NCBI RefSeq assembly: GCF_001753165.1
Contig: NZ_CP017448.1
Coordinates: 2,002,462-2,066,461, forward strand
Reading direction: 5' to 3'
DNA: 64,000 nucleotides
Source: Acidihalobacter aeolianus
Lineage (GTDB): Bacteria > Pseudomonadota > Gammaproteobacteria > DSM-5130 > Acidihalobacteraceae
Made by a program: the position numbers and the translations under genes
In this document: positions 1 to 64,000 of the stretch, piece after piece
Numbering within the stretch: the first letter of the stretch is position 1
Layout of the letters: every line of letters starts with the position of its first letter
The notes under the pieces: generated by a model
The model's database searches: none
The model's input: the letters and a program-made list of their open reading frames with translations, nothing else
What the model was told of the DNA's origin: nothing

Positions 1-805
1 TCCGTGTCGGGTTGATTCCCACATGTTCGAGCACGAGTTGCGAACCCGGAGCAAGGCTGGCCCCGACGAGGAAGAACGCCGCCGATGAGATGTCGGCCGG
101 AACGTCCACCCGTGTTGCCCTCAATCGACCGCCACCACGCAGACAGACCTGGTTGCCGTCACGTTCCACGGCATATCCGAAACCGGCAAGCATGCGTTCG
201 GTATGGTCACGGGTCGGCGCAGGCTCCCTGACGCAGGTCTCCCCGGCCGCATAAAGCCCAGCGAGCAATAGTGCCGATTTTACCTGCGCACTCGCCACCG
301 GCATGTCATAACGAATGCCGCGCAACGCCCCCCCCCCATGCACGTGGATCGGAGGGGTACCGTCAGGGGTCGTTTCGATACTCGCGCCCATGTCCGTGAG
401 CGGACCGGTCACGCGGCGCATCGGGCGCCGCGAGAGAGAAGCGTCGCCGGTCAACGTGCTGTCGAAGGGTTGACCGGAGAGCAACCCAGCCATCAGACGC
501 ATCGAGGTGCCGGAGTTCCCGAGATCCAGAGGTGCGGCTGGAGCCCTGAGTCCGTCGACACCCACCCCGTGGACGCGGACGTGCCCTTGACCCAGGGTCT
601 CGACGGATACACCGAGTGCTCGCATCGCCTGCAGGGTAGCAAGACAGTCCGCCCCTTCCAGGAAACCGGTCACCTCCGTCACCCCGTCGGCCAGAGCGCC
701 CAGCATGATTGATCGATGTGATATGGATTTGTCGCCGGGAACTCGAACCCGCCCTTTCAGGCAGCCGCCAGGAGAGACGTGGAAGGAAAGCTTGCTCGAA
801 GGCAT
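1..805 (-). CDS. aroA: 3-phosphoshikimate 1-carboxyvinyltransferase (EPSP synthase), 3' end outside window
   Basis: Transfers enolpyruvate from PEP to shikimate-3-phosphate, the sixth step of the shikimate pathway, in the cytosol. The reading frame can be followed from an ATG at 805 to the window edge (about 268 codons; the C-terminal part is missing). Seen: the N-terminal substrate-binding stretch PGDKSISHRS (about residues 23-32), LGNSGTSMR (95-103), and ASAQVKSALLLAGL further on, all hallmarks of the family. It follows tyrA after 37 bp on the same strand; in Pseudomonas the two enzymes are fused, here they are separate. A run of ten G on the coding strand (plus-strand C at 328-337) lies in frame and encodes Gly-Gly-Gly-Ala. 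Identification is secure; only the start is a choice. Confidence 0.95.
   Translation of the reverse strand, partial: MPSSKLSFHVSPGGCLKGRVRVPGDKSISHRSIMLGALADGVTEVTGFLEGADCLATLQAMRALGVSVETLGQGHVRVHGVGVDGLRAPAAPLDLGNSGTSMRLMAGLLSGQPFDSTLTGDASLSRRPMRRVTGPLTDMGASIETTPDGTPPIHVHGGGALRGIRYDMPVASAQVKSALLLAGLYAAGETCVREPAPTRDHTERMLAGFGYAVERDGNQVCLRGGGRLRATRVDVPADISSAAFFLVGASLAPGSQLVLEHVGINPTR
328..337. repeat. homopolymer C10 (G10 on the aroA coding strand)
   Basis: Ten consecutive C on the plus strand inside aroA. The gene is in frame with exactly ten; gain or loss of one base would truncate EPSP synthase. It may be slippage-prone DNA, or simply a place where read errors are likely. Confidence 0.8.
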
Positions 806-842
806 GGATTGGAACGACTCGGTCAATGAATGGAATGAAAGC

Positions 843-1745
843 TTATCCGCAAAATCGGTCGCGGGTCTGTTTGGCGCGTTGAAACAAGGTGAGCAGGCGA
901 TCACCGTCCGCGCCGGCGATCGCCTTTTCCAGGATATCCAGGTCGCCCCTGAAATGCCGCAGCATGGCGACGATGTCATCCCGATTGTGCAGACAGATGT
1001 CGCGCCACATCACAGGATCGCTGGAGGCGATACGGGTGAAATCGCGGAAACCGCCTGCGGCGTAGCGGAATATCTCCTCCTGCTCGTCCAGTCGGGACAG
1101 GCTCGACACCAGGGTATACGCGAGCAGATGCGGCAGATGGCTCGTCGCCGCGAGTACCTCGTCGTGATGGGCCACCGGCATGTTCTCGACCTGAGCGCCC
1201 GCGGCCTCCCACATGCGCTTGACCGCGAGCGCGGCGGTCACGTCGCCTTCCGGCAATGGAGTCAGAATCACGCGGCGTCCCTGATACAGGTCGGCCTCGG
1301 CCGCCTCGACGCCGGCACGCTCACGCCCGGCGATCGGATGTCCCGGCACGAAATGCGTAGGCAATCGCCCCAGGCCTGCCTCCACGGCCTGCACCACGGC
1401 CGCCTTCACACTCCCGACGTCGGTGAGGATCGATGTATCGCCAAGGCACCCACGCATGGACCGGCATACCGATTCGATCACCCCCACCGGAGTGGCCAGC
1501 ACGACCACATCCGCCCCGCGCACGGCCGAGCAGACATCGAGTTCGAAGCGATCAATAACCCCCATATCCAGCGCGCGCTGCAGGCTGGCGCGGTCGCGAC
1601 CGGCCCCGACCACTTCGTGACAATACCCCGCGCGACGCAGCGCCAACGCAAGCGATCCCCCGATCAGCCCGACGCCGACAATGGCAAGACGTTCGATGGT
1701 CACGCCGGCACCACGCCCGTTAATCGACCCGCCAGCGGCCCGCAC
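843..1745 (-). CDS. tyrA: prephenate dehydrogenase
   Basis: NAD(P)-dependent oxidative decarboxylation of prephenate to 4-hydroxyphenylpyruvate (arogenate use is also possible) for tyrosine synthesis. The Rossmann motif GxGxxG is at about residues 24-29 (VGVGLIGGS), followed by ATPVG and GHPIAGRE-type segments of the TyrA family. The GTG at 1745 is chosen because AGGA precedes it at good spacing; a GTG at 1703 would give a shorter N-terminus that starts closer to the Rossmann strand. It lies 6 bp after the pheA stop, so pheA-tyrA-aroA is a likely operon. No chorismate mutase domain is attached; that activity is in PheA. The hisC gene that separates pheA and tyrA in Pseudomonas is absent. Confidence 0.93.
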   Translation of the reverse strand: MRAAGGSINGRGAGVTIERLAIVGVGLIGGSLALALRRAGYCHEVVGAGRDRASLQRALDMGVIDRFELDVCSAVRGADVVVLATPVGVIESVCRSMRGCLGDTSILTDVGSVKAAVVQAVEAGLGRLPTHFVPGHPIAGRERAGVEAAEADLYQGRRVILTPLPEGDVTAALAVKRMWEAAGAQVENMPVAHHDEVLAATSHLPHLLAYTLVSSLSRLDEQEEIFRYAAGGFRDFTRIASSDPVMWRDICLHNRDDIVAMLRHFRGDLDILEKAIAGADGDRLLTLFQRAKQTRDRFCG

Positions 1746-1751
1746 ACGATC

Positions 1752-2840
1752 CTAGAGTACCGCCCGCGGATAGGCGCCGAGTATGCGGAACAGTTCGGCC
1801 TCTTGGCGCAGACCAGCCAGGGCTTGCTTGACCTTGGGATCAGCACTGTGACCCTCGATATCCAGGAAATACACATATTCCCAGTTCACGCAGCGGGACG
1901 GGCGGGACTCGATGCGCGACATGCTCACACCGTTATGCGCCAGCGGGGTGAGTAGGCGATGCAGCGCGCCGGGACGGTTCGATGTGGAAACCAGGACGCT
2001 GGTCTTGTCGACCCCGCTCGGGGGGATCGACTCCTGGCGACCGATCACCAGGAAACGCGTCGTGTTGTCGGGGTGATCCTCGATATTTCGCTTGAGGGCG
2101 TTCAGGCCGTACAAGGACTCAGCCGTATCCCCCGCGATAGCCGCTGCACCGGTGTCCTGTGCGGCACGCTTGGCCGCTTCCGCGTTGCTGCTGAGTGGAA
2201 TGCGCTCGGCGTGTGGCAGGTTCGCATCGAGCCATCGCCGGCACTGTGCGAGCGCCTGCTGATGTGCGTAGACGCGTTGCACGCCATCGAGTGATTCTTC
2301 GCGCGACAGCAGATGATGATGGATGCGCAGCAGGACCTCGCCGCACACGTGCAACGGCGACTGCACGAACAGATCCAGGGTATGGTTGACCACGCCCTCG
2401 GTGGAGTTCTCGATCGGCACAACGCCATAGGGACAGGTGGCGGCCTCCACCTCGCGGAACACCTCACCGAGCGAAGCCATGGGCGCCAATTGCACGTCCT
2501 GCCCGAAATGCTTGAGCACCGCTGCATGCGTATAGGTGCCTTCGGGACCCAGGAATGCCACCTTGAGCGGAGACTCCAGTGCCAGGCACGCGGACATGAT
2601 TTCGCGGAATAGCCGCGCGAGCGTTTCGCCCTCAAGCGGCCCGGGGTTGGTATCCTTGACCTGGCGCAGAATCTGCGCCTCCCGCTCGGGTCGATAGAAG
2701 TCCTCGCCGGAACCAGCAGCCCGTTTGATTTCGGCCACGGTCTGCGCACAGCTCGCACGCTCACTGATGAGCCGCATCAAATCCTTGTCGATCGCGTCGA
2801 TACGTTCGCGGATCGCTCGCAACTGTTCCTGTTCAGACAT
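1752..2840 (-). CDS. pheA: bifunctional chorismate mutase / prephenate dehydratase (P-protein)
   Basis: Converts chorismate to prephenate and then to phenylpyruvate for phenylalanine synthesis. Domains in order: AroQ chorismate mutase (about 1-90), prephenate dehydratase (about 92-270) with the catalytic Thr-Arg-Phe motif at 261-263, and an ACT regulatory domain (about 278-360) with GALHRLL at 291-297 and ESRP at 311-314, the two segments that bind phenylalanine for feedback inhibition in the family. At 362 residues it has the length of a full P-protein. Begins with ATG 64 bp downstream of serC and is followed after 6 bp by tyrA, consistent with one transcript serC-pheA-tyrA-aroA. Confidence 0.95.
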   Translation of the reverse strand: MSEQEQLRAIRERIDAIDKDLMRLISERASCAQTVAEIKRAAGSGEDFYRPEREAQILRQVKDTNPGPLEGETLARLFREIMSACLALESPLKVAFLGPEGTYTHAAVLKHFGQDVQLAPMASLGEVFREVEAATCPYGVVPIENSTEGVVNHTLDLFVQSPLHVCGEVLLRIHHHLLSREESLDGVQRVYAHQQALAQCRRWLDANLPHAERIPLSSNAEAAKRAAQDTGAAAIAGDTAESLYGLNALKRNIEDHPDNTTRFLVIGRQESIPPSGVDKTSVLVSTSNRPGALHRLLTPLAHNGVSMSRIESRPSRCVNWEYVYFLDIEGHSADPKVKQALAGLRQEAELFRILGAYPRAVL

Positions 2841-2904
2841 GGGCGGAAACCTGCTGGTTGATAATGGGCATGCAAACGTCGGGCTTGGCGGCGATGCACG
2901 CTGA

Positions 2905-3981
2905 TCAGCCGCGTATGCGCTCGAATTCCTTCATATAGTCGACAAGCGCGTCGACGCCCGCTTCCGGCATCGCATTGTACAGACTGGCGCGCATCCCGCC
3001 GACGGAACGGTGTCCCTTGAGGCTTTTCAGCCCCGCCGCATCGGCCCCACGCAGAAACTCGGTATCAAGAGCGGTCTCCGCCAGGGTGAAGGTTACGTTC
3101 ATCCAGGAACGGCTGTCCTGAGCTACCGCGGTGCGGTAGAACTCTGTGCCGTCCAGTGCTGCATATAGCTTGGCTGCCTTGCGTCGGTTGCGTTCGCCGA
3201 TAGCGGGAAGCCCGCCCTCGGCTTCGATCCACGCAAATACCTCACCCGCAACATACCAGGCGAAAGTCGGCGGCGTGTTGTACATCGACGCATTCTCCGC
3301 ATAGACGCGATAGTCGAATACGGTCGGTGTGCCGGGCAGAGGATCGCCGAGCAGATCTTCGTGCACGATCACGAGCGTCAGACCCGACGGCCCCACGTTT
3401 TTCTGTGCGCCCGCGTAGATCAGACCAAACCGTGAGACGTCCAGCGGACGCGACAGTAGCGTCGAAGACATGTCCGCCACCAGCGGCACATCCCCGCTAT
3501 CCGGTATATAGGGAAACTCCACGCCGCCGATGGTCTCGTTCGGGGTGTAGTGCAGATAGCTCGCAGCGGGGTCGATCTCGATCGACCCCGCTGCCGGCAC
3601 GCGGGTCGCATAATCAGGCCCGCCAGCGGCCAGCCTCACCCGTCCATAGCGTGCGGCCTCGGTCATGGCCTTCTGCGACCAGATGCCGGTATCGATGAAA
3701 TCTGCAGAGCCGCCGCGCATCAGGTTCATGGGCACCATCGCGAACTGAGCGGTCGCTCCGCCCTGCAGGAACAACACCCGGTACGTATCCGGCACGTCCA
3801 GAATGCGACGCAAGGTCGCCTCGGCACGTTCGGCGATACCGACGAAATCGTCGCCACGGTGAGACATTTCCATCACCGACATGCCGCTACCGCCCCAATC
3901 GACCAGTTCGGCCTGGACCTTTTCCAGAACCGTCAGCGGCAATGTGGCCGGACCCGAGCTGAAGTTGTATACGCGTCCCAT
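2905..3981 (-). CDS. serC: phosphoserine aminotransferase
   Basis: PLP enzyme that makes 3-phosphoserine from 3-phosphohydroxypyruvate (serine synthesis) and also acts in pyridoxine synthesis. The ATG at 3981 is preceded by GGAGG at ideal spacing; the open frame continues upstream only into the gyrA tail. The protein has 358 residues, the usual size. It begins GRVYNFSSGPA, the family N-terminus, and the PLP-lysine lies in GAQKNVGPSG (Lys194). It sits 22 bp downstream of gyrA and upstream of pheA, the gyrA-serC-pheA order also found in Pseudomonas. Confidence 0.96.
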   Translation of the reverse strand: MGRVYNFSSGPATLPLTVLEKVQAELVDWGGSGMSVMEMSHRGDDFVGIAERAEATLRRILDVPDTYRVLFLQGGATAQFAMVPMNLMRGGSADFIDTGIWSQKAMTEAARYGRVRLAAGGPDYATRVPAAGSIEIDPAASYLHYTPNETIGGVEFPYIPDSGDVPLVADMSSTLLSRPLDVSRFGLIYAGAQKNVGPSGLTLVIVHEDLLGDPLPGTPTVFDYRVYAENASMYNTPPTFAWYVAGEVFAWIEAEGGLPAIGERNRRKAAKLYAALDGTEFYRTAVAQDSRSWMNVTFTLAETALDTEFLRGADAAGLKSLKGHRSVGGMRASLYNAMPEAGVDALVDYMKEFERIRG

Positions 3982-4003
3982 GGCGCCTCCTCGACCTAAC
4001 GTG

Positions 4004-6613
4004 TCAGTCTCTACCCAGGTCTTCAGAACCATCCTCCGGTCCGTCGCCATCTTCCTCGGCGGGCTCGTCCTCGGCGTCGTCACCCACCAGCGATTCGACG
4101 CGTTCGATCTGTACCAGACGCTCGCCTTCACCCAGGCGGATCAGCGTCACACCCAGAGTATTGCGGCCGATGACGGAAACCTCGTCGACCGGCGTACGTA
4201 CCAGGGTACCGCCGTCGGTGATCAGCATCACCTCGTCACCGTCCACGACCTGCACCGCACCGACCAGATTGCCGTTACGGCTCGACGACTGGATCGCGAT
4301 CACACCCTGACCACCGCGTCCGTGGCGCGGGAACTCGCTGCATTCGGTCCGCTTTCCGTAGCCGTTTTCGGTGGCGATCAGCACCTGCGCATTCTCATCG
4401 AGAATGATCAGCGAGACGACGCTCTGTCCGTCTCCCAGGCGCACACCGCGCACGCCGCACGCGGTTCGGCCCATGGCCCGAACCTCGGCCTCAGCAAACC
4501 TGACCGCCTTGCCAGCACTGGTCAACAGCATCACATCCTGCGCGCCATCGGTCATGGCAACCCCAATCAGGCGGTCGCCGTCGCGCAGGTCGACGGCAAT
4601 AATTCCGGTGCTGCGCGGGCGCGAGAAATCGACCAGCGGCGTCTTCTTCACCGTGCCGCGTGCCGTGGCCATGAACACATAGCTGTCCGAGGCGAAATCC
4701 TTGACCGGCAGCACCGCATTGATGCGTTCGCCTTCCTCCAGCGGGAGCAGATTCACGATCGGGCGGCCACGTGCGTTGCGCCCGGCCTGCGGGAGTTCAT
4801 AGACCTTGAGCCAGTAGACCTTGCCGTGGCTCGAGAAGCACAGAATCGTGTCGTGGGTGTTGGCCACGAACAGCGTTTCGACGAAATCCTCCTCGCGCAT
4901 GCTCGTCGCGGCCTTGCCGCGACCTCCGCGACGCTGCGCACGATAGAGATCGAGCGGCTGGGCCTTGGCGTAGCCGGCGTGGGACAGGGTCACCACCACA
5001 TCCTGCTCAGAAATGAGGTCTTCGAGCGACAGGTCGAGCCGACGGTCGAGAATTTCGGTGCGACGCGCATCGCCGAATTGTTCGCGGATTGCGATCAGCT
5101 CGTCCCGGATGACCTGCATCAGCCTGCCGGGACGGGTGAGGATATCGAGAAGATCCTCGATCTTGTCGAGAATCTCACGGTATTCGGAAACGATCTTGTC
5201 CTGCTCCAGACCGGTCAGGCGATGCAGGCGCAGATCCAGAATCGCCTGGGCCTGTGCCTCGGACAGGCGATAACCGTCGTCGGCCAGACCGAGTGCCGGA
5301 TCGAGCCCATCGGGCCGCGAAGCCTCCGCACCGGCCCGCTCGAGCATGCCCGTCACCATCCCGGGCGGCCAGGCACGAGCGAGCAATCCCGCCTTGGCCT
5401 CCACCGGGGTCGCCGAGGCGCGAATGAGTTCGATGATTTCGTCGATATTGGCCAACGCGACGGCGAGACCTTCCAGGACATGGGCCCGTTCGCGAGCCTT
5501 GCGGAGGTCATACAGAGTGCGCCGCGTCACCACCTCGCGGCGATGGCGCAGGAAGGCCTCCAGCATCGACTTGAGGTCAAGTAGCCGCGGCTGGCCGTCT
5601 ATCAGCGCCACCATGTTGATGCCGAACACGCTCTGCATCTGGGTATGCTGGTACAGATTGTTCAGCACGACCTCGGGCATTTCACCGCGCTTGAGGTCGA
5701 CGACCATGCGCATGCCGTCCTTGTCGGACTCGTCGCGCAGCTCGGAGATGCCCTCGAGCTTCTTCTCCTTGACCAGCTCCGCAATCTTTTCCAGCAAGCG
5801 CGCCTTGTTGACCTGATACGGCAACTCAGTGACGACGATGCTCTCGCGACCGTTGTGCTCGTCCGTCTCCACGTGGGATCGGGCGCGCACGTAGATCCGG
5901 CCGCGACCAGTCTGGTAGGCCTCGCGAATGCCCTGGGCGCCGTTGATGACGGCCGCCGTGGGGAAGTCAGGCCCGGGCACATACTCCATCAACTCGTTGA
6001 TATCCGCCTCGGGGGTGTCGATGAGAGCCACACAGGCGTTGATGACCTCGGTGAGGTTGTGCGGTGGGATGTTGGTAGCCATTCCGACCGCAATACCGGC
6101 TGAGCCGTTGATCAGCAGATTCGGGATCTTCGCCGGAAGAACAGCGGGCTCACGCTCGGAACCATCGTAGTTGGGCGTGAAATCGACGGTTTCCTTGTCG
6201 ATGTCGGCGAGCAGTTCGTGCGCGATGCGCGCCATGCGCACCTCGGTATAACGCATCGCGGCAGGGGCGTCGCCGTCGATGGAACCGAAGTTTCCTTGTC
6301 CGTCCACCAGCATGTAGCGCAGACTGAAGGGTTGCGCCATGCGCACGATGGTGTCGTAGATAGCCGAGTCGCCGTGAGGGTGATACTTACCCATGACGTC
6401 ACCGACGATACGCGCGGACTTCTTATAGGCCTTGTTCCATTCGTAGCTGCCTTCGTGCATGCCGTAAAGCACACGGCGATGGACAGGCTTGAGGCCGTCA
6501 CGTACATCAGGCAGCGCCCGCCCGATGATCACGCTCATCGCGTAATCCAGGTAGGACTGGCGCATTTCGTCTTCGAGATTGACCGAGAGTAGTTCTTTGG
6601 CGAAATCAGCCAT
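4004..6613 (-). CDS. gyrA: DNA gyrase subunit A
   Basis: Breakage-reunion subunit of the type II topoisomerase that introduces negative supercoils with GyrB. Seen: quinolone-resistance region [11 protein letters not shown] with Ser83 and Asp87 in the same numbering as E. coli (wild-type, quinolone-sensitive residues), the catalytic tyrosine in AMRYTEVR (Tyr122), and the C-terminal beta-pinwheel with repeated blades (GGRGK box near [12 protein letters not shown]). 869 residues, full length. The acidic tail ([15 protein letters not shown]) is typical of the GyrA C-terminus. Start ATG at 6613. Conserved neighbours: mtnA upstream, serC downstream. Confidence 0.98.
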
Positions 6614-6684
6614 TCAGATGGGGAGCCCTAGATGGAAAAATAATCTTGGAATGATACCACACGCAGCCCCCTTGAGGACTGGGC

Positions 6685-7719
6685 TCAGGCGCGCTGCCCC
6701 ATGAGTTCATGCATGCCTGCAAGTCCTGGGTGTTCGACCACCCCGACCTCCGTCACGATGGCATCGATCAGGTCCGCCGGCGTCACGTCGAACACCGGAT
6801 TCCAGGCGCTCGCACCTGCCGCCGCGACCGCCTTGCCCGCAAAGCTCAGCAGTTCTTCTTCGGGACGCTCTTCGATGGGTATCGCCGCACCATCCGGCGT
6901 CGCCATGTCGATGGTGCTGGTCGGCGCCACGACCATGAAACGCACGTCATGGTGGCGCGCCAGTACGGCCAGGCTGTAGGTGCCGATCTTGTTGGCCACA
7001 TCGCCGTTGGCGGCAATGCGGTCCGCACCGACGATCACCCAGCTGACACGTCCGCTGGCCAGCAGCGAGGCCGCCGCGCCTTCGCACAGCAGAGAAACCG
7101 GTATGCCGTCGTGTATCAGCTCCCAGGCAGTGAGCCGCGAACCCTGCAGCCAGGGGCGGGTTTCGTCGGCATACACACGACCAATACGACCGTCCGCGTA
7201 GGCGCTGCGGATCACCCCGAGGGCGGTGCCATAGCCGCCGGTGGCCAGGGAACCGGTGTTGCAGTGCGTCAGCACATCGCCCGTTTCAACCAGCGCACCG
7301 CCCAGCTCGCCCATGCGGCGGTTGGCGGACAGATCCGCCTCGTGAATCGCGACGGCCTCAGCCAGCAGCGCGGGCGTGGCATCGCCGACGCTCTCCTCAA
7401 CGAGGCGGCGCTGACGGGCAATCGCCCAGCCCAGATTGACGGCGGTCGGGCGGGCTGCGGCGAGTCGATCGAGTTCGCGCATGAGCGCCTCCCGGTCAGG
7501 CCCACAGGCACGCGCAGCGAGCACCGCGCCATAGGCGGCCGCAATGCCGATGGCCGGCGCGCCGCGTACCACCATGTCTCGAATCGCATCGGCAACCTTG
7601 GCGGCAGTGGTCGCCTCAATCCAGGCCGTCTGCGCCGGCAGCAGACGCTGATCCAGCAATCTCAGGCGGTCATCCGCCCAGATGACGGCGCGCACGCCGT
7701 CGTTGTCAGGTGTCGCCAT
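6685..7719 (-). CDS. mtnA: S-methyl-5-thioribose-1-phosphate isomerase
   Basis: Isomerises methylthioribose-1-phosphate to methylthioribulose-1-phosphate in the methionine salvage pathway. The conserved RGAPAIG is at about 52-58, the catalytic cysteine in [10 protein letters not shown] (Cys153) and the catalytic aspartate in VGADRI (Asp233). 344 residues, complete. It is divergent from the methylthioadenosine deaminase gene, 66 bp away, as in Pseudomonas, where methylthioadenosine is deaminated, phosphorolysed and then isomerised by MtnA. The later enzymes of the salvage cycle are not in this window. Confidence 0.93.
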
Positions 7720-7785
7720 GCCAGAGCTCCTGTCCGTCGATAGCCGGCTTGCGACCCGGCACGATGCGCGGTTATTGTCGCCGCC

Positions 7786-9120
7786 ATGGAAGAAATCGAT
7801 CTATTGATCAGCGCGCGTTGGGTGATTCCTGTAGCGCCCGAACCCTTGGTCCACGAGCACTACGCCGTGGCCGTCCGCGGCCGTCGCATCGTCGACATTC
7901 TACCCGCATCCGAAGCCACGCGAAGATACCACGCCGAAGAACACGTCAACCTGCCGCGACATGCCTTGATTCCCGGCCTGGTGAATGCGCATACGCACGC
8001 GGCGATGACCCTGATGCGCGGGCTGGCCGACGATCTGCCGCTGATGACCTGGTTACAGCAGCACATCTGGCCGGCCGAGGCACGCTGGGTCGGTGCCGAT
8101 TTCGTGCGTGACGGTACGCGTCTTGCGATCGCCGAAATGCTGCGTGGCGGTACGACCTGCTTCAACGACATGTACTTCTTTCCCGAGATCACCGCCCGCG
8201 TCGCCGTCAACCTCGGCATGCGCGCCAGCATCGGCATGATCGTGGTCGACTTCCCCTCGGCTTGGGCGCGCAACGCCGACGAATACATTGCACGCGGACT
8301 CGACGAGGTCATGGACGCGCACAAGGGCGAAGGCCTGATCAGCACCTGCTTCGCACCACATGCGCCCTATACCGTCTCGGATGCGCCGCTGGAACGCATC
8401 CGCAACCTATCGAACGAACTCGAACGGCCGGTCCACATCCACGTACACGAAACGCAGCAGGAGATCGACGATCATCTGACGCACCACGGCGTCAGACCGC
8501 TCGCACGCCTCGACGCCCTCGGCCTACTGGGACCGAACCTGGTCGCGGTACACATGACCCAGCTCAGCGATCACGAAATCGCCCTGCTGGCAGAACGCGG
8601 CGCCAGCGTTGTCCATTGTCCGCAATCCAACCTCAAGCTGGCCAGCGGTTTCGCGCCGGTAGCCCACCTGATCGAGGCCGGCGTCAACGTGGCGCTGGGG
8701 ACCGATGGCGCGGCGAGCAACAACGACCTCGACCTGTGGGATGAAATGCGCACCGCGGCGCTTCTCGCCAAGGGTGTGGCCGGACGCGCCGACGCCCTCC
8801 CCGCACACGCCGCACTGCGCATGGCCACGCTGTCCGGGGCACGCGCACTCGGGCTCGACGAGGAAATCGGCTCGATCGAAGTCGGCAAGGCCGCCGATTT
8901 GGTGGCGGTGGATCTCGGCCGCCTCGAAACCCAGCCCATATACGACCCCGTATCGCACCTCGTCTATGCCGCCGGCAGAGAGGCGGTGAGCCATGTCTGG
9001 ATCGCCGGCCAGTCAAAACTGGTCGAACGCGAACTCACGCAGCTGAACGTGGATGAACTGGCCGAATCCGCCGCATCCTGGGCCATGCGCATCGGCAGCA
9101 GCGACCGTGCAGAAGACTGA
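7786..9120 (+). CDS. mtaD: 5-methylthioadenosine / S-adenosylhomocysteine deaminase (TRZ/ATZ amidohydrolase)
   Basis: Metal-dependent amidohydrolase that probably deaminates methylthioadenosine to methylthioinosine. Seen: the metal-binding [10 protein letters not shown] motif (His69 and His71), [17 protein letters not shown] and the TDGAASNND aspartate, all in the spacing of the TRZ/ATZ family. 444 residues. The neighbour mtnA supports the salvage role; a nucleotide deaminase of slightly different substrate range (S-adenosylhomocysteine) is possible. Starts with ATG; 56 bp separate it from ubiG. Confidence 0.88.
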
Positions 9121-9176
9121 ATTCAGCGGCTCCGGGGTGTTAAACTCTCGCCACACGCACACATCGACGAAGCCGA

Positions 9177-9887
9177 ATGAGCGAAGCCCACGCCAACGTT
9201 GACCCCCGGGAAATCGGCAAATTCGAGGAACTTGCCCACCGCTGGTGGGATACCGACGGCGAGTTCCGCCCACTCCACGACATCAACCCCTTGCGTCTCG
9301 GCTATATCGAGAGCGGCGCCGGCGGACTTGCAGGCAAGCGGGTGGTAGATGTCGGCTGCGGCGGCGGCATCCTGGCCGAATCCATGGCGGCGAAAGGCGC
9401 GGAGGTGACCGGCATCGACATGGGCGAGGCTCCGCTTTCCGTGGCCCGACTGCATGGCCTGGAATCGGGTATCAGCGTCGACTACCGGCAGGTCACCGTC
9501 GAAGCGCTCGCCGCACAACAACCGGGATCTTACGAGGTCGTGACCTGCATGGAGATGCTGGAGCACGTACCCGATCCAGAGTCCGTGGTGCGCGCCTGCG
9601 CGCAGCTGGTGAAGCCCGGTGGCCACGTCTTTTTCTCGACCCTCAATCGCAACCCCAAATCCTTCCTATTCGCGATCGTCGGTGCCGAATACCTGCTCAA
9701 GCTGCTCCCGCGCGGCACTCACGAATATCAGCGTTTCATCCGCCCCTCCGAGCTCGGCAGCGCCATCCGCCATGCCGAGTTGACCCTGGTGGACATTTCC
9801 GGCATGCATTTCAACCCGCTGACCCAGCGCTATTCGCTGTCCCGCGACGTTTCGGTCAACTACCTCGTACATGCCGTCGCAAATTAA
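9177..9887 (+). CDS. ubiG: ubiquinone biosynthesis O-methyltransferase
   Basis: SAM-dependent methyltransferase for the two O-methylations of ubiquinone synthesis. The N-terminus ([14 protein letters not shown]) and the SAM-binding motif I VDVGCGGG (57-64) are characteristic of UbiG, as is the [14 protein letters not shown] segment. 236 residues. The stop overlaps the start of gph by 17 bp, indicating translational coupling; ubiG-gph is a widespread gammaproteobacterial pair. Confidence 0.95.
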
Positions 9888-10581
9888 CCCGACGCACATA
9901 CGCGGCGTGCTGTTCGACCTCGACGGCACTCTGGCCGATACGGCACTAGACATGGCCGCCGCCCTCAACCGGCTCAGAGTGGAAAATGCATTGCCACCGC
10001 TGCCTTTCACAGCCGTGCGCGATCACGTCTCGCACGGCAGCACCGCCATGATCCGGATCGGTTTCGGCGACAACTTGCCGAAAGCACGTTTCGAAGCGCT
10101 GCGCAGACGTTTTCTGGACATCTATAGCGCCGCACTCGCGGCCGAAACAGTACTGTTTCCAGGAATGGGAAACGTACTTGAAACACTGGAATCCCGCGGC
10201 ATCGCCTGGGGCATCGTCACCAACAAACCGGGATTCCTGACCAGACCCTTGATCGCCGCGCTCGGGCTGACGGAACGCAGTGCCTGCCTGGTCAGCGGCG
10301 ACGATCTGCCGCAGCGCAAGCCGCACCCCGCCACGCTCCTGCATGCGGCTCAACTATGCGACCTGCCCCCATCCACCTGCTGTTATCTAGGGGATGCCGA
10401 ACGCGACATCACCGCCGGCAAATCAGCCGGCATGCATACCCTGATCGCTTCGTGGGGCTATATCGACGCCGAGCAGCGTCCGGATACCTGGGGGGCGGAC
10501 GACACACTCACGCGCCCTGATGATCTGCTGGCATGGATCGACGCGAACTCGCTGCCGGTGGCCACACCTTCGCTCGCGTGA
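9871..10581 (+). CDS. gph: phosphoglycolate phosphatase (HAD family)
   Basis: Dephosphorylates 2-phosphoglycolate formed by DNA repair or oxygenase reactions. The HAD motif I is [10 protein letters not shown] with nucleophile Asp16, motif II threonine in VTNKPG, and motif IV in [15 protein letters not shown]. Cap domain between motifs I and II. 236 residues. It begins inside the end of ubiG. Other phosphate-ester substrates cannot be excluded from sequence, but the gene pair favours Gph. Confidence 0.9.
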
Positions 10582-10598
10582 GTGCTTCGCCCGTCTCG

Positions 10599-10613
10599 AT
10601 CCGACAGTCGGAT
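10599..10613. terminator. short hairpin between gph and the PilZ gene
   Basis: Inverted repeat ATCCGA-CAG-TCGGAT between two convergent genes. Six base pairs with a three-base loop and no T tract, so a weak or doubtful terminator. Confidence 0.3.
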
Positions 10614-10616
10614 GGG

Positions 10617-10994
10617 CTACTCGTCCAGACCGGCCAACATCACGTCGAGATCGGCTTCGAAAGCCGCCTCGTCGCCCAGGTTGAGAACTAGGAGGCGATG
10701 CAGATGCGATGCGGTATCCACATCCATGCCGTCCCAGGCCAAACCGATCCTGCATCCGCCGGCATGACGCACCACCTTGCCGTTCATAATCAGCTCAACG
10801 CTGTCGCCAAGCGCGAGATCGAGCACCACCAGGCTTTCCAACGAGGGGATGAGATCGGGCTTGGGAGCATCGACAAGCGCTCCCTTGAGGGAGATATCCA
10901 GCAACTGCACCTCGACCGATCCCTTAGCCGTTCTCAAAGCCGCACGGGCAATGAATTTCACCCGGTGTACCATTCGCTGTTCATGCTCGGGCAT
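10617..10994 (-). CDS. PilZ-domain protein
   Basis: Small stand-alone PilZ domain of 125 residues, a fold that often binds cyclic di-GMP. Seen: a conserved arginine near the N-terminus (HRVKF, Arg11) followed by the DxSxxG-type motif DISLKGAL (33-40). The usual double arginine of the RxxxR box is only partly kept, so c-di-GMP binding is plausible but not assured. Convergent with gph and divergent from hpnC (74 bp). The partner process is unknown; the window also holds another c-di-GMP pair, fimW-fimX. Confidence 0.72.
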   Translation of the reverse strand: MPEHEQRMVHRVKFIARAALRTAKGSVEVQLLDISLKGALVDAPKPDLIPSLESLVVLDLALGDSVELIMNGKVVRHAGGCRIGLAWDGMDVDTASHLHRLLVLNLGDEAAFEADLDVMLAGLDE

Positions 10995-11068
10995 CGCATT
11001 CTCCTTACCGCCGCCATGGCGGATACGGGCGGCTGCCGCCCGAAAACCTACGCATCGCCTCCGCCGGT

Positions 11069-11947
11069 ATGACGACCATCGGACTCACCACAGACACGGA
11101 GCAGGCTTACCGCACGTGTCTCGATATCGCATCGCGGCACTACGAAAACTTCCCCGTCGCCTCCTGGCTGCTGCCAAGCCGACTGCGACGCCCGGTTGCT
11201 GCCATCTACGCTTTCGCACGCACCGCCGACGATCTCGCGGACGAAGGCGATGAAATCGCCGATGCCCGCCTCCATGCGCTGACGCGTATGGGAGAATGCC
11301 TGGATCTGGCAACCGCAGGAAACCCACCCGACGACCCAATCTTCATCGCCCTGGCAGATGCCGTACCTCGCCATAACCTGCCTGTCGACGCCCTGCACGA
11401 TCTGCTTTCCGCCTTCCGTCAGGACGTGGTGAAGTCACGCTACCGGGATTTCGGCGAGGTGATGGATTATTGCCGCCGCTCGGCCAATCCGGTCGGTAGG
11501 CTGATCCTCCATCTCTACGGCCGAAACACACCCGACAATCTAGCCCAATCCGATGCGATCTGCAGTTCGCTCCAGCTTATCAACTTCTATCAGGACATTC
11601 ACAGCGACTACTGCGATCGCGGCCGCATCTATCTGCCGCAGGACGAAATGACGCGTTTCGGCGTCACGGAGGCGGATATCGCCGACCGCAGCAGCACGCC
11701 AGCCCTACGCCGCCTGTTGCAGCACAACTACCAACGGGCCGACCGTTTGCTGCGTGCAGGTGCGCCGCTCGGCGCCCGACTTTCCGGGCGCATCGGCATG
11801 GAGCTGCGCGCCATCGTCGTCGGCGGCGCACGCATCCTCCATCGGCTGCAACATCAGGGAGAAGATCTGTTTTCGCGCCCGCACCTGGATTTCCGCGACA
11901 GGGTTGCCATACTGCGCGGTGCGCTGCTGCCGCCGCGGCGTCGCTGA
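11069..11947 (+). CDS. hpnC: hydroxysqualene synthase HpnC (squalene/phytoene synthase family)
   Basis: In the three-enzyme bacterial squalene route HpnC turns presqualene diphosphate into hydroxysqualene. The first aspartate-rich motif is FARTADDLADEGDE (about 50-62), the second INFYQDIHSDYCDRGR (about 171-186), both Mg-diphosphate binding sites of the family. 292 residues. First of an hpnC-hpnD-hpnE run with tight spacing. The assignment of HpnC versus HpnD rests on order and on HpnD-type features in the next gene. Confidence 0.9.
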   Translation: MTTIGLTTDTEQAYRTCLDIASRHYENFPVASWLLPSRLRRPVAAIYAFARTADDLADEGDEIADARLHALTRMGECLDLATAGNPPDDPIFIALADAVPRHNLPVDALHDLLSAFRQDVVKSRYRDFGEVMDYCRRSANPVGRLILHLYGRNTPDNLAQSDAICSSLQLINFYQDIHSDYCDRGRIYLPQDEMTRFGVTEADIADRSSTPALRRLLQHNYQRADRLLRAGAPLGARLSGRIGMELRAIVVGGARILHRLQHQGEDLFSRPHLDFRDRVAILRGALLPPRRR

Positions 11948-11997
11948 CCCGTCACCTGCCTGTGTTAGCATGGCCGCGGGCCAATTCAGACATCATC

Positions 11998-12861
11998 ATG
12001 ACGCCGGACGAGTACTGCCGACAAAAGGCCGCACGCAGCGGTTCCAGCTTCTACTACAGCTTCCTCTTTCTGGACGAGGCGAGGCGCAAGGCGATCACCG
12101 CACTGTATGCCTTCTGCCGCGAGGTCGACGATGTCGTCGACCGCAATCTCGAACCGGCGGTCGCCAAGCACAAACTGTCCTGGTGGCGCGAGGAGCTGAG
12201 CCGGCTGTTCGACGGCGCGCCGCAACACCCGGTTACCCGCGCACTCGCGGAACCGGTCCGCCGCTTCTCCATCTCGCAGGCCCAGCTCGAGGAGGTCGTG
12301 GCCGGCATGGAGATGGACCTGGAGTACGACGCCTATCCGAGCTTCACCGAACTTTCGCTTTACTGCCACCGGGTTGCCGGCGTCGTGGGACTCATGGCGG
12401 CCTCCATATTCGGCCATACCGCCAGCGAGACCGAACGTTACGCGGAAGACCTGGGTATGGCCTTCCAGCTAACCAACATCCTGCGCGACGTCCGCGAGGA
12501 TGCTGAACGCGGGCGCATCTACATCCCCCTGGACGAGCTGAATCGTTTCGGCGTCGCACCCGAGGAACTGCGGCACGGACGCACGAGCGATTCGATCAAG
12601 ACCCTGTTCGCATTCCAGGCAGAGCGTGCGCGCAACTACTATGCCCGCGCGCTCGGTCACCTGCCTGCGATCGACCGTCCCGCACAGCGCAGCGGACTCA
12701 TCATGGCCGAGATCTACCGCACCCTGCTCGATGAAATCGAACGTGACGGCTACCGCGTGCTGGAACACCGCATCCGCCTGACGCCGTTGCGCAAGCTGTG
12801 GATCGCATGGCGCGTGGCGCGTCGCGAACGCAGACTCCAGCCAGGCGCCGCCGTGGCGTGA
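11998..12861 (+). CDS. hpnD: presqualene diphosphate synthase HpnD
   Basis: Condenses two farnesyl diphosphates to presqualene diphosphate. Start set at the ATG at 11998, since the family begins close to TPDEYCRQKAARSGSSFYYS; the longer open frame adds only twelve unrelated residues. First motif CREVDDVVDR (about 40-49), second NILRDVREDAERGRIYIP. 287 residues. Its TGA overlaps the GTG of hpnE by 4 bp, so the two are translationally coupled. Confidence 0.93.
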   Translation: MTPDEYCRQKAARSGSSFYYSFLFLDEARRKAITALYAFCREVDDVVDRNLEPAVAKHKLSWWREELSRLFDGAPQHPVTRALAEPVRRFSISQAQLEEVVAGMEMDLEYDAYPSFTELSLYCHRVAGVVGLMAASIFGHTASETERYAEDLGMAFQLTNILRDVREDAERGRIYIPLDELNRFGVAPEELRHGRTSDSIKTLFAFQAERARNYYARALGHLPAIDRPAQRSGLIMAEIYRTLLDEIERDGYRVLEHRIRLTPLRKLWIAWRVARRERRLQPGAAVA

Positions 12862-14159
12862 AGCCCGTCGTCGTCGTCGGTGCCGGCTGGGCCGGGCTGA
12901 GCGCGGCACTGCATCTGATCTCGGCGGGCATTCCCGTCGTGTTGCTCGAAGCAGCGAGCGTCGCCGGCGGCAGGGCGCGCGACCTCCCTGCCCAGCCGCA
13001 TCGCGACAACGGGCAGCATCTGCTGATCGGCGCATACTGTGAAACACTCGCGTTGCTCCAGCGTCTGGGCGTACAGCGTGCAGAGGCATTCCACGAGACC
13101 CCGCTCGATCTGTTCATGCGCCCATCGCCGGACGGCGCCCCTGTGCGCCTCCGCGGCGGACAGCTACCGGGCAAGCTGCATCTGTTGCAGGCCCTGGCTG
13201 GTGCGCGGGGTATCGACTGGTCCACGCGACTGGCCCTGCTGCGCTCCGCCCGCCTGCTGCGTGGCATCCCGCCCGTGCATGCCACCGCACGCGAATGGCT
13301 GCTGGGCTGCGGACAGAACGAAACCGCTATCTCCCTGATCTGGGCACCGTTGTGTCTGGCCGCACTCAACCTACCCGTTGAAGCGGCTTCGGCCCGCGTG
13401 CTGCAACGCACCCTCGCCGAAGCCTTCGCAGACGCGGACTGTGCAAAGCTGCTGATACCGAAGCAGCCTCTCGGCGCATTGCTTCCGCGCCCTGCATTGC
13501 ATGAACTCGCCCGTCGCGGGGCCGACATCCGCCTCAACAGCCGTGTAAGCGAACTGATTGCCACGGACGACCGCATCACTCGCGTACGCCTGCGCGGCAA
13601 CAACTGTATGGACGCCGATCACGTCGTACTGGCCGTATCGCCAGCGGCAGCCGCACGTCTGCTGCAATGCCTGCCAGCCACCCGGGAACTTGCACAGGAC
13701 ATCACCGCGTTAGGTCGTTCCCCCATCGTTACGGCCTATCTCGAATACACGCCATCAGCCCGCCTCGACCCACCTCTGCAGGCCTTACTGAACCCACCGG
13801 CTACATGGCTCTTCGACCGACGTATCGCGGGCGAACCGGGTATCATCGCAGCCGTACTCAGCGGCCCCGGCCCGGATACGGAACTGATGAAAGAATTCCT
13901 TGCCGAACGCATAACCGCACAAATCGGGTGTCATTTCCCGAATTGGGGAAAACCGAGGCAAGTGCAGATCATCCGCGAGCGTGCCGCCACATTCCTGGCC
14001 ACGCCGGACAACGAAACCCGCCGCCCATCCAGCCAGACTCCGCTCGCGGGGCTCTGGCTGGCTGGCGATTACACTGCGACCGGGCTGCCGGCGACTCTCG
14101 AAGGCGCGGTGCGCAGCGGGTTAGAATGTGCCACAAAAATCATAAGGAGATTGGATTGA
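12858..14159 (+). CDS. hpnE: hydroxysqualene dehydroxylase HpnE (FAD-dependent)
   Basis: Reduces hydroxysqualene to squalene, completing the HpnCDE route; squalene is the hopanoid precursor. N-terminal FAD-binding dinucleotide motif VVVGAGWAGLSAALHL (GxGxxG at about 8-13) and C-terminal GLWLAGDYTATGLPATLEGAVRSG, typical of amine-oxidase-type desaturases. The GTG at 12858 overlaps the hpnD stop and puts the FAD strand at the very N-terminus. 433-434 residues. The squalene-hopene cyclase gene is not in the window. A carotenoid desaturase role is the alternative, disfavoured by the operon. Confidence 0.9.
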   Translation: MKPVVVVGAGWAGLSAALHLISAGIPVVLLEAASVAGGRARDLPAQPHRDNGQHLLIGAYCETLALLQRLGVQRAEAFHETPLDLFMRPSPDGAPVRLRGGQLPGKLHLLQALAGARGIDWSTRLALLRSARLLRGIPPVHATAREWLLGCGQNETAISLIWAPLCLAALNLPVEAASARVLQRTLAEAFADADCAKLLIPKQPLGALLPRPALHELARRGADIRLNSRVSELIATDDRITRVRLRGNNCMDADHVVLAVSPAAAARLLQCLPATRELAQDITALGRSPIVTAYLEYTPSARLDPPLQALLNPPATWLFDRRIAGEPGIIAAVLSGPGPDTELMKEFLAERITAQIGCHFPNWGKPRQVQIIRERAATFLATPDNETRRPSSQTPLAGLWLAGDYTATGLPATLEGAVRSGLECATKIIRRLD

Positions 14160-14929
14160 TGCCTCTGGACGAGCTTGCGATCAGACAATACGAACCCACC
14201 CCGCCGCTTCTCGAAGGACGTGTCATTCTCATCACCGGCGCCGGCGACGGTATCGGTCGTGCCGTGTCGCTTGCCTGTGCCGCGCACGGCGCCACCGTGA
14301 TCCTGCTCGGTAAGACCGTGAAGAAGCTCGAAGCCGTTTACGACGAGATCGAGAGCCAGGGAGGCCTGCAGCCGGCGATCTATCCGATGAACCTCGAGGG
14401 CGCCACCGCCAAGGACTACGCCGACCTGACGGACAATATTGCCGGCGAATTCGGCCAACTCCACGGACTGGTCAACAATGCCGGCTGGATCGGGGCGCTC
14501 ACCCCTTTCAAGCACTATGACGTGGAATTATGGGCCAAGGTCATGGCCGTCAATCTGCATGCACCCTTCCTGCTCACTCGTGCCTGCCTGCCATTGCTCG
14601 AACGCGCCGAAGATCCAGCGATCGTCTTTTCCACGCATCACTGCCAGCGTGCCTATTGGGGCGGATATGGCATCGCCAAGGCCGGACAAAAGGGCATGCT
14701 CGATATCCTCGCCGCCGAATACGATGCCGAGAGCAACCACCCGATGCGCGTCAACGGCATCGACACTGGCCCGGTTATCACTCGTGAACGTCGCGCCCAC
14801 TACCCGGGCGAAAAGATCGACGCCCACCCGAAGCCCGAGGCCATGGTGGGACCCTATCTGTATTTCCTGGGTCCGGATAGTCGCGGCATCACGGGAACCG
14901 ACTTCGAATGTCAGCCGGGCAAACTGTAA
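14159..14929 (+). CDS. yciK: YciK-like short-chain dehydrogenase
   Basis: Rossmann-fold oxidoreductase of unknown substrate. ATG at 14159 overlaps the hpnE stop by one base and is preceded by AAGGAGA; the much longer open frame upstream is antisense-type noise inside hpnE. Cofactor motif TGAGDGIGRA (about 26-35), NNAGW, and the catalytic YxxxK as YGIAK. 256 residues. In Pseudomonas yciK directly follows gph; here the PilZ gene and hpnCDE lie between. Overlap with hpnE means it is now co-translated with the squalene operon, but a role there is not implied. Confidence 0.87.
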   Translation: MPLDELAIRQYEPTPPLLEGRVILITGAGDGIGRAVSLACAAHGATVILLGKTVKKLEAVYDEIESQGGLQPAIYPMNLEGATAKDYADLTDNIAGEFGQLHGLVNNAGWIGALTPFKHYDVELWAKVMAVNLHAPFLLTRACLPLLERAEDPAIVFSTHHCQRAYWGGYGIAKAGQKGMLDILAAEYDAESNHPMRVNGIDTGPVITRERRAHYPGEKIDAHPKPEAMVGPYLYFLGPDSRGITGTDFECQPGKL

Positions 14930-15010
14930 CGAAATGAACGACCGGTGCCGGCACGGAGGATTTAGCCCATATGCCAAGCATCGGCATCGTCCTCACGCAT
15001 TGTCAGGAAG

Positions 15011-15071
15011 GCTTGCTTGAAGCAGGCAAGCTGTGTTCGTAGCCCCGAGTTTGCCTGACCCTGGCAAACTC
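15011..15071. terminator. two adjacent hairpins between yciK and the glycosylase gene
   Basis: Two inverted repeats lie in the convergent intergenic space. The first has GCTTGC (15011-15016) against GCAAGC (15026-15031), extendable inward. The second has a perfect nine-base stem, GAGTTTGCC (15047-15055) and GGCAAACTC (15063-15071), with a seven-base loop. Neither is followed by a clear T run, so factor-dependent or weak bidirectional termination is the likely role. Confidence 0.45.
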
Positions 15072-15113
15072 AACATCCACTACTCTACTCAACTGAGTCA
15101 CTGTACCGTGACG

Positions 15114-15815
15114 TTAGTTCGAGTATAGAGGCCGGCCAACCGCCTCCTGACGTAACGCCGCCGGGCACAGCCCGCGAAGGGGGCACTCGGCGCAAACCGG
15201 GCGGGATCGGCATGCCGATTTGGCATGTGCCACGATCAAGGCATGCCATTCGCCGTAATGCCTGGCATCCGCCGGAATCGCCGCCTCGAAGGCCCCGCGA
15301 AGCGACTCGTATGGCGCGTCGGGCGGCAACATGCCCAGCCGCCCGAAGAGGCGCCGGGTGTAGGCATCGATGACGAATACGGGGCGTCCGAAGGCATATA
15401 GCAGCATGTCGTCGGCGGTTTCCGGGCCGATGCCGTGCACACCGAGTAGCCCGGAGCGCAGTTCGGCCGTTTCGAGTGCGTTCAATGCCGCATAACCCCC
15501 TTGCTCGCAGTACCATGCGAGAAAGGCCGCCAGTCGGCCAGCCTTGAGGTTGTAATAACCTGCCGGGCGCAGATGGTCGGCCAACACCTCCCGCGGCATG
15601 GACAAAAGCGACTCCGCATCGAGCAAGACAGCGCCGCGCAGACGATCCAACGCCTTTTCGACGTTCTGCCAACTCGTGTTCTGGGTCAGTATGGCTCCGA
15701 GCATCACCTCGAAGGGCGTGTCGGCCGGCCACCAGTGCTGCTCGCCATAGGCATCGAACAGACGTTCGTAAACGCGCTCGACCTGCGCGGTGTCGAGCCG
15801 GCAGGTCATGGCCAT
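15114..15815 (-). CDS. endonuclease III-related HhH-GPD DNA glycosylase
   Basis: Base-excision repair glycosylase of the endonuclease III-like group (COG2231 type). Helix-hairpin-helix GVHGIGPETAD followed by the catalytic aspartate in VIDAYTRR. At the place where Nth has its catalytic lysine (GxGxKTA) this protein has Glu, so it should be monofunctional, without AP-lyase chemistry. A C-terminal Cys cluster (C-x5-C-x2-C-x5-C) suggests a 4Fe-4S cluster, with one residue fewer in the first gap than in Nth. The ATG at 15815 has GAGG upstream and overlaps the rluB tail by nothing (8 bp apart). The substrate, perhaps alkylated bases as in MagIII, is unknown. Confidence 0.8.
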   Translation of the reverse strand: MAMTCRLDTAQVERVYERLFDAYGEQHWWPADTPFEVMLGAILTQNTSWQNVEKALDRLRGAVLLDAESLLSMPREVLADHLRPAGYYNLKAGRLAAFLAWYCEQGGYAALNALETAELRSGLLGVHGIGPETADDMLLYAFGRPVFVIDAYTRRLFGRLGMLPPDAPYESLRGAFEAAIPADARHYGEWHALIVAHAKSACRSRPVCAECPLRGLCPAALRQEAVGRPLYSN

Positions 15816-15822
15816 GCCGGCC

Positions 15823-16632
15823 TCAGCGTCGGCCCGGACTGCGCGGGCGGCGAGCCGGTCGGGGCGGCGGCGCTTCCGCACCGGGCGGTTCGAGGCCGGC
15901 GGCGCGGTACAGTTCCGCCAGTTCGGCACCTTCCAGCTCGCGCCAGCGACCGGCTCGCAGCACGCGCCCCAGACGCACGGGTCCGTAGCGGACGCGAATC
16001 AGCCGACTGACGGTCGCACCCACCGCCTCCCACAGCCGCCTGACCTCACGTTTGCGGCCCTCCTTGATCACGACGTGGAACCAGCGATTGGCCCCTCCAC
16101 TGCCGCCAGCGTCGGTGACCTCGTCGAACGAGGCCGGACCATCGTCTAGGCTGACGCCCTCACGCAGGCGCGCGAGCTGCGCGTCGTCAACCTCGCCGCG
16201 CACGCGCACCGCATATTCGCGCTCGACGCCACTCGAGGGATGCATCAGCCGATGGGCCAATTCCCCATCGCTCGTGAACAGCAACAGTCCGGAGGTATTG
16301 ATGTCCAGACGGCCCACCCCGACCCAACGACCGCGCGGCAGCCGGGCGAAGGCGCTAGGGCGCCCTTCCGGGTCCTTGCGCGTGCTGATTTCGCCCTCTG
16401 GTTTGAAATAGGCAATGGTGCGTGGAGCCTGGGCGACACGTCGCAACAGGGCCAATGGCCGCCCGAGCCGGGTCACGCGGTCACTGGGGCGGGCGCGGGT
16501 ACCCAATGTGGCGACCTCGCCGTTCACGGCGATTTCGCCCGCGGCAATCCAGCCCTCGATCTCGCGTCGCGAACCCAGACCGGCGCGCGCCAGCAACTTC
16601 TGCAACCTCTCGGGCGGTACACTATCGTTCAT
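15823..16632 (-). CDS. rluB: 23S rRNA pseudouridine synthase RluB-like
   Basis: Stand-alone S4 RNA-binding domain (RLQKLLARAGLGSRREIE, about residues 9-26) followed by the RsuA/RluB catalytic domain with GRLDINTSGLLL carrying the nucleophilic aspartate. The ATG at 16632 is used because the S4 domain starts there and the longer open frame overlaps the divergent moaB. 269 residues with an Arg/Pro-rich tail (PARRPRSPGRR), common in RluB. Modification of 23S U2605 is inferred from the family; scpB and scpA nearby match the usual scpA-scpB-rluB neighbourhood. Confidence 0.88.
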   Translation of the reverse strand: MNDSVPPERLQKLLARAGLGSRREIEGWIAAGEIAVNGEVATLGTRARPSDRVTRLGRPLALLRRVAQAPRTIAYFKPEGEISTRKDPEGRPSAFARLPRGRWVGVGRLDINTSGLLLFTSDGELAHRLMHPSSGVEREYAVRVRGEVDDAQLARLREGVSLDDGPASFDEVTDAGGSGGANRWFHVVIKEGRKREVRRLWEAVGATVSRLIRVRYGPVRLGRVLRAGRWRELEGAELAELYRAAGLEPPGAEAPPPRPARRPRSPGRR

Positions 16633-16696
16633 CGACACATTGTACCCGACGACGACGCATGCAGCGCCGCCGTCACAGAATTCCGAGGAGTGCCAC

Positions 16697-17218
16697 GTGG
16701 ACCCATCCATCCCATTTATCCCGCTCGACATTGCCGTGCTCACCATCTCCGACAGCCGTACCGAGGTCGACGACACATCGGGACAGGTGCTCGTGCAACG
16801 CATCGAGCAAGCCGGACACCGCGTGGCCGAACGGCGCATCGTCAAGGACGACATCTACCAGATACGCGCCGTCCTGTCGCAGTGGATCGCCAATCCCGAG
16901 ATCAATGCCGTGGTCACCACCGGCGGGACCGGCGTGACCGGGCGCGACGGTACGCCGGAGGCGGTCAAACCGCTTCTGGACAAGAAGATCGAGGGTTTCG
17001 GAGAGCTGTTCCGCATGCTCTCGTACGAGGAAATCAAGACTTCAAGCCTGCAGTCGAGAGCGGTCGCGGGCGTGGCCAACGCCACCTACATCTTCTGTCT
17101 GCCGGGATCGTCCGGGGCCTGCCGCACCGGGTGGGACCGCCTGATCGAGGCGCAACTGGATCACCGTACACGACCCTGCAATCTGGTGATGCTGATGCCG
17201 CGTCTGCTCGAGCGCTGA
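16697..17218 (+). CDS. moaB: molybdenum cofactor biosynthesis protein MoaB/Mog family
   Basis: Molybdopterin adenylyltransferase-like protein of 173 residues. Seen: TISDSRTEVDDTSG near the N-terminus and TTGGTGVTGRD, the MPT-binding signature. GTG at 16697 is preceded by GAGGAG at six bases; the longer frame upstream runs antisense to rluB. Whether it adenylates molybdopterin (Mog) or is a catalytically weak MoaB cannot be told from sequence. It is isolated here from mobB-moeA at 60.0-61.8 kb, which act later in the same pathway. Confidence 0.88.
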   Translation: MDPSIPFIPLDIAVLTISDSRTEVDDTSGQVLVQRIEQAGHRVAERRIVKDDIYQIRAVLSQWIANPEINAVVTTGGTGVTGRDGTPEAVKPLLDKKIEGFGELFRMLSYEEIKTSSLQSRAVAGVANATYIFCLPGSSGACRTGWDRLIEAQLDHRTRPCNLVMLMPRLLER

Positions 17219-17226
17219 AGCCGTAC

Positions 17227-17640
17227 TCAACCGGCGGCTGCACCGGCGGGCGCAAAAGCGAAGCGACGGTCCAGACGGTATTTGATCCAGTATCCGATCG
17301 CCAGGCCGACTATCGCACCGGCAATGCGCGCGGCATGGGTGCCGACCAGGTGATACGCACCGAGTTCGCTACCCCAGAACACGATCGTGGTGAACGCCCC
17401 GCTAGCCGCATACAGGATGAAAGTGCGCAGATCGTGGGCGGCGTCGCGAGTCCGATAGGCAAAGATATAGCGTTTGTCGAGCACATATTTCACATACAGG
17501 CCGACGAGCGTGCCCACCGCCATCGCCAGATACAGGCGATAAGGCAGCCCCGGTCCGGCGTCCAGCACGCCTTCCTGAGCGAGCAGGTTCGCCAGGGTGG
17601 CGATGGCTGCGAACAGGGCGTAGCGGAGCGCCAGGGTCAT
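17227..17640 (-). CDS. GtrA-like small integral membrane protein
   Basis: 137 residues with four hydrophobic spans (about 5-25, 36-53, 70-90, 99-118), the GtrA/DPMS layout. GtrA proteins are thought to help flip or transfer lipid-linked sugars, but no glycosyltransferase is adjacent. The motif YVLDKRYIFAY after the second span and KYRLDRRFAF after the fourth are the typical Lys/Arg-Phe endings. ATG at 17640, one base after the scpB stop, with GAGG upstream inside scpB, so translation is coupled to scpB. Function unknown. Confidence 0.72.
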   Translation of the reverse strand: MTLALRYALFAAIATLANLLAQEGVLDAGPGLPYRLYLAMAVGTLVGLYVKYVLDKRYIFAYRTRDAAHDLRTFILYAASGAFTTIVFWGSELGAYHLVGTHAARIAGAIVGLAIGYWIKYRLDRRFAFAPAGAAAG

Positions 17641-17641
17641 A

Positions 17642-18289
17642 TCAAGCCTCATCCTCGTCCGTCGACTGCGGCGATTCCCCTTGGCGGTCCTCCACGTCGG
17701 CCACGTCCGCACCGATCGTTTCCGGATCGCCCAGATCGAGTTGGGGGTGCAAACCGTCCAGATCGGTGAACTCGGCGAGCGGCGGCAGTTCGTCCAGGGA
17801 CTTCAGGCCGAAATAATCCAGAAAGCTCCGCGTGGTGGCATACAGCGCCGGACGCCCGGGAACTTCGCGATGCCCCACCACCTTGATCCAGTCCCGCTCC
17901 TGCAGTCCCTTGAGAATGTGACTGCTGACACTGACGCCGCGCACGGCCTCGATCTCGCCACGCGTGATCGGCTGGCGGTAGGCAACCAGCGCCAGGGTTT
18001 CCAGCGTCGCACGCGAATAACGCGGCGGCTTTTCCTCCCACATGCGCTGGATCCAGGACGTATACGCAGGCTTGATCTGCAGGCGATAGCCGCTGGCCAC
18101 CTCCTGCAGCTCGTAACAGCGCGTCGAACAATCCTGGGCCAGTTCGTCCAAGGCCTGACGCAGGGTACTGCGATCTGGTGCGCCCGGATCGCCTTCGAAC
18201 AGACGCTGCAGACGGTCCAGAGTCATCGGCTGGCCAGCGGCCAACAGGGCCGCCTCGATGATCTCGCGCAGATTCGAAAGCGTGCTCAC
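17642..18289 (-). CDS. scpB: segregation and condensation protein B
   Basis: Kleisin-associated winged-helix protein that works with ScpA and SMC in chromosome compaction. 215 residues with the two winged helices; the segment ETLALVAYRQPITRGEIEAVRGV is the conserved core of the family, followed by an acidic C-terminal tail (DLGDPETIGADVADVED). Lies 9 bp downstream of scpA. Confidence 0.94.
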   Translation of the reverse strand: MSTLSNLREIIEAALLAAGQPMTLDRLQRLFEGDPGAPDRSTLRQALDELAQDCSTRCYELQEVASGYRLQIKPAYTSWIQRMWEEKPPRYSRATLETLALVAYRQPITRGEIEAVRGVSVSSHILKGLQERDWIKVVGHREVPGRPALYATTRSFLDYFGLKSLDELPPLAEFTDLDGLHPQLDLGDPETIGADVADVEDRQGESPQSTDEDEA

Positions 18290-18298
18290 GGGCTCTCC

Positions 18299-19135
18299 TC
18301 AGCGTTCGGCGCGTTTGACGTAGATCGGAGTGAAGGGAGCATTCTGTACCAGCTCGATCAGATGGTCCTTGAGCAGTTCCAGCATCGCCAACAGCGTGAC
18401 CACCACGCCGCGGCGCCCTTCCTCCGGGGCGAAAAACCCGCTGAATTCGACGAATTCGTCGCTCAACCCGGCCAGCACGCGCGACATGCGCTCGCGCACC
18501 GACAGAGGTTCGCGCTGAATGTGATGGTGGCTGAACATCTGCGCACGCCCCAGCACCTCGCGTAAGGCATAGAGCATCTCGCGCAACGAAACCTCCGGTT
18601 CGGGACGCGCGGCCTCGCGTGGCGGCGGCTCGGCGCCGGCCACCAGATAATCGCGCTCGAGACGCGGCAGCGCATCGATCTCCTCGGCAGCCCGACGGAT
18701 GCGCTCGTACTCCTGCAGGCGGCGTACCAGTTCGGCCCGGGGATCGGCATCGTCGTCTTCCGCCTCGGCGGGCCTCGGCAGCAGCATGCGCGATTTGATT
18801 TCCGCAAGCACGGCGGCCATCACCAGATATTCCGCGGCCAGCTCCAGCCTCAGCTCCTGCATCAGCGCGATGTATTCAACATACTGGCGCGTGACTTCGG
18901 CGATCGGGATGTCGAGGATGTTGAGATTTTGCCGCTTGATCAGGTACAGCAGCAGGTCCAGCGGCCCTTCGAAGGCCTCCAGGAAGACCTCCAGCGCATC
19001 CGGCGGGATGTAGAGGTCCTGCGGCGGATTGGACAGCGGCTCGCCCCAGACTAGGGCGAAGGGCAGTTCGGACTGCGCGTGACCGGCGGGAGCAGCCTGG
19101 GTCGTACTCGGTTCGGAGGGTGCGTCGGAACTCAT
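18299..19135 (-). CDS. scpA: segregation and condensation protein A (kleisin)
   Basis: Bridges the SMC heads. Seen: FEGPLDLLLYLIKRQNLNILDIPIAEVTRQY, the N-terminal kleisin helix region (about 54-85; quoted motif is FEGPLDLLLYLI), and a C-terminal winged helix. 278 residues, with an Ala/Pro-rich first 30 residues not found in most ScpA. In many gammaproteobacteria with MukBEF scpAB is absent, so this lineage probably uses SMC-ScpAB. Followed closely by scpB. Confidence 0.92.
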   Translation of the reverse strand: MSSDAPSEPSTTQAAPAGHAQSELPFALVWGEPLSNPPQDLYIPPDALEVFLEAFEGPLDLLLYLIKRQNLNILDIPIAEVTRQYVEYIALMQELRLELAAEYLVMAAVLAEIKSRMLLPRPAEAEDDDADPRAELVRRLQEYERIRRAAEEIDALPRLERDYLVAGAEPPPREAARPEPEVSLREMLYALREVLGRAQMFSHHHIQREPLSVRERMSRVLAGLSDEFVEFSGFFAPEEGRRGVVVTLLAMLELLKDHLIELVQNAPFTPIYVKRAER

Positions 19136-19187
19136 GTCGACGCTATCCCACGACCCACCGACCTCCGCTGCGCGCGATCCTGCGCCA

Positions 19188-20405
19188 TCAGCGGTAGGCC
19201 AGACCCATGGCGCGACGCACCTCGGTCATCGTTTCCTCGGCCACGTCGCGGGCGGCTTCGGTACCTTCGTTGAGTACGTTCTGTACCAGCGAGGGATCGG
19301 CCTCGTATTCGCGCGCACGCTCCTGAATCGGTGCGAGCTCACCCAGCACCGCATCGATCACCGGCTGCTTGCAGTCCAGACAGCCAATACCGGCACTGCG
19401 GCATCCGGCCTGCACCCATTCCATCACGTCCTGCCCGGAGTAGACCTGATGAAACTGCCATACGGGACATTTCTCGGGATCGCCCGGATCGGTCCGGCGT
19501 ACGCGTGCCGGATCGGTTGGCATGGTGCGTATGTTTTTTTCCACGTCAGCCGGCGCGTCGCGTAGGGAGATGGTGTTGTGATAGGACTTGGACATCTTGC
19601 GGCCGTCGAGTCCGGGCAGCTTCGAGGAACGCGTCAGCAGCGCCTGCGGCTCGGGCAGGATAATGCGTCCGGAACCTTCGAGATAGCCGAACAGGCGATC
19701 GCGGTCGCCGATCGACAGATTCTGCTGCGACTCGAGCAGGGCGCGGGCGATCTCGATCGCCTCCGTCTCGCCCTGTTCCTGGTAGCGTCGACGCAGGTCG
19801 CGATACAGACGGGCGTTCTTCTTGCCCATCTTGGCGATCGCCTGTTCGGCGCGCTCCGCAAAGTCGGGCTCGCGTCCGTAGAGATGATTGAAGCGCCGCG
19901 CGATCTCGCGGGTGATTTCCAGATGCGGCACCTGATCCTCGCCGACCGGCACCAGCCCCGCCTTGTAGATCAGGATATCGGCGCTCTGCAGCAACGGATA
20001 ACCGAGAAAACCGTAGGTGGCGAGGTCGCGATCCTTGAGCTGCTCCTGCTGGTCCTTGAAGCTCGGTACCCGCTCCAGCCAGCCAAGCGGGGTGATCATC
20101 GACAGCAGCAGATGCAGCTCAGCGTGCTCGGGCACCCAGGACTGCACGAACATGGTCGCCGAACCCGGGTTGATGCCCGCGGCAAGCCAGTCGATCACCA
20201 TCTCGCGGGTATTGTCCTCAAGATGGCTCAGATCCTCGTAGTGCGTGGTCAGCGCGTGCCAGTCGGCCACGAAAAAGAAGCACTCGTGCGTGTGCTGCAG
20301 TTCGACCCAATTTTTGACCACGCCGTGGTAATGCCCGAGATGGATGCGGCCCGTCGGGCGCATGCCCGACAACACACGTTGATTGGGTACCAGAACGGAA
20401 CTCAC
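19188..20405 (-). CDS. trpS: tryptophanyl-tRNA synthetase
   Basis: Class I aminoacyl-tRNA synthetase. HIGH motif as HLGH (residues 22-25), KMSKS in DGRKMSKSYHNT. GTG at 20405 is chosen: AGGAG lies five bases upstream and it is 8 bp after the preceding stop; the longer frame runs into the protease gene. 405 residues, longer than the about 335 of E. coli TrpS and of the extended type with an insertion (about 150-230) seen in several proteobacteria. Confidence 0.94.
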   Translation of the reverse strand: MSSVLVPNQRVLSGMRPTGRIHLGHYHGVVKNWVELQHTHECFFFVADWHALTTHYEDLSHLEDNTREMVIDWLAAGINPGSATMFVQSWVPEHAELHLLLSMITPLGWLERVPSFKDQQEQLKDRDLATYGFLGYPLLQSADILIYKAGLVPVGEDQVPHLEITREIARRFNHLYGREPDFAERAEQAIAKMGKKNARLYRDLRRRYQEQGETEAIEIARALLESQQNLSIGDRDRLFGYLEGSGRIILPEPQALLTRSSKLPGLDGRKMSKSYHNTISLRDAPADVEKNIRTMPTDPARVRRTDPGDPEKCPVWQFHQVYSGQDVMEWVQAGCRSAGIGCLDCKQPVIDAVLGELAPIQERAREYEADPSLVQNVLNEGTEAARDVAEETMTEVRRAMGLAYR

Positions 20406-20413
20406 GCCTACTC

Positions 20414-21097
20414 CTACAAGTGCGGCAAACCGAAGAGGTTGTAGATGATATTGGCGACGAATACATAGATCGGCACGATGATCATGTACAGCACTTTTGT
20501 CACCAGCAGGGTGACCAGAATGATCAGCCCGTAGGGCTCGATGCGGTCCAGACGGTCCGACCACACGGGCGGCAGCAGACCGGAAAGCACGCGCCCGCCA
20601 TCCAACGGTGGAATCGGCAGTAGGTTCAGTATCATCAGGCTGATATTGATGGCGATACCCGCCTGCCCCATCAGGGTCAGCGGAATAGAAAAGAAACTGT
20701 TGGCCGTATCAGCGAAGTTCAGACCGAGCTTCATCACCAGGGCCCAGACCAGGGCCATTGCCAGATTGGCCAGTGGCCCGGCAACGGCCACTATTGCCAT
20801 GTCGCGCCGCGGGTGCTTGAGGTTGTTGAAATTGACCGGCACGGGCTTCGCCCAACCGAAGATGATCGAACCCAAACCGCTGAATGTTCCGAACACCAGC
20901 AGAGCCAAAGGCACTGCCACCGTACCGATGGGATCGACATGGCGTAGCGGATTGAGGCTCAAACGACCCAGCATCTGAGCGGTCGTATCGCCCAATCGCT
21001 TGGCGACATAGCCATGTGCCGCCTCATGCAGAGTCACCGCAAACAGCACCGGCAGGATCCAGATGCTGATGGTTTGTATGATTTGATCAAAATTCAT
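20414..21097 (-). CDS. site-2 protease family membrane metalloprotease (M50)
   Basis: Intramembrane zinc protease of the small rhomboid-like S2P branch. Active-site HEAAH (His24-Glu25-His28) in the first hydrophobic segment and the third ligand motif PPLDGGRV in a later one; about five to six membrane spans, 227 residues, no PDZ domain. The gene lies between a Sua5/YciO homologue and trpS, a common proteobacterial order. Substrate unknown. Confidence 0.88.
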   Translation of the reverse strand: MNFDQIIQTISIWILPVLFAVTLHEAAHGYVAKRLGDTTAQMLGRLSLNPLRHVDPIGTVAVPLALLVFGTFSGLGSIIFGWAKPVPVNFNNLKHPRRDMAIVAVAGPLANLAMALVWALVMKLGLNFADTANSFFSIPLTLMGQAGIAINISLMILNLLPIPPLDGGRVLSGLLPPVWSDRLDRIEPYGLIILVTLLVTKVLYMIIVPIYVFVANIIYNLFGLPHL

Positions 21098-21167
21098 AAG
21101 GTCGCGATTATACGCGATGACTCCCTGCTATCGTGGAAAACTTCGACACTGGCCTTGGCAGCACCTC

Positions 21168-21794
21168 TCATTCGGTCAACAGGTGCCCGATTTCGCCCTT
21201 GCCCTGGCGCAGGACGCGCGGCGGATCCACATCGAGATCGACTACGGTCGTCGGCTCCACACCGCAGGTACCGCTGTCGATCACCAAATCGACGTCATGC
21301 TCCAATCGCTCACGAATTTCGTAGCCCGCGCTATGCGGCAAGGCATCCCCTGGCAGCCACAACGTGGTACTCATCAACGGCGCCCCCAATTCAGTGAGCA
21401 ACGCCTGCGTCACCGCATTGTCGGGCACCCGCAGACCGATAGTCTTACGCTTGGGATTCTGAAGTCTGCGCGGGACCTCGCGCGTGGCGGGCAGCAGGAA
21501 CGTATACGGCCCGGGCGTCAAGGCCTTCATCAGGCGGTAGGACTGGTCACTGACCTTCGCGTAGATCGATATCTCGGAAAGATCCCGACACACCAGCGTG
21601 AAATGGTGATTCTGCTCGATCCGCCGGATGCGCCTGATTCGTTCCTGGGCCGACTTGTCGCCGATCAGGCAGCCCAGCGCATAGCAGGAGTCCGTCGGAT
21701 AGACGATAACGCCGCCGCGGGACAGGATATCCACCGCCTGACGCACCAGCCTCGGTTGCGGGCTGGTGGGATGCACATCGAAATGCTGACTCAT
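21168..21794 (-). CDS. yciO: Sua5/YciO/YrdC family protein
   Basis: Protein with the YrdC fold that binds nucleotides and RNA; YrdC/TsaC makes threonylcarbamoyl-AMP for tRNA t6A, while YciO is a paralogue of uncertain role. Seen: GGVIVYPTDSCYALGC (about 27-42) and the SLT-type residues in PYTFLLPAT. The ATG at 21794 gives 208 residues, matching YciO length. Position next to the S2P gene and trpS favours YciO over TsaC. A G8 run lies 20 bp upstream of the start. Confidence 0.85.
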   Translation of the reverse strand: MSQHFDVHPTSPQPRLVRQAVDILSRGGVIVYPTDSCYALGCLIGDKSAQERIRRIRRIEQNHHFTLVCRDLSEISIYAKVSDQSYRLMKALTPGPYTFLLPATREVPRRLQNPKRKTIGLRVPDNAVTQALLTELGAPLMSTTLWLPGDALPHSAGYEIRERLEHDVDLVIDSGTCGVEPTTVVDLDVDPPRVLRQGKGEIGHLLTE

Positions 21795-21903
21795 CGCGGT
21801 CTTCGCATGAAGGGGGGGGCGACATGGTAGCGCCCACCGCGGCAAGGCGCATCCGCTAGCCGATCTGATATGATCTTGTATCAAGCCAACACCGGGCCTG
21901 TCC

Positions 21904-22530
21904 ATGAAGCTGCTTTTTGATTTTTTCCCGGTTTTACTGTTTTTCCTGGTCTACAAGTTCTATGGATCGATCCCGCCTGAGGTCATCCATGCCATCAATC
22001 CGCTGTTGCCGCTGACCCTCACACCTGGCGACCATGCGGATGCCATTTTCATGGCCACGGCAGTCGCCATCATCGCCTCATTCCTGCAGGTCGGTCTCTA
22101 CTGGCTGCGTCATCGCCGTTTCGAGACCATGCATCTTGTCTCTCTGGCGCTCATTACCGTATTCGGCGGCGCCACACTGGCCTTCCATGACCCGCTGTTC
22201 ATCAAATGGAAGCCGACGATTCTGAACTGGTTGTTCGCCGCCGCGTTCCTGGTCAGCCATCTGATCGGACGGCGCACCCTGGTCGAACGCATGATGTCGC
22301 ATGCGGTCACGGTGCCAGGGGAAATCTGGCGACGCCTGAATATGGGCTGGATCGTCTTTTTCATCATATCCGGCGCCCTCAACATCTGGGTCGCCTATCG
22401 TTTCAGCCAGGAAACCTGGGTTGACTTCAAGATGTTCGGAATGCTCGGGCTGAGCGTGCTGTTCATCATCGCGCAAGCCTTCTATCTCGCCCGCTTCATG
22501 CAGGACACCCAGGCCGACGAGGAAGTCTGA
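21904..22530 (+). CDS. yciB: inner membrane septation protein A family (YciB/IspZ)
   Basis: Polytopic membrane protein of 208 residues with about five to six spans; opens with KLLFDFFPVLLFFLVYKFYG, the signature of the family. Implicated in cell septation and envelope integrity, mechanism unclear. The C-terminus carries NMGWIVFFIISGALNIWVAY, also conserved. Stop and the next start (yciI) are directly adjacent (TGA then ATG), so the two are coupled. Divergent from yciO (109 bp). Confidence 0.92.
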   Translation: MKLLFDFFPVLLFFLVYKFYGSIPPEVIHAINPLLPLTLTPGDHADAIFMATAVAIIASFLQVGLYWLRHRRFETMHLVSLALITVFGGATLAFHDPLFIKWKPTILNWLFAAAFLVSHLIGRRTLVERMMSHAVTVPGEIWRRLNMGWIVFFIISGALNIWVAYRFSQETWVDFKMFGMLGLSVLFIIAQAFYLARFMQDTQADEEV

Positions 22531-22830
22531 ATGCTCTACATCATCTATGCCCACGACCATGCCGACAGCCTGCAGAAACGGCTCAGCGCCCGGCCTGCAC
22601 ACGTGGCGCGACTGCAGCAATTACTGGATGAAGGCCGTCTTGTGCTCGGAGGCCCCATGCCCGCCATCGACAATGAAGATCCTGGCCCGGCCGGCTTCAG
22701 CGGCAGCGTAATCGTCGCCGAATTCGACTCCCTGGGAGAAGCGCGCACCTGGGCCGACGCCGACCCCTATGTAGCCGCAGGCGTCTATGCCAGCGTCGAG
22801 GTCAAACCCTTTCGCCAAACCTTTCCTTAG
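22531..22830 (+). CDS. yciI: YciI family protein
   Basis: 99-residue ferredoxin-like alpha-beta barrel protein. YciI domains contain a His-Asp pair thought to give weak hydrolase activity; here the conserved part is HDHADSL and [17 protein letters not shown]. Directly follows yciB, the usual pairing. No function established. Confidence 0.88.
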
Positions 22831-22896
22831 TCGCCCCAAGCCACGCCAAGGCGATCACAAACCCGTTCCCTCCCGCAACAACTCCGGAAACCGATC

Positions 22897-23820
22897 ATGA
22901 ACCGATCCTTTGTCTGGCTGGGTGCCAGTCTTGTTCTATCCACCGTCCTGCTCGCGGGCTGCCAATCACACAAGAGCGACACCTCAAACGAGGCCTCCAG
23001 CGCCCCGAATAGTCACATCGTCGCAACAGTCAATGGCCAGCCCATCACGCTGGCCCAGTACGACAACTACAAATCCGGCCGAGCCCTGCAGATGCCGAAC
23101 GTCAAACTCAGCCGCAAGGCGTTGGTAGAGGAGCTGGTTGACATGGAACTCCTCAAACAGGCTGCCGTCTCCGCTGGCATCGACAAGCGCCCGCAGATCC
23201 AGGCCAAGGTGGAAGAAAACACCGCCAACATTCTGATCCAGGCGCTTCTGAGAGAGAAATTCGGCCACCCCAACTACAGCGATGCCGAGCTCAAAAAGAC
23301 CTACGAACAGGTCGTCGCACAATCCAGCGGCACCGAGTACAAGGCCAGCCACATCCTGGTCAAGACCAAGGCCGAAGCCGAGAAAATCATTCAGCAGCTA
23401 AACAAGGGTGCCAACTTCGCAGCGCTCGCCAAGAAAGATTCCATTGCCCCGTCAGCCCCTCAGGGCGGCGAACTCGGTTGGTTCACCGCAGACACCATGG
23501 TGCCGCCTTTCACCGCCGCGGTAGAGAAGCTCAAGAAAGGTGAATACACCAAGACACCGGTACACACGCGCTTCGGCTGGCACGTGATCCTCCTGCAGGA
23601 CACACGCAAGCTCAATCCGCCACCGTTCGATCAGGTCAAGTCGAGAATTGAGAATCTGCTGACGCAACAGGCCATCCAGAAGTATGTCGGCGACCTGCGC
23701 GCCAAGGCCAAGATCACTACCGATCTCGGCAACATCCCAATGGCAGCGACAGTAGCCAAACCCACCATCGTGAATCCGCCTGCGATCAAGGAAACCACCG
23801 GGGAAACGCGGACCAACTGA
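22897..23820 (+). CDS. lipoprotein peptidyl-prolyl cis-trans isomerase (parvulin, SurA/PpiC/EpsD-like)
   Basis: Signal peptide with lipobox LLAGC at residues 17-21, so a membrane-anchored periplasmic lipoprotein. SurA-type N-terminal helices (about 40-130) then a parvulin domain (about 140-240) with YKASHILVKT and GGELGWFTADTMVPPF and FGWHVILL, all conserved. 307 residues. Likely helps fold envelope or exported proteins. Its exact family (EpsD-like or PpiC-like) is uncertain. Follows yciI by 66 bp. Confidence 0.85.
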   Translation: MNRSFVWLGASLVLSTVLLAGCQSHKSDTSNEASSAPNSHIVATVNGQPITLAQYDNYKSGRALQMPNVKLSRKALVEELVDMELLKQAAVSAGIDKRPQIQAKVEENTANILIQALLREKFGHPNYSDAELKKTYEQVVAQSSGTEYKASHILVKTKAEAEKIIQQLNKGANFAALAKKDSIAPSAPQGGELGWFTADTMVPPFTAAVEKLKKGEYTKTPVHTRFGWHVILLQDTRKLNPPPFDQVKSRIENLLTQQAIQKYVGDLRAKAKITTDLGNIPMAATVAKPTIVNPPAIKETTGETRTN

Positions 23821-23855
23821 CGGGTAGAGTCCCCGTGCGAATGGGGCGCGCCGGG

Positions 23856-24770
23856 TTAGGCGTGCCCCATGGCGGTTTCAATCTGCTCGCGGGTCAGCAG
23901 GAACACACCGCCGCCTCCTCGCTCGAACTCGACCCAGGTCAACGGCCAGCCGTCCAGGCGACGTTCCAACGCAGCAGCGCTGTTGCCCACCTCGACGACC
24001 AGAATGCCGCCCGGATTGAGATGCGCTACCGCCTGTTCCACCAGCGGCACGACCACGTCCAGACCCTCTTCGCCTGCCGCGAGGCCCAGTTCCGGCTCGC
24101 AGCGAAATTCCGGCGCCAGACCGCTCATGTCCTCGGCATCGACGTAAGGCGGATTGCTCACGATGATGTCATAGGTCTCATCGCCGATTGCGGACAAGCC
24201 ATCGGAAAGCACAGTGTGTACGCGGTCCTTCAGATCGTGACGCTCGACATTGATCTGTGCCACTTCAAGCGCTTCGGGGGAAATATCGACCAGATCGACT
24301 TCGATCCCGGGAAAGGCGTACGCGCAGGCGATGCCGATGCAGCCGCTGCCGGTACCGACATCCAGCACCCGAGTTACCCTGGCGGGGTCGATCCAGGGCT
24401 CGAAGGCCGCCTCGATCAATTCGGCAATCGGGGAACGCGGCACCAGCACGCGTTCGTCCACGTAGAAGGGAAGACCGCAGAACCAGGCCTCATGGGTCAG
24501 GTAGGCGGCCGGGCGCCGTTCATCGATGCGGCGTGCAATCAGGGTAAGGGCCTCCGTACGCTCTGCCGCAGTCAGACGCGCGTCGAACCAGGCCGGGTCG
24601 AGATCCGGCGGCAGATACAGCGCATGCAGAACGAGATAGACGGCCTCATCGAGTTCGTTCGCCATGCCATGCCCGCATGCGATGCCCGCCTCGGCAAAAC
24701 GGCTCGCGGCCCAGCGCATCAGGTCGCGCAGCGTCGTCAGCTCGCCGATGGCGGTCTCGTTGATCTCCAT
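23856..24770 (-). CDS. prmB: ribosomal protein uL3 N5-glutamine methyltransferase
   Basis: SAM-dependent methyltransferase of the HemK family acting on a glutamine in ribosomal protein L3. Motif I DVGTGSGCIGIACA and the Gln-binding motif SNPPYVDAEDM are present. The ATG at 24770 has a strong AGGGGGAG upstream; the longer frame extends into the divergent psd promoter region. 304 residues with an N-terminal helical substrate-recognition domain (about 1-115). PrmB rather than PrmC is chosen from length and the N-terminal sequence (LMRWAASRFAEAGI). Confidence 0.88.
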   Translation of the reverse strand: MEINETAIGELTTLRDLMRWAASRFAEAGIACGHGMANELDEAVYLVLHALYLPPDLDPAWFDARLTAAERTEALTLIARRIDERRPAAYLTHEAWFCGLPFYVDERVLVPRSPIAELIEAAFEPWIDPARVTRVLDVGTGSGCIGIACAYAFPGIEVDLVDISPEALEVAQINVERHDLKDRVHTVLSDGLSAIGDETYDIIVSNPPYVDAEDMSGLAPEFRCEPELGLAAGEEGLDVVVPLVEQAVAHLNPGGILVVEVGNSAAALERRLDGWPLTWVEFERGGGGVFLLTREQIETAMGHA

Positions 24771-24864
24771 GCTCCCCCCTGCCGCCGATATCGGCAAAAA
24801 GCGGCATAATACGCTCCCGGAGCGGGCACGCACATCCGCAGACACGCCATCACCGAAGACGCCC

Positions 24865-25776
24865 ATGCTGACCGACTATCTGAAGTCCTGGCCGCTCTAC
24901 CTGCTGCCGCATCACGCGATTTCACGCATCATTTATGGATTGACGCGCATACGCTCGCCCCTTGCCGCCTCCGTCATCCGCAGTTTCGTACGCGCCTACG
25001 ACGTGGATCTGAGCGACGCGATCCAAAGCGATCCGAAGGCCTACCCCAGCTTCAACGCCTTCTTCACCCGCGCCCTGCGCCCCGACGCCCGGCCGCTGGA
25101 TCCGGCTGGCGACGCGGTCGCATCGCCGGTCGACGGCACGGTGAGCGCACTCGGCGGTATCTACGAAGATCGCATCTTCCAGGCCAAGGGCCGCGACTAC
25201 AGTCTGGCCGAACTGCTCGCCGGCGAACCTGCCGCGCGGGCCTATCGCGGCGGCAGCTTTGCCACGCTGTATCTCTCGCCGCGCGACTACCACCGGATTC
25301 ACATGCCGCTCGACGGCACCCTCACCCACATGACCTATGTGCCGGGACGCCTGTTCAGCGTGGCGCCGCATACCGTCGCCACCGTGCCGCGGCTGTTCGC
25401 GCGCAACGAGCGTGTGATCGCGCATTTCGACACGCCAGCCGGGCCGATGGCCGTGGTGATGGTGGGCGCGATCAATGTCGCCGCGATAGAAACCGTGTGG
25501 GCGGGATTGGTCACCCCGCCGGCCGGCCGGCACGTCTGCGAACTGGATTATCCCGATACCGGGGAACGTTCGGTACGCCTCGCCCGCGGCGAGGAACTGG
25601 GTCGTTTCAACATGGGCTCAACGGTGATCCTGCTGTTCGCTCCGGGCGCCGTCGCATGGCTGCCCAGCCTGGAAACTGGCTCCTCCATCCGCATGGGACA
25701 GCGCCTGGCGACGAACACCGCACAGCATGACAGCGGATCAGGCACGTTCCCAGGGGAAGGCGATCACCTCGGCTAG
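24865..25776 (+). CDS. psd: phosphatidylserine decarboxylase proenzyme
   Basis: Makes phosphatidylethanolamine from phosphatidylserine at the inner membrane. The pyruvoyl group comes from self-cleavage at the Gly-Ser of FNMGSTVILLF, which is intact; SPVDGTVSALG and HRIHMP (catalytic His) are also present. ATG at 24865 gives 303 residues. The 3' end overlaps epmA, on the other strand, by 39 bp, tail to tail. Confidence 0.93.
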   Translation: MLTDYLKSWPLYLLPHHAISRIIYGLTRIRSPLAASVIRSFVRAYDVDLSDAIQSDPKAYPSFNAFFTRALRPDARPLDPAGDAVASPVDGTVSALGGIYEDRIFQAKGRDYSLAELLAGEPAARAYRGGSFATLYLSPRDYHRIHMPLDGTLTHMTYVPGRLFSVAPHTVATVPRLFARNERVIAHFDTPAGPMAVVMVGAINVAAIETVWAGLVTPPAGRHVCELDYPDTGERSVRLARGEELGRFNMGSTVILLFAPGAVAWLPSLETGSSIRMGQRLATNTAQHDSGSGTFPGEGDHLG

Positions 25777-26700
25777 GTCGTCACGGCCAGTCAGCCACAG
25801 GAGCAGGCGGTCCACCCCCAGGGCAACGCCGGCACAATCCGGCAACCCGGCCTCCAGCGCGGCGATCAGGCGTCTGTCGGCAGGGCGTTCCGGCGCGTCG
25901 ACAGACACCCGGTACGCCTCATCGACGGCAAAGCGGCGTGCCTGCTCGCCGGCATCGGTCAGTTCGTGGAAACCGTTGGCGAGCTCCAGGCTGCCGCCGA
26001 ACACCTCGAAACGCGCCGCCGTCGGCGGATATCCCTCGCGGATCCGCGCCAGCGCCGCCTGCGTCGCCGGATAATCGCTCACCACGGTCAACCGCCCTGC
26101 CGGGAATGCCGGCGCGACCGCCAGCCCCATCAGCAAGTCGAGCCAGCCGTCGCGCGTCAACTCACCTTCCGGTGCCACCCCGGCCGTGCGCGCAAGCTCG
26201 ATCAGGGTTTCCTTGGGCGCGCGATGCGGATCAATGCCGAGCACTTCCGCAAACACTTCCGCGTAGCTCAAGCGTGCCACCTCGAAATCGGCCGGCAGAT
26301 CTAGGGATTCTGCGGCCCGCAGCGCCAACTCGACCACCTCGGAGGCAAGGCGCGCATCGTCCCAGCCGAGGCGATACCATTCGACGAGGGTGAACTCGGG
26401 GTTGTGGAAGCGGCCGCGCTCGCCCTGCCGGAACACCCGGCAGATCTGATAGATATCCCCGCTACCGGCGGCCAGCAGGCGCTTCATGGGGAATTCGGGC
26501 GAGGTATGCAGATAGCGTGGCGGTGTCGCGCCGTGCAGCGCGAAGCTCTCGATGGTGGGGTCGGTGGTTGCGCCCACCGAGAGCATGGGCGTTTCCACTT
26601 CGAGCAGGGAGCGCTCCGCGAAAAAACCGCGGAGTGCGGCAAGCAGACTGGCGCGTTGTTGCAATGCCTCGCGGGAGGCGGTCGGGCGCCAGTCCGTCAA
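25738..26700 (-). CDS. epmA: EF-P--(R)-beta-lysine ligase
   Basis: Class II lysyl-tRNA-synthetase paralogue lacking the anticodon domain; joins beta-lysine to Lys34 of EF-P. Motif 2 is FRQGERGRFHNPEFTLVEWYR (key part FHNPEFT), motif 3 GVALGVDRLLLWL. The start is TTG at 26700, giving TDWRPTASREALQQRA, which lines up with the EpmA N-terminus; no ATG fits. 320 residues. Seven bases downstream of efp. Confidence 0.92.
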   Translation of the reverse strand: MTDWRPTASREALQQRASLLAALRGFFAERSLLEVETPMLSVGATTDPTIESFALHGATPPRYLHTSPEFPMKRLLAAGSGDIYQICRVFRQGERGRFHNPEFTLVEWYRLGWDDARLASEVVELALRAAESLDLPADFEVARLSYAEVFAEVLGIDPHRAPKETLIELARTAGVAPEGELTRDGWLDLLMGLAVAPAFPAGRLTVVSDYPATQAALARIREGYPPTAARFEVFGGSLELANGFHELTDAGEQARRFAVDEAYRVSVDAPERPADRRLIAALEAGLPDCAGVALGVDRLLLWLTGRDDLAEVIAFPWERA

Positions 26701-26707
26701 GGCAAGG

Positions 26708-27277
26708 TCACTTGCTGACGCGCGACACGTATTCGCCGGTACGCGTATCGATGCGCAGCACCTCGCCCTGCTCGATGAACAGCGGCACCTTGACTACCGC
26801 GCCCGTCTCCAGCTTCGCGGGCTTGGTGCCGCCGGTCGCGGTATCGCCGCGCACGCCGGGATCGGTCTCGACAATGGTCAGTTCGACGAAGTTCGGCGGC
26901 GTGACGGTCAGCGGCTGGTTGTTCCACAGGGTCACGATGCAGACATCCTGATCCTTCAACCAGTTCTTCGCCTCGGCGACCGACGCCTCGACGGCGGCAT
27001 ATTGCTCGAAGGTGTCCGGTACCATGAAGTGCCAGAACTCGCCGTCCGTGTAGAGGTACTGCATGTTGACGTCGACCACGTCGGCCGCCTCGACGGTCTC
27101 GCCGGACTTGAAGGTCTTGTCGATGACCCGGCCCGTCTTCAGGTTGCGGATGCGCACCCGGTTGAAGGCCTGCCCCTTGCCGGGTTTAACGAACTCGTTC
27201 TCCACGATCGAGTACGGATCGCCGTCCAGCATGATCTTCAGCCCGCCACGAAACTCACTTGTGCTGTATGTCGCCAT
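26708..27277 (-). CDS. efp: elongation factor P
   Basis: Relieves ribosome stalling at polyproline. 189 residues, three beta-barrel domains, with the modified lysine in KPGKGQAF (Lys34). The ATG at 27277 follows GAGAGGGG. epmA is next on the strand and epmB is divergent 58 bp away, so the whole beta-lysylation route except the optional hydroxylase EpmC is here. Confidence 0.97.
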
Positions 27278-27335
27278 AGTCCCCTCTCGGTAACGCGCCG
27301 CGCGCCGAGGCAATTGAAGTAAGATAAAGCCGCCT

Positions 27336-28394
27336 ATGATACCGCTTACGCCTCACGCAATACAGGACCCGGACGACGCCCTTGCGCCGTGGCGTCGCGC
27401 CATGCGGGACGCGGTGCGCGACCCGTTCGAACTGCTCCGGTTGGTCGAACTGCCTGCCACGACGATTGGCGATGCCGCGGCTGCGCGTGAGTTTCCGCTG
27501 CTCGCCCCGCTCGGCTATATCGCACGCATGCGCCGGGGCGACCCGAACGACCCTCTGCTACTGCAGGTATTGCCGCAGGCGGCGGAAACGGCCGAAGTCC
27601 CAGGTTTCATCACCGACCCGGTCGGTGACTTGCAAGCCTTGAGCGCACCTGGCTTGCTGCACAAATACCATGGCCGCGCCTTGATCGTGGCCACCGGCGC
27701 CTGTGCCGTTCACTGCCGTTACTGCTTCCGCCGGCACTTTCCCTACGCCGAATCTGGAGCCTCTCATGGGCGCCTGGAGAGACTGATAGAAGCCCTGCGC
27801 CAACACCCGGAAATCGACGAAATCATTCTCAGTGGCGGCGACCCGCTGATGCTCGACGACGAGAAGCTCTCCGCCTGGGTGAAAGCCCTCGAGGAACTCC
27901 CACAGCTCAGACGGCTTCGTTTGCACTCGCGCATGCCCGTGATCCTGCCGGAACGCGTGGACGAGGCCCTGTTGGGCTGGATATGTAGCACCCGCTTGCA
28001 GGTGGTCTGCGTCATTCACTGCAACCACGCCAACGAACTCGACCACGATGTGGGCGAAGCCCTGAATCGACTACGTATGGCTGGCGTCAGCCTGCTCAAC
28101 CAAAGCGTGCTGCTGCGCGACATCAACGACACCACGGAAACGCTCGCTTCGCTGAGCCTGCGTCTGTTCGAATTCGGCGTCCTGCCGTACTACCTGCACC
28201 TGCTCGACCCAGTCGCCGGCGCAGCGCACTTCAACATACCGGAGACCCATGCAAGAGAGATCATGCACAACCTGCGCGCGTCCCTACCCGGGTATCTAGT
28301 ACCCAGGCTGGTCCGCGAGGAGGCTGGCAAATCGGGGAAAACAGACATCCCACCCCTGGATACGGGCACGAGGCTTCAACCGGAGTCTGGATAG
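27336..28394 (+). CDS. epmB: EF-P beta-lysylation protein (lysine 2,3-aminomutase type)
   Basis: Radical-SAM, PLP-dependent enzyme that makes (R)-beta-lysine for EF-P. The radical-SAM cluster motif is CAVHCRYC (Cys-x3-Cys-x2-Cys), followed by RRHFPY; a PLP lysine is expected near the C-terminus. 352 residues. Divergent from efp. Confidence 0.93.
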
Positions 28395-28402
28395 CGCTAC
28401 TA

Positions 28403-28431
28403 TTGACCCATACGAATTTTCATAATAATCA
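28403..28431 (+). promoter_or_regulatory. possible sigma-70 promoter for fimW-fimX
   Basis: TTGACC at 28403-28408 and TAATCA at 28426-28431 with a 17-base spacer, in the AT-rich 50-bp gap before fimW. Read by eye only. Confidence 0.35.
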
Positions 28432-28455
28432 CATATAAGCTGGACATTGACGCCG

Positions 28456-30258
28456 ATGCCGTGGCCCCCGCTCAAGAACAGGCCTTCCGCTGACGAAGGC
28501 ATCCCGCAGTCGCCAAGACCTTTGCGTCGTTGGCTTAAATCGCTCCCCATCATCGATATGGGCGAGACCACACGGCTTCTGTACAACGGCCTGCTCAGCC
28601 TCAATCAGACGCAGTTACCTGCTGGGCAACGCATCCAGAACATGGAATTGATTCGGGATAGCGCTCAGCCCGTACTGCAACACCTGAGCCGTCAATTCAT
28701 CGCGCGCTCACTGCCCCTGCCTCCTCGCGGACGCAAGATCCTGCGCCTGCTGATGCGTCTGCACAAGGAAACCTCCACTGGCTACAAACTGGCCTTGCGT
28801 GACGCATCACGCGGCGAAACCCTTAGCCCGAAACTACTCGCGCTTGCCACCCATCGTGCCCTGCGCCATATGGGTCAGATTCATCTGCTCGCAGCGCAAA
28901 TGTACGAAACAGAGCCGGCAGGCATGTGGCATGACATCCATTTGCTCTACGCATTCGCGGAAGAACATGGCCTCACATCGAGCGTCGTGAAGGACTCAAC
29001 CTACCGCCACATCAGGCAATCCAGTATTGCTGATGTTTATCTGCAGTCCTCCCTACTCGCTCTAAGCCTGCCAACCACCTTACGCCAGGGTGAGGCCGAA
29101 CGACTGGCCTATTTCTTCGAGCGTACTGCAAGTCTCGTTAACATCGACGCTCGCCCTCTGCCTGATGCTAATGACGGCGTCTATCTCATCAACCTGGACC
29201 TGGATCGCCCCCCCGCCTATACGACACTGTCAGATGTGCCTTCGATGAGCAGTTTGCGTGGACTCGCACCAGAGAAATTGCTACTACTCTTGCGAGAGCA
29301 GGTTCAGGACAACGTCAGCCAGACATCAGCGCCCACATTGACTTCTGATATGGCGCGAAAACTGATGCTGCATCTCACACAGCACGCCAAACGGGACTTT
29401 GCCCGCGCGGACCGTGATGAGCGTATCTACGTAGCCATCGGCTTAGACACCATACATCGTGCGATCCAGGCCGACCCCGATCGGGCCGGACATGGCAATT
29501 CCTTCAAGGCGGTCGGCCTGCCAGAAAGGACCCGTGCCTTGGATCTTCAGACGATTTCTGACCACCAACGCCAGGCAAACGCCGACCCAGCCAACTATTA
29601 CGATCCCAACGCAACCAGTGACGACATCTGGCGCCTCGTGGTCAACGACTCCATGTGGGAACGCAGTGTACCCGACACACCGGATGACACTGGGCTGAAT
29701 ACCCCAGCCGACCCCATCCCCACCTCGAATCCCCCTCAGGAATGGGCCGACTGGCGGCTGATCAATGCAAGTCCAGGCGGCTACTGCATCTGCTGGGAAC
29801 ATCCTGAACCCGCGCGCGCACAAGTCGGTGAAATCATCGGTTTACGCGAGCGTGAAGGTGCCAACACGTTCTGGCGCATCGGCGTAATCCGCTGGATGCG
29901 CAATGTTCCGGAACAAGGCTTGGTTGCCGGCATCCAACTGCTTGCTGCGCGCAGCTACCAGATCACCGTACACGGTGCGGCCTCTTCCCGACAGCAACCG
30001 ATCGGCGCCCTGGACGCACTGTTACTCCCCGAAGTCAAGGCACTGCGCCAACCCGGCTCACTCATCCTTCCGGAAGGTCCGTTCCACAGTGGAGATGTCG
30101 TGGTAATCACGGATGGCCCTAACGAAAGTCATGTCCGGCTGCAGGAATGCCTTCTGCAGCAAAATTCCAGCTTTGCACAGTTCATGATCGGTACCATCGA
30201 CACCGAACTATCATCACAAACGGACAACGGTTTCGACGCGCTCTGGTCCAAGTTGTGA
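28456..30258 (+). CDS. fimW: FimW-like c-di-GMP effector with C-terminal PilZ-like domain
   Basis: 600-residue cytosolic protein with a long alpha-helical N-terminal part (about 1-430) and a C-terminal PilZ-like beta barrel (about 450-570; WRIGVIRWMRN and GLVAGIQLLA are its best-conserved strands). It directly precedes fimX, as PA4958 (FimW) precedes PA4959 (FimX) in P. aeruginosa, where FimW promotes type IV pilus-dependent surface attachment in response to c-di-GMP. The RxxxR motif of classical PilZ is not obvious. An in-frame TTG at 28447 could be the start instead of the ATG at 28456. Identity rests on synteny plus overall layout. Confidence 0.68.
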   Translation: MPWPPLKNRPSADEGIPQSPRPLRRWLKSLPIIDMGETTRLLYNGLLSLNQTQLPAGQRIQNMELIRDSAQPVLQHLSRQFIARSLPLPPRGRKILRLLMRLHKETSTGYKLALRDASRGETLSPKLLALATHRALRHMGQIHLLAAQMYETEPAGMWHDIHLLYAFAEEHGLTSSVVKDSTYRHIRQSSIADVYLQSSLLALSLPTTLRQGEAERLAYFFERTASLVNIDARPLPDANDGVYLINLDLDRPPAYTTLSDVPSMSSLRGLAPEKLLLLLREQVQDNVSQTSAPTLTSDMARKLMLHLTQHAKRDFARADRDERIYVAIGLDTIHRAIQADPDRAGHGNSFKAVGLPERTRALDLQTISDHQRQANADPANYYDPNATSDDIWRLVVNDSMWERSVPDTPDDTGLNTPADPIPTSNPPQEWADWRLINASPGGYCICWEHPEPARAQVGEIIGLREREGANTFWRIGVIRWMRNVPEQGLVAGIQLLAARSYQITVHGAASSRQQPIGALDALLLPEVKALRQPGSLILPEGPFHSGDVVVITDGPNESHVRLQECLLQQNSSFAQFMIGTIDTELSSQTDNGFDALWSKL

Positions 30259-30335
30259 TAAAAATGAGAGGTATAGACAGCGCGCCCATCGACCCATATG
30301 AGGCGTCAATCCACTCGGTTTGAGACACCCGCCAC

Positions 30336-32414
30336 ATGGACAGCAAGCGGCTCGCACCTATCATCGTCTCAACAGACCTCAACGAATCCGAAGAGCTAAT
30401 CAGCGCGATCAGGGGTATCGGCTTCGCCGTACGCCCTACGGTCGCGAGCTCCGATGAAGCCTTGCGCGAACAGTTGCAATCCATTCAGGCCGATCTAATT
30501 CTGTTCGATGCGGACAAGGCCGGCTTCGGTCAGGAAGAGTTACATACCCTGATCAATGACGCCGGCAAACGCCTCCCGGTGATCGTCCTGGTTCACAAGC
30601 CCGTCACGGACCCCATGCAGTACCTGTCCGCCGGTGCAGACGACGTGGTTGTGGCTTCAAACCATGAACACGTGCAACACGTAGTCAAACGCACCGCCGA
30701 GGCACAATTCAATTGGCGTTCGCTTAAACACAGTCAGGGACAGGTACGCGAAGCTGAAAAACGCTGCCAACTTCTGCTGGAAAGCTCCAAAGACGCAATC
30801 GGCTATGTACACGAGGGCATGCATATCCATGCCAATCGCTCTTATCTCGATCTTTTCGGTCTCGGCGATATGGACGAGATAGAGGGCATGCCGCTGATGG
30901 ACCTAGTCACATCGTCGGAACGCAGTAACGTCAAGGAATTTCTGCGCCAGTATTCACGCAGTAACGACCCTGAACAAACCTTGTCCACCCAATTGCTCAG
31001 CGTGAGCGGCGACGAATTCGAGGCCGAACTGACCTTCAGCCCTGCCAGCATCGACGGTGAGGACTGCACCCAGATACTGATCCAGCGTCACGACGGCAAC
31101 ACCAAGGAACTTGAGAAACAGATTCATTTTCTCAGCCAGCGCGACCTGATGACCGGGCTGTACAACCGTCAGTACTTTATGGACCAGCTCAAGGAAAAGG
31201 TCGCGGACGCCACCCGCGGATTGGGCAACCGAGCGGTCATCCTGCTTGCTCTGGATCGATTCGATTCGCTCAAGGAAACCTTTGGCATCTCCGGCAGCGA
31301 CATCATATTGGTCGACTTCGGCAAGCTGCTGGAAAAGGAAATCCACGACGACGACATCGCCTGCCGGTTTGACAGTAGTCGATTTATCGTGCTGACCAGC
31401 ACCTGGCAGGCAGAAGCCCTGCAGGCCTACATGGAACGCCTCGCGGGATCCATTACCAATCATATTTGCGAGCTGGATGGACGTTCGATAGCCAGTCCGG
31501 CTAGCCTGGGCGCGAGCATCATCGACGAAAACGCGCCTGACGCCAACGAAACCCTCGCGCGTGCCGAACGCGCCTTCAAACAGGCAGTAGCCTCAGGCGG
31601 TGGACAGGGCTACATCTACCGTCCGCGCGAAGGCGAGATGAGCCAGAAGCAGCTTGACGAGCTATGGGGCAAACGTCTGCGTGAAGCGATCAAGGAAAAT
31701 CGCATGCGCCTGCTATTCCAGCCGATCGTCAGCCTCAACGGGCAACCCGAAGAACACTACAACGTGTTTATGCGCATGCTCGACGAGACCGGGAAACCCA
31801 TCGCAGCACTCGAGTTCATGCCTAGTGCGGAACGCACCGGCGTTGCCAAAATGCTCGACCGCTGGGTCCTGCACCATGCCCTCAAACAGCTTGCCGCACG
31901 CTTACGCGATAATCGCCGCACCATCCTGTTTGTCAAACTGACTGCAGGATCCTTGCAAGACCCTGAAATGCTCCCCTGGCTGTCTGAACAACTCAAGGAA
32001 AACCGGATTTCCGGTGATCTACTCGTGTTCGAGATCAAGACCGGCGTCGCGGTCAATTATCTGCGCCAGGCACGCGAGTTTCAGAAGGGACTGCGCCAGC
32101 TTCACTGTCACCTCACGCTCGACGACTTCGGCTCAGGTGCCAATCCCTTCCAGCTCCTGAAACAGGTCCCTGCCGACTACCTCAAGTTCGACGCAACTTT
32201 CATGGACGATCTACCCAACAGTCCGGAGAATCAGGAGACCCTGAAGCTCTTGACCAGCCAGGCGCATGCCGAAAATCGCATGGTCATCGCCCAGCGTGTC
32301 GAGGACCCGCAGGTGTTGCCAACGCTATGGGGTCTTGGCATCAACTACATCCAGGGCAACTTCCTACAAGTGCCGTCGGAGCGCATGGACTACGACTTCA
32401 CTGCCTTGGGCTGA
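30336..32414 (+). CDS. fimX: FimX-like REC-PAS-GGDEF-EAL protein, both catalytic motifs degenerate
   Basis: 692 residues, nearly the length of P. aeruginosa FimX. Order: receiver-like domain (1-125), PAS (about 145-255), GGDEF (about 265-430), EAL (about 445-690). In place of GGDEF the protein has FDSSRF (345-350), and in place of the EAL glutamate motif it has EEHYNVFMRM (472-481), so neither diguanylate cyclase nor phosphodiesterase activity is expected; such proteins bind c-di-GMP through the EAL fold and control pilus assembly at the pole. 77 bp after fimW. Pilus structural genes are outside the window. Confidence 0.85.
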   Translation: MDSKRLAPIIVSTDLNESEELISAIRGIGFAVRPTVASSDEALREQLQSIQADLILFDADKAGFGQEELHTLINDAGKRLPVIVLVHKPVTDPMQYLSAGADDVVVASNHEHVQHVVKRTAEAQFNWRSLKHSQGQVREAEKRCQLLLESSKDAIGYVHEGMHIHANRSYLDLFGLGDMDEIEGMPLMDLVTSSERSNVKEFLRQYSRSNDPEQTLSTQLLSVSGDEFEAELTFSPASIDGEDCTQILIQRHDGNTKELEKQIHFLSQRDLMTGLYNRQYFMDQLKEKVADATRGLGNRAVILLALDRFDSLKETFGISGSDIILVDFGKLLEKEIHDDDIACRFDSSRFIVLTSTWQAEALQAYMERLAGSITNHICELDGRSIASPASLGASIIDENAPDANETLARAERAFKQAVASGGGQGYIYRPREGEMSQKQLDELWGKRLREAIKENRMRLLFQPIVSLNGQPEEHYNVFMRMLDETGKPIAALEFMPSAERTGVAKMLDRWVLHHALKQLAARLRDNRRTILFVKLTAGSLQDPEMLPWLSEQLKENRISGDLLVFEIKTGVAVNYLRQAREFQKGLRQLHCHLTLDDFGSGANPFQLLKQVPADYLKFDATFMDDLPNSPENQETLKLLTSQAHAENRMVIAQRVEDPQVLPTLWGLGINYIQGNFLQVPSERMDYDFTALG

Positions 32415-32449
32415 CAGTCCGATTCCGACACCGGCGTGATGCGAAAAGA

Positions 32450-32474
32450 AAAGGGGCCGCTTTGCGGCCCCTTT
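32450..32474. terminator. bidirectional intrinsic terminator between fimX and htpX
   Basis: Perfect stem AAAGGGGCCGC / GCGGCCCCTTT with a TTT loop. The A-rich left flank (GAAAAGAAAA) becomes a T tract on the minus strand, so it serves htpX best and may also end the fimX transcript. Confidence 0.85.
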
Positions 32475-32498
32475 GCGTTACGGTCGCCGTGCGCAGGA

Positions 32499-33392
32499 TC
32501 AGCGCATGGCCTCAAGCGCGGCAATACGCTCCTCCAGCGGCGGATGGCTCATGAACAGCTTGCGCAATCCGTGGCCCAGTCCACCGTTGATACCGAAGGC
32601 CGCCAACTGCCCCGGCAGTTCCTCCGGCTCGTGCGCACGCTGCAGGCGGCGCAGGGCAGCGATCATCTTGCCGCGGCCGGCCAGCTTGGCGCCGCCCGCA
32701 TCGGCCCGAAATTCGCGCTGGCGCGAGAACCACATGACGATCGCCGAAGCCAGGATCGCCAGGAAGATTTCGGTCACGAACACGGTGATGAAGTAAGCCG
32801 GACCGTAGTCGCGCTCGCTCTTGAAAACCACGCGGTCCACCACATGCCCCACCACGCGGGCGATAAAGATCACGAAGGTGTTGATCACACCCTGGATCAG
32901 GGTCAGCGTGACCATGTCGCCGTTGGCAACGTGAGTGATCTCGTGCGCAAGCACGCCCTCTACCTCGTCGCGATCCATTCCGTGCAACAGTCCCGTGCTC
33001 ACCGCGACCAGCGAGCTGTTGCGCGTGGCGCCGGTGGCGAAAGCATTCATGTCCGGGCTGTCGAAAATACCCACCTCGGGCATCTTGAGGTTGGCCTGAC
33101 GGGCCAGACGCTGCACGGTCTCCATCAGCCACACCTCGCTACTGGTGCGCGGCTGGTCGATCACCTGCACGCCCATGCTCATCTTCGCCATCCACTTCGA
33201 CATGAAGAGCGAGATGAACGCGCCACCAAAGCCGAATACCGCAGCCAGCAGCAACAGGCCCTCGTAATTGATCTGACCGCCCTGGGTCTGGATGCCGTGA
33301 ACCCCGGTGACGGCCATGAGTACATTGAGCACGATGCTCAGCACCACGAGCACCGCGATGTTGGTCGCCAGGAACAGCAGAATACGTTTCAT
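32499..33392 (-). CDS. htpX: protease HtpX
   Basis: Inner-membrane zinc endopeptidase for quality control of membrane proteins. Two N-terminal spans (about 4-26 and 45-65), active site HEITH (His150-Glu151-His154), two further spans about 165-210. 297 residues. A region upstream resembles a heat-shock promoter. Convergent with fimX, sharing the terminator at 32450-32474. Confidence 0.95.
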
Positions 33393-33429
33393 CTAGAAAA
33401 GCCCTCTATAGTGTTTTTGCTCTGCTAAT

Positions 33430-33456
33430 CATGTGTGTGGCACAGCAAAATTCAAG
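33430..33456 (-). promoter_or_regulatory. possible sigma-32-type promoter of htpX
   Basis: On the minus strand CTTGAA (33456-33451) is followed after about 15 bases by CACAT (33435-33431), loosely like the heat-shock consensus CTTGAA...CCCAT. The start codon is about 40 bases on. The -10 match is imperfect. Confidence 0.28.
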
Positions 33457-33496
33457 CACATTTACGCCGCTCTTACCGCATCTTTACACTACATTT

Positions 33497-35746
33497 TCAC
33501 TCTTCCGCGCGCAGCGCATCGACCCGTTGGAAGCCCCTGGGAAGACGCGCTCCGCGCCTCCCCCGCTCGCCGAAATACTCGTCGAGTTCGGCCGGACGCA
33601 GCACCTTGTGACGTTGCCCCGATTCCAGCCGCAGGGCCTGTCCCGGGCGCAGGGCGGCGACCGCCACCACACGCTCCTCGCCGCTCTTGATGCGTGACGA
33701 AGGGATGCCGATCAGACGGTTGCCCTTGCCCTTGGCCATACGCGGCACCTCGTCGAGATCGATCACCAGCAGGTGTCCCGCATCGCTCGCGATGGCCAGC
33801 CGCAGCCCTTCTCCGGCCGGCACCGGGCACGGCGGCAGCACGCCCGCATCGCCCGGTACCGTCAGCGCCGTCTTGCCGGACTTGTTGCGCGACAGCAGAT
33901 CGCCCAGGCGGGCGACGAAACCGTAGCCCCAGTCGGTCGCGAGCAGCACGGCATCGTTCTCGCCACCCAGCGCCAGGCCGACGAAACGCGCGCCTGCCGG
34001 AGGACTCAGGCGGCCGGTCAGCGGCTCCCCCTGGCCGCGCGCCGAAGGCAGGGTATGCGCGGGCAGCGCGTAGCTGCGCCCGGTCGAATCGAGGAACATG
34101 GCCTGCTGGTTGCTACGCCCCGTCGCGGCGCTGAGGAACGCGTCTCCGGCCTTGTAGGCAAGCCCGGCGGCATCCACCTCGTGCCCCTTGGCGGCCCGTA
34201 CCCAGCCCATTTTCGACAACACCACGGTCACCGGCTCGGAGGGCACCAGTGCAGTCTCGTCCAGCGCCTGCGCGGCGGCGCGCGCCACGATCGGCGAACG
34301 GCGGTCGTCGCCGTAGGTCTTCGCATCCTCCTCGATCTCGCGCTTGATCAGGCTTTTCAGCCGCGCCTTCGAACCCAGTGTCTGCTCCAGCTCGGCGCGC
34401 TCCTGCTGCAGGGCCTCCTGCTCGGCGCGGATCTTCATCTCCTCCAATCGCGCGAGCTGGCGCAGGCGGGTGTCGAGGATGTAGTCGGCCTGTTCCTCGC
34501 TGAGCGCGAAGCGTGCCATCAGCACCGACTTGGGCTCGTCCTCCGTGCGGATGATGCGAATCACCTCGTCGAGGTTGAGGAAGGCGATCAGCAGACCGTC
34601 CAACAGGTGCAGGCGGCGGTTGACCTTGTCCAGACGCCACTGCAGGCGCCGGCGCACCGTCTCCGTGCGGAAGCTCAGCCATTCCACGAGCAGCGTGCGC
34701 AGGTTCTTCACCTGCGGCCGCCCGTCGAGACCGATCATGTTGAGGTTCACGCGGTAGCTGCGTTCGAGGTCGGTGGTGGCGAACAGGTGCGCCATCAGCG
34801 CGTCGACGTCGACCCGTGCCGAGCGCGGCGTGATCACCAGGCGCGTCGGCTGTTCGTGATCCGATTCGTCGCGCAGGTCCTCGACCAGCGGCAGCTTCTT
34901 GGCCTGCATCTGCGCGGCAATCTGTTCCAGCACCTTGGCGCCGGAGGTCTGATAGGGCAGCGCATCGACCACGATGTCGCCCTCCTCCATGCGCCAGCGC
35001 GCGCGCAACCTCAGGCTGCCGCTGCCGCTCGCGTACAGGGCGACGAGCTCCTCGCGCGGGGTGACGATCTCCGCCTCGGTGGGGAAGTCCGGCCCCTGCA
35101 CGAAGCCGCACAGCGTCTGCAGGTCGGCATCCGGATGCTCCAGCAGGTGCACGCAGGCCGCGGCGACCTCGCGCAGGTTGTGCGGCGGGATGTCGGTGGC
35201 CATGCCCACGGCGATGCCGGTGGCGCCGTTGAGCAGCACGTTCGGCAGGCGCGCGGGCAGCAGCGACGGCTCATTCAGGGTGCCGTCGAAGTTGGGCACC
35301 CAGTCCACCGTCCCCTGCTCCAGCTCGGCGAGCAGCAGCCGCGCGTAGGGCGACAGGCGCGACTCGGTGTAGCGCATCGCCGCGAAGCTCTTGGGGTCGT
35401 CCTGCGAACCCCAGTTGCCCTGCCCGTCCACCAGCGGATAACGGTAGGAGAAGGGCTGGGCCATGAGCACCATGGCCTCGTAACAGGCCGTGTCGCCGTG
35501 CGGATGGAACTTGCCGAGCACGTCGCCGACGGTGCGCGCGGATTTCTTGTATTTGGCGGTGGCGGAAAGGCCGAGTTCGGACATCGCGTAGACGATGCGC
35601 CGCTGCACCGGCTTGAGCCCGTCGCCGACGTGCGGCAGCGCGCGGTCGAGAATGACGTACATGGAGTAGTCGAGGTACGCCTTCTCGGTGAAGGTCGACA
35701 GCGGCAGGCGCTCGGCGCCCTCGTGATTCGCGTATGCGTTTGCCAT
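33497..35746 (-). CDS. parC: DNA topoisomerase IV subunit A
   Basis: Breakage-reunion subunit of topoisomerase IV, which decatenates daughter chromosomes. 749 residues. Seen: [11 protein letters not shown] (Thr86 and Glu90, equivalent to E. coli ParC Ser80 and Glu84) and catalytic tyrosine in AMRYTESR (Tyr126). ParC rather than GyrA from the short C-terminal domain, the lack of a GyrA box and the nearby parE. A HAD gene separates parE and parC, with 10 bp to the parC start, so all three look co-transcribed. Confidence 0.96.
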
Positions 35747-35756
35747 GCGTGGGATA

Positions 35757-36689
35757 TCAGTCGTTGAGGTGTTTGGGCGGCTGGCCGACGCGGTCGCCGA
35801 GGGCGTCCTCGCGGTCGCGCACGATGCGCTCGGCGATCTCGCGCACCGCGTTGCTCAGCCACATGTAGGTCTGCGAGCCGGGCCGATAGTCTGCCGGGCC
35901 GAAGGACTGCACGCGCCCCTGGCGCTGCAGCTCGTTGATCTGGCGGAATTCCTTGTCGTGGCCGGGATTGTAGACGCCGTAGGTGCGCCCGCCGTTGCGC
36001 TTGACCACGGAGAACACGGGCACGTCGGAAGGCCCGTCGGCCACATACACGATGTTCTGGAACGGGATGCGTCGCTCGGACTCAGGCAGATTGGCGTTCA
36101 CGCTGATCCGGTCCGGGTGTTTGTTCACGCCCTTGTTGATCTCGAACACCGCGCGGGTCTTGGTGGTGTTGTCAAGCACGTAGCCGATCTGCGCGATCTC
36201 CTCGCCGCCGCCGTCAAGATCCTCCACGAACTCGCAGCCCCACACGCCGTCCAGTTCGGCCGCGACCGCGCTGCCGCGGATGGTGCGGGTGAAGCCGGTG
36301 CTGACCACATAGTGTTCGAGGGTGATGTCGTGGTGCGCGAACGCGGAGTCGTCGGCCACCAGCGCACGCAGCTCGCCGAAGAACGCGGGCAGCCCCGGAT
36401 AGAAGTCCAGCTCGGCGCCGAGTGCCTCCAGCAGCGCGTTGCTCAGCCCGGCGAAGGTGCCCCGGCGCACATAGGCGAGGATGTGATTGAGATAGGCCAG
36501 TTCGCCCGAAACCTGCTCGCAGCCGCGCGCACGGTACTGCGCCTCCAGGGCGTTGACCTCGCCCCAGAACGTCTTCTCGTCCACTCCGAAGCGACGAAAC
36601 AGCGGCGCCTGCATGTAGCCCGGGATCAGGGTCTTGTCGAAATCCCAGACCATGGCGACGATGGTCTGCGTGAACAGCGGCGCGCTCAT
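35757..36689 (-). CDS. HAD-like hydrolase of unknown substrate between parE and parC
   Basis: 310-residue haloacid dehalogenase-like protein. Motif I is [11 protein letters not shown] (nucleophile and acid Asp), motif [15 protein letters not shown] helical cap of about 100 residues follows motif I. Homologues of this type are usually annotated only as haloacid dehalogenase-like hydrolases; the substrate is unknown. It lies 55 bp after parE and 10 bp before parC, on the same strand, so it is expressed with topoisomerase IV. Confidence 0.8.
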
Positions 36690-36744
36690 GCCGGCACCCC
36701 GACCGGCCGCTGTGCGGCGCCTGCGTAACGCGTGTGCGGCATCC

Positions 36745-38628
36745 TCAGACCTCCGCCAGGTTGCCCTTGCTTTCCAACCAGCCCCGTCGGTCGGCCGCGC
36801 GGCGCTTGGCGAGCAGCAGATCGAGCAGTCCGTCCGTCTCCGCCGTATCGTCGAGCGTGAGCTGCACCAGCCGCCGGGTATCGGGCGCCATGGTCGTCTC
36901 GCGCAGCTGCAGCGGGTTCATCTCGCCGAGGCCCTTGAAGCGGGTGACCTGTGGCGTACCGCGCTTGCCCTCGGCGCGCAGGCGGTCGAGCACGCCCTCG
37001 CGTTCGGACTCGTCGAGGGCATAGTAGACCTCCTTGCCGATATCGATGCGATACAGCGGCGGCATGGCGACGAACACGTGCCCGCGCGCCACCAGCGGCC
37101 TGAAATGGCGCACGAACAGCGCGCACAGCAGGGTCGCGATGTGCGCGCCGTCGGAGTCGGCGTCGGCGAGGATGCAGACCTTGCCGTAGCGCAGGCCGGT
37201 CAGGTCCGATGAGCCCGGCTCGATGCCCAGCGCGACGGCGATGTCGTGCACCTCCTGCGAGCCCAGCACCTGGGCGGAATCGACCTCCCAGGTGTTCAGG
37301 ATCTTGCCGCGCAGCGGCAGGATGGCCTGGAATTCGCGCTCGCGTGCCTGCTTGGCCGAACCGCCGGCCGAATCGCCCTCCACCAGGAACAGCTCGGTGC
37401 GCGCCAGATCCTGTGCGCTGCAGTCGGCGAGCTTGCCCGGCAGCGCCGGGCCGCTGGTGACCTTCTTGCGCACCACCTTCTTGCCCGCGCGCAGGCGCCG
37501 GTTGGCGGCGCTGATGACCAGTTCGGCCAGCCGTTCGCCCTCGGCGACATGCTGATTGAGCCACAGGCTGAAGGCGTCCTTGACCACGCCGGAGACGAAG
37601 GCCGCGGCCTCGCGCGAGCCCAGGCGCTCCTTGGTTTGCCCGGCGAACTGCGGGTCGGCGAGCTTGAGCGAGAGCACGTAGCTCACCCGCTCCCACACGT
37701 CCTCGGGTGCGAGCTTGACCCCGCGCGGCAGCAGGTTGCGGAACTCGCAGAACTCGCGCACCGCCTCGGTCAGCCCGGTACGCAGGCCGTTGACGTGTGT
37801 GCCGCCCTGCGCGGTCGGAATCAGATTCACATAACTCTCGGCGATGCCTTCGCCGCCCTCGGGCTGCCACACCAGCGCCCACTCGACGGTCTCGCGATGT
37901 CCTTCGGAGCGCCCGGTGAAGGGCTCGGCCGGCAGATGTTCGAACTCGCCCGCGGTCTCCATCAGATAGTCGCGCAGCCCGTCCTCGTAGCGCCACACCT
38001 CGCGCTCGCCACTGGCCTCGTCGAGCAGCGTCACCTCGAGCCCGGGACACAGTACCGCCTTGGCGCGCAGCACGTGCTTGAGGCGCGGCAGACTGAACCT
38101 CACCGAATCGAAATAGGCCGGGTCCGGCCAGAAGCGGGCCGTGGTGCCCGTATTGCGCTTGGCCGTCGTGCCGACCACTTCCAGCGGCGTGACCAGATCG
38201 CCGCCCTCGAAGGCGATGTGGTGTTCGCGGCCGTCGCGGCGCACCCACACGTCCAGCCGTTTCGACAGCGCGTTGACCACCGACACGCCGACGCCGTGCA
38301 GACCGCCTGAATACTGGTAGTTCTTGTCCGAGAACTTGCCGCCCGCGTGCAGCGTGGAAAGGATCACCTCGACGCCGGGACGGCCCTGTTCGGGATGGAT
38401 GTCGACCGGCATGCCGCGCCCGTCGTCCACCACCGTGAGCGAGCCGTCGGCGTGCACCGTAACCTCGATGCGCGAGGCATGGCCGGCCAGCGCCTCGTCC
38501 ACGCTGTTGTCCACCACCTCCTGCGCCAGATGATTCGGTCGCGAGGTGTCCGTATACATGCCCGGGCGCTTGCGCACCGGGTCCAGTCCGCTCAGAACCT
38601 CGATATCCGCCGCATTGTAGCTGCTCAT
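36745..38628 (-). CDS. parE: DNA topoisomerase IV subunit B
   Basis: ATPase subunit of topoisomerase IV. GHKL ATP site begins EVVDNSVDEAL (Glu37, Asn41), GGLHGVGVSVVNALS forms the lid, and the TOPRIM motif LVEGDSAGGSAKQAR with later DADSDGAHI binds Mg. ATG at 38628 (627 residues); an ATG 11 codons upstream is possible. The gene order is parE-HAD-parC. Confidence 0.96.
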   Translation of the reverse strand: MSSYNAADIEVLSGLDPVRKRPGMYTDTSRPNHLAQEVVDNSVDEALAGHASRIEVTVHADGSLTVVDDGRGMPVDIHPEQGRPGVEVILSTLHAGGKFSDKNYQYSGGLHGVGVSVVNALSKRLDVWVRRDGREHHIAFEGGDLVTPLEVVGTTAKRNTGTTARFWPDPAYFDSVRFSLPRLKHVLRAKAVLCPGLEVTLLDEASGEREVWRYEDGLRDYLMETAGEFEHLPAEPFTGRSEGHRETVEWALVWQPEGGEGIAESYVNLIPTAQGGTHVNGLRTGLTEAVREFCEFRNLLPRGVKLAPEDVWERVSYVLSLKLADPQFAGQTKERLGSREAAAFVSGVVKDAFSLWLNQHVAEGERLAELVISAANRRLRAGKKVVRKKVTSGPALPGKLADCSAQDLARTELFLVEGDSAGGSAKQAREREFQAILPLRGKILNTWEVDSAQVLGSQEVHDIAVALGIEPGSSDLTGLRYGKVCILADADSDGAHIATLLCALFVRHFRPLVARGHVFVAMPPLYRIDIGKEVYYALDESEREGVLDRLRAEGKRGTPQVTRFKGLGEMNPLQLRETTMAPDTRRLVQLTLDDTAETDGLLDLLLAKRRAADRRGWLESKGNLAEV

Positions 38629-38657
38629 GCCAGACTCAACTCCGTTGTCATGCTTAT

Positions 38658-39515
38658 TCAATCCCGCCGCAGCCGCAGCGATTCAAGACCGTCCAGCTCC
38701 GCGGCGCTGAAGCCGGCCGCAAGACGCGCCTCGGCATGCAGCGGTCCCTGCACGTGGCCCGGCGCATGCTCGCGCACCAGCTCGCGGAAGGTGGCTTCCG
38801 GTTCCAGTCCGCGCGCGCGGCAGAGCTCGGCATACCAGCGCGAGCCCGCGGCCACGTGGCCCACCTCCTCGCGCAGGATCACCTCCAGCACCGCGACCGT
38901 CTCCAGGTCGCCCGCCGCGCTCAGGCGCTCGATCATCCCGGGCGTCACGTCCAGTCCGCGCGCTTCCAGCACACGCGGCACCAGCGCCATGCGCAGCAGC
39001 GGATCGCGGTCCGTCTTGCAGGCCATTTCCCACAGTCCATTGTGCGCCGGATAGTCGCCATAATCGCAACCCAGATCCTGCAGGCGCTCGCGCACCATGC
39101 CGAAATGCCGCGCCTCCTCGGCGGCGATGCGCAGCCAGTCGCCGGCGAAATCATCGGGCAGCTCGCGGAAACGGTAGACCGCATCCAGCGCCAGATTCAC
39201 CGCGTTGAACTCGATGTGCGCCACCGCATGCACCAGGGCGGCACGACCCTCCTGCGTACCCAGCCCGCGCCGCGGCAACTCGCGCGGCGCCACCAGACGC
39301 GGCCGTGTCGGCCGACCGGGGACGGGTACGGCGACTGGGGGCGCCGCTGCCGCTTCGACCGCCAGTGCGCCGGTCTGCCAGTCGCGCCAGAGCTCAGCTG
39401 CGGCCGCACACTTGCATGCAGGATCGGACTCCATCAATGCGCCGTGGACGCGTGCATAACGGCCGGCGGACTGCTCGGCCGGGTCGATCCTTTCGCTGGC
39501 TTTCGGGGCGCTCAC
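38658..39515 (-). CDS. DUF455 family ferritin-like protein
   Basis: Helical protein of 285 residues in the DUF455/COG2833 family, which has a ferritin-like di-iron fold. Metal-ligand type residues appear in HIEFNAVNLALDA, EEARHFGMV and REEVGHVAAG (Glu-x2-His patterns). Function unknown; some homologues are tentatively linked to rhamnosyltransferase-type annotations without support. Start is GTG at 39515; 29 bp upstream of parE, so probably the first gene of that operon. Confidence 0.8.
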   Translation of the reverse strand: MSAPKASERIDPAEQSAGRYARVHGALMESDPACKCAAAAELWRDWQTGALAVEAAAAPPVAVPVPGRPTRPRLVAPRELPRRGLGTQEGRAALVHAVAHIEFNAVNLALDAVYRFRELPDDFAGDWLRIAAEEARHFGMVRERLQDLGCDYGDYPAHNGLWEMACKTDRDPLLRMALVPRVLEARGLDVTPGMIERLSAAGDLETVAVLEVILREEVGHVAAGSRWYAELCRARGLEPEATFRELVREHAPGHVQGPLHAEARLAAGFSAAELDGLESLRLRRD

Positions 39516-39687
39516 GGGGCGTGATTATGCCAGAACGGCCGCACGCCATGTCCGCCGGATACCCGCTCGCCGGCGACGGTTGAAGCCTGCGCCGCAGAAC
39601 CCCATAGTGGGTGCACACGGCCCGCGGGCGGCCTGCCCGGCTCGCCCCGCGCATTCCCAACACCAAAGCCGCGAAAAGGAAGCCAAC

Positions 39688-40548
39688 ATGAGCGATTCAC
39701 CCTATGTCTTCGACGTCACTGCCGCCGATTTTGCCGAACGCGTGCTCCTGCGTTCGGAACAGGTGCCCGTGCTCGTCGACTTCTGGGCGGACTGGTGCGC
39801 CCCCTGCCGCATGCTGGCGCCGGTGCTCGACGGGATCGCCAACAGCTACGGCGGCAAGCTGCTGGTCGCCAAGGTCAACAGCGACGCCGAACAGGCGCTC
39901 GCCTCGCAGTACGGCATCCGCAGCCTGCCCACCGTCAAGCTGTTCGTCGGCGGCGCCGTCGTCGACGAATTCATGGGCGCGCAGCCCGAATCCGTGATCC
40001 GCGAACTGCTCGAACGGCACGTCCCGCGCGAATCCGACGGCCTGCGCGCACAGGCCCGCGCCGAGGCCGAGGCCGGCCATGCCGACGCCGCGCTCGCCCT
40101 GCTGCGCCGCGCCCGCGAGGACGACCCGGACAATCACCGCATCGACCTCGACCTCGCCGAACTGCTGATCGCCCAGGGACAGACGGCCGAGGCCGAACAA
40201 CTGCTGCGCGCCCTGCCCGCCAAATACGCCGAGGAACCCGAGGTCAAGCGCCTGCTGGCCACCAGCCAGCTCGCCGCGCAACAGGCTGACGCCCCCCCGC
40301 TCGACGAACTGCGTGAGCGCGTCGCGGCTCGGCCGGACGACCTGGCCGCCCGCGAACAGCTCGCCGCCGCCTGCATTCTCGCCGGCGAATACGAGGCCGG
40401 CATGGACGCATACCTCGAAATCATGCGCCGCAGCCGCAGCTACAACGACGATGCCGGCCGCCGCGGCCTGCTCGCCGCCTTCGAACTCCTCGGCGGCGAC
40501 GACCGCGTCACGCCCTACCGGCGCAAGATGTTCAACCTGATGCACTGA
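39688..40548 (+). CDS. cnoX: CnoX-like thioredoxin-TPR protein
   Basis: Thioredoxin domain (1-110) with DFWADWCAPC (Cys37, Cys40) followed by tetratricopeptide repeats (about 115-286) rich in Ala and Leu. CnoX/YbbN holds unfolded proteins and hands them to chaperones after hypochlorous stress. E. coli CnoX lacks a normal thioredoxin CxxC, while this one keeps both cysteines, so it may also be redox-active. ATG at 39688 with AAAGGA upstream; 286 residues. Divergent from the DUF455 gene. Confidence 0.88.
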   Translation: MSDSPYVFDVTAADFAERVLLRSEQVPVLVDFWADWCAPCRMLAPVLDGIANSYGGKLLVAKVNSDAEQALASQYGIRSLPTVKLFVGGAVVDEFMGAQPESVIRELLERHVPRESDGLRAQARAEAEAGHADAALALLRRAREDDPDNHRIDLDLAELLIAQGQTAEAEQLLRALPAKYAEEPEVKRLLATSQLAAQQADAPPLDELRERVAARPDDLAAREQLAAACILAGEYEAGMDAYLEIMRRSRSYNDDAGRRGLLAAFELLGGDDRVTPYRRKMFNLMH

Positions 40549-40560
40549 ACGGACAATTTC

Positions 40561-40587
40561 AGGCGCCGTCGTGAGGCGGCGGCGCCT
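40561..40587 (+). terminator. terminator-like hairpin after cnoX
   Basis: AGGCGCCG (40561-40568) pairs with CGGCGCCT (40580-40587), followed by TTTA, about 12 bases after the stop codon. Confidence 0.6.
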
Positions 40588-40717
40588 TTACCCCGCACAA
40601 ACATCCGATTCGATACAAAACAAGACTTTTTCGAACATATCGCCCAGCCCTTTCCACGACTAGTCTGGCCTCGTGACGCGGCGTCTTTGCCCGTCCATCC
40701 GCACTGCGAGGCCCGAC

Positions 40718-42004
40718 ATGAGCACACCCCTACCAGAAACCGAAACGCGTACGCGAGCGAAACGCCGCACCCTCGCCGCACTGGCCTTCAGCCTATTCCT
40801 GGCAGCCATGGACAGCACGGTCGTGGCCGTGCTGCTACCCGACATCAGCGACACTCTGGGCGACTCCGCACAACGCGCCTGGGTCATGTCCGCCTACCTG
40901 TTAGCAGTCATGCTCTGTGCGCCACTGGCCGGACGTCTGGCGGACCGTTATGGAACGCGACCGATACTGGCCTATGCACTTGCCCTGTTCGGTATCGCTT
41001 CAGCCGGGTGTGGCTTTACCACCGGCATGCAAGGCCTGATCGCCCTGCGTGTGCTGCAGGGCTTGGCTGGCGGCTCCATCATCGTGCTGGATTATGCCCT
41101 GCTGGGCAGCCTGTTCACTGCTGACGAGCGTGCCAAGGCACAGGGTCTGCTAAGCCTCGTCTGGGGGTTTGCCGCGCTCACCGGCCCCGCCCTCGGCGCA
41201 TCGATATCCGCCGCTTTCGGCTGGCGTAGCGTGTTCTGGATCAACCTGCCGCTGGCTCTGGTCCTTCTGCTGTTACTGCCCGGCACCCGGAACGATGGCT
41301 CCGCCTCCGCGATGCAAAAGCCTCGGCCGCCTTGGCAACCCAGCCCACCCAGGCCATCGAGCCGCACGCTGGTTGAGCGCGCATTCGAACACCGCGACCT
41401 GCTCGCCGCCTGCATGCTTTCGTTCCTGTCCAGTGCGGCGCTTTACGGCACGGTCGCCCTCCTGCCGTTCTACATCGGCTTCGGCACGCACCCGGCCCCC
41501 TACGTTGCGGCCGGCACGATCGCGTTGGCAGCGCTTGGCTGGTCGGCGGGTTCCGCCGTTTGCGGACATCTGCTCGACCGCAGCGGCTACCGCAGGTTCG
41601 CTGCGCTCGGCCTCGCACTGATGATTTCTGGCACGGCGCTGTTGGCGCTACAGGGCGGTCGCATGGACACGATCGCGATCTGTGCGGGCATGGGACTGCT
41701 GGGATTCGGTGTCGGTTTCGTCGCCACGGTCTCGCTCGTTCTGGCACAGAATCGCGCCGACAAAGGGCGGTTAGGCGGCCGCACGGCAACCATTCAATTC
41801 CTCAGAAACCTCGGCGCAGCCATCGGCATCAATGCACTGACGGCCGTGCAAATCACCCGAAGCACTGACCCGCACGGGGGGTTTCATGCCGCCTTCACGC
41901 TGCTGGTGCTGACACTGATCCCCGCCCTCGGGCTCGCCCTCCTGCTCCCGGAACGCTATCTTGAGCCCATCGTCCCCGAACGCCCCCGGCAGATCAGCGA
42001 ATGA
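40718..42004 (+). CDS. MFS transporter (drug:H+ antiporter type)
   Basis: 428 residues, about 12 or more hydrophobic spans. AMDSTVVAVLLPDI in the first span resembles the DHA2 signature; GRLADRYGTRP in the loop between spans 2 and 3 is the MFS motif A; a Pro-rich cytoplasmic loop (PWQPSPPRPSSRT) lies mid-protein. ATG at 40718 with GCGAGG upstream. Overlaps the AraC gene by 4 bp, so the pump and regulator are one transcript. Substrate unknown. Confidence 0.85.
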   Translation: MSTPLPETETRTRAKRRTLAALAFSLFLAAMDSTVVAVLLPDISDTLGDSAQRAWVMSAYLLAVMLCAPLAGRLADRYGTRPILAYALALFGIASAGCGFTTGMQGLIALRVLQGLAGGSIIVLDYALLGSLFTADERAKAQGLLSLVWGFAALTGPALGASISAAFGWRSVFWINLPLALVLLLLLPGTRNDGSASAMQKPRPPWQPSPPRPSSRTLVERAFEHRDLLAACMLSFLSSAALYGTVALLPFYIGFGTHPAPYVAAGTIALAALGWSAGSAVCGHLLDRSGYRRFAALGLALMISGTALLALQGGRMDTIAICAGMGLLGFGVGFVATVSLVLAQNRADKGRLGGRTATIQFLRNLGAAIGINALTAVQITRSTDPHGGFHAAFTLLVLTLIPALGLALLLPERYLEPIVPERPRQISE

Positions 42005-42765
42005 CTTCGGCAGACACACGCTTGCAGGACACGCCCGTCGCCGGTACCACCTTGACGACCCGCAATGCCGCAACACTCGAAGAACCGCCCCATCGGCATG
42101 CCGCTGGACAATTCGTCCTGGTCAAGCACGGGCACCTCGCCGGAGGCACGCAATCGAGCCAATGGCTGCTGCAGTCTGGCATGGCCGTCTGGATACCACC
42201 GTGGCAGACCCACTGGGGACAGGCCCGCAACGATGTCGAAATCGCAGCGCTTTACCTGTCCGGAGCACAGAGCCGCGATATGCCTACGCAGGTCACGCCC
42301 ATGCGTGCCACCGCGCTCATGCAGGCACTCGTCGACCGCCTGCTGGACACGGCGCGACCGCCACCATCGCCCCGGCTCAGACGCAACATGATCGAGCTGC
42401 TGCGCGAGGAAATAGCCACTGCCGCGCCGGATGGCTGGGTACTGCCCCTACCGTCCGACCGGCGCCTGCAGATCATCGCAAACGCCCTGCTCAACGATCC
42501 GTCGGACCGCCGCACACTCTCGTCGTGGGCCAGCGAAGTGGGCGCCACGGAACGCACGCTCGCGCGACTCTTCAAACGCGAAACCGGCATGAACTTCAGA
42601 AACTGGTGTCACACCTTGCGCCTGCGCGAGGCGATTCAAGGACTGTCCATGGGCATGAATAACGCCGCGCTGAGTGGGCACCTGGGATTCTCCTCGGCCG
42701 ACTGCTTTGTGCACTGGTTCGTGAATATGACCGGCGCCTCACCCAAAAGCCACCGCCCCGGCTGA
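42001..42765 (+). CDS. AraC-family regulator, presumed controller of the MFS pump
   Basis: 254 residues: N-terminal cupin-like sensor (HRHAAGQFVLVKHG, about 30-45) and C-terminal AraC double helix-turn-helix (about 155-250; RTLARLFKRETGMNFRNW and LGFSSADCFVHWFVNMTG). ATG overlaps the MFS stop (ATGA). Likely regulates the pump, inferred from coupling only. Confidence 0.85.
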   Translation: MTSADTRLQDTPVAGTTLTTRNAATLEEPPHRHAAGQFVLVKHGHLAGGTQSSQWLLQSGMAVWIPPWQTHWGQARNDVEIAALYLSGAQSRDMPTQVTPMRATALMQALVDRLLDTARPPPSPRLRRNMIELLREEIATAAPDGWVLPLPSDRRLQIIANALLNDPSDRRTLSSWASEVGATERTLARLFKRETGMNFRNWCHTLRLREAIQGLSMGMNNAALSGHLGFSSADCFVHWFVNMTGASPKSHRPG

Positions 42766-42895
42766 CGTCGCGCGTACCGCGATCCTGCTGCACCAGCATC
42801 CCCATCGACAGGGCGCCGATTCAACCATGGCGAGACACGAGCCACCGCCTCCCCGTCTCCGGTCAACACCTACCGCTCACCTCGTATCGTTCCGG

Positions 42896-43200
42896 TTAAG
42901 GTCTCGCGAAACCCACCTCACGCTGGCCGCGGATGGCCAGTACGAAGACCGTGTCGATTTCCGCCACAAAGCGATAAAGCGCCAGATAGCCGTGTGCGTC
43001 CTGCCCGATCACCAATTGCGCATGTCGTTGCCACCGGTCGGGCAGCCGATCACGGGATTGGCATGGAGGACGTCGATAGTCTGGGTGATCTCATGTAACC
43101 GCGCGGCGGCGTGCACCGCTTGATGACTCAGGAGGTGGTCAAGAATCCGCTCGAAATCCTCACTGACGCCGGGCGACAACTCGATGCGTGCTACGCCTAT
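42896..43200 (-). pseudogene. RelE/ParE-type toxin, frameshifted and without a start codon
   Basis: The minus strand encodes VARIELSPGVSEDF... through GGNDMRN, then stops at TGA; one base shift later the rest (LVIGQDAHGYLALY to VGFARP, stop 42896-42898) continues. The break lies at about 43015-43018, where CGCAATTG would read Met-Arg-Glu-Leu-Val-Ile if one G were restored, the normal RelE sequence. No ATG, GTG or TTG precedes the first conserved residues (ATA or GTA stands there). Partner of the antitoxin gene it follows. Two independent lesions argue against a sequencing error alone. Confidence 0.8.
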
Positions 43201-43484
43201 CTCGCCAGCTTTCTGGCCCTGGGGCGCGGTGGCTTTTCGCCGACGATACGACGTTCAAGGTAAGTGCGCATTTCGTCCCAAGAGACGGTTTCTCCAGACT
43301 CGACGATATCGGCGTAACGCTGCTCCGCCATGGCATCGAAGTCGGCGCGACGCTCGACTTGATCGGCCTTTTCGGCGATGGCTTCGAGAATGAGGCTGTG
43401 CGTGGTGGTCCCCGTGAGTTTCGCCGCCTGCACGATGCAGTGCGCCGTGCGGCACTCGCCTTGTGGATCTTGATACAACGCCAA
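43197..43484 (-). CDS. antitoxin partner of the broken RelE toxin, N-terminus altered
   Basis: 95 residues. From about residue 20 on (KLTGTTTHSLILEAIAEK to the end) it looks like a ribbon-helix-helix antitoxin of RelE/ParE systems, whose members share HSxILEAIAEK and WDEMRxYLExR. The first 20 residues (ALYQDPQGECRTAHCIVQ) do not look like the beta-strand that normally binds DNA, and the only usable start is TTG at 43484, 11 bp from the stop of the upstream gene. Probably a decayed 5' end. Its stop overlaps the toxin remnant. Confidence 0.6.
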   Translation of the reverse strand: MALYQDPQGECRTAHCIVQAAKLTGTTTHSLILEAIAEKADQVERRADFDAMAEQRYADIVESGETVSWDEMRTYLERRIVGEKPPRPRARKLAR

Positions 43485-43495
43485 CAGAGTGATCG

Positions 43496-44356
43496 CTAGG
43501 GCCTGGCGGCGGACCAGTCCTGCTCGAACTGCCGGCGGACCTGCGACAGGATCTTGCCGCCGTACGTGATACCGACCTCGCGGTTGTGATAGAGCGAGGC
43601 GTGGGTGATGTTGATCGAGCCGATGTACCCCTGCTCGTCGCCGGCGATCATCTTGGCGTGCATGTACACCCCGCTCATGTAGCGCACCTGGACGCCCGCG
43701 TGCCGCAACGCGCGAATCTCGCGCGCGTCATGTCGTCTCGCGCTCCACGGCAGGATCAGGCGCATGTCGCGGCCCTTGCGTTCCATCGCGCGGATCACCG
43801 GGCCGGTATCGCTGATGTCGTCCTGCTCCATGTCCAGCTTGCCCGGCTGGTCGATGAGCCGCACCATGCTCCAGGTGCTGCCGGGCGATAGCACCAAATA
43901 CTTGCGCGGCGCGTTCCCGGCCGGCTTGTTGTGCCAGTCCGCGGCGAAGACCTCGCGCGCCGCCTGAACCAGGTCGGGATTCGAGAAGCGGATGATGTAT
44001 TCGCGGTTCCGGTTGAATCCCGCGGCGGTGTAGTCCGCCGTGCCGATGGCGCAGATCTTCGCGTTGCAGATGTAATCCGCGCGGTCGTAGGCGAAGCGCT
44101 GCGGGGTGCCGTGCACCGTGATCCCCATGTCCGTGATCCGCCTGTACTCGTCCACGACCTGCCACAGCCCCATCCCATGAGGCGCGCGGTCGAGAATGAT
44201 GCGCACCTTCACGCCCCGGTCATGTGCCTTCCTGAGCGCGGCAAGCACCCGGTTGTCGGACAGGATGTAGACGTTGAGTTCGACGCTCCTGCGCGCCTGT
44301 TCGATGATCTGCACGATTGGCTGGCTGCCGTCGCGCGGTTCGATATATAGATGCAA
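43496..44356 (-). CDS. phospholipase D-like protein with one intact HKD motif
   Basis: 286 residues with two PLD repeats. The second has HAKMIAGDEQGYIGSIN (His-x-Lys-x4-Asp intact, about residues 224-240); the first has NAKICAIGTADY, where His is replaced by Asn. The start is TTG at 44356; an in-frame stop lies five codons upstream, so there is no signal peptide, unlike many secreted relatives. Stop is 11 bp from the antitoxin TTG. It might be a remnant of a longer gene or an intracellular nuclease-like protein. Next to the restriction system. Confidence 0.6.
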   Translation of the reverse strand: MHLYIEPRDGSQPIVQIIEQARRSVELNVYILSDNRVLAALRKAHDRGVKVRIILDRAPHGMGLWQVVDEYRRITDMGITVHGTPQRFAYDRADYICNAKICAIGTADYTAAGFNRNREYIIRFSNPDLVQAAREVFAADWHNKPAGNAPRKYLVLSPGSTWSMVRLIDQPGKLDMEQDDISDTGPVIRAMERKGRDMRLILPWSARRHDAREIRALRHAGVQVRYMSGVYMHAKMIAGDEQGYIGSINITHASLYHNREVGITYGGKILSQVRRQFEQDWSAARP

Positions 44357-44547
44357 GCACGGCCTCGCTTACGGATTGTCAGGTAAGCGTCCCTATTGGA
44401 CCGCGGAATCATATCAGCCTTGGAAAGACGCAAAACATCCAGCCCCCGAAACGGCAGCTTGCACGGTAGATGCGCTTCAGACGAATTTCGAAAAGCAGGT
44501 TACTGCGACCCGTTTAAATATATCTATCAGGCATTGCACGCAATGGC

Positions 44548-47500
44548 CTAACCCGCTTCGCTCAGGCCCTCATGAGCGGCCTTCAAGGTTTCGAACAGCC
44601 CATCCACGACGTTTTCGCGCCCCGCGAACACCGCCTCCGGTCCGCCCGCGTCGAGGGCGCTGAACGGCGCCTCGTAGAGCGCCGCGGCCGGCATCACGCC
44701 GCGCGTGGTGAGCTGGTCGATGATCAGTTCGACGAAACGGATTTGCTTCGGCGTCAGGCTGCGGTCGTTGAGGAACCGGGCGAACGCGGCCTGCGCGGCG
44801 GCGCGGTCCATGCCCACCAGGCCGCGCACGAACCAGGCCAGCGAGGGCGCTTCGCTGCGCTTGAGCAGATCGCCCAGCAGCGCCGCCCCTTCGTCCGCGC
44901 CGATCTCGGCCAGCGTTCGTTCCAGGCCCTGCAGGTCGGTCTCGGTCAGCGGCTGATTGCTACGCAGACGCTTGATGACCAGATGGTCGAGGTGGTTGCG
45001 CAGATACTCGCGTACCTTCTTTTCGTATTGCACGCCGGTCATCTTCGGCATGTACACGGCTTGTTCCTCGCGCACGCCGAGGACTTCGTCCTGGAAGTCG
45101 GTGTACACGATCCTGCGCTGCTGCTTGTCGAGGAACGGCACGAGGGTCCGCAGGCGCAGGCGCAGGTCCTCCAGCGCGGCCAGGCTCAGCCCTTCCCAGA
45201 ACCCCGGCTCCTGCAGCGCGGCGAGATAGCCGAGCTGTGCCTTCACCGCCGGGATGCCGGCCTTGTCCTCCAGCAGCATGGCGATCTCGACCACGCGCTG
45301 GCGCAGTGTCTCCAGCGTGCGCCCGTCGCCTTCGGCCAGCGCCAACTGCATGCGCAGCGCGGTGAGGTCGAACAGGCGCGATTCGAGCTCGTCGGTTTCC
45401 CGCTCGCTGGGCAGGCCGGCCACCTCGCGCTGCAGGCGCTCGCGGTCGTGCTCGCTCAGCGCGACCCAGGCCGTGCGGTCCTGAAAGCGCTCCACCGCCT
45501 GCAGGTGCATGCGCACGATGAAGTTCTCGCGGTTCATCGCCGCGACCTCGCCGTGCAGTTCGTCGACGAGCGACCCGCCCAGCGCGGCGTCCGGGTCGAG
45601 GTCCGTATCGGCCTGCACGTGACCCAGCAGTTTCACCCGCGCGCGGAACAGGCGCGTGCCCAGCGCCACGCCGCTGCTGCCTTCGATGCCCTGCGGGTTC
45701 TCGCGGAAGAAGTCGAAGTTGAAGCAGAAGTCGAACACGCGAAAATCCTGCTTGTCCTCGTCCGGCCCGAACAGGTTCGGGCACAGCCGCGTGCCGCGCC
45801 CGATCATCTGCCAGAACTTGATCTTCGAGTACACCGGCTTGAAGAACACGAGGTTCGCCACCTCCGGCACGTCGATGCCGGTGTCGAGCATGTCCACCGA
45901 GATGGCGATGTGCGGCGCCTTGTCCGCCTGCGAGAAGTCGTCGATCAGGCTCTGCGGGTACTTGGCGCGGTTGTCGATCACCCGGGCAAACGCGCCCTTG
46001 TAATGCGGATAGTGGTGGTTGAAGCGTTCCTCGATGAAGGCCGCGTGCTCGTGGTTGCGCGCGAAGACGATCGTCTTGGCCAGCCGGTCGCCGTTCTCGA
46101 CGGTGTGGCCATGTTCCATCAGGTGCTGCAGCACCTTGTCCACGGTGTCCGTGTTGAACAGCCAGTTGTTGATCGCTGTGGCGTTGACGGAGGTGGGCAA
46201 CATGCCCGGTTCCCCATCGTCGCCCCAGTCCAGGGACTCCCATTGCGCCTTTTCCTCGGGGCTGAGCGCGTCGTAGTCGATGCCCTCGCGCGGGAACCTG
46301 ATGTCCACCTGCTGCACATGCGGCGGCACCAGGAAGCCGTCGCGCACCGCCGTGTCCAGCTCGTAGGCGTCGGTCGGCACGCCCGCTTCCAGCTCGAACA
46401 GCGCGTAGGTGTTGCGGTCCACCTCCTCGCGCGGGGTCGCCGTGAGGCCGACCAGCAGCGAATCGAAGTACGCGAAGATCGCGCCGTACTTCTGGTACAC
46501 CGAGCGGTGCGCCTCGTCGATCACCACCAGATCGAAATGCCCCACCCCGAAACGCGCTGTGCCGCCGTCGCTCTGGTCGATCAGGTTGAGCATGGTCGGA
46601 TAGGTGCACACGTACACCCGCCCGTCCGTGTCCTTCTCGGTGACGAGGTTCACCGGGCTGGACTCCGGCAGATGGGTCTTGAAGGCGTTGACCGCCTGAT
46701 GGACCAGCGACACGCGGTCGGCCAGAAACAGCGCGCGCTTGACCCAGCCGGCGCGCTGCAGGGCGTCGACCAGGGCGATGGCCGTGCGCGTCTTGCCGGT
46801 GCCGGTGGCCATCACCAGCAGCGCCTTGCGCCGTTGCCGGGCGAACTGCGCGAACAGGCTGCCGATGGCGCGCTTCTGGTAATAGCGCCCGGCGATGACG
46901 TCCTTCACCGTCGCCACGTCCAGCGCCTTGCGCTGCGTGCGGCGCAGGATCAGCCGCTGCAGCTCGTCCTTCTTGTAGAACCCGGCCACCTTGCGCGGCG
47001 GGTAGGCCGCATCGTCCCAGGCCCAGGTCTCGTAGCCGTTGGTGTAGAAGATCAGCGGGCGCTGGCCGTGCATCTGTTCCAGGCAATCGGCGTAGAGCTT
47101 GGCCTGCTGCCGCCCCGCCGTCGGGTCCGCCGTGGTCCGCTTCGCCTCCACCACCGCCAGCGGCTTGCCGTCGTCGCCCCACAGCACGTAGTCGGCATAA
47201 CCCTTGGCCTGATTGTTGGGCATGCCGGTCACTTCGTACTCGCGGTCGCGCGGCTGGTCCAGCGGCCAGCCGGCGCGGCGCAGGTCCACGTCGATCAGGT
47301 ATTCGCGGGTCTCGGCCTCGGAGTAGTCGTGCGTGTCCGGCGTCGCCTCGGCCTCGGCGCGCACCTCGGCGAGCTTCGCGCGCAAGACCTGCAGCTCGGC
47401 ATCCAGCGCGTCGCGCTCCTGCTGCTGCTTGAGCGCCGCCTCGCTCTGCGCGGCAAACTGCGCCTCCAGCTCGGCCAGCCGCTCGCGCGGCACCGTGTCC

Positions 47501-47946
47501 TCGGCCTTGCCGGCGCGGGCCGGCTGCGGCACGCGGGCGTCGTCCCAGGCCGCGCCGGCGCGTGCGGCGTCCGGCGCGTAGGTGCGCGCCAGCCAGTAGC
47601 AGACGTGGTGCAGCTCCTTCACCACCTGCAGCGCGTCGTATTGCTTCACCGGGCGCGGGCTGTGCACCGCCTGATTGCCCAGCTTCTGGATCACCCGCGC
47701 CTTCTGGAACACCGCCTCCGGCAGCAGGTTCTGCAGGCTCGGCTCGTGCAGCAGCGCGCCCAGCGAACGGTCGTAAGGCAGGCGCAGCGCCGGATCGTGG
47801 CGATACAGCCAGTGCAGCGCCGCCTCCAGGGTGAAGCGGGCATGGAAACAGGCCGCGCGCGGGTCGCCGAGGATATGCCCCTCCGCCTTCCGCGCAGCCT
47901 CCGCGATGTCGCGGAAGGTCTCGGGCAGGAAGGCGAAGTTGCTCAT
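44548..47946 (-). CDS. hsdR: type I restriction enzyme R subunit
   Basis: Translocase-nuclease of a type I system. Layout in 1132 residues: DUF4145-like helical domain (1-125), coiled coil (about 150-200), nuclease with D252 and ExK (Glu267, Lys269 in VVEAKR), then SF2 helicase with Walker A ATGTGKTRTAI (380-390) and DEAHRS, motif VI region GRGTRLCPN, and a long C-terminal EcoEI-like domain. Complete. It starts with ATG at 47946, but is now about 750 bp downstream of hsdS because REP DNA lies between; the ancestral gap appears to have been three bases. Cutting needs HsdM, which is frameshifted here. Confidence 0.93.
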   Translation of the reverse strand: MSNFAFLPETFRDIAEAARKAEGHILGDPRAACFHARFTLEAALHWLYRHDPALRLPYDRSLGALLHEPSLQNLLPEAVFQKARVIQKLGNQAVHSPRPVKQYDALQVVKELHHVCYWLARTYAPDAARAGAAWDDARVPQPARAGKAEDTVPRERLAELEAQFAAQSEAALKQQQERDALDAELQVLRAKLAEVRAEAEATPDTHDYSEAETREYLIDVDLRRAGWPLDQPRDREYEVTGMPNNQAKGYADYVLWGDDGKPLAVVEAKRTTADPTAGRQQAKLYADCLEQMHGQRPLIFYTNGYETWAWDDAAYPPRKVAGFYKKDELQRLILRRTQRKALDVATVKDVIAGRYYQKRAIGSLFAQFARQRRKALLVMATGTGKTRTAIALVDALQRAGWVKRALFLADRVSLVHQAVNAFKTHLPESSPVNLVTEKDTDGRVYVCTYPTMLNLIDQSDGGTARFGVGHFDLVVIDEAHRSVYQKYGAIFAYFDSLLVGLTATPREEVDRNTYALFELEAGVPTDAYELDTAVRDGFLVPPHVQQVDIRFPREGIDYDALSPEEKAQWESLDWGDDGEPGMLPTSVNATAINNWLFNTDTVDKVLQHLMEHGHTVENGDRLAKTIVFARNHEHAAFIEERFNHHYPHYKGAFARVIDNRAKYPQSLIDDFSQADKAPHIAISVDMLDTGIDVPEVANLVFFKPVYSKIKFWQMIGRGTRLCPNLFGPDEDKQDFRVFDFCFNFDFFRENPQGIEGSSGVALGTRLFRARVKLLGHVQADTDLDPDAALGGSLVDELHGEVAAMNRENFIVRMHLQAVERFQDRTAWVALSEHDRERLQREVAGLPSERETDELESRLFDLTALRMQLALAEGDGRTLETLRQRVVEIAMLLEDKAGIPAVKAQLGYLAALQEPGFWEGLSLAALEDLRLRLRTLVPFLDKQQRRIVYTDFQDEVLGVREEQAVYMPKMTGVQYEKKVREYLRNHLDHLVIKRLRSNQPLTETDLQGLERTLAEIGADEGAALLGDLLKRSEAPSLAWFVRGLVGMDRAAAQAAFARFLNDRSLTPKQIRFVELIIDQLTTRGVMPAAALYEAPFSALDAGGPEAVFAGRENVVDGLFETLKAAHEGLSEAG

Positions 47947-47965
47947 GGCTCAGAGTTCCCCGTTG
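47887..47965. repeat. 79-bp direct repeat, copy A (hsdR start plus end of hsdS)
   Basis: Contains the first codons of the live hsdR and 18 bases that match the 3' end of hsdS (stop codon included). Copy B lies at 48642-48720 with 76 of 79 bases identical; together they bracket 676 bp of REP DNA. Confidence 0.9.
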
Positions 47966-47990
47966 CAAACACGGCCGTAGGTTGGCCGGT

Positions 47991-48337
47991 CCCGTAGGTT
48001 GGGCCGACGAAGGAGGCCCAACGATAACGTCTCAATCCCTCTGCCCCAATGCCGATGGCTTCTGTTCGGGGTGCGGTCATGTTGGGCCTCCGTTGTCGGC
48101 CCAACCTACATTAGGTCGACCCCGTAGGTTGGGCCGCCGCAAGAAGGCCCAACGTCCACACCCACCGCCGCCCAGCCCGCGGACCGAAGGTGTCTTCTGG
48201 GGTATGGTCATGTTGGGCCTCCGCTGTCGGCCCAACCTACATTCTGTCCGTGGCGCGATCATGTTGGGCCTCCGCTGTCGGCCCAACCTACGTTCTTCCG
48301 CGCGGGCGCCGCGATGTCGCGGCAGGTCTCGGGCAGT
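47991..48337. repeat. 347-bp tandem unit 1 of the REP cluster
   Basis: Holds five palindromic REP copies: 47994-48022, 48081-48109, 48124-48153, 48212-48240 and 48263-48291, in both orientations, with fixed spacers. The end of the unit carries a 42-bp fragment of the hsdR 5' region (48295-48336). Just before it, 47977-47987, is a partial REP. Confidence 0.92.
48295..48336. repeat. 42-bp partial copy C of the hsdR 5' region
   Basis: Matches the left 42 bases of copy B with one substitution (GGCAGG for GGAAGG), at the junction of the two tandem units. It shows that the amplified unit contained host DNA. Confidence 0.9.
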
Positions 48338-48684
48338 CCCGTAGGTTGGGCCGACGAAGGAGGCCCAACGATAACGTCTCACTCCCTCTGCCCCAATGCC
48401 GATGGCTTCTGTTCGGGGTGCGGTCATGTTGGGCCTCCGTTGTCGGCCCAACCTACATTAGGTCGACCCCGTAGGTTGGGCCGCCGCAAGAAGGCCCAAC
48501 GTCCACACCCGCCGCCGCCCAGCCCGCGGACCGAAGGTGTCTTCTGGGGTATGGTCATGTTGGGCCTCCGCTGTCGGCCCAACCTACATTCTGTCCGTGG
48601 CGCGGTCATGTTGGGCCTCCGTTGTCGGCCCAACCTACATTCTTCCGCGCGGGCGCCGCGATGTCGCGGAAGGTCTCGGGCAGG
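48338..48684. repeat. 347-bp tandem unit 2 of the REP cluster
   Basis: Second copy of the unit, offset by exactly 347 bp with only a few substitutions (for example CACTCCC for CAATCCC). REPs at 48341-48369, 48428-48456, 48471-48500, 48559-48587 and 48610-48638. It runs into the 79-bp repeat copy B. The whole 740-bp region between hsdR and hsdS contains no gene beyond the decoy ORF at 48606-48701. Confidence 0.92.
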
Positions 48685-48701
48685 AAGGCGAAGTTGCTCA
48701 T
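48606..48701 (-). pseudogene. decoy 31-codon hsdR start next to hsdS
   Basis: Begins ATG three bases after the hsdS stop, reads the first 15 residues of HsdR (MSNFAFLPETFRDIA), then runs into REP sequence (APARKNVGWADNGGPT) and stops. It lies where hsdR began before the REP DNA entered, so ribosomes finishing hsdS should initiate here. Confidence 0.8.
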
Positions 48702-48720
48702 GGCTCAGAGTTCCCCGTTG
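48642..48720. repeat. 79-bp direct repeat, copy B (hsdS end plus hsdR start)
   Basis: The copy joined to the functional hsdS 3' end. Three mismatches with copy A, all in a five-base patch (GGGCG versus AGCCT). Confidence 0.9.
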
Positions 48721-49889
48721 AAGGCTCGGGATTGCAGCGAGGCGAAAAGGGTGTCGAGTTCGGCCAGGTGGGCGCGCAGGCGGGTTTTCTGGCGTTCGAT
48801 GGATTCGACGATGGTGGCGAAGCGGTGTTGGATATCTGCTGATGGCAACGGCACTGGGATTCCGCGGATGTCTTTGAGAGCTACAAATTTCTGCGTCCCA
48901 CCCCGATTCGTCTTGGCAGTTATGTGGTCAAAATAATGGGAACAAAGAAGGTGAAGAATATAACGCCGATCTGGCGAACCGCTCAGGATCTTGATAAGTG
49001 CCACATTCTTGATGGCAAAGTCAGGCTCTTGCTCTACCAATACGGGATTGCCGATAGTCCCAATCATCGGCATGACCAAATCCCCAACGTCAACTTTTGA
49101 CCTCTTGTTTATATGCTCAAAGTCCCCATCACTAATCATATTCGCACCTGCGTAGTCGATCTCTCCATCTTTAAAGTTTTTCGACGTTAGCAGCGGATGT
49201 CCGTATTCAACGTATTTTGGTGAGTCATGGGTACCATCTCTCACGTCACAAACGTCACCAAGTTTCTTTTGCTCCCACCCCTTCGGATTCCTCACAGGAT
49301 CGCCGAACAGGTCGAGGAAGGTGGATTGCAGCAGGGTGTCGAGCTGGGCGAGGGACTCGCGGCGCTTGGCCCGCAAGGCGTCCGCCGCATCCAGAATCGC
49401 CGCAATCCGCTTCTGCTCGGCGAGGGGTGGGAGGGGGATCTCGATTTTTCCCAGGTTTTTACGAGATATTCGCTGGCGCGTCGTTCCGGTTACGTGTTTT
49501 TCAATCCCACGACGTCCTACAGGAGAATTAATAGCATGCATCAAGTAGCGATTGGCGACCTTCTCTGAATTTGGCCGAATGATGCAAACGTCAACCACGG
49601 TCACACACGGTTTGGGATCTCCAGGGAAAATACAACTTCGCCCAAGAGGATCAGGCATTCGCGCTACAAGTATGTCGCCCGTTTCGAGGTAGGTGCATCT
49701 CAGTTGGCTTGCCTTCTCCGAGGATAGAAATCTCGTTGATTTGTTTATCCAATAACCATCTCCGATATCGGCTAACTGGGTTAGGCGAACATCTCCGTTA
49801 GGGTCTTGATCCTTCGATTCAATCCAGTCGCCATCAGTAAAAATCTCAGCGTCTTTTAATATCCGCGAGAGCGGTACAACGGCTCTCAT
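48705..49889 (-). CDS. hsdS: type I restriction-modification specificity subunit S
   Basis: 394 residues, two target-recognition domains (about 1-155 and 212-355), each followed by a conserved helix ([20 protein letters not shown] and the equivalent near the C-terminus) that acts as a spacer between half-sites. The ATG at 49889 overlaps the stop of hsdM by 4 bases (ATGA); an open frame extending further upstream reads hsdM out of frame and is not real. TRD sequences cannot be matched to a target by eye. Its stop is now followed by the REP cluster. Confidence 0.92.
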
Positions 49890-51384
49890 CCTAAAAGACC
49901 CTCCAACTCCTTCCGCCCCTCCGCAATCTCCGCCTCCAGCTTCGCCAGCCGCGCCAGAATCACCTGCGGCGGGTCGTATTCGACGGCTTCGTATTCGACT
50001 TCCTTGTAGCGGTTGATGGAGAGGTCGTAGTCGTTGGCGGCAATCTCGGCCTTGGGCACGAGGAAGCTCTGCGCGGTGCGCGGGCGGTCGGCCTCGGCTT
50101 CCCGGTTCCGCCAGCGGGCGAGGATGTCGGGCAGGTCGCTCCTGTCCGGCTGCGGGGTGCGCTTGTCGTCCAATGAAAAGCCGTCGGCGCGCATGTCGTA
50201 GAACCAGACGTGGTCGGTGCCGCCGGAGTCGGTCTTGGTGAACAGCAGGATGGCGGTGCTGACGCCGGCGTAGGGCTTGAACACGCCGGAGGGCATGGAG
50301 ACGATGGCGTCGAGCTTCTGGTCCTCGACCAAGAGCTTGCGCAGGGTCTTGTGTGCGGTGCTGGAGCCGAACAGTACGCCGTCGGGCACGATGACGGCGG
50401 CGCGGCCGCCGCTTTGCAGCAGGCGCAGGAACAGGGCGAGGAACAGCAGCTCGGTCTTCTTGGTCTTGACGATGCGCTGCAGGTCCTTGGCGGTGGATTC
50501 GTAATCCAGGCTGCCGGCGAAGGGCGGATTGGCGAGGATCAGCGAGTATATTTGCCGGCATCGTCGCCGGTGGAGCCGCTGGCGCCTTCGGCCAGGGAGT
50601 CGCGGTAGCGGATGTCGGGGTTTTCGACGCCGTGCAGCAGCATGTTCATGCTGCCGATGCGCAGCATGGTGCTGTCGAAATCGTAGCCGTGGAAGGTGTG
50701 GTCGTTGAAGCGGCGGCGGGCGGCCTCGTCGCGGTAGATGGCGTCGCCGTGGTGCGCGCGCAGGTATTCGGAGGCGGCGACGAGAAAGCCGGCGGTGCCG
50801 CAGGCCGGGTCGCAGATCTGGTCGCGCGGGGTGGGCGCGGTCATCTCGACCATCAGCTTGATGATGTGGCGCGGGGTGCGGAACTGGCCGTTCTGCCCGG
50901 CGCTGGCGATCTTGCCGAGCATGTATTCGTAAAGATCGCCCTTGGTGTCGGCGTCGGCCATGTCGATGCCGTCGAGCTGGTCGACCACGTTGGCCAGCAC
51001 GCGCGGCGTGGGCATCATGAACAGCGCGTCGCGCATGTGGTGGCTGTAGGTGCTGCCGCCCTCGCCGTCGTCCTCGCCCTTGCCGCCGAGCGTCTTGATG
51101 AAGGGAAAGACTTCATCGCGCACGGTGGCGAACATCTGCTCCGGGGCGGTGTCCTTGAAGCGCGACCAGCGCAGGGCGTCCTGGCCGGGCGCAAAAATCG
51201 GCTCGTCGATGGGCTGCCCCGTGCGCGCGGCCTGGCGCTCCTTGCGCGTCTGCAGCTCGTCGAGACGCTTGATGAACAGCAGATAGGTAAGCTGCTCGAT
51301 GACGGACAGCGGGTTGGAGATGCCGCCGGACCACATCGTGTCCCAGATGCGGTCGACCTTGGATTTGAGTTCGCCGGTGATCAT
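49886..51384 (-). pseudogene. hsdM: type I DNA methyltransferase subunit M, frameshifted
   Basis: N-terminal half reads from ATG 51384 to a stop at 50539 (281 residues): HsdM N-domain then SAM motif [12 protein letters not shown]. The C-terminal half continues in another frame from about 50545 to 49886: [15 protein letters not shown] (catalytic NPPF), PDGVLFGSS and so on. The shift is in AAATATACTCGCTGATC, between Lys-Tyr-Thr and Leu-Ile-Leu-Ala-Asn-Pro-Pro-Phe; the total of 1499 bases is one short of, or two more than, a multiple of three. As read, the first product lacks the NPPF loop and cannot methylate; the second has no proper start (first ATG at 50389). A sequence error is the alternative. 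Confidence 0.88.
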
Positions 51385-51437
51385 GCGCGTCCTTGGGATG
51401 GATCAAACCATGGCGATGTTAGCGCATCCCATGGATC

Positions 51438-51557
51438 GTAGGTTGGGCCGCCGAAGAAGGCCCAACGACCACGCCTAACCGCATCCAGCCATCCCGGTGG
51501 CGGGTGCATCTGGCGTGGCACGTGTATTGTTGGGCCTCCGGTGTCGGCCCAACCTAC
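51438..51557. repeat. 120-bp paired REP element (BIME), copy 1
   Basis: Two REPs in inverted orientation (51438-51466 and 51529-51557) with a 62-bp spacer. The same element recurs at 52394-52513 with about four differences in 120 bases. Lies between hsdM and hepT. Confidence 0.9.
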
Positions 51558-51575
51558 ATCTGATGGGCCCTGAGG

Positions 51576-51947
51576 TTATCGGCTCTCGGCGGCTTCGACG
51601 AGGAGGGTCTTTATCGTTGGATACAAATCGGGCAAATCCGATTGGATGGCCTTCCACAGCAAACCATAGTCCACGGTGAAATATCCATGCGTCACGCGGT
51701 TGCGTAGGGCGACGATGGCTGGCCATTCGACCTCGGGATGGGCATCGGCAAACGCATGATGGTAACGCTCGATGTTGCGTGCGGCCTCGCCCAAAATCTC
51801 GAAATTGCGCACAACCGCATCCTGGGTTTTGCCGTCGGCAAGAAACGCAACCTCGTCCAAGTCGGCAACGTAAGCATGTACACGCTCTATGGCTTCACGC
51901 ATGTGATCCAGGAAATCCGGCAAGCGTAGCTCGTCGGCCTTGCTCAT
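51576..51947 (-). CDS. hepT: HepT-like ribonuclease toxin (DUF86)
   Basis: 123 residues, all-helical HEPN domain with the Rx4-6H active motif as RNRVTHGY (Arg82, His87) and an upstream ILGEAARN helix. HepT toxins cleave or are silenced by AMPylation from the MntA antitoxin. Its ATG overlaps the mntA stop by 4 bases (ATGA). Intact. Confidence 0.88.
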   Translation of the reverse strand: MSKADELRLPDFLDHMREAIERVHAYVADLDEVAFLADGKTQDAVVRNFEILGEAARNIERYHHAFADAHPEVEWPAIVALRNRVTHGYFTVDYGLLWKAIQSDLPDLYPTIKTLLVEAAESR

Positions 51948-52234
51948 ACGGCCTGGGCCTCGTCGAGCACGCGCTGTCGAAATTTCTCAGGCAGTGCCAT
52001 GGGCGTTAGTACGTCGACCTCGACATCCAACAACTTCTTGAGCTGATACTGGATTCTGGCGATATCCAGCAGCGTCGTTTCACTGGTGGGAGAAACCAGG
52101 ATATCCAGATCGCTTCCTTCCGCATCCTCTCCGCGCAACACCGAGCCGAACACACGCACGTCGGACACGCGATGGCTCAGCGCAATTTCGCGGATTCGAT
52201 CGCGGTGAAGCTGCAGAGCGGTAGAGGGTCGCAT
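51944..52234 (-). CDS. mntA: MntA-like nucleotidyltransferase antitoxin
   Basis: 96 residues, minimal nucleotidyltransferase with GSVLRGEDAEGSDLDILV: Gly-Ser (30-31) and the metal pair Asp42 and Asp44. In this two-gene module MntA AMPylates HepT. Start by ATG at 52234. Flanked on both sides by the duplicated REP element. Confidence 0.88.
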   Translation of the reverse strand: MRPSTALQLHRDRIREIALSHRVSDVRVFGSVLRGEDAEGSDLDILVSPTSETTLLDIARIQYQLKKLLDVEVDVLTPMALPEKFRQRVLDEAQAV

Positions 52235-52349
52235 CGGCGATGCCAGCCTAGGTCGATGGAAACAGCCCCAATAGTAAACTCATCGATACACACCTGCCAT
52301 TCCGCCATGAAAATCAAGCGGCTATCGCAGAGTGTTGCGCTGAAATCAT

Positions 52350-52378
52350 GTTGGGCCTCCGGTGTCGGCCCAAGCTAC
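52350..52378. repeat. REP element between mntA and RAYT
   Basis: Single REP, GTTGGGCC...GGCCCAAGCTAC, 15 bp before BIME copy 2; one substitution breaks the outer arm (CAAGCTAC for CAACCTAC). Confidence 0.85.
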
Positions 52379-52393
52379 ATTCGGTCTACCCCC

Positions 52394-52513
52394 GTAGGTT
52401 GGGCCGCCGAAGAAGGCCCAACGATCACGCCTAACCGCATCCAGCCATCCCGGTGGCGGGTGCATCTGGCGTGGCGCGTGTGATGTTGGGCCTCCGGTGT
52501 CGGCCCAACCTAC
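52394..52513. repeat. 120-bp paired REP element (BIME), copy 2
   Basis: REPs at 52394-52422 and 52485-52513 with the same 62-bp spacer (CCAGCCATCCCGGTGGCGGG) as copy 1. The two copies bracket hepT-mntA. The gap from mntA to the transposase, 52235-52597, holds only REPs. Confidence 0.9.
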
Positions 52514-52526
52514 ATTGGACGATGCC

Positions 52527-52555
52527 GTAGGTTGGGCCGCCGAAGAAGGCCCAAC
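52527..52555. repeat. REP element upstream of BIME-RAYT junction
   Basis: REP GTAGGTTGGGCC...GGCCCAAC, 13 bp after BIME copy 2 and 42 bp from the transposase stop. Confidence 0.88.
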
Positions 52556-52597
52556 GTGCCCCGCTTCGCAGGACACAAACTCCACGAATGCTAACGC

Positions 52598-53134
52598 TCA
52601 TCTCGCGGGCTCGCCGTAATGGCCATCGGGATCACCGCCGCCGCCCCAGTCCTCGTGCAACAGGCCCTGTTGCACGAATCGATGAAAGGACGAATACGGC
52701 CAATCCGCCGCTGTGTTCGCATGACCATGTTTCACCGGATTGAAGTGGATGTAATCCACATGCCGCGCAAAATCGTCTTCGTCGCGGATCAGATGCTCCC
52801 AGAAGCGGCGTTGCCAGATGCCGCGTTCGCGTTTGTTGACACGGCTCGGCGTCAGCCCCGGGTCACACCGGGGAAGCCGGCGTGAAAATTCGCCCTTGAT
52901 GCGATTCCAGCGCATCGAATAATCCGGGTCCTCGGGTGGCAGCGTCCAGATCGCGTGCATGTGTTCGGGCAACACCACCCACGCGACGATCTCGAACGGA
53001 TGTGCCCACCGCACCCCGCGAACGGCCTCGCGCAACACGTCCACGTGGTCGACGAGCAACGTTTCCCTGCGCGAAGCCAGATTCACCGTGAAGAAATACG
53101 TCCCGCCCGGAATCAGCGCCCTCCGGTATCGCAT
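52598..53134 (-). CDS. REP-associated tyrosine transposase (RAYT)
   Basis: 178-residue IS200-like Y1 transposase family member: HUH pair HMH (His58, His60) in LPEHMHAIW and the nucleophile tyrosine Tyr128 in DYIHFNPVKHG. Domesticated members bind and cut the hairpins of REP elements. ATG at 53134 gives the typical RAYT beginning MRYRRALIPGG; an upstream ATG adds six residues. REPs lie on both sides. Appears intact. Confidence 0.92.
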   Translation of the reverse strand: MRYRRALIPGGTYFFTVNLASRRETLLVDHVDVLREAVRGVRWAHPFEIVAWVVLPEHMHAIWTLPPEDPDYSMRWNRIKGEFSRRLPRCDPGLTPSRVNKRERGIWQRRFWEHLIRDEDDFARHVDYIHFNPVKHGHANTAADWPYSSFHRFVQQGLLHEDWGGGGDPDGHYGEPAR

Positions 53135-53180
53135 ACGCCCCCCAGCCGCCATTCAACCCCGACCGTAGACCGCAGACTGA

Positions 53181-53475
53181 ACCGCCGCAAGGAGGCCCAA
53201 CATCGACGTCCAGCAACCGTAGCAAAACCATAGGCTGGGCCGACGCCAAGGAGGTCCAACATCAAAACCACTACCCCGCCACCCCAGGCGCGGATGCATC
53301 ACGTCGGGAAACGGTCATGTCGGGCCTCCAGTGTCGGCCCAGCCTACATTAGGGTGATCCCGTAGGTTGGGCCGACGAAGGAGGCCCAACAATCAACCCC
53401 ATCCCAACCGCACCGATGCCGTGTACCTGTATCCAGGCACGGTGGCGTTGGGCCTCCGATGTCGGCCCAACCTAC
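53181..53475. repeat. REP cluster between RAYT and the cupin gene
   Basis: Four or five REPs: degenerate 53181-53201 and 53231-53260, then 53319-53347, 53362-53390 and 53447-53475. Sequence divergence rises toward the middle of the gap, for example GTCGGGCC and GGTCCAAC. No gene in 53135-53483. Confidence 0.88.
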
Positions 53476-53483
53476 GTTCTGGG

Positions 53484-53927
53484 TCAGTCTTTCCTGACCT
53501 CGGTTGCGAGGTAGGTCGCGTCGGGAACGGGTTCCAGCCAGTCGACGGGTTTGCCGTCCAGGTATTCGTTGATGGCGACGTGCTTCATGGCCGTGGTGTC
53601 GGTTGCGCCGTGCCAGTGGCGGCGGCCGCAGTTGCACCAGATCATGTCGCCGGGGCGGATCTCGGTCTTGGGGCCGTTTTCGCACTGCGTCCAGCCGACG
53701 CACTCGGTCACGACCAGGGTCTGCCCCAGCGGATGGGTGTGCCAGTGGGTGCGCGCCCCCGGCTCGAAGCTGACGAGGGCGACCCCCACGCGCGCCGGGG
53801 CCGGCGCGGCGAAGGCCTTTTCGATATGCACGTTGCCGGTGAACCAGTCGCTCGATCCCTGGATGGGCTCGCTCGCGCCGGCGCGGAATATCTGCATCTC
53901 ATCGGGCGATGGCCGTGCTGCGTTCAT
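53484..53927 (-). CDS. single-domain cupin, hydroxynitrile-lyase-like
   Basis: 147 residues. Metal-binding pattern HWHTHPLGQ (His61-His65, Gln69) and HWHG (His104, His106) resemble the small cupins of the GtHNL/manganese type, with the SSDWFTGNVHIEKAF start of that group. Its true substrate may be an aldehyde or a lactone. It is 18 bp after the dehydrogenase stop and preceded by GAGG, so it is the second gene of that operon. Confidence 0.78.
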   Translation of the reverse strand: MNAARPSPDEMQIFRAGASEPIQGSSDWFTGNVHIEKAFAAPAPARVGVALVSFEPGARTHWHTHPLGQTLVVTECVGWTQCENGPKTEIRPGDMIWCNCGRRHWHGATDTTAMKHVAINEYLDGKPVDWLEPVPDATYLATEVRKD

Positions 53928-53945
53928 GGCGACCTCTTCGATGGC

Positions 53946-55010
53946 TCAGGCAGCGCCGTTTTTCAGCGTCGCCATGTCGATGACGAAACGGTATTTCACG
54001 TCGCCCTTGACCGTGCGGTCGTAGGCGGCGTTCACGTCCTGCATGTCGATCATTTCGATGTCGCAGACGATGTTGTGTTCGCCGCAGAAATCGAGCATTT
54101 CCTGGGTCTCCGGAAGCCCGCCGATCAGCGAACCCGCCATCGTGCGGCGCTTGAAGATGAACGGCACGCCGTTGACCCGGGTGAGCGGTTCGACCGCGCC
54201 CACGATCACCATCGCGCCGTCCCGCTTGAGCAGGTTCATGTAGGGGTCGACGTCGTGCCCGACCGGGATGGTGTTGAGCAGGAAGTCGAAGCTGCCCATG
54301 GCGGCCTGCATGGCTTCGGCGTCCTTCGAGATCAGCACCTCATGCGCGCCGAGCTTCTCCGCGTCCGCGGCCTTGCCCGGCGAGGTGGTGATCATGACCA
54401 CATGCGCGCCCATGGCGCGGGCGAATTTCACCCCCATGTGACCCAGGCCGCCGAGCCCGATCACGCCCACCTTCTGCCCCGCGCCCACCTTCCAGTGCTT
54501 GAGTGGGGAATAGGTGGTGATGCCGGCGCACAGCAACGGCGCGGCGGCGGCCGGATCGAGGTTTTCCGGAATGCTCAGCACGAAGTGCTCGTCGACCGTG
54601 ATCCGGTCAGAATAGCCGCCGAAGGTGTGGGTGTGCGGCGTGCCGCCGATCTTGTCCTCGCTGCCGTAGGTGCCCGTCCAGCCGTTTTCGCAATACTGCT
54701 CCAGGCCCTCGTTGCAGGACTCACAGTGCCCGCAACTGTCGACCAGGCAGCCGACGCCAACCAGATCGCCGGCCTTGAAGCGGGTGACCTCGCTGCCGAC
54801 GGCCGTCACGCGGCCGACGATCTCGTGGCCCGGCACGAAGGGGTAATGGGTCTTGCCCCATTCGCTGCGCGCCGTGTGGATGTCGGAATGGCAGATGCCG
54901 CAATACTGAATCTCGATCGCCACATCCTGCGGACGCGGCTCGCGTCGCTCGAAATCGAATGGACCCAGGGCTTCGGTAGCGGAATGAGTGGCGTATCCAT
55001 GTGCATGCAT
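53946..55010 (-). CDS. zinc-dependent alcohol dehydrogenase, NADP type (YahK/CAD-like)
   Basis: Medium-chain dehydrogenase reducing aldehydes. Catalytic zinc set begins CGICHSDIH (Cys37, His41 region) and GHEIVG; structural zinc cysteines in CGHCESCNEG; cofactor motif GVIGLGGLGHMGVKFA. 354 residues. ATG at 55010 has AGGTG upstream. Divergent from the AraC regulator. Substrate range of this group includes cinnamyl and aromatic aldehydes. Confidence 0.88.
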   Translation of the reverse strand: MHAHGYATHSATEALGPFDFERREPRPQDVAIEIQYCGICHSDIHTARSEWGKTHYPFVPGHEIVGRVTAVGSEVTRFKAGDLVGVGCLVDSCGHCESCNEGLEQYCENGWTGTYGSEDKIGGTPHTHTFGGYSDRITVDEHFVLSIPENLDPAAAAPLLCAGITTYSPLKHWKVGAGQKVGVIGLGGLGHMGVKFARAMGAHVVMITTSPGKAADAEKLGAHEVLISKDAEAMQAAMGSFDFLLNTIPVGHDVDPYMNLLKRDGAMVIVGAVEPLTRVNGVPFIFKRRTMAGSLIGGLPETQEMLDFCGEHNIVCDIEMIDMQDVNAAYDRTVKGDVKYRFVIDMATLKNGAA

Positions 55011-55228
55011 CGTGGCACCTCCATCGGGTGTAGCGGTAGGACGGGTCAAGCCCCGGCCTGCGGGGCATTGCGATATCCGTGAGCGAACTCGGATTGCATA
55101 ATAGGTGGCGACCCAGGAGCCCGGTTAGACCATTTGAGTTGTTTTATTGCCTGATCCTCCGGACGAATGGATTTCGCGCACGGCAAGGATTAGGCTGACG
55201 GACAGCCTTGTGAGCATGGAGCGCAGCG

Positions 55229-56158
55229 ATGCCGGCATCGACCGACCCGATTGAACCCCTTGAGCCGATCGAGCAGGCCCTGGCTGGCCTGCGGCATCGC
55301 ATCGGGCGATTAACGGCCGCCGGGGAACTGTCGCCGAGCGCGATTCCGGCCCTGTCGCTGTATCGCAAACACGGGCCGACGGAGCCCGTGGGCGGGCTGT
55401 ACGAGCCGAGCATCTGCATGGTCGTGCAGGGCGCCAAGCGCGTCATTCTCGGCAGCGACGTCTACGTCTATGACGCGCAGCGCTACCTGATCACCTCCAC
55501 GCACCTGCCGACGGATTTCCAGATTCTCGAGGCGAGCCCGGAAAGGCCCTATCTGGGCCTGAAGCTGGTGCTCGACCTGCGCGAGGTCTCGCAGCTGATG
55601 GTCGACAGCCACCTCCCGGCGCCGCGCGCGAACCAGGGCGGGCGCGGGATGGCCACGGGCGAGATGACATTGCCGCTGCTCCAGGCCTTCGGACGTCTGC
55701 TCGATCTGCTGGACGAGCCGCAGGACCTGCCGATTCTGGCGCCGTTGATCCAGCGGGAAATCACCTATCGCCTGCTGGTCGGCGACCAGGGCATGCGCCT
55801 GCGTCACATCGCCTCCATGGGCAGCCAGGGCAATCAGATCGCGCGGGCCATCGAGTGGCTGAAGGAAAACTTCCGGCAAACCCTGCGCATCGACGAACTC
55901 GCCAGGCAGGTCGACATGAGCCCCTCCACCCTGCACCACCATTTCCGCGCCATGACCGCCATGAGCCCGCTGCAGTACCAGAAATGGCTGCGCCTGCACG
56001 AGGCACGGCGCCTGATGCTGACCGAAAACCTGGATGCGTCGACCGCCTCGTTCAATGTCGGCTACGAGAGTCCCTCGCAATTCAGCCGCGAATACAACCG
56101 CATGTTCGGCGCCCCGCCCCTGCGGGACATCTCACGACTGCGACGGCTGGTTGCCTGA
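55229..56158 (+). CDS. AraC-family regulator, YqhC-like
   Basis: 309 residues: AraC_N domain (about 30-190; PSICMVVQGAKRVILG) and C-terminal AraC HTH pair (about 205-305). In E. coli a regulator of this class, YqhC, controls an aldehyde reductase next to it. Here it is divergent from the dehydrogenase-cupin pair across 218 bp (55011-55228), where no operator repeat was obvious. Confidence 0.85.
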   Translation: MPASTDPIEPLEPIEQALAGLRHRIGRLTAAGELSPSAIPALSLYRKHGPTEPVGGLYEPSICMVVQGAKRVILGSDVYVYDAQRYLITSTHLPTDFQILEASPERPYLGLKLVLDLREVSQLMVDSHLPAPRANQGGRGMATGEMTLPLLQAFGRLLDLLDEPQDLPILAPLIQREITYRLLVGDQGMRLRHIASMGSQGNQIARAIEWLKENFRQTLRIDELARQVDMSPSTLHHHFRAMTAMSPLQYQKWLRLHEARRLMLTENLDASTASFNVGYESPSQFSREYNRMFGAPPLRDISRLRRLVA

Positions 56159-56199
56159 TCCGGCCAACGTCCTCGCGGGTCAGGCAGACGCGTTCGACC

Positions 56200-56955
56200 C
56201 TAGCTCGCCGAGGCGTCCTTGATCGCCTGCATCAGCTTGTCCACCGGCAGGTAGCCGGGGAGGACCTGGCCGTTCTGCAGCACGATGGTGGGGGTGCCTT
56301 CGACGCCGAAACGCACGCCGAGGTCGAAGTCGCGCTTGACCGGGTTGGCGCAGGTGGCCTTGGGGATGGCCTTGCCTTCCATGGCCCGGGTGAAGGCGGT
56401 CTGCCGATCCTTGGCGCACCAGGCGCTGACGGCGGTGTAGTACGACGGCGTATCCGGACCGCTGCGCGGGAAGAAGAGATAGCGCACGGCCACGCCCTTG
56501 CGGTTGAGCGCCGGCACCTCGGCGTGCAGCGCCCGGCAGTAGGGGCAGTCGACGTCGCTGAACACGCTGATGGTATAGCGTGCCTTGCCCTTGGGGCGGT
56601 ACTCGATGAAGCTGCTCGCCGGCAATGTATCGAGCAGGCTCAGGCGGGCCTTGTCCAGGCTGGTGTCGGTGAGGTTCTGACGGTCCTTGAGATCGACGAG
56701 CTGGCCCTGGATCAGGTAGCGGCCGTTGCCGGTGAGGTAGAACACCTTGAGCCCATAGCGGACCTGAAACAGGCCGGGAATCGGCGTCGGCTGAACGGAG
56801 TCCGGCGCCTGGCCGGGGATGAGCTTGACGAGGCGCTGGCGCAGGGCCTTGGCGTTGTCTGCAGCGGTCTTGCCGGCATCGGCCAGGGCCGCGGCGGGCA
56901 TCAGCAGACAGCAGGCTAGGATCAGGGCGAACAGGCGTGCAAGGGCGGCGGGCAT
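56200..56955 (-). CDS. dsbC: thiol:disulfide interchange protein DsbC
   Basis: Periplasmic disulfide isomerase. Signal peptide (1-26, cut near ALA), N-terminal dimerisation domain (about 30-95), thioredoxin domain with CPYC at 137-140 (FSDVDCPYCRALH). 251 residues. The N-domain and the tail (KLMQAIKDASAS) fit DsbC rather than DsbG. Lies after xerD, 39 bp apart, the common xerD-dsbC order. Confidence 0.93.
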   Translation of the reverse strand: MPAALARLFALILACCLLMPAAALADAGKTAADNAKALRQRLVKLIPGQAPDSVQPTPIPGLFQVRYGLKVFYLTGNGRYLIQGQLVDLKDRQNLTDTSLDKARLSLLDTLPASSFIEYRPKGKARYTISVFSDVDCPYCRALHAEVPALNRKGVAVRYLFFPRSGPDTPSYYTAVSAWCAKDRQTAFTRAMEGKAIPKATCANPVKRDFDLGVRFGVEGTPTIVLQNGQVLPGYLPVDKLMQAIKDASAS

Positions 56956-56994
56956 GCGGATTCCGGAAATGTGGGGACGCAGACCGATAGCATA

Positions 56995-57907
<913 letters not shown>

Positions 57908-57918
<11 letters not shown>

Positions 57919-58681
57919 CTTCGTCCGCGGCGCCCTTGCCCGGCGAGACGGCCTGCATCAGCGGCTTGAACAGGTCCATGGGCAACGGAAACAGGATGGT
58001 GGAGCTGTTGCGCGTGGACATGTCGCTGACCGTCTGCAGATAGCGCAGCTGCAGCGCCTGCGGGTTCTGCGCGATGACGCTCGCGGCCTTGAGCAGAGTC
58101 TGCGAGGCCTGCAGCTCGCCCTCGGCGTTGATCACCTTGGCGCGCCGCTCGCGCTCGGCCTCGGCCTGGCGGGAGATGGCGCGCACCATGCTCTCGTCCA
58201 GCTCGACCTGCTTGAGTTCGACGTTGGTCACCTTGATGCCCCAGGAGGAGGTCTGCTCATCGAGGATCTCCTGGATGTCGCTGTTGAGGCGGTCACGCTC
58301 GGCCAGCATCTCGTCCAGCTCGTGCTTGCCAAGCACGGAACGCAGCGTGGTCTGCGCGAGCTGACTGGTCGCCATGTAGTAGTTCTCCACCTGGATGATC
58401 GCCTTTTCGGCGTCGACCACACGGAAGTACAGCACGGCGTTCACCTTGACCGTGACGTTGTCACGCGAGATGACGTCCTGGCTGGGGACATCCATGGTGA
58501 TGACGCGCAGATCCACCCGCACCACCTGCTGGATGGCCGGGATCGCGAAGATCAATCCAGGGCCTTTCACTGCCTGGAAACGCCCCAGGAAGAATACCAC
58601 GCCACGCTGGTATTCGGGCATCACACGGATCGAGGCGAAGGCCAGCCCAAGAATCAATAAAATTGGAATAATCAGATACAT
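57908..58681 (-). CDS. slipin / stomatin-like SPFH protein
   Basis: 257 residues with one N-terminal membrane span (about 2-18) and an SPFH domain ([21 protein letters not shown]...). Forms membrane rings; typically a partner of NfeD. AGGAG at good distance from the ATG; the stop of nfeD is 2 bp upstream, so translation is coupled. Confidence 0.92.
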
Positions 58682-58683
58682 GC

Positions 58684-59904
58684 CTAATTCTCCTCAGGGA
58701 CTACTGTAAGTTCCAACCCCTCCATCGACACCACGCGCACGTGTTGCCCGCGATGCAGGGGGGTGGCACTGCTGGCCTGCCATAGCTCGCCGTTGACGTG
58801 GATGTGACCGGTTCCGGCAAAATCCTCCGCGACCACGCCTCGGGCGCCGATCATGGCCTCGCGGCCGCTGACCGCCCCGCGCCGCCGCAGGCGCAGCAGG
58901 CGCCCGATCAGCCATAGGAAGAAGCCTGCGGACACCGCTGCCGTGGCGCCGATCGTTGGCAGGGAAACGCGGATGTCGTGACTGTCGAACAGCAGCAGGG
59001 AGCCGGCCGTGAACACGGCTACGCCGGCGAGCCCGAGCACCGCGAACAGGGCGACGAAGCTCTCGCCCACCATCATCGCAATGCCCGCCAGCATCAACCC
59101 CATGCCGAGGTAGTTGATGGGCAGGCCCTGCAGCCCGATCAGCGCCAGAATCAGTGCCACCGCGCCGACGGTGCCGGGCAGGATCATGCCCGGACCGGCC
59201 AGCTCGAAGACGATGCCGAAGAAGCCGATGAGCAGCAGCAGAAACGCCACGTTGGGATCGCCTATCCAGGCCATGAAACCCTCCTTGCCAGCCGGTTCGA
59301 GCGGCATGATGTGCAGGTCGCCCGTATGCAGAATCTGCCAGCCCGCGTCCGTGCGCACGCGGCGGCCGTCCGCCGCCAGCACCAGGGCTTCAGGGTCCGT
59401 GGCCAACAGATCGACGAGATGCATGCGCGCCGCCTCGGCGGCGGTCAGGTGCTTGCCGGCGTGCGCATCAACCTGTTGCCAGTCGACCTTGCGACCGTAG
59501 CGCTCCGCCAGCGTGTGCAGCGGCCCGGTGGACTTACCCAGCTCCAGGCGCGTTGTGGGCGCCATGGCCGCCACGCTGCAGGCGGACAGAATGCGGGTCC
59601 CCGCAGGTCCAAGCTGTGCTCCCGCAGGGAAGGCCAGGCCGGCGACCGGAACGGGTGAGTGCAGGATCGCCTGCACGATATCGTCCGTCGCCGCAGCATC
59701 GGCGCCATCCACATCGACGGCAAGCACCACCAGCGCCGCATCGCGATCGCGTGCCACGGCAAGGCCATTGCGGACAAAGGCCAGCTGAGATGGGCCGAGG
59801 TGGCCGTCGAGATGCATCACGATGGCCTGGGAGTCGGATGCCCAGGCGCCGGGGACCACGAAAAGACAGCAGATCAGGGCGAGGAGCGCGGACCGGAAGA
59901 TCAC
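58684..59904 (-). CDS. nfeD: NfeD family membrane protein with degenerate ClpP-type protease domain
   Basis: Long-form NfeD: signal segment, ClpP-like domain (about 25-200), several membrane spans (about 215-320) and a C-terminal OB fold (about 345-405; [21 protein letters not shown]). In NfeD proteases the catalytic Ser sits in AASAGT; here the same place reads LGPAGT, Ser replaced by Pro, so the peptidase looks inactive. Start at GTG 59904 puts the hydrophobic signal at the N-terminus; ATG 59949 or an upstream start would add residues. Paired with slipin, as usual. Confidence 0.8.
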
Positions 59905-60006
59905 GTTGAGGCTCTCAGGCGAAGAACGAGCCAAGCATAGCACCAACATTGCCCCGAGCCGCGTCATACGCGATCATCCGCAGGCCCCAAAAGCACGAGT
60001 CCAAGG

Positions 60007-60531
60007 ATGCCTGATCTACCCTTTCCACGCCCCGTTCTCGGTTTTGCCGCCTGGAGCGGCAGCGGCAAGACCACCCTGCTCGCCCGTCTGCTGCCATTGC
60101 TGCGCGCGCGCGGCCTGCACATCGCGATGATCAAGCACGCGCATCACAACTTCGACATCGATCAGCCGGGAAAGGACAGTCACACCCTGCGCAAGGCCGG
60201 CGCCGAGCAGATGCTGATCGCCTCGCGCCGCCGCTGGGCGCTGATGGTGGAATCGCCCGACGAGCGCGAGCCCGAACTCGCCGAATTGCTCGCCCACCTC
60301 GATCCCGCATGGGCCGATCTGGTGCTGGTCGAGGGTTTCAAGCACGAGCGCTTCCCCAAGATCGAGGTCCACCGCGCTGCCGTGGGCAAGCCGCTGCTGC
60401 ACCCCGAGGACCCCGACATCATCGCCGTGGCGACCGACTCCCCGCTCGACACCACGCTGCCCTGTCTCGACATCGACGACCCTGCGGCCGTGGCTGAATT
60501 CGTCGTCAGGCATTGCCTGTCCGCCGCGTGA
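60007..60531 (+). CDS. mobB: molybdopterin-guanine dinucleotide biosynthesis protein MobB
   Basis: 174-residue P-loop GTPase that aids MobA. Walker A WSGSGKTTLL (Gly20, Lys21, Thr22), followed by KHAHHNFDIDQPGKDSH, the MobB signature. moeA follows 19 bp downstream; divergent from nfeD. Confidence 0.93.
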   Translation: MPDLPFPRPVLGFAAWSGSGKTTLLARLLPLLRARGLHIAMIKHAHHNFDIDQPGKDSHTLRKAGAEQMLIASRRRWALMVESPDEREPELAELLAHLDPAWADLVLVEGFKHERFPKIEVHRAAVGKPLLHPEDPDIIAVATDSPLDTTLPCLDIDDPAAVAEFVVRHCLSAA

Positions 60532-60550
60532 ACGCCCTTTCGGAGAATCC

Positions 60551-61798
60551 ATGAGCACCCCGAGCAGTTGCGACGAAACCGATCTCGAAGCCCTGACCGT
60601 CGAACAGGCGCTGGCGCGCGTGCTCGACACCGTCGAGCCGGTCGGCGGCAGCGAACGCGTCGATCTGCGCAGCGCCCACGGACGGGTGCTGGCGCACGCC
60701 GTTTCCGCACCCTTCGACGTGCCGCCGCATGCCAATTCCGCGATGGACGGCTTTGCCCTGCGCCACGCCGATCTTGCAACCGGCGAGCGCCTGCACATCG
60801 TCGGAGAGGCCTTTGCCGGCCGCCCGTACCGCGGCGAAGTCGGTGCCGGCGAGTGCGTGCGCGTGATGACCGGCGGCGTGGTCCCGCACGACACCGACAC
60901 CGTGGTGCAGCAGGAGCACGTGGCCGTAGAAGGCGACGGCATTCGCGTGCAGAGGTCGCCGCAAGCCGGCGCCAACATCCGCCACCCCGGCGAGGATCTG
61001 CGCGCAGGTGCCACCGTCCTCTCCGCCGGGCAGCGCCTCGGCGCCGCGGAGCTCGGACTACTCGCCTCGCTGGGCCTGGCCGAGATCGACGTACGCCGAC
61101 TGCCCCGTGTGGCCTATTTTTCCACCGGCGACGAACTGCGTGCGGCCGGCGAGGAACTCCGCGAGGGCGACATCTACGACAGCAACCGTATCACCCTGCA
61201 CGGCCTTTTGAGCGATGCCGGCGTACACGCGATCGACCTCGGTCACCTGCCGGACGACGAGGCGATCACCCGCGGCGCGATGGCTCAGGCCGCCGAACAG
61301 GCGGATCTGATCGTTACCACCGGCGGCGCTTCAGTGGGCGACGCCGACTTCGTGACCCGTATCCTGCGCGAGGGTGGCGGCGCAGGATTCTGGAAGATCG
61401 CCATGAAACCGGGCCGACCGCTCAATTTCGGCCGTTTCGGCAACGCCCTGTTCTTCGGCCTGCCGGGCAACCCGGTCTCCGCCATGGTCACCTTCGCACT
61501 GTTCGTCCGCCCAGCCATCAAGCGCCTGCGCGGCGAGGCCTACGTGCCGCCGCTCGTCCTGCACGCGGTGACGCGTTCGGCCCTGCGCAAGGTGCCGGGT
61601 CGCACCGACTTCCAGCGCGGCCGTCTCACACAACACTCGGACGGCACGCTCGAAGTCGAGGCCGCCGGCATCCAGGCTTCGCATATACTCAGCGGCATGA
61701 GCCGAGCCAACTGCCTGATCCGCCTGCCGCGCGAGTCCGCTTCGGTCGAAGCCGGCGCCGCGGTCGAGGTCATTCCGTTCCACGAACTTTTTCGCTAG
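60551..61798 (+). CDS. moeA: molybdopterin molybdenumtransferase MoeA
   Basis: Inserts molybdate into adenylated molybdopterin. 415 residues; NSAMDGFAL near the N-terminus, STGDEL, TGGASVGDADF and GLPGNPVSAMVTF are conserved blocks in order. Downstream of mobB. With moaB at 16.7 kb it supplies molybdoenzymes, none of which lies in this window. Confidence 0.94.
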   Translation: MSTPSSCDETDLEALTVEQALARVLDTVEPVGGSERVDLRSAHGRVLAHAVSAPFDVPPHANSAMDGFALRHADLATGERLHIVGEAFAGRPYRGEVGAGECVRVMTGGVVPHDTDTVVQQEHVAVEGDGIRVQRSPQAGANIRHPGEDLRAGATVLSAGQRLGAAELGLLASLGLAEIDVRRLPRVAYFSTGDELRAAGEELREGDIYDSNRITLHGLLSDAGVHAIDLGHLPDDEAITRGAMAQAAEQADLIVTTGGASVGDADFVTRILREGGGAGFWKIAMKPGRPLNFGRFGNALFFGLPGNPVSAMVTFALFVRPAIKRLRGEAYVPPLVLHAVTRSALRKVPGRTDFQRGRLTQHSDGTLEVEAAGIQASHILSGMSRANCLIRLPRESASVEAGAAVEVIPFHELFR

Positions 61799-61811
61799 GG
61801 AGCCCTGTTTC

Positions 61812-62636
61812 ATGCGTCACTCTCGGATTACCGCAACGCTGCGCCTGTCGGCGCTCGCCCTCGTCGCCCTGCCCATGCTCGCAATCCCGATGGCGCAAGC
61901 GGGGAGCCTGGCACCGAGTCCCACACCCGCCGGGCTTGATCAACCGGTTTCGTCCACCATCATGAAGAATCTGGCACAGGCCGCGCACGACGGGCTATCC
62001 GCCAAGCGCTCTCCGGATTACACCTCGATGCAATCGCTCAGCGGCCCCAATCCGGCGCAGGCCGCCGGCAAGAGCACCGTGCTCTACATCGGCGCCGACT
62101 ACTGCCCCTTCTGCGGCGCACTTCGCTGGCCGCTGACCATCGCGCTGATGCGCTTCGGCGACTTCCAGGGTCTGCGCACCATGCGCTCAAGCCCCAAGGA
62201 CGTCTATCCGAACACCACCACGCTGAGTTTCGCCCAGGCCAAGTACACCAGCCGTTATGTCGACTTCGTTCCCGTGGAGACCTCGGATCGCCTCGGCCAT
62301 CCGCTCATGCCACTCAAGGGAGAATCCCTGAAGCTGTTCAAGAAATTCGATGCCGAACCCTATACCTCACACCCAGAGGGTATTCCGTTCCTGTACATCG
62401 GCGGCCGGTGGTTGCTGCTCGGCGCACCGGTTAATCCAGCGCTGTTCGCCAAACTGGACTGGGCGCAGATCTCCGCCAAACTGGCCGATCCGAACGGCAT
62501 GCTGAGCAAGGTGGTCATGCCGCAGGCCAATCTGATCACCGCGGCGATCTGCCAGACTACGCAGCAGAAGCCCGCCGAGGTGTGCAAGGCACCCGGCATC
62601 CAGTCCGCCGCGCAGATGCTACCACCGACTTCGTGA
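61812..62636 (+). CDS. DUF929 family thioredoxin-like exported protein
   Basis: 274 residues. Signal peptide (1-30), then a thioredoxin-like fold with YIGADYCPFCGALRW, a Cys-Pro-Phe-Cys pair (Cys98, Cys101) as in the DUF929 family best known from Sulfolobales and some actinobacteria and acidophiles. The C-terminus has two further cysteines (about 249 and 258). Starts 13 bp after moeA. Function unknown; possible periplasmic disulfide or copper-handling protein. Transfer from archaea is inference. Confidence 0.75.
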   Translation: MRHSRITATLRLSALALVALPMLAIPMAQAGSLAPSPTPAGLDQPVSSTIMKNLAQAAHDGLSAKRSPDYTSMQSLSGPNPAQAAGKSTVLYIGADYCPFCGALRWPLTIALMRFGDFQGLRTMRSSPKDVYPNTTTLSFAQAKYTSRYVDFVPVETSDRLGHPLMPLKGESLKLFKKFDAEPYTSHPEGIPFLYIGGRWLLLGAPVNPALFAKLDWAQISAKLADPNGMLSKVVMPQANLITAAICQTTQQKPAEVCKAPGIQSAAQMLPPTS

Positions 62637-62643
62637 GCGCCTG

Positions 62644-62689
62644 CCGGTTCCGACGGACAGGCGGCCTCTGTGCCGTCCGTCGGAACCGG
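62644..62689. terminator. perfect 15-bp inverted repeat after the DUF929 gene
   Basis: CCGGTTCCGACGGAC (62644-62658) pairs fully with GTCCGTCGGAACCGG (62675-62689) over a 16-base loop, eight bases past the stop. No T run, so termination may need Rho, or it may protect the 3' end. Confidence 0.6.
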
Positions 62690-62782
62690 ACTTGCCCATG
62701 CCGGCCCGATCATCTTCAATGATCAAGGGGGCTCTCTCCCCCAGCATGCAGTTCACCTTCACTCACAGCGAGGTCAACGCAT

Positions 62783-63223
62783 ATGATCAATTCCATCTGG
62801 GTTCTAGTCGCCAACGCGGGACGCGCCCGCCTCTTCTGCTCCAACTCGCGCAACGGCAAGCTGATCGAGCAGGCCGCATGGATCGACGGCGAGGCGCGTT
62901 TGAAGAGTCGCGAGATCGTGACCGACAAGGCCGGTCGCGCACGCAACGCCAGCGGACAAAGCCGTCATGCCATGGAACCCAAAATCGACCCCAAGTCCGA
63001 GGAAGCGGCCCGTTTCGCACGCATGATCTGTCAGAAACTGGCCGAAGTGATGCAGAACTCGCCCTGCGAACGACTGCACATCGCCGCCGCTCCGGCGTTT
63101 CTCGGACGTCTGCGCGAGGTCATGGGTAACACCTTGCGCTGCAAAGTCTCCACCGAGATCGCCAAGGACCTGACCACCCTCGACGAGATGAACCTGCGTC
63201 GGCATCTGCCCGACTTCCTGTAA
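62783..63223 (+). CDS. host attachment protein family (baeRF-like fold)
   Basis: 146 residues of the Host_attach family, annotated after plant-associated bacteria; fold related to release-factor eRF1 domain 2. Seen: WVLVANAGRARLF at the N-terminus and LHIAAAPAFLGRLRE near the C-terminus, with a conserved basic segment between. Function unknown. ATG with GAGG nine bases upstream. Confidence 0.82.
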   Translation: MINSIWVLVANAGRARLFCSNSRNGKLIEQAAWIDGEARLKSREIVTDKAGRARNASGQSRHAMEPKIDPKSEEAARFARMICQKLAEVMQNSPCERLHIAAAPAFLGRLREVMGNTLRCKVSTEIAKDLTTLDEMNLRRHLPDFL

Positions 63224-63273
63224 CCGGGTCACCGTACCGCCGTGCGAACCGGTTCATCCAATCGATTCCGATC

Positions 63274-63774
63274 GTGAAGACGCTCACCCTGCTGCGCCAT
63301 GCCAAATCGAGCTGGAAGCAGCCTGATCTGACCGATTTCGACCGTCCGCTCAACGACCGCGGGCAGACCGATGCCCCCGAAACGGGTCGCCGTCTCGCCC
63401 GGCGCGGCTTCAAGCCCACGCGCATCATCAGCAGCCCGGCCGTCAGGGCGCGCGCCACCGCCGAAGCGGTGGCCGACGCCCTCGGCTTTCCGCGCGCCGA
63501 GATCGCCTGGGAGCCCCACATCTACGAGGCGAGCAGCGACCGGCTGCTCGCCGTACTCCGCGCCCAACCGGACGACGCCGACAACCTGCTGCTGGTCGGG
63601 CACAACCCCGGGATGACGCAGTTCGCCAATGCGCTTGCCGACGACCGCCTCGACAACATCCCCACTGCCGGCGCCTACACGCTCCGTCTGCCGGTCGCGC
63701 ACTGGCGCGACGCCGCCTATGGCAGCGGCTCGCGCATCGCCTACGACACCCCCAAAAACCCCGACGCAGACTGA
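63274..63774 (+). CDS. sixA: SixA-like histidine phosphatase
   Basis: 166 residues, phosphoglycerate-mutase fold with the catalytic RHG-type motif LLRHAKSSW (Arg8, His9), TSPAVRA-type ISSPAVRARAT, and the second histidine in VGHNPGM. Start GTG at 63274. SixA removes phosphate from histidine-phosphotransfer domains; other histidine-phosphatase substrates are possible. Confidence 0.85.
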   Translation: MKTLTLLRHAKSSWKQPDLTDFDRPLNDRGQTDAPETGRRLARRGFKPTRIISSPAVRARATAEAVADALGFPRAEIAWEPHIYEASSDRLLAVLRAQPDDADNLLLVGHNPGMTQFANALADDRLDNIPTAGAYTLRLPVAHWRDAAYGSGSRIAYDTPKNPDAD

Positions 63775-63790
63775 CAGTCGGCTTACCGGG

Positions 63791-64000
63791 TTAGGTCTGA
63801 TCGCCACCCTGCTGCGTATCCAGTCGCGCACAGACTTCCTGGTAATACTGCTCGTCCAGCCGCAGGTCGCGGTGCGCATCGCCGCACAGGCGTTGGCGCA
63901 GCAACTCCAACCGACGCTGCGCCCGGTTACGCTCCTCGGGTTCGGTCGAGACATCGATGAGTGCCTGGGCCTCGCCGATCTCGCGGCGCAGTTCGACTTC
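63791..64000 (-). CDS. C-terminus of an unidentified protein (5' part outside window)
   Basis: Reads on the minus strand from the window edge to TAA at 63791-63793, 69 residues, charged and helical (EVELRREIGEAQALIDVS ... DEQYYQEVCARLDTQQGG). One helix is Arg-rich. No known domain recognised. Convergent with the SixA gene, 16 bp apart. Confidence 0.6.
   Translation of the reverse strand, partial: EVELRREIGEAQALIDVSTEPEERNRAQRRLELLRQRLCGDAHRDLRLDEQYYQEVCARLDTQQGGDQT

Follow-up and report, generated by a model that had tools for sequence, protein, structure and literature searches.

Probable insertion of an mntA-hepT toxin-antitoxin cassette into a small REPIN array, with duplication of the target

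In a 64-kb stretch of the Acidihalobacter aeolianus genome, a mntA-hepT toxin-antitoxin pair lies between two nearly identical pairs of REPs. Throughout this text, the whole stretch that was analyzed is called the window. We consider it probable (about 0.6) that the pair is a self-contained cassette that entered a small REPIN array and duplicated the target sequence. The array would have had a type I restriction-modification operon on one side and, on the other, the RAYT (REP-associated tyrosine transposase) gene belonging to those REPs, and the insertion would have duplicated the local target, leaving the cassette framed by copies of its landing sequence. The RAYT and the REPs would have been the address of the cassette, not its vehicle. 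What had been suspected to be a REP-borne mobile unit thus becomes an insertion into a REP array. This reading draws on the anatomy of the place, the confinement of its REPs, two half-empty sites in congeners, the recurrent framing of related modules by copies of target sequence, and the signature motifs of the two proteins.

Results

Anatomy of the mntA-hepT module and its bracket

The features considered are as follows, with coordinates of the window.

47887..47965 (left copy) and 48642-48720 (right copy): 79-base direct repeat framing array A, made of the start of hsdR and the end of hsdS
47994..48638, no strand: array A, ten REPs between hsdS and hsdR
49892..51384, minus strand: hsdM, type I restriction-modification gene adjoining B1, with a frameshift near 50545
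51437..51559, no strand: REPIN B1 (REP 51438-51466, plus; 62-base spacer; REP 51529-51557, minus)
51576..51947, minus strand: hepT, HEPN RNase-type toxin gene (123 aa; PF01934, E 2e-26)
51944..52234, minus strand: mntA, minimal nucleotidyltransferase antitoxin gene (96 aa; PF01909, E 3e-13)
52348..52380 (unit 52350-52378), minus strand: orphan REP between mntA and B2
52393..52515, no strand: REPIN B2 (REP 52394-52422, plus; 62-base spacer; REP 52485-52513, minus)
52527..52555, plus strand: REP, 13 bases from B2
52598..53152, minus strand: RAYT gene, outside the bracket (NF047646)
53319..53475: three REPs (53319-53347, minus; 53362-53390, plus; 53447-53475, minus)

On the minus strand, in the direction of transcription, the order is RAYT, REP, B2, orphan REP, mntA, hepT, B1, hsdM, hsdS, array A, and hsdR. 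A previous reading made from the letters of this DNA without database searches (the sequence-only reading) had described an intact hepT-mntA pair framed by REP pairs, and both genes were indeed found to be open between B1 and B2, with an overlap of 4 bases. The orphan REP, the REP at 52527-52555, the RAYT, the REPs at 53319-53475, and array A go beyond what that reading had described.

HepT contains the RX4HXY motif at residue 82 (RNRVTHGY), and MntA contains the GSX10DXD motif at residue 30 (GS-X10-DLD), which are the signature motifs of HepT/MntA pairs (PMC7641770). The pair is similar to the type VII HepT/MntA system of S. oneidensis (SO_3166/SO_3165; PMC7641770) in the adjacency of PF01934 and PF01909, the upstream position of the MNT gene, and the presence of both motifs, but differs in that HepT (43 bits) and MntA (36.2 bits) do not reach the NCBIfam equivalog cut-off of 60 bits, so that it is filed only as a Pfam-level relative with signature motifs. 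Once resident, the pair is predicted to work as a HepT/MntA module, in which MntA would adenylylate HepT and block the HepT RNase. The closest relatives of HepT, with 65-67% identity, were found in Sideroxydans/Gallionellaceae. The G+C content of the module was 56-58%, compared with 64% in the window.

B1 and B2, each an inverted pair of GTAG-tagged REPs, aligned over 123 bp with 96.7% identity and 4 differences, in agreement with the earlier count of about four differences and a shared 62-base spacer, and B2 matched B1 at E 5e-52 in a BLASTN search of its own genome. These direct repeats are spaced 956 bp apart. B1 begins 16 bases past the hepT stop codon and folds into a single long hairpin (z -7.1). 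The proposal that one REP pair copied the other or that both arrived together was borne out to the extent that B1 and B2 share a recent common copy.

Confinement of the REPs to one cluster

All 19 REP units of the 64-kb window were located at 47994-53475. In the 3.53-Mb genome, 17 matches to the REP pattern were detected, all at C1:2050456-2055935 (5.5 kb), with none for a reversed-pattern control, and BLASTN with one REP pair yielded 16 matches, all inside the same 5.5-kb cluster. Thus, neither the whole-genome pattern search nor BLASTN detected a dispersed, high-copy population of this REP. The RAYT scored 198.6 bits against NF047646 (cut-off 80) and was the sole RAYT match in the genome. 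The locus shares GTAG-tagged palindromes, inverted pairs, and an adjoining RAYT with described REPIN-RAYT systems (PMC8049555) but differs in having no dispersed population, all of its REPs being within 5.5 kb of the RAYT locus; E. coli reportedly has 69 or more REPINs per genome (PMC8049555). It also differs from a composite transposon with REPIN ends, as the RAYT is outside the bracket and the genome has no second copy of the unit.

In the most economical version of the proposed insertion, the starting array would have been hsdM, B1, 15 bases, B2, 13 bases, REP, and RAYT. The cassette would have entered at the inner REP of B1, and duplication of approximately 33 bases on insertion would have left, and would explain, the orphan REP at 52348-52380, which is separated from B2 by a 15-base linker. 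When the cassette and one 33-base copy of the REP were removed from the sequence, regular linkers of 13-15 bases remained, as elsewhere in the cluster. The orphan REP shares 31/33 bases with the inner REP of B1 (51527-51559) and 32/33 with that of B2, a one-base difference in favor of B2 that leaves the 33-base version unproven. In this version, B1 and B2 would resemble each other as neighbors in a tandem array. REPIN amplification in one locality has been attributed to host replication and not to RAYT (PMC8049555), and likeness of neighboring REPINs is expected on that basis. In a variant, the whole 123-base REPIN would have been duplicated; the REPs would be the target in both versions. We infer the order of these events, and as their route illegitimate recombination with target duplication.

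Likeness of neighbors is also seen in array A, which contains two near-identical 300-base copies 347 bases apart with 98% identity, and residues 1-29 of hsdR match again at 48701-48612. This ten-REP array, with its 347-base tandem duplication, is framed by the 79-base repeat, in which the end of hsdS and the start of hsdR are duplicated (47887-48720), and looks like another insertion with target duplication. In hsdM, two extra bases at 50545 relative to the congener G001 split the gene into two frames, so that the type I system looks broken, unless there is an assembly error at this position.

The same place in relatives

We searched 27 genomes, namely the own genome, two congeners (G001 and G002), two genomes of the same family, and 22 more distant ones, and five of them yielded a BLASTN match to the REP pair. 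In G002, B2, the REP, and the RAYT are kept (97.5% identity over 812 bp) and the adjoining cupin and dehydrogenase genes are the same, while other genes replace hsd, hepT-mntA is absent from the place, and HepT has no match. In G001, hsdRSM with approximately 88-90% identity precedes one REP pair, which has 74% identity to B1, and a truncated cupin gene comes next; hepT-mntA is absent from this place too, the only HepT match is elsewhere in the genome with 52% identity, and no RAYT was found anywhere in the genome. G001 (hsdM-REP pair) and G002 (REP pair-REP-RAYT) are the two halves of the expected empty site. The exact empty site was present in none of the genomes examined, each congener having one half. 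A hepT-mntA pair at this place without flanking repeats, which the sequence-only reading had named as evidence against its view, was not found in the two congeners because neither has the pair there. G002 also does not have the 189 bp to the right of the RAYT (opposite 53189-53378 of the window), which were lost exactly between two 14-base REP repeats. This precise loss indicates that REP half-sites have recombined here.

These comparisons bear on an alternative in which the RAYT copied B2 and placed B1 between hsdM and a resident hepT-mntA, the bracket being a by-product of REPIN spread. In keeping with it, the homology of B1 and B2 stops at the REPIN ends, the RAYT adjoins, the REPs occupy gaps in a co-directional string of genes, RAYTs are considered to duplicate REPINs (PMC8049555), and more changes of its own are found in B1 than in B2 when G002 is used as the outgroup. 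However, copying by the RAYT leaves the orphan REP and the 15-base linker unexplained; a REP pair already follows hsdM in G001, so the array at that edge is probably old; and no REP spread is seen elsewhere in the genome, a confinement to the cluster that makes RAYT-driven copying look rare here. We regard this alternative as unlikely.

Repeats framing mntA-hepT modules elsewhere

Insertion of a cassette with target duplication can be compared with what surrounds related modules. Relatives of HepT were gathered from 48 loci in named genomes, from 27 relatives, from 15 of 369 genomes of the class (E 1e-22), and from 33 of 399 genomes of one burkholderial family (E 1e-30). Removal of duplicate records left 99 unique modules, and 96, including that of the window, had enough flanking sequence. 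A module was counted as framed when a repeat of at least 60 bp with at least 80% identity had its right copy at most 120 bases from the hepT stop codon and its left copy at most 400 bases from mntA. The controls were 539 places in these loci that are occupied by other genes or gene pairs.

Direct repeats framed six of the 96 modules: those of the window, L056, L057, L062, L163, and L188. With the window left out, 5 of 95 modules, representing four events, were framed by repeats of 115-252 bp, compared with 0 of 539 controls (Fisher p 7e-5, a value weakened by partial knowledge of the five cases at the time when the criterion was set and by the use of simple longest-ORF calls for the control boundaries). 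When L056 and L057 were counted as one event, 4 of 94 were framed (p 5e-4). The framed modules had their repeats 6-14 bases after the hepT stop codon and 34-108 bases before mntA. At the thresholds used, the tight repeat was absent in 90 of the 95 modules. The gene-bounded controls superseded an earlier null of random places, in which 7 of 432 were framed, all from two repeat-rich loci and none within 60 bases of the end. A first count of 9/95 had included duplicate records and the loose cases L121, L122, L130, and L141, which the tight count excludes. Also outside the tight count are L061, with its left copy 3.5 kb away, and the decayed cases L066 (51 bp, 78%) and L199 (248 bp, 70%).

The framing repeat is the 3′ end of mutL, including the stop codon, in L056 and L057, and the 3′ end of hsdS in L062. 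The repeat of L163 includes a REP-like palindrome of another family. In L188, the repeat is longer and part of it recurs nearby, so that it may be a dispersed repeat. In the window, the repeat is the local REPIN. As the framing repeats vary with the locus (mutL end, hsdS end, or other local repeats), they belong to the target rather than the module. One copy of the hsdS end follows hepT in L061 and another is located 3.5 kb upstream; a third, short copy and other genes lie between these two.

The sequence-only reading had suggested that the repeats could let the module move by homologous exchange, as a mobile unit in which a transposase-derived repeat carries the toxin-antitoxin pair. In principle, 123-bp direct repeats at a spacing of 956 bp could lead to deletion or amplification of the module; the mobile REP-borne unit is unsupported. 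No RAYT was found in the 56 other HepT loci, the repeats framing modules elsewhere are local sequence and not this REP, and a module between the same repeats, which that reading had proposed to look for, was found at no other module locus. In 98 loci (1.18 Mb), there was one weak RAYT-like match with 25% identity, and the REP core strings occurred at one site each in 2 of the 56 loci. REP-borne mobility of such modules was rejected on these grounds.

A more specific form, in which REPIN-module-REPIN moves by homologous exchange, for example as a one-REPIN circle integrating at a resident REPIN, has a small chance of being correct. Direct repeats of 123 bp at 97% identity could recombine, looping out would yield REPIN-REP-RAYT as in G002, and the 189-bp loss in G002 shows REP half-sites recombining; against this, the REPIN is at no other module locus, the REP family is absent from the rest of the genome and offers no other destination, and the orphan REP is unexplained.

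Other carriers were also considered. Travel with the type I restriction-modification operon was rejected because only 6 of the 48 named loci have hsd genes in the vicinity of HepT and because the same operon occurs in G001 unaccompanied by the pair. Carriage by phage was rejected, the single viral-contig match being 21 residues long. HepT relatives were present in 1485 plasmid records, all with less than 60% identity, and no REP match was found in plasmid records.

Tagged inserts behind mutL in Gallionellaceae

The mutL arrays are the more surprising part of our results. The mutL 3′ region was found in 113 of 120 genomes of Gallionellaceae, the family of L056, and an extra copy of the mutL 3′ end was located downstream on the same contig in 10 of the 113; in an eleventh genome (G857), it was on another contig. 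As a control, a search with the miaA 3′ region gave matches in 106 of the 120 genomes, with extra 3′-end copies in 0 of 106 (eight double rows were split alignments); miaA is less conserved than mutL, and short copies are more easily missed in this control. Among 32 distinct mutL ends, there were 13 extra copies in 10 loci. The 13 inserts tagged in this way were MntA-HepT (4), HigBA-like (3), YefM-YoeB (2), Gp49 with a HI1420-type antidote (1), a winged-helix nucleotidyltransferase (1), a GGDEF-EAL protein (1), and a DAHP synthase (1), so that toxin-antitoxin pairs accounted for 10 of the 13. In L246, HigBA-like, MntA-HepT, and YefM-YoeB pairs follow in series, each with a mutL tag after it (116, 31, and 36 bases).

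Among the 22 untagged mutL loci, a toxin-antitoxin domain was found in none of the seven downstream proteins run against Pfam. L254 has MntA-HepT behind mutL with no tag, and in L251, L253, and L258, mutL is followed within 200 bases by miaA or a transporter gene, also with no tag.

The junctions between HigBA and tag in L245 and L246 have the toxin-antitoxin frame ending inside bases common to mutL; these two junctions would fit joining at short identity. Under homology-facilitated illegitimate recombination, the downstream copy would be the original end of the recipient and the upstream copy would derive from the donor. For 4 of the 13 copies, the tag was matched best by the own mutL end, which was nearer to relatives than the tag was in 23 of 30 comparisons (10 copies of at least 80 bases). 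The latter result would fit a decaying tag and does not specifically indicate homology-facilitated illegitimate recombination.

Across L240-L249, toxin-antitoxin pairs and a few other genes lie behind mutL, and a copy of the mutL 3′ end comes after each. A similar serial array was observed behind hsdS in L061:1-3736, where an ATPase gene with its partner, small antitoxin-like genes, and mntA-hepT are accompanied by three copies of the hsdS 3′ end.

That REPs merely gather in the gaps of a variable region, where any gene would come to lie between similar REP pairs, is very unlikely: array A lies between hsdS and hsdR, and the RAYT locus of a sister genus has REP repeats of another family between several genes, but such gathering would account neither for the excess of direct repeats that closely frame related modules at unconnected sites nor for the serial mutL tags.

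Discussion

Insertion of an mntA-hepT cassette into its target, as preferred here for the window, has partial parallels in other systems. Restriction-modification genes reportedly insert with variable target duplications of approximately 100 bp (PMC3874152), and the modules described here are alike in that variable direct repeats of target sequence, of about that length, frame a small addiction-type module. They differ in that the inserts are toxin-antitoxin pairs, the tags end at the stop codon of the upstream gene (mutL or hsdS), and the inserts are stacked serially; in the window, moreover, the target is a REPIN array. At type VI effector loci, arrays have been proposed to be left by homology-facilitated illegitimate recombination (PMC5361080). 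Successive insertions behind a conserved gene, with strings of remnants, are common to those loci and to mutL and hsdS, whereas here whole toxin-antitoxin pairs lie behind housekeeping or hsdS genes and no effector is displaced.

These results bear on the movement of small chromosomal toxin-antitoxin pairs that have no transposase. Tentatively, MntA-HepT, HigBA-like, and YefM-YoeB pairs may form a loose class of mobile, end-tagged cassettes that have no recombinase of their own and stack behind mutL, hsdS, or a REPIN array. Each insertion would leave a variable target copy behind the cassette, and the tags would then provide homology for further exchange, giving rise to integron-like arrays without an integrase. 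The pair in the window would belong to this class, its target being a REPIN array. In the open-access literature, to which our search was confined, no description of toxin-antitoxin cassettes tagged by host gene ends was found. Framing by target copies, recurrent at unrelated sites and serial at mutL, is a sequence signature of insertion; its occurrences in genomes can be counted, and it should be reproducible in competent laboratory bacteria.

Further loci with REP-like palindromes or RAYT genes were observed in the course of this analysis. Two more mntA-hepT modules (L166 and L171) lie between arrays of REP-like palindromes belonging to other GTAG families. At the RAYT locus of the sister genus mentioned above (G004; L114, 3826-14175), a different REP family is interspersed between a transposase gene, a pilin gene, and two large membrane-protein genes. 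In G019, the start of hsdM is present in two 138-base copies (L111:8811-8948 and 11380-11517) with a RAYT and a winged-helix nucleotidyltransferase gene between them, so that hsdM looks interrupted; the contig ends there.
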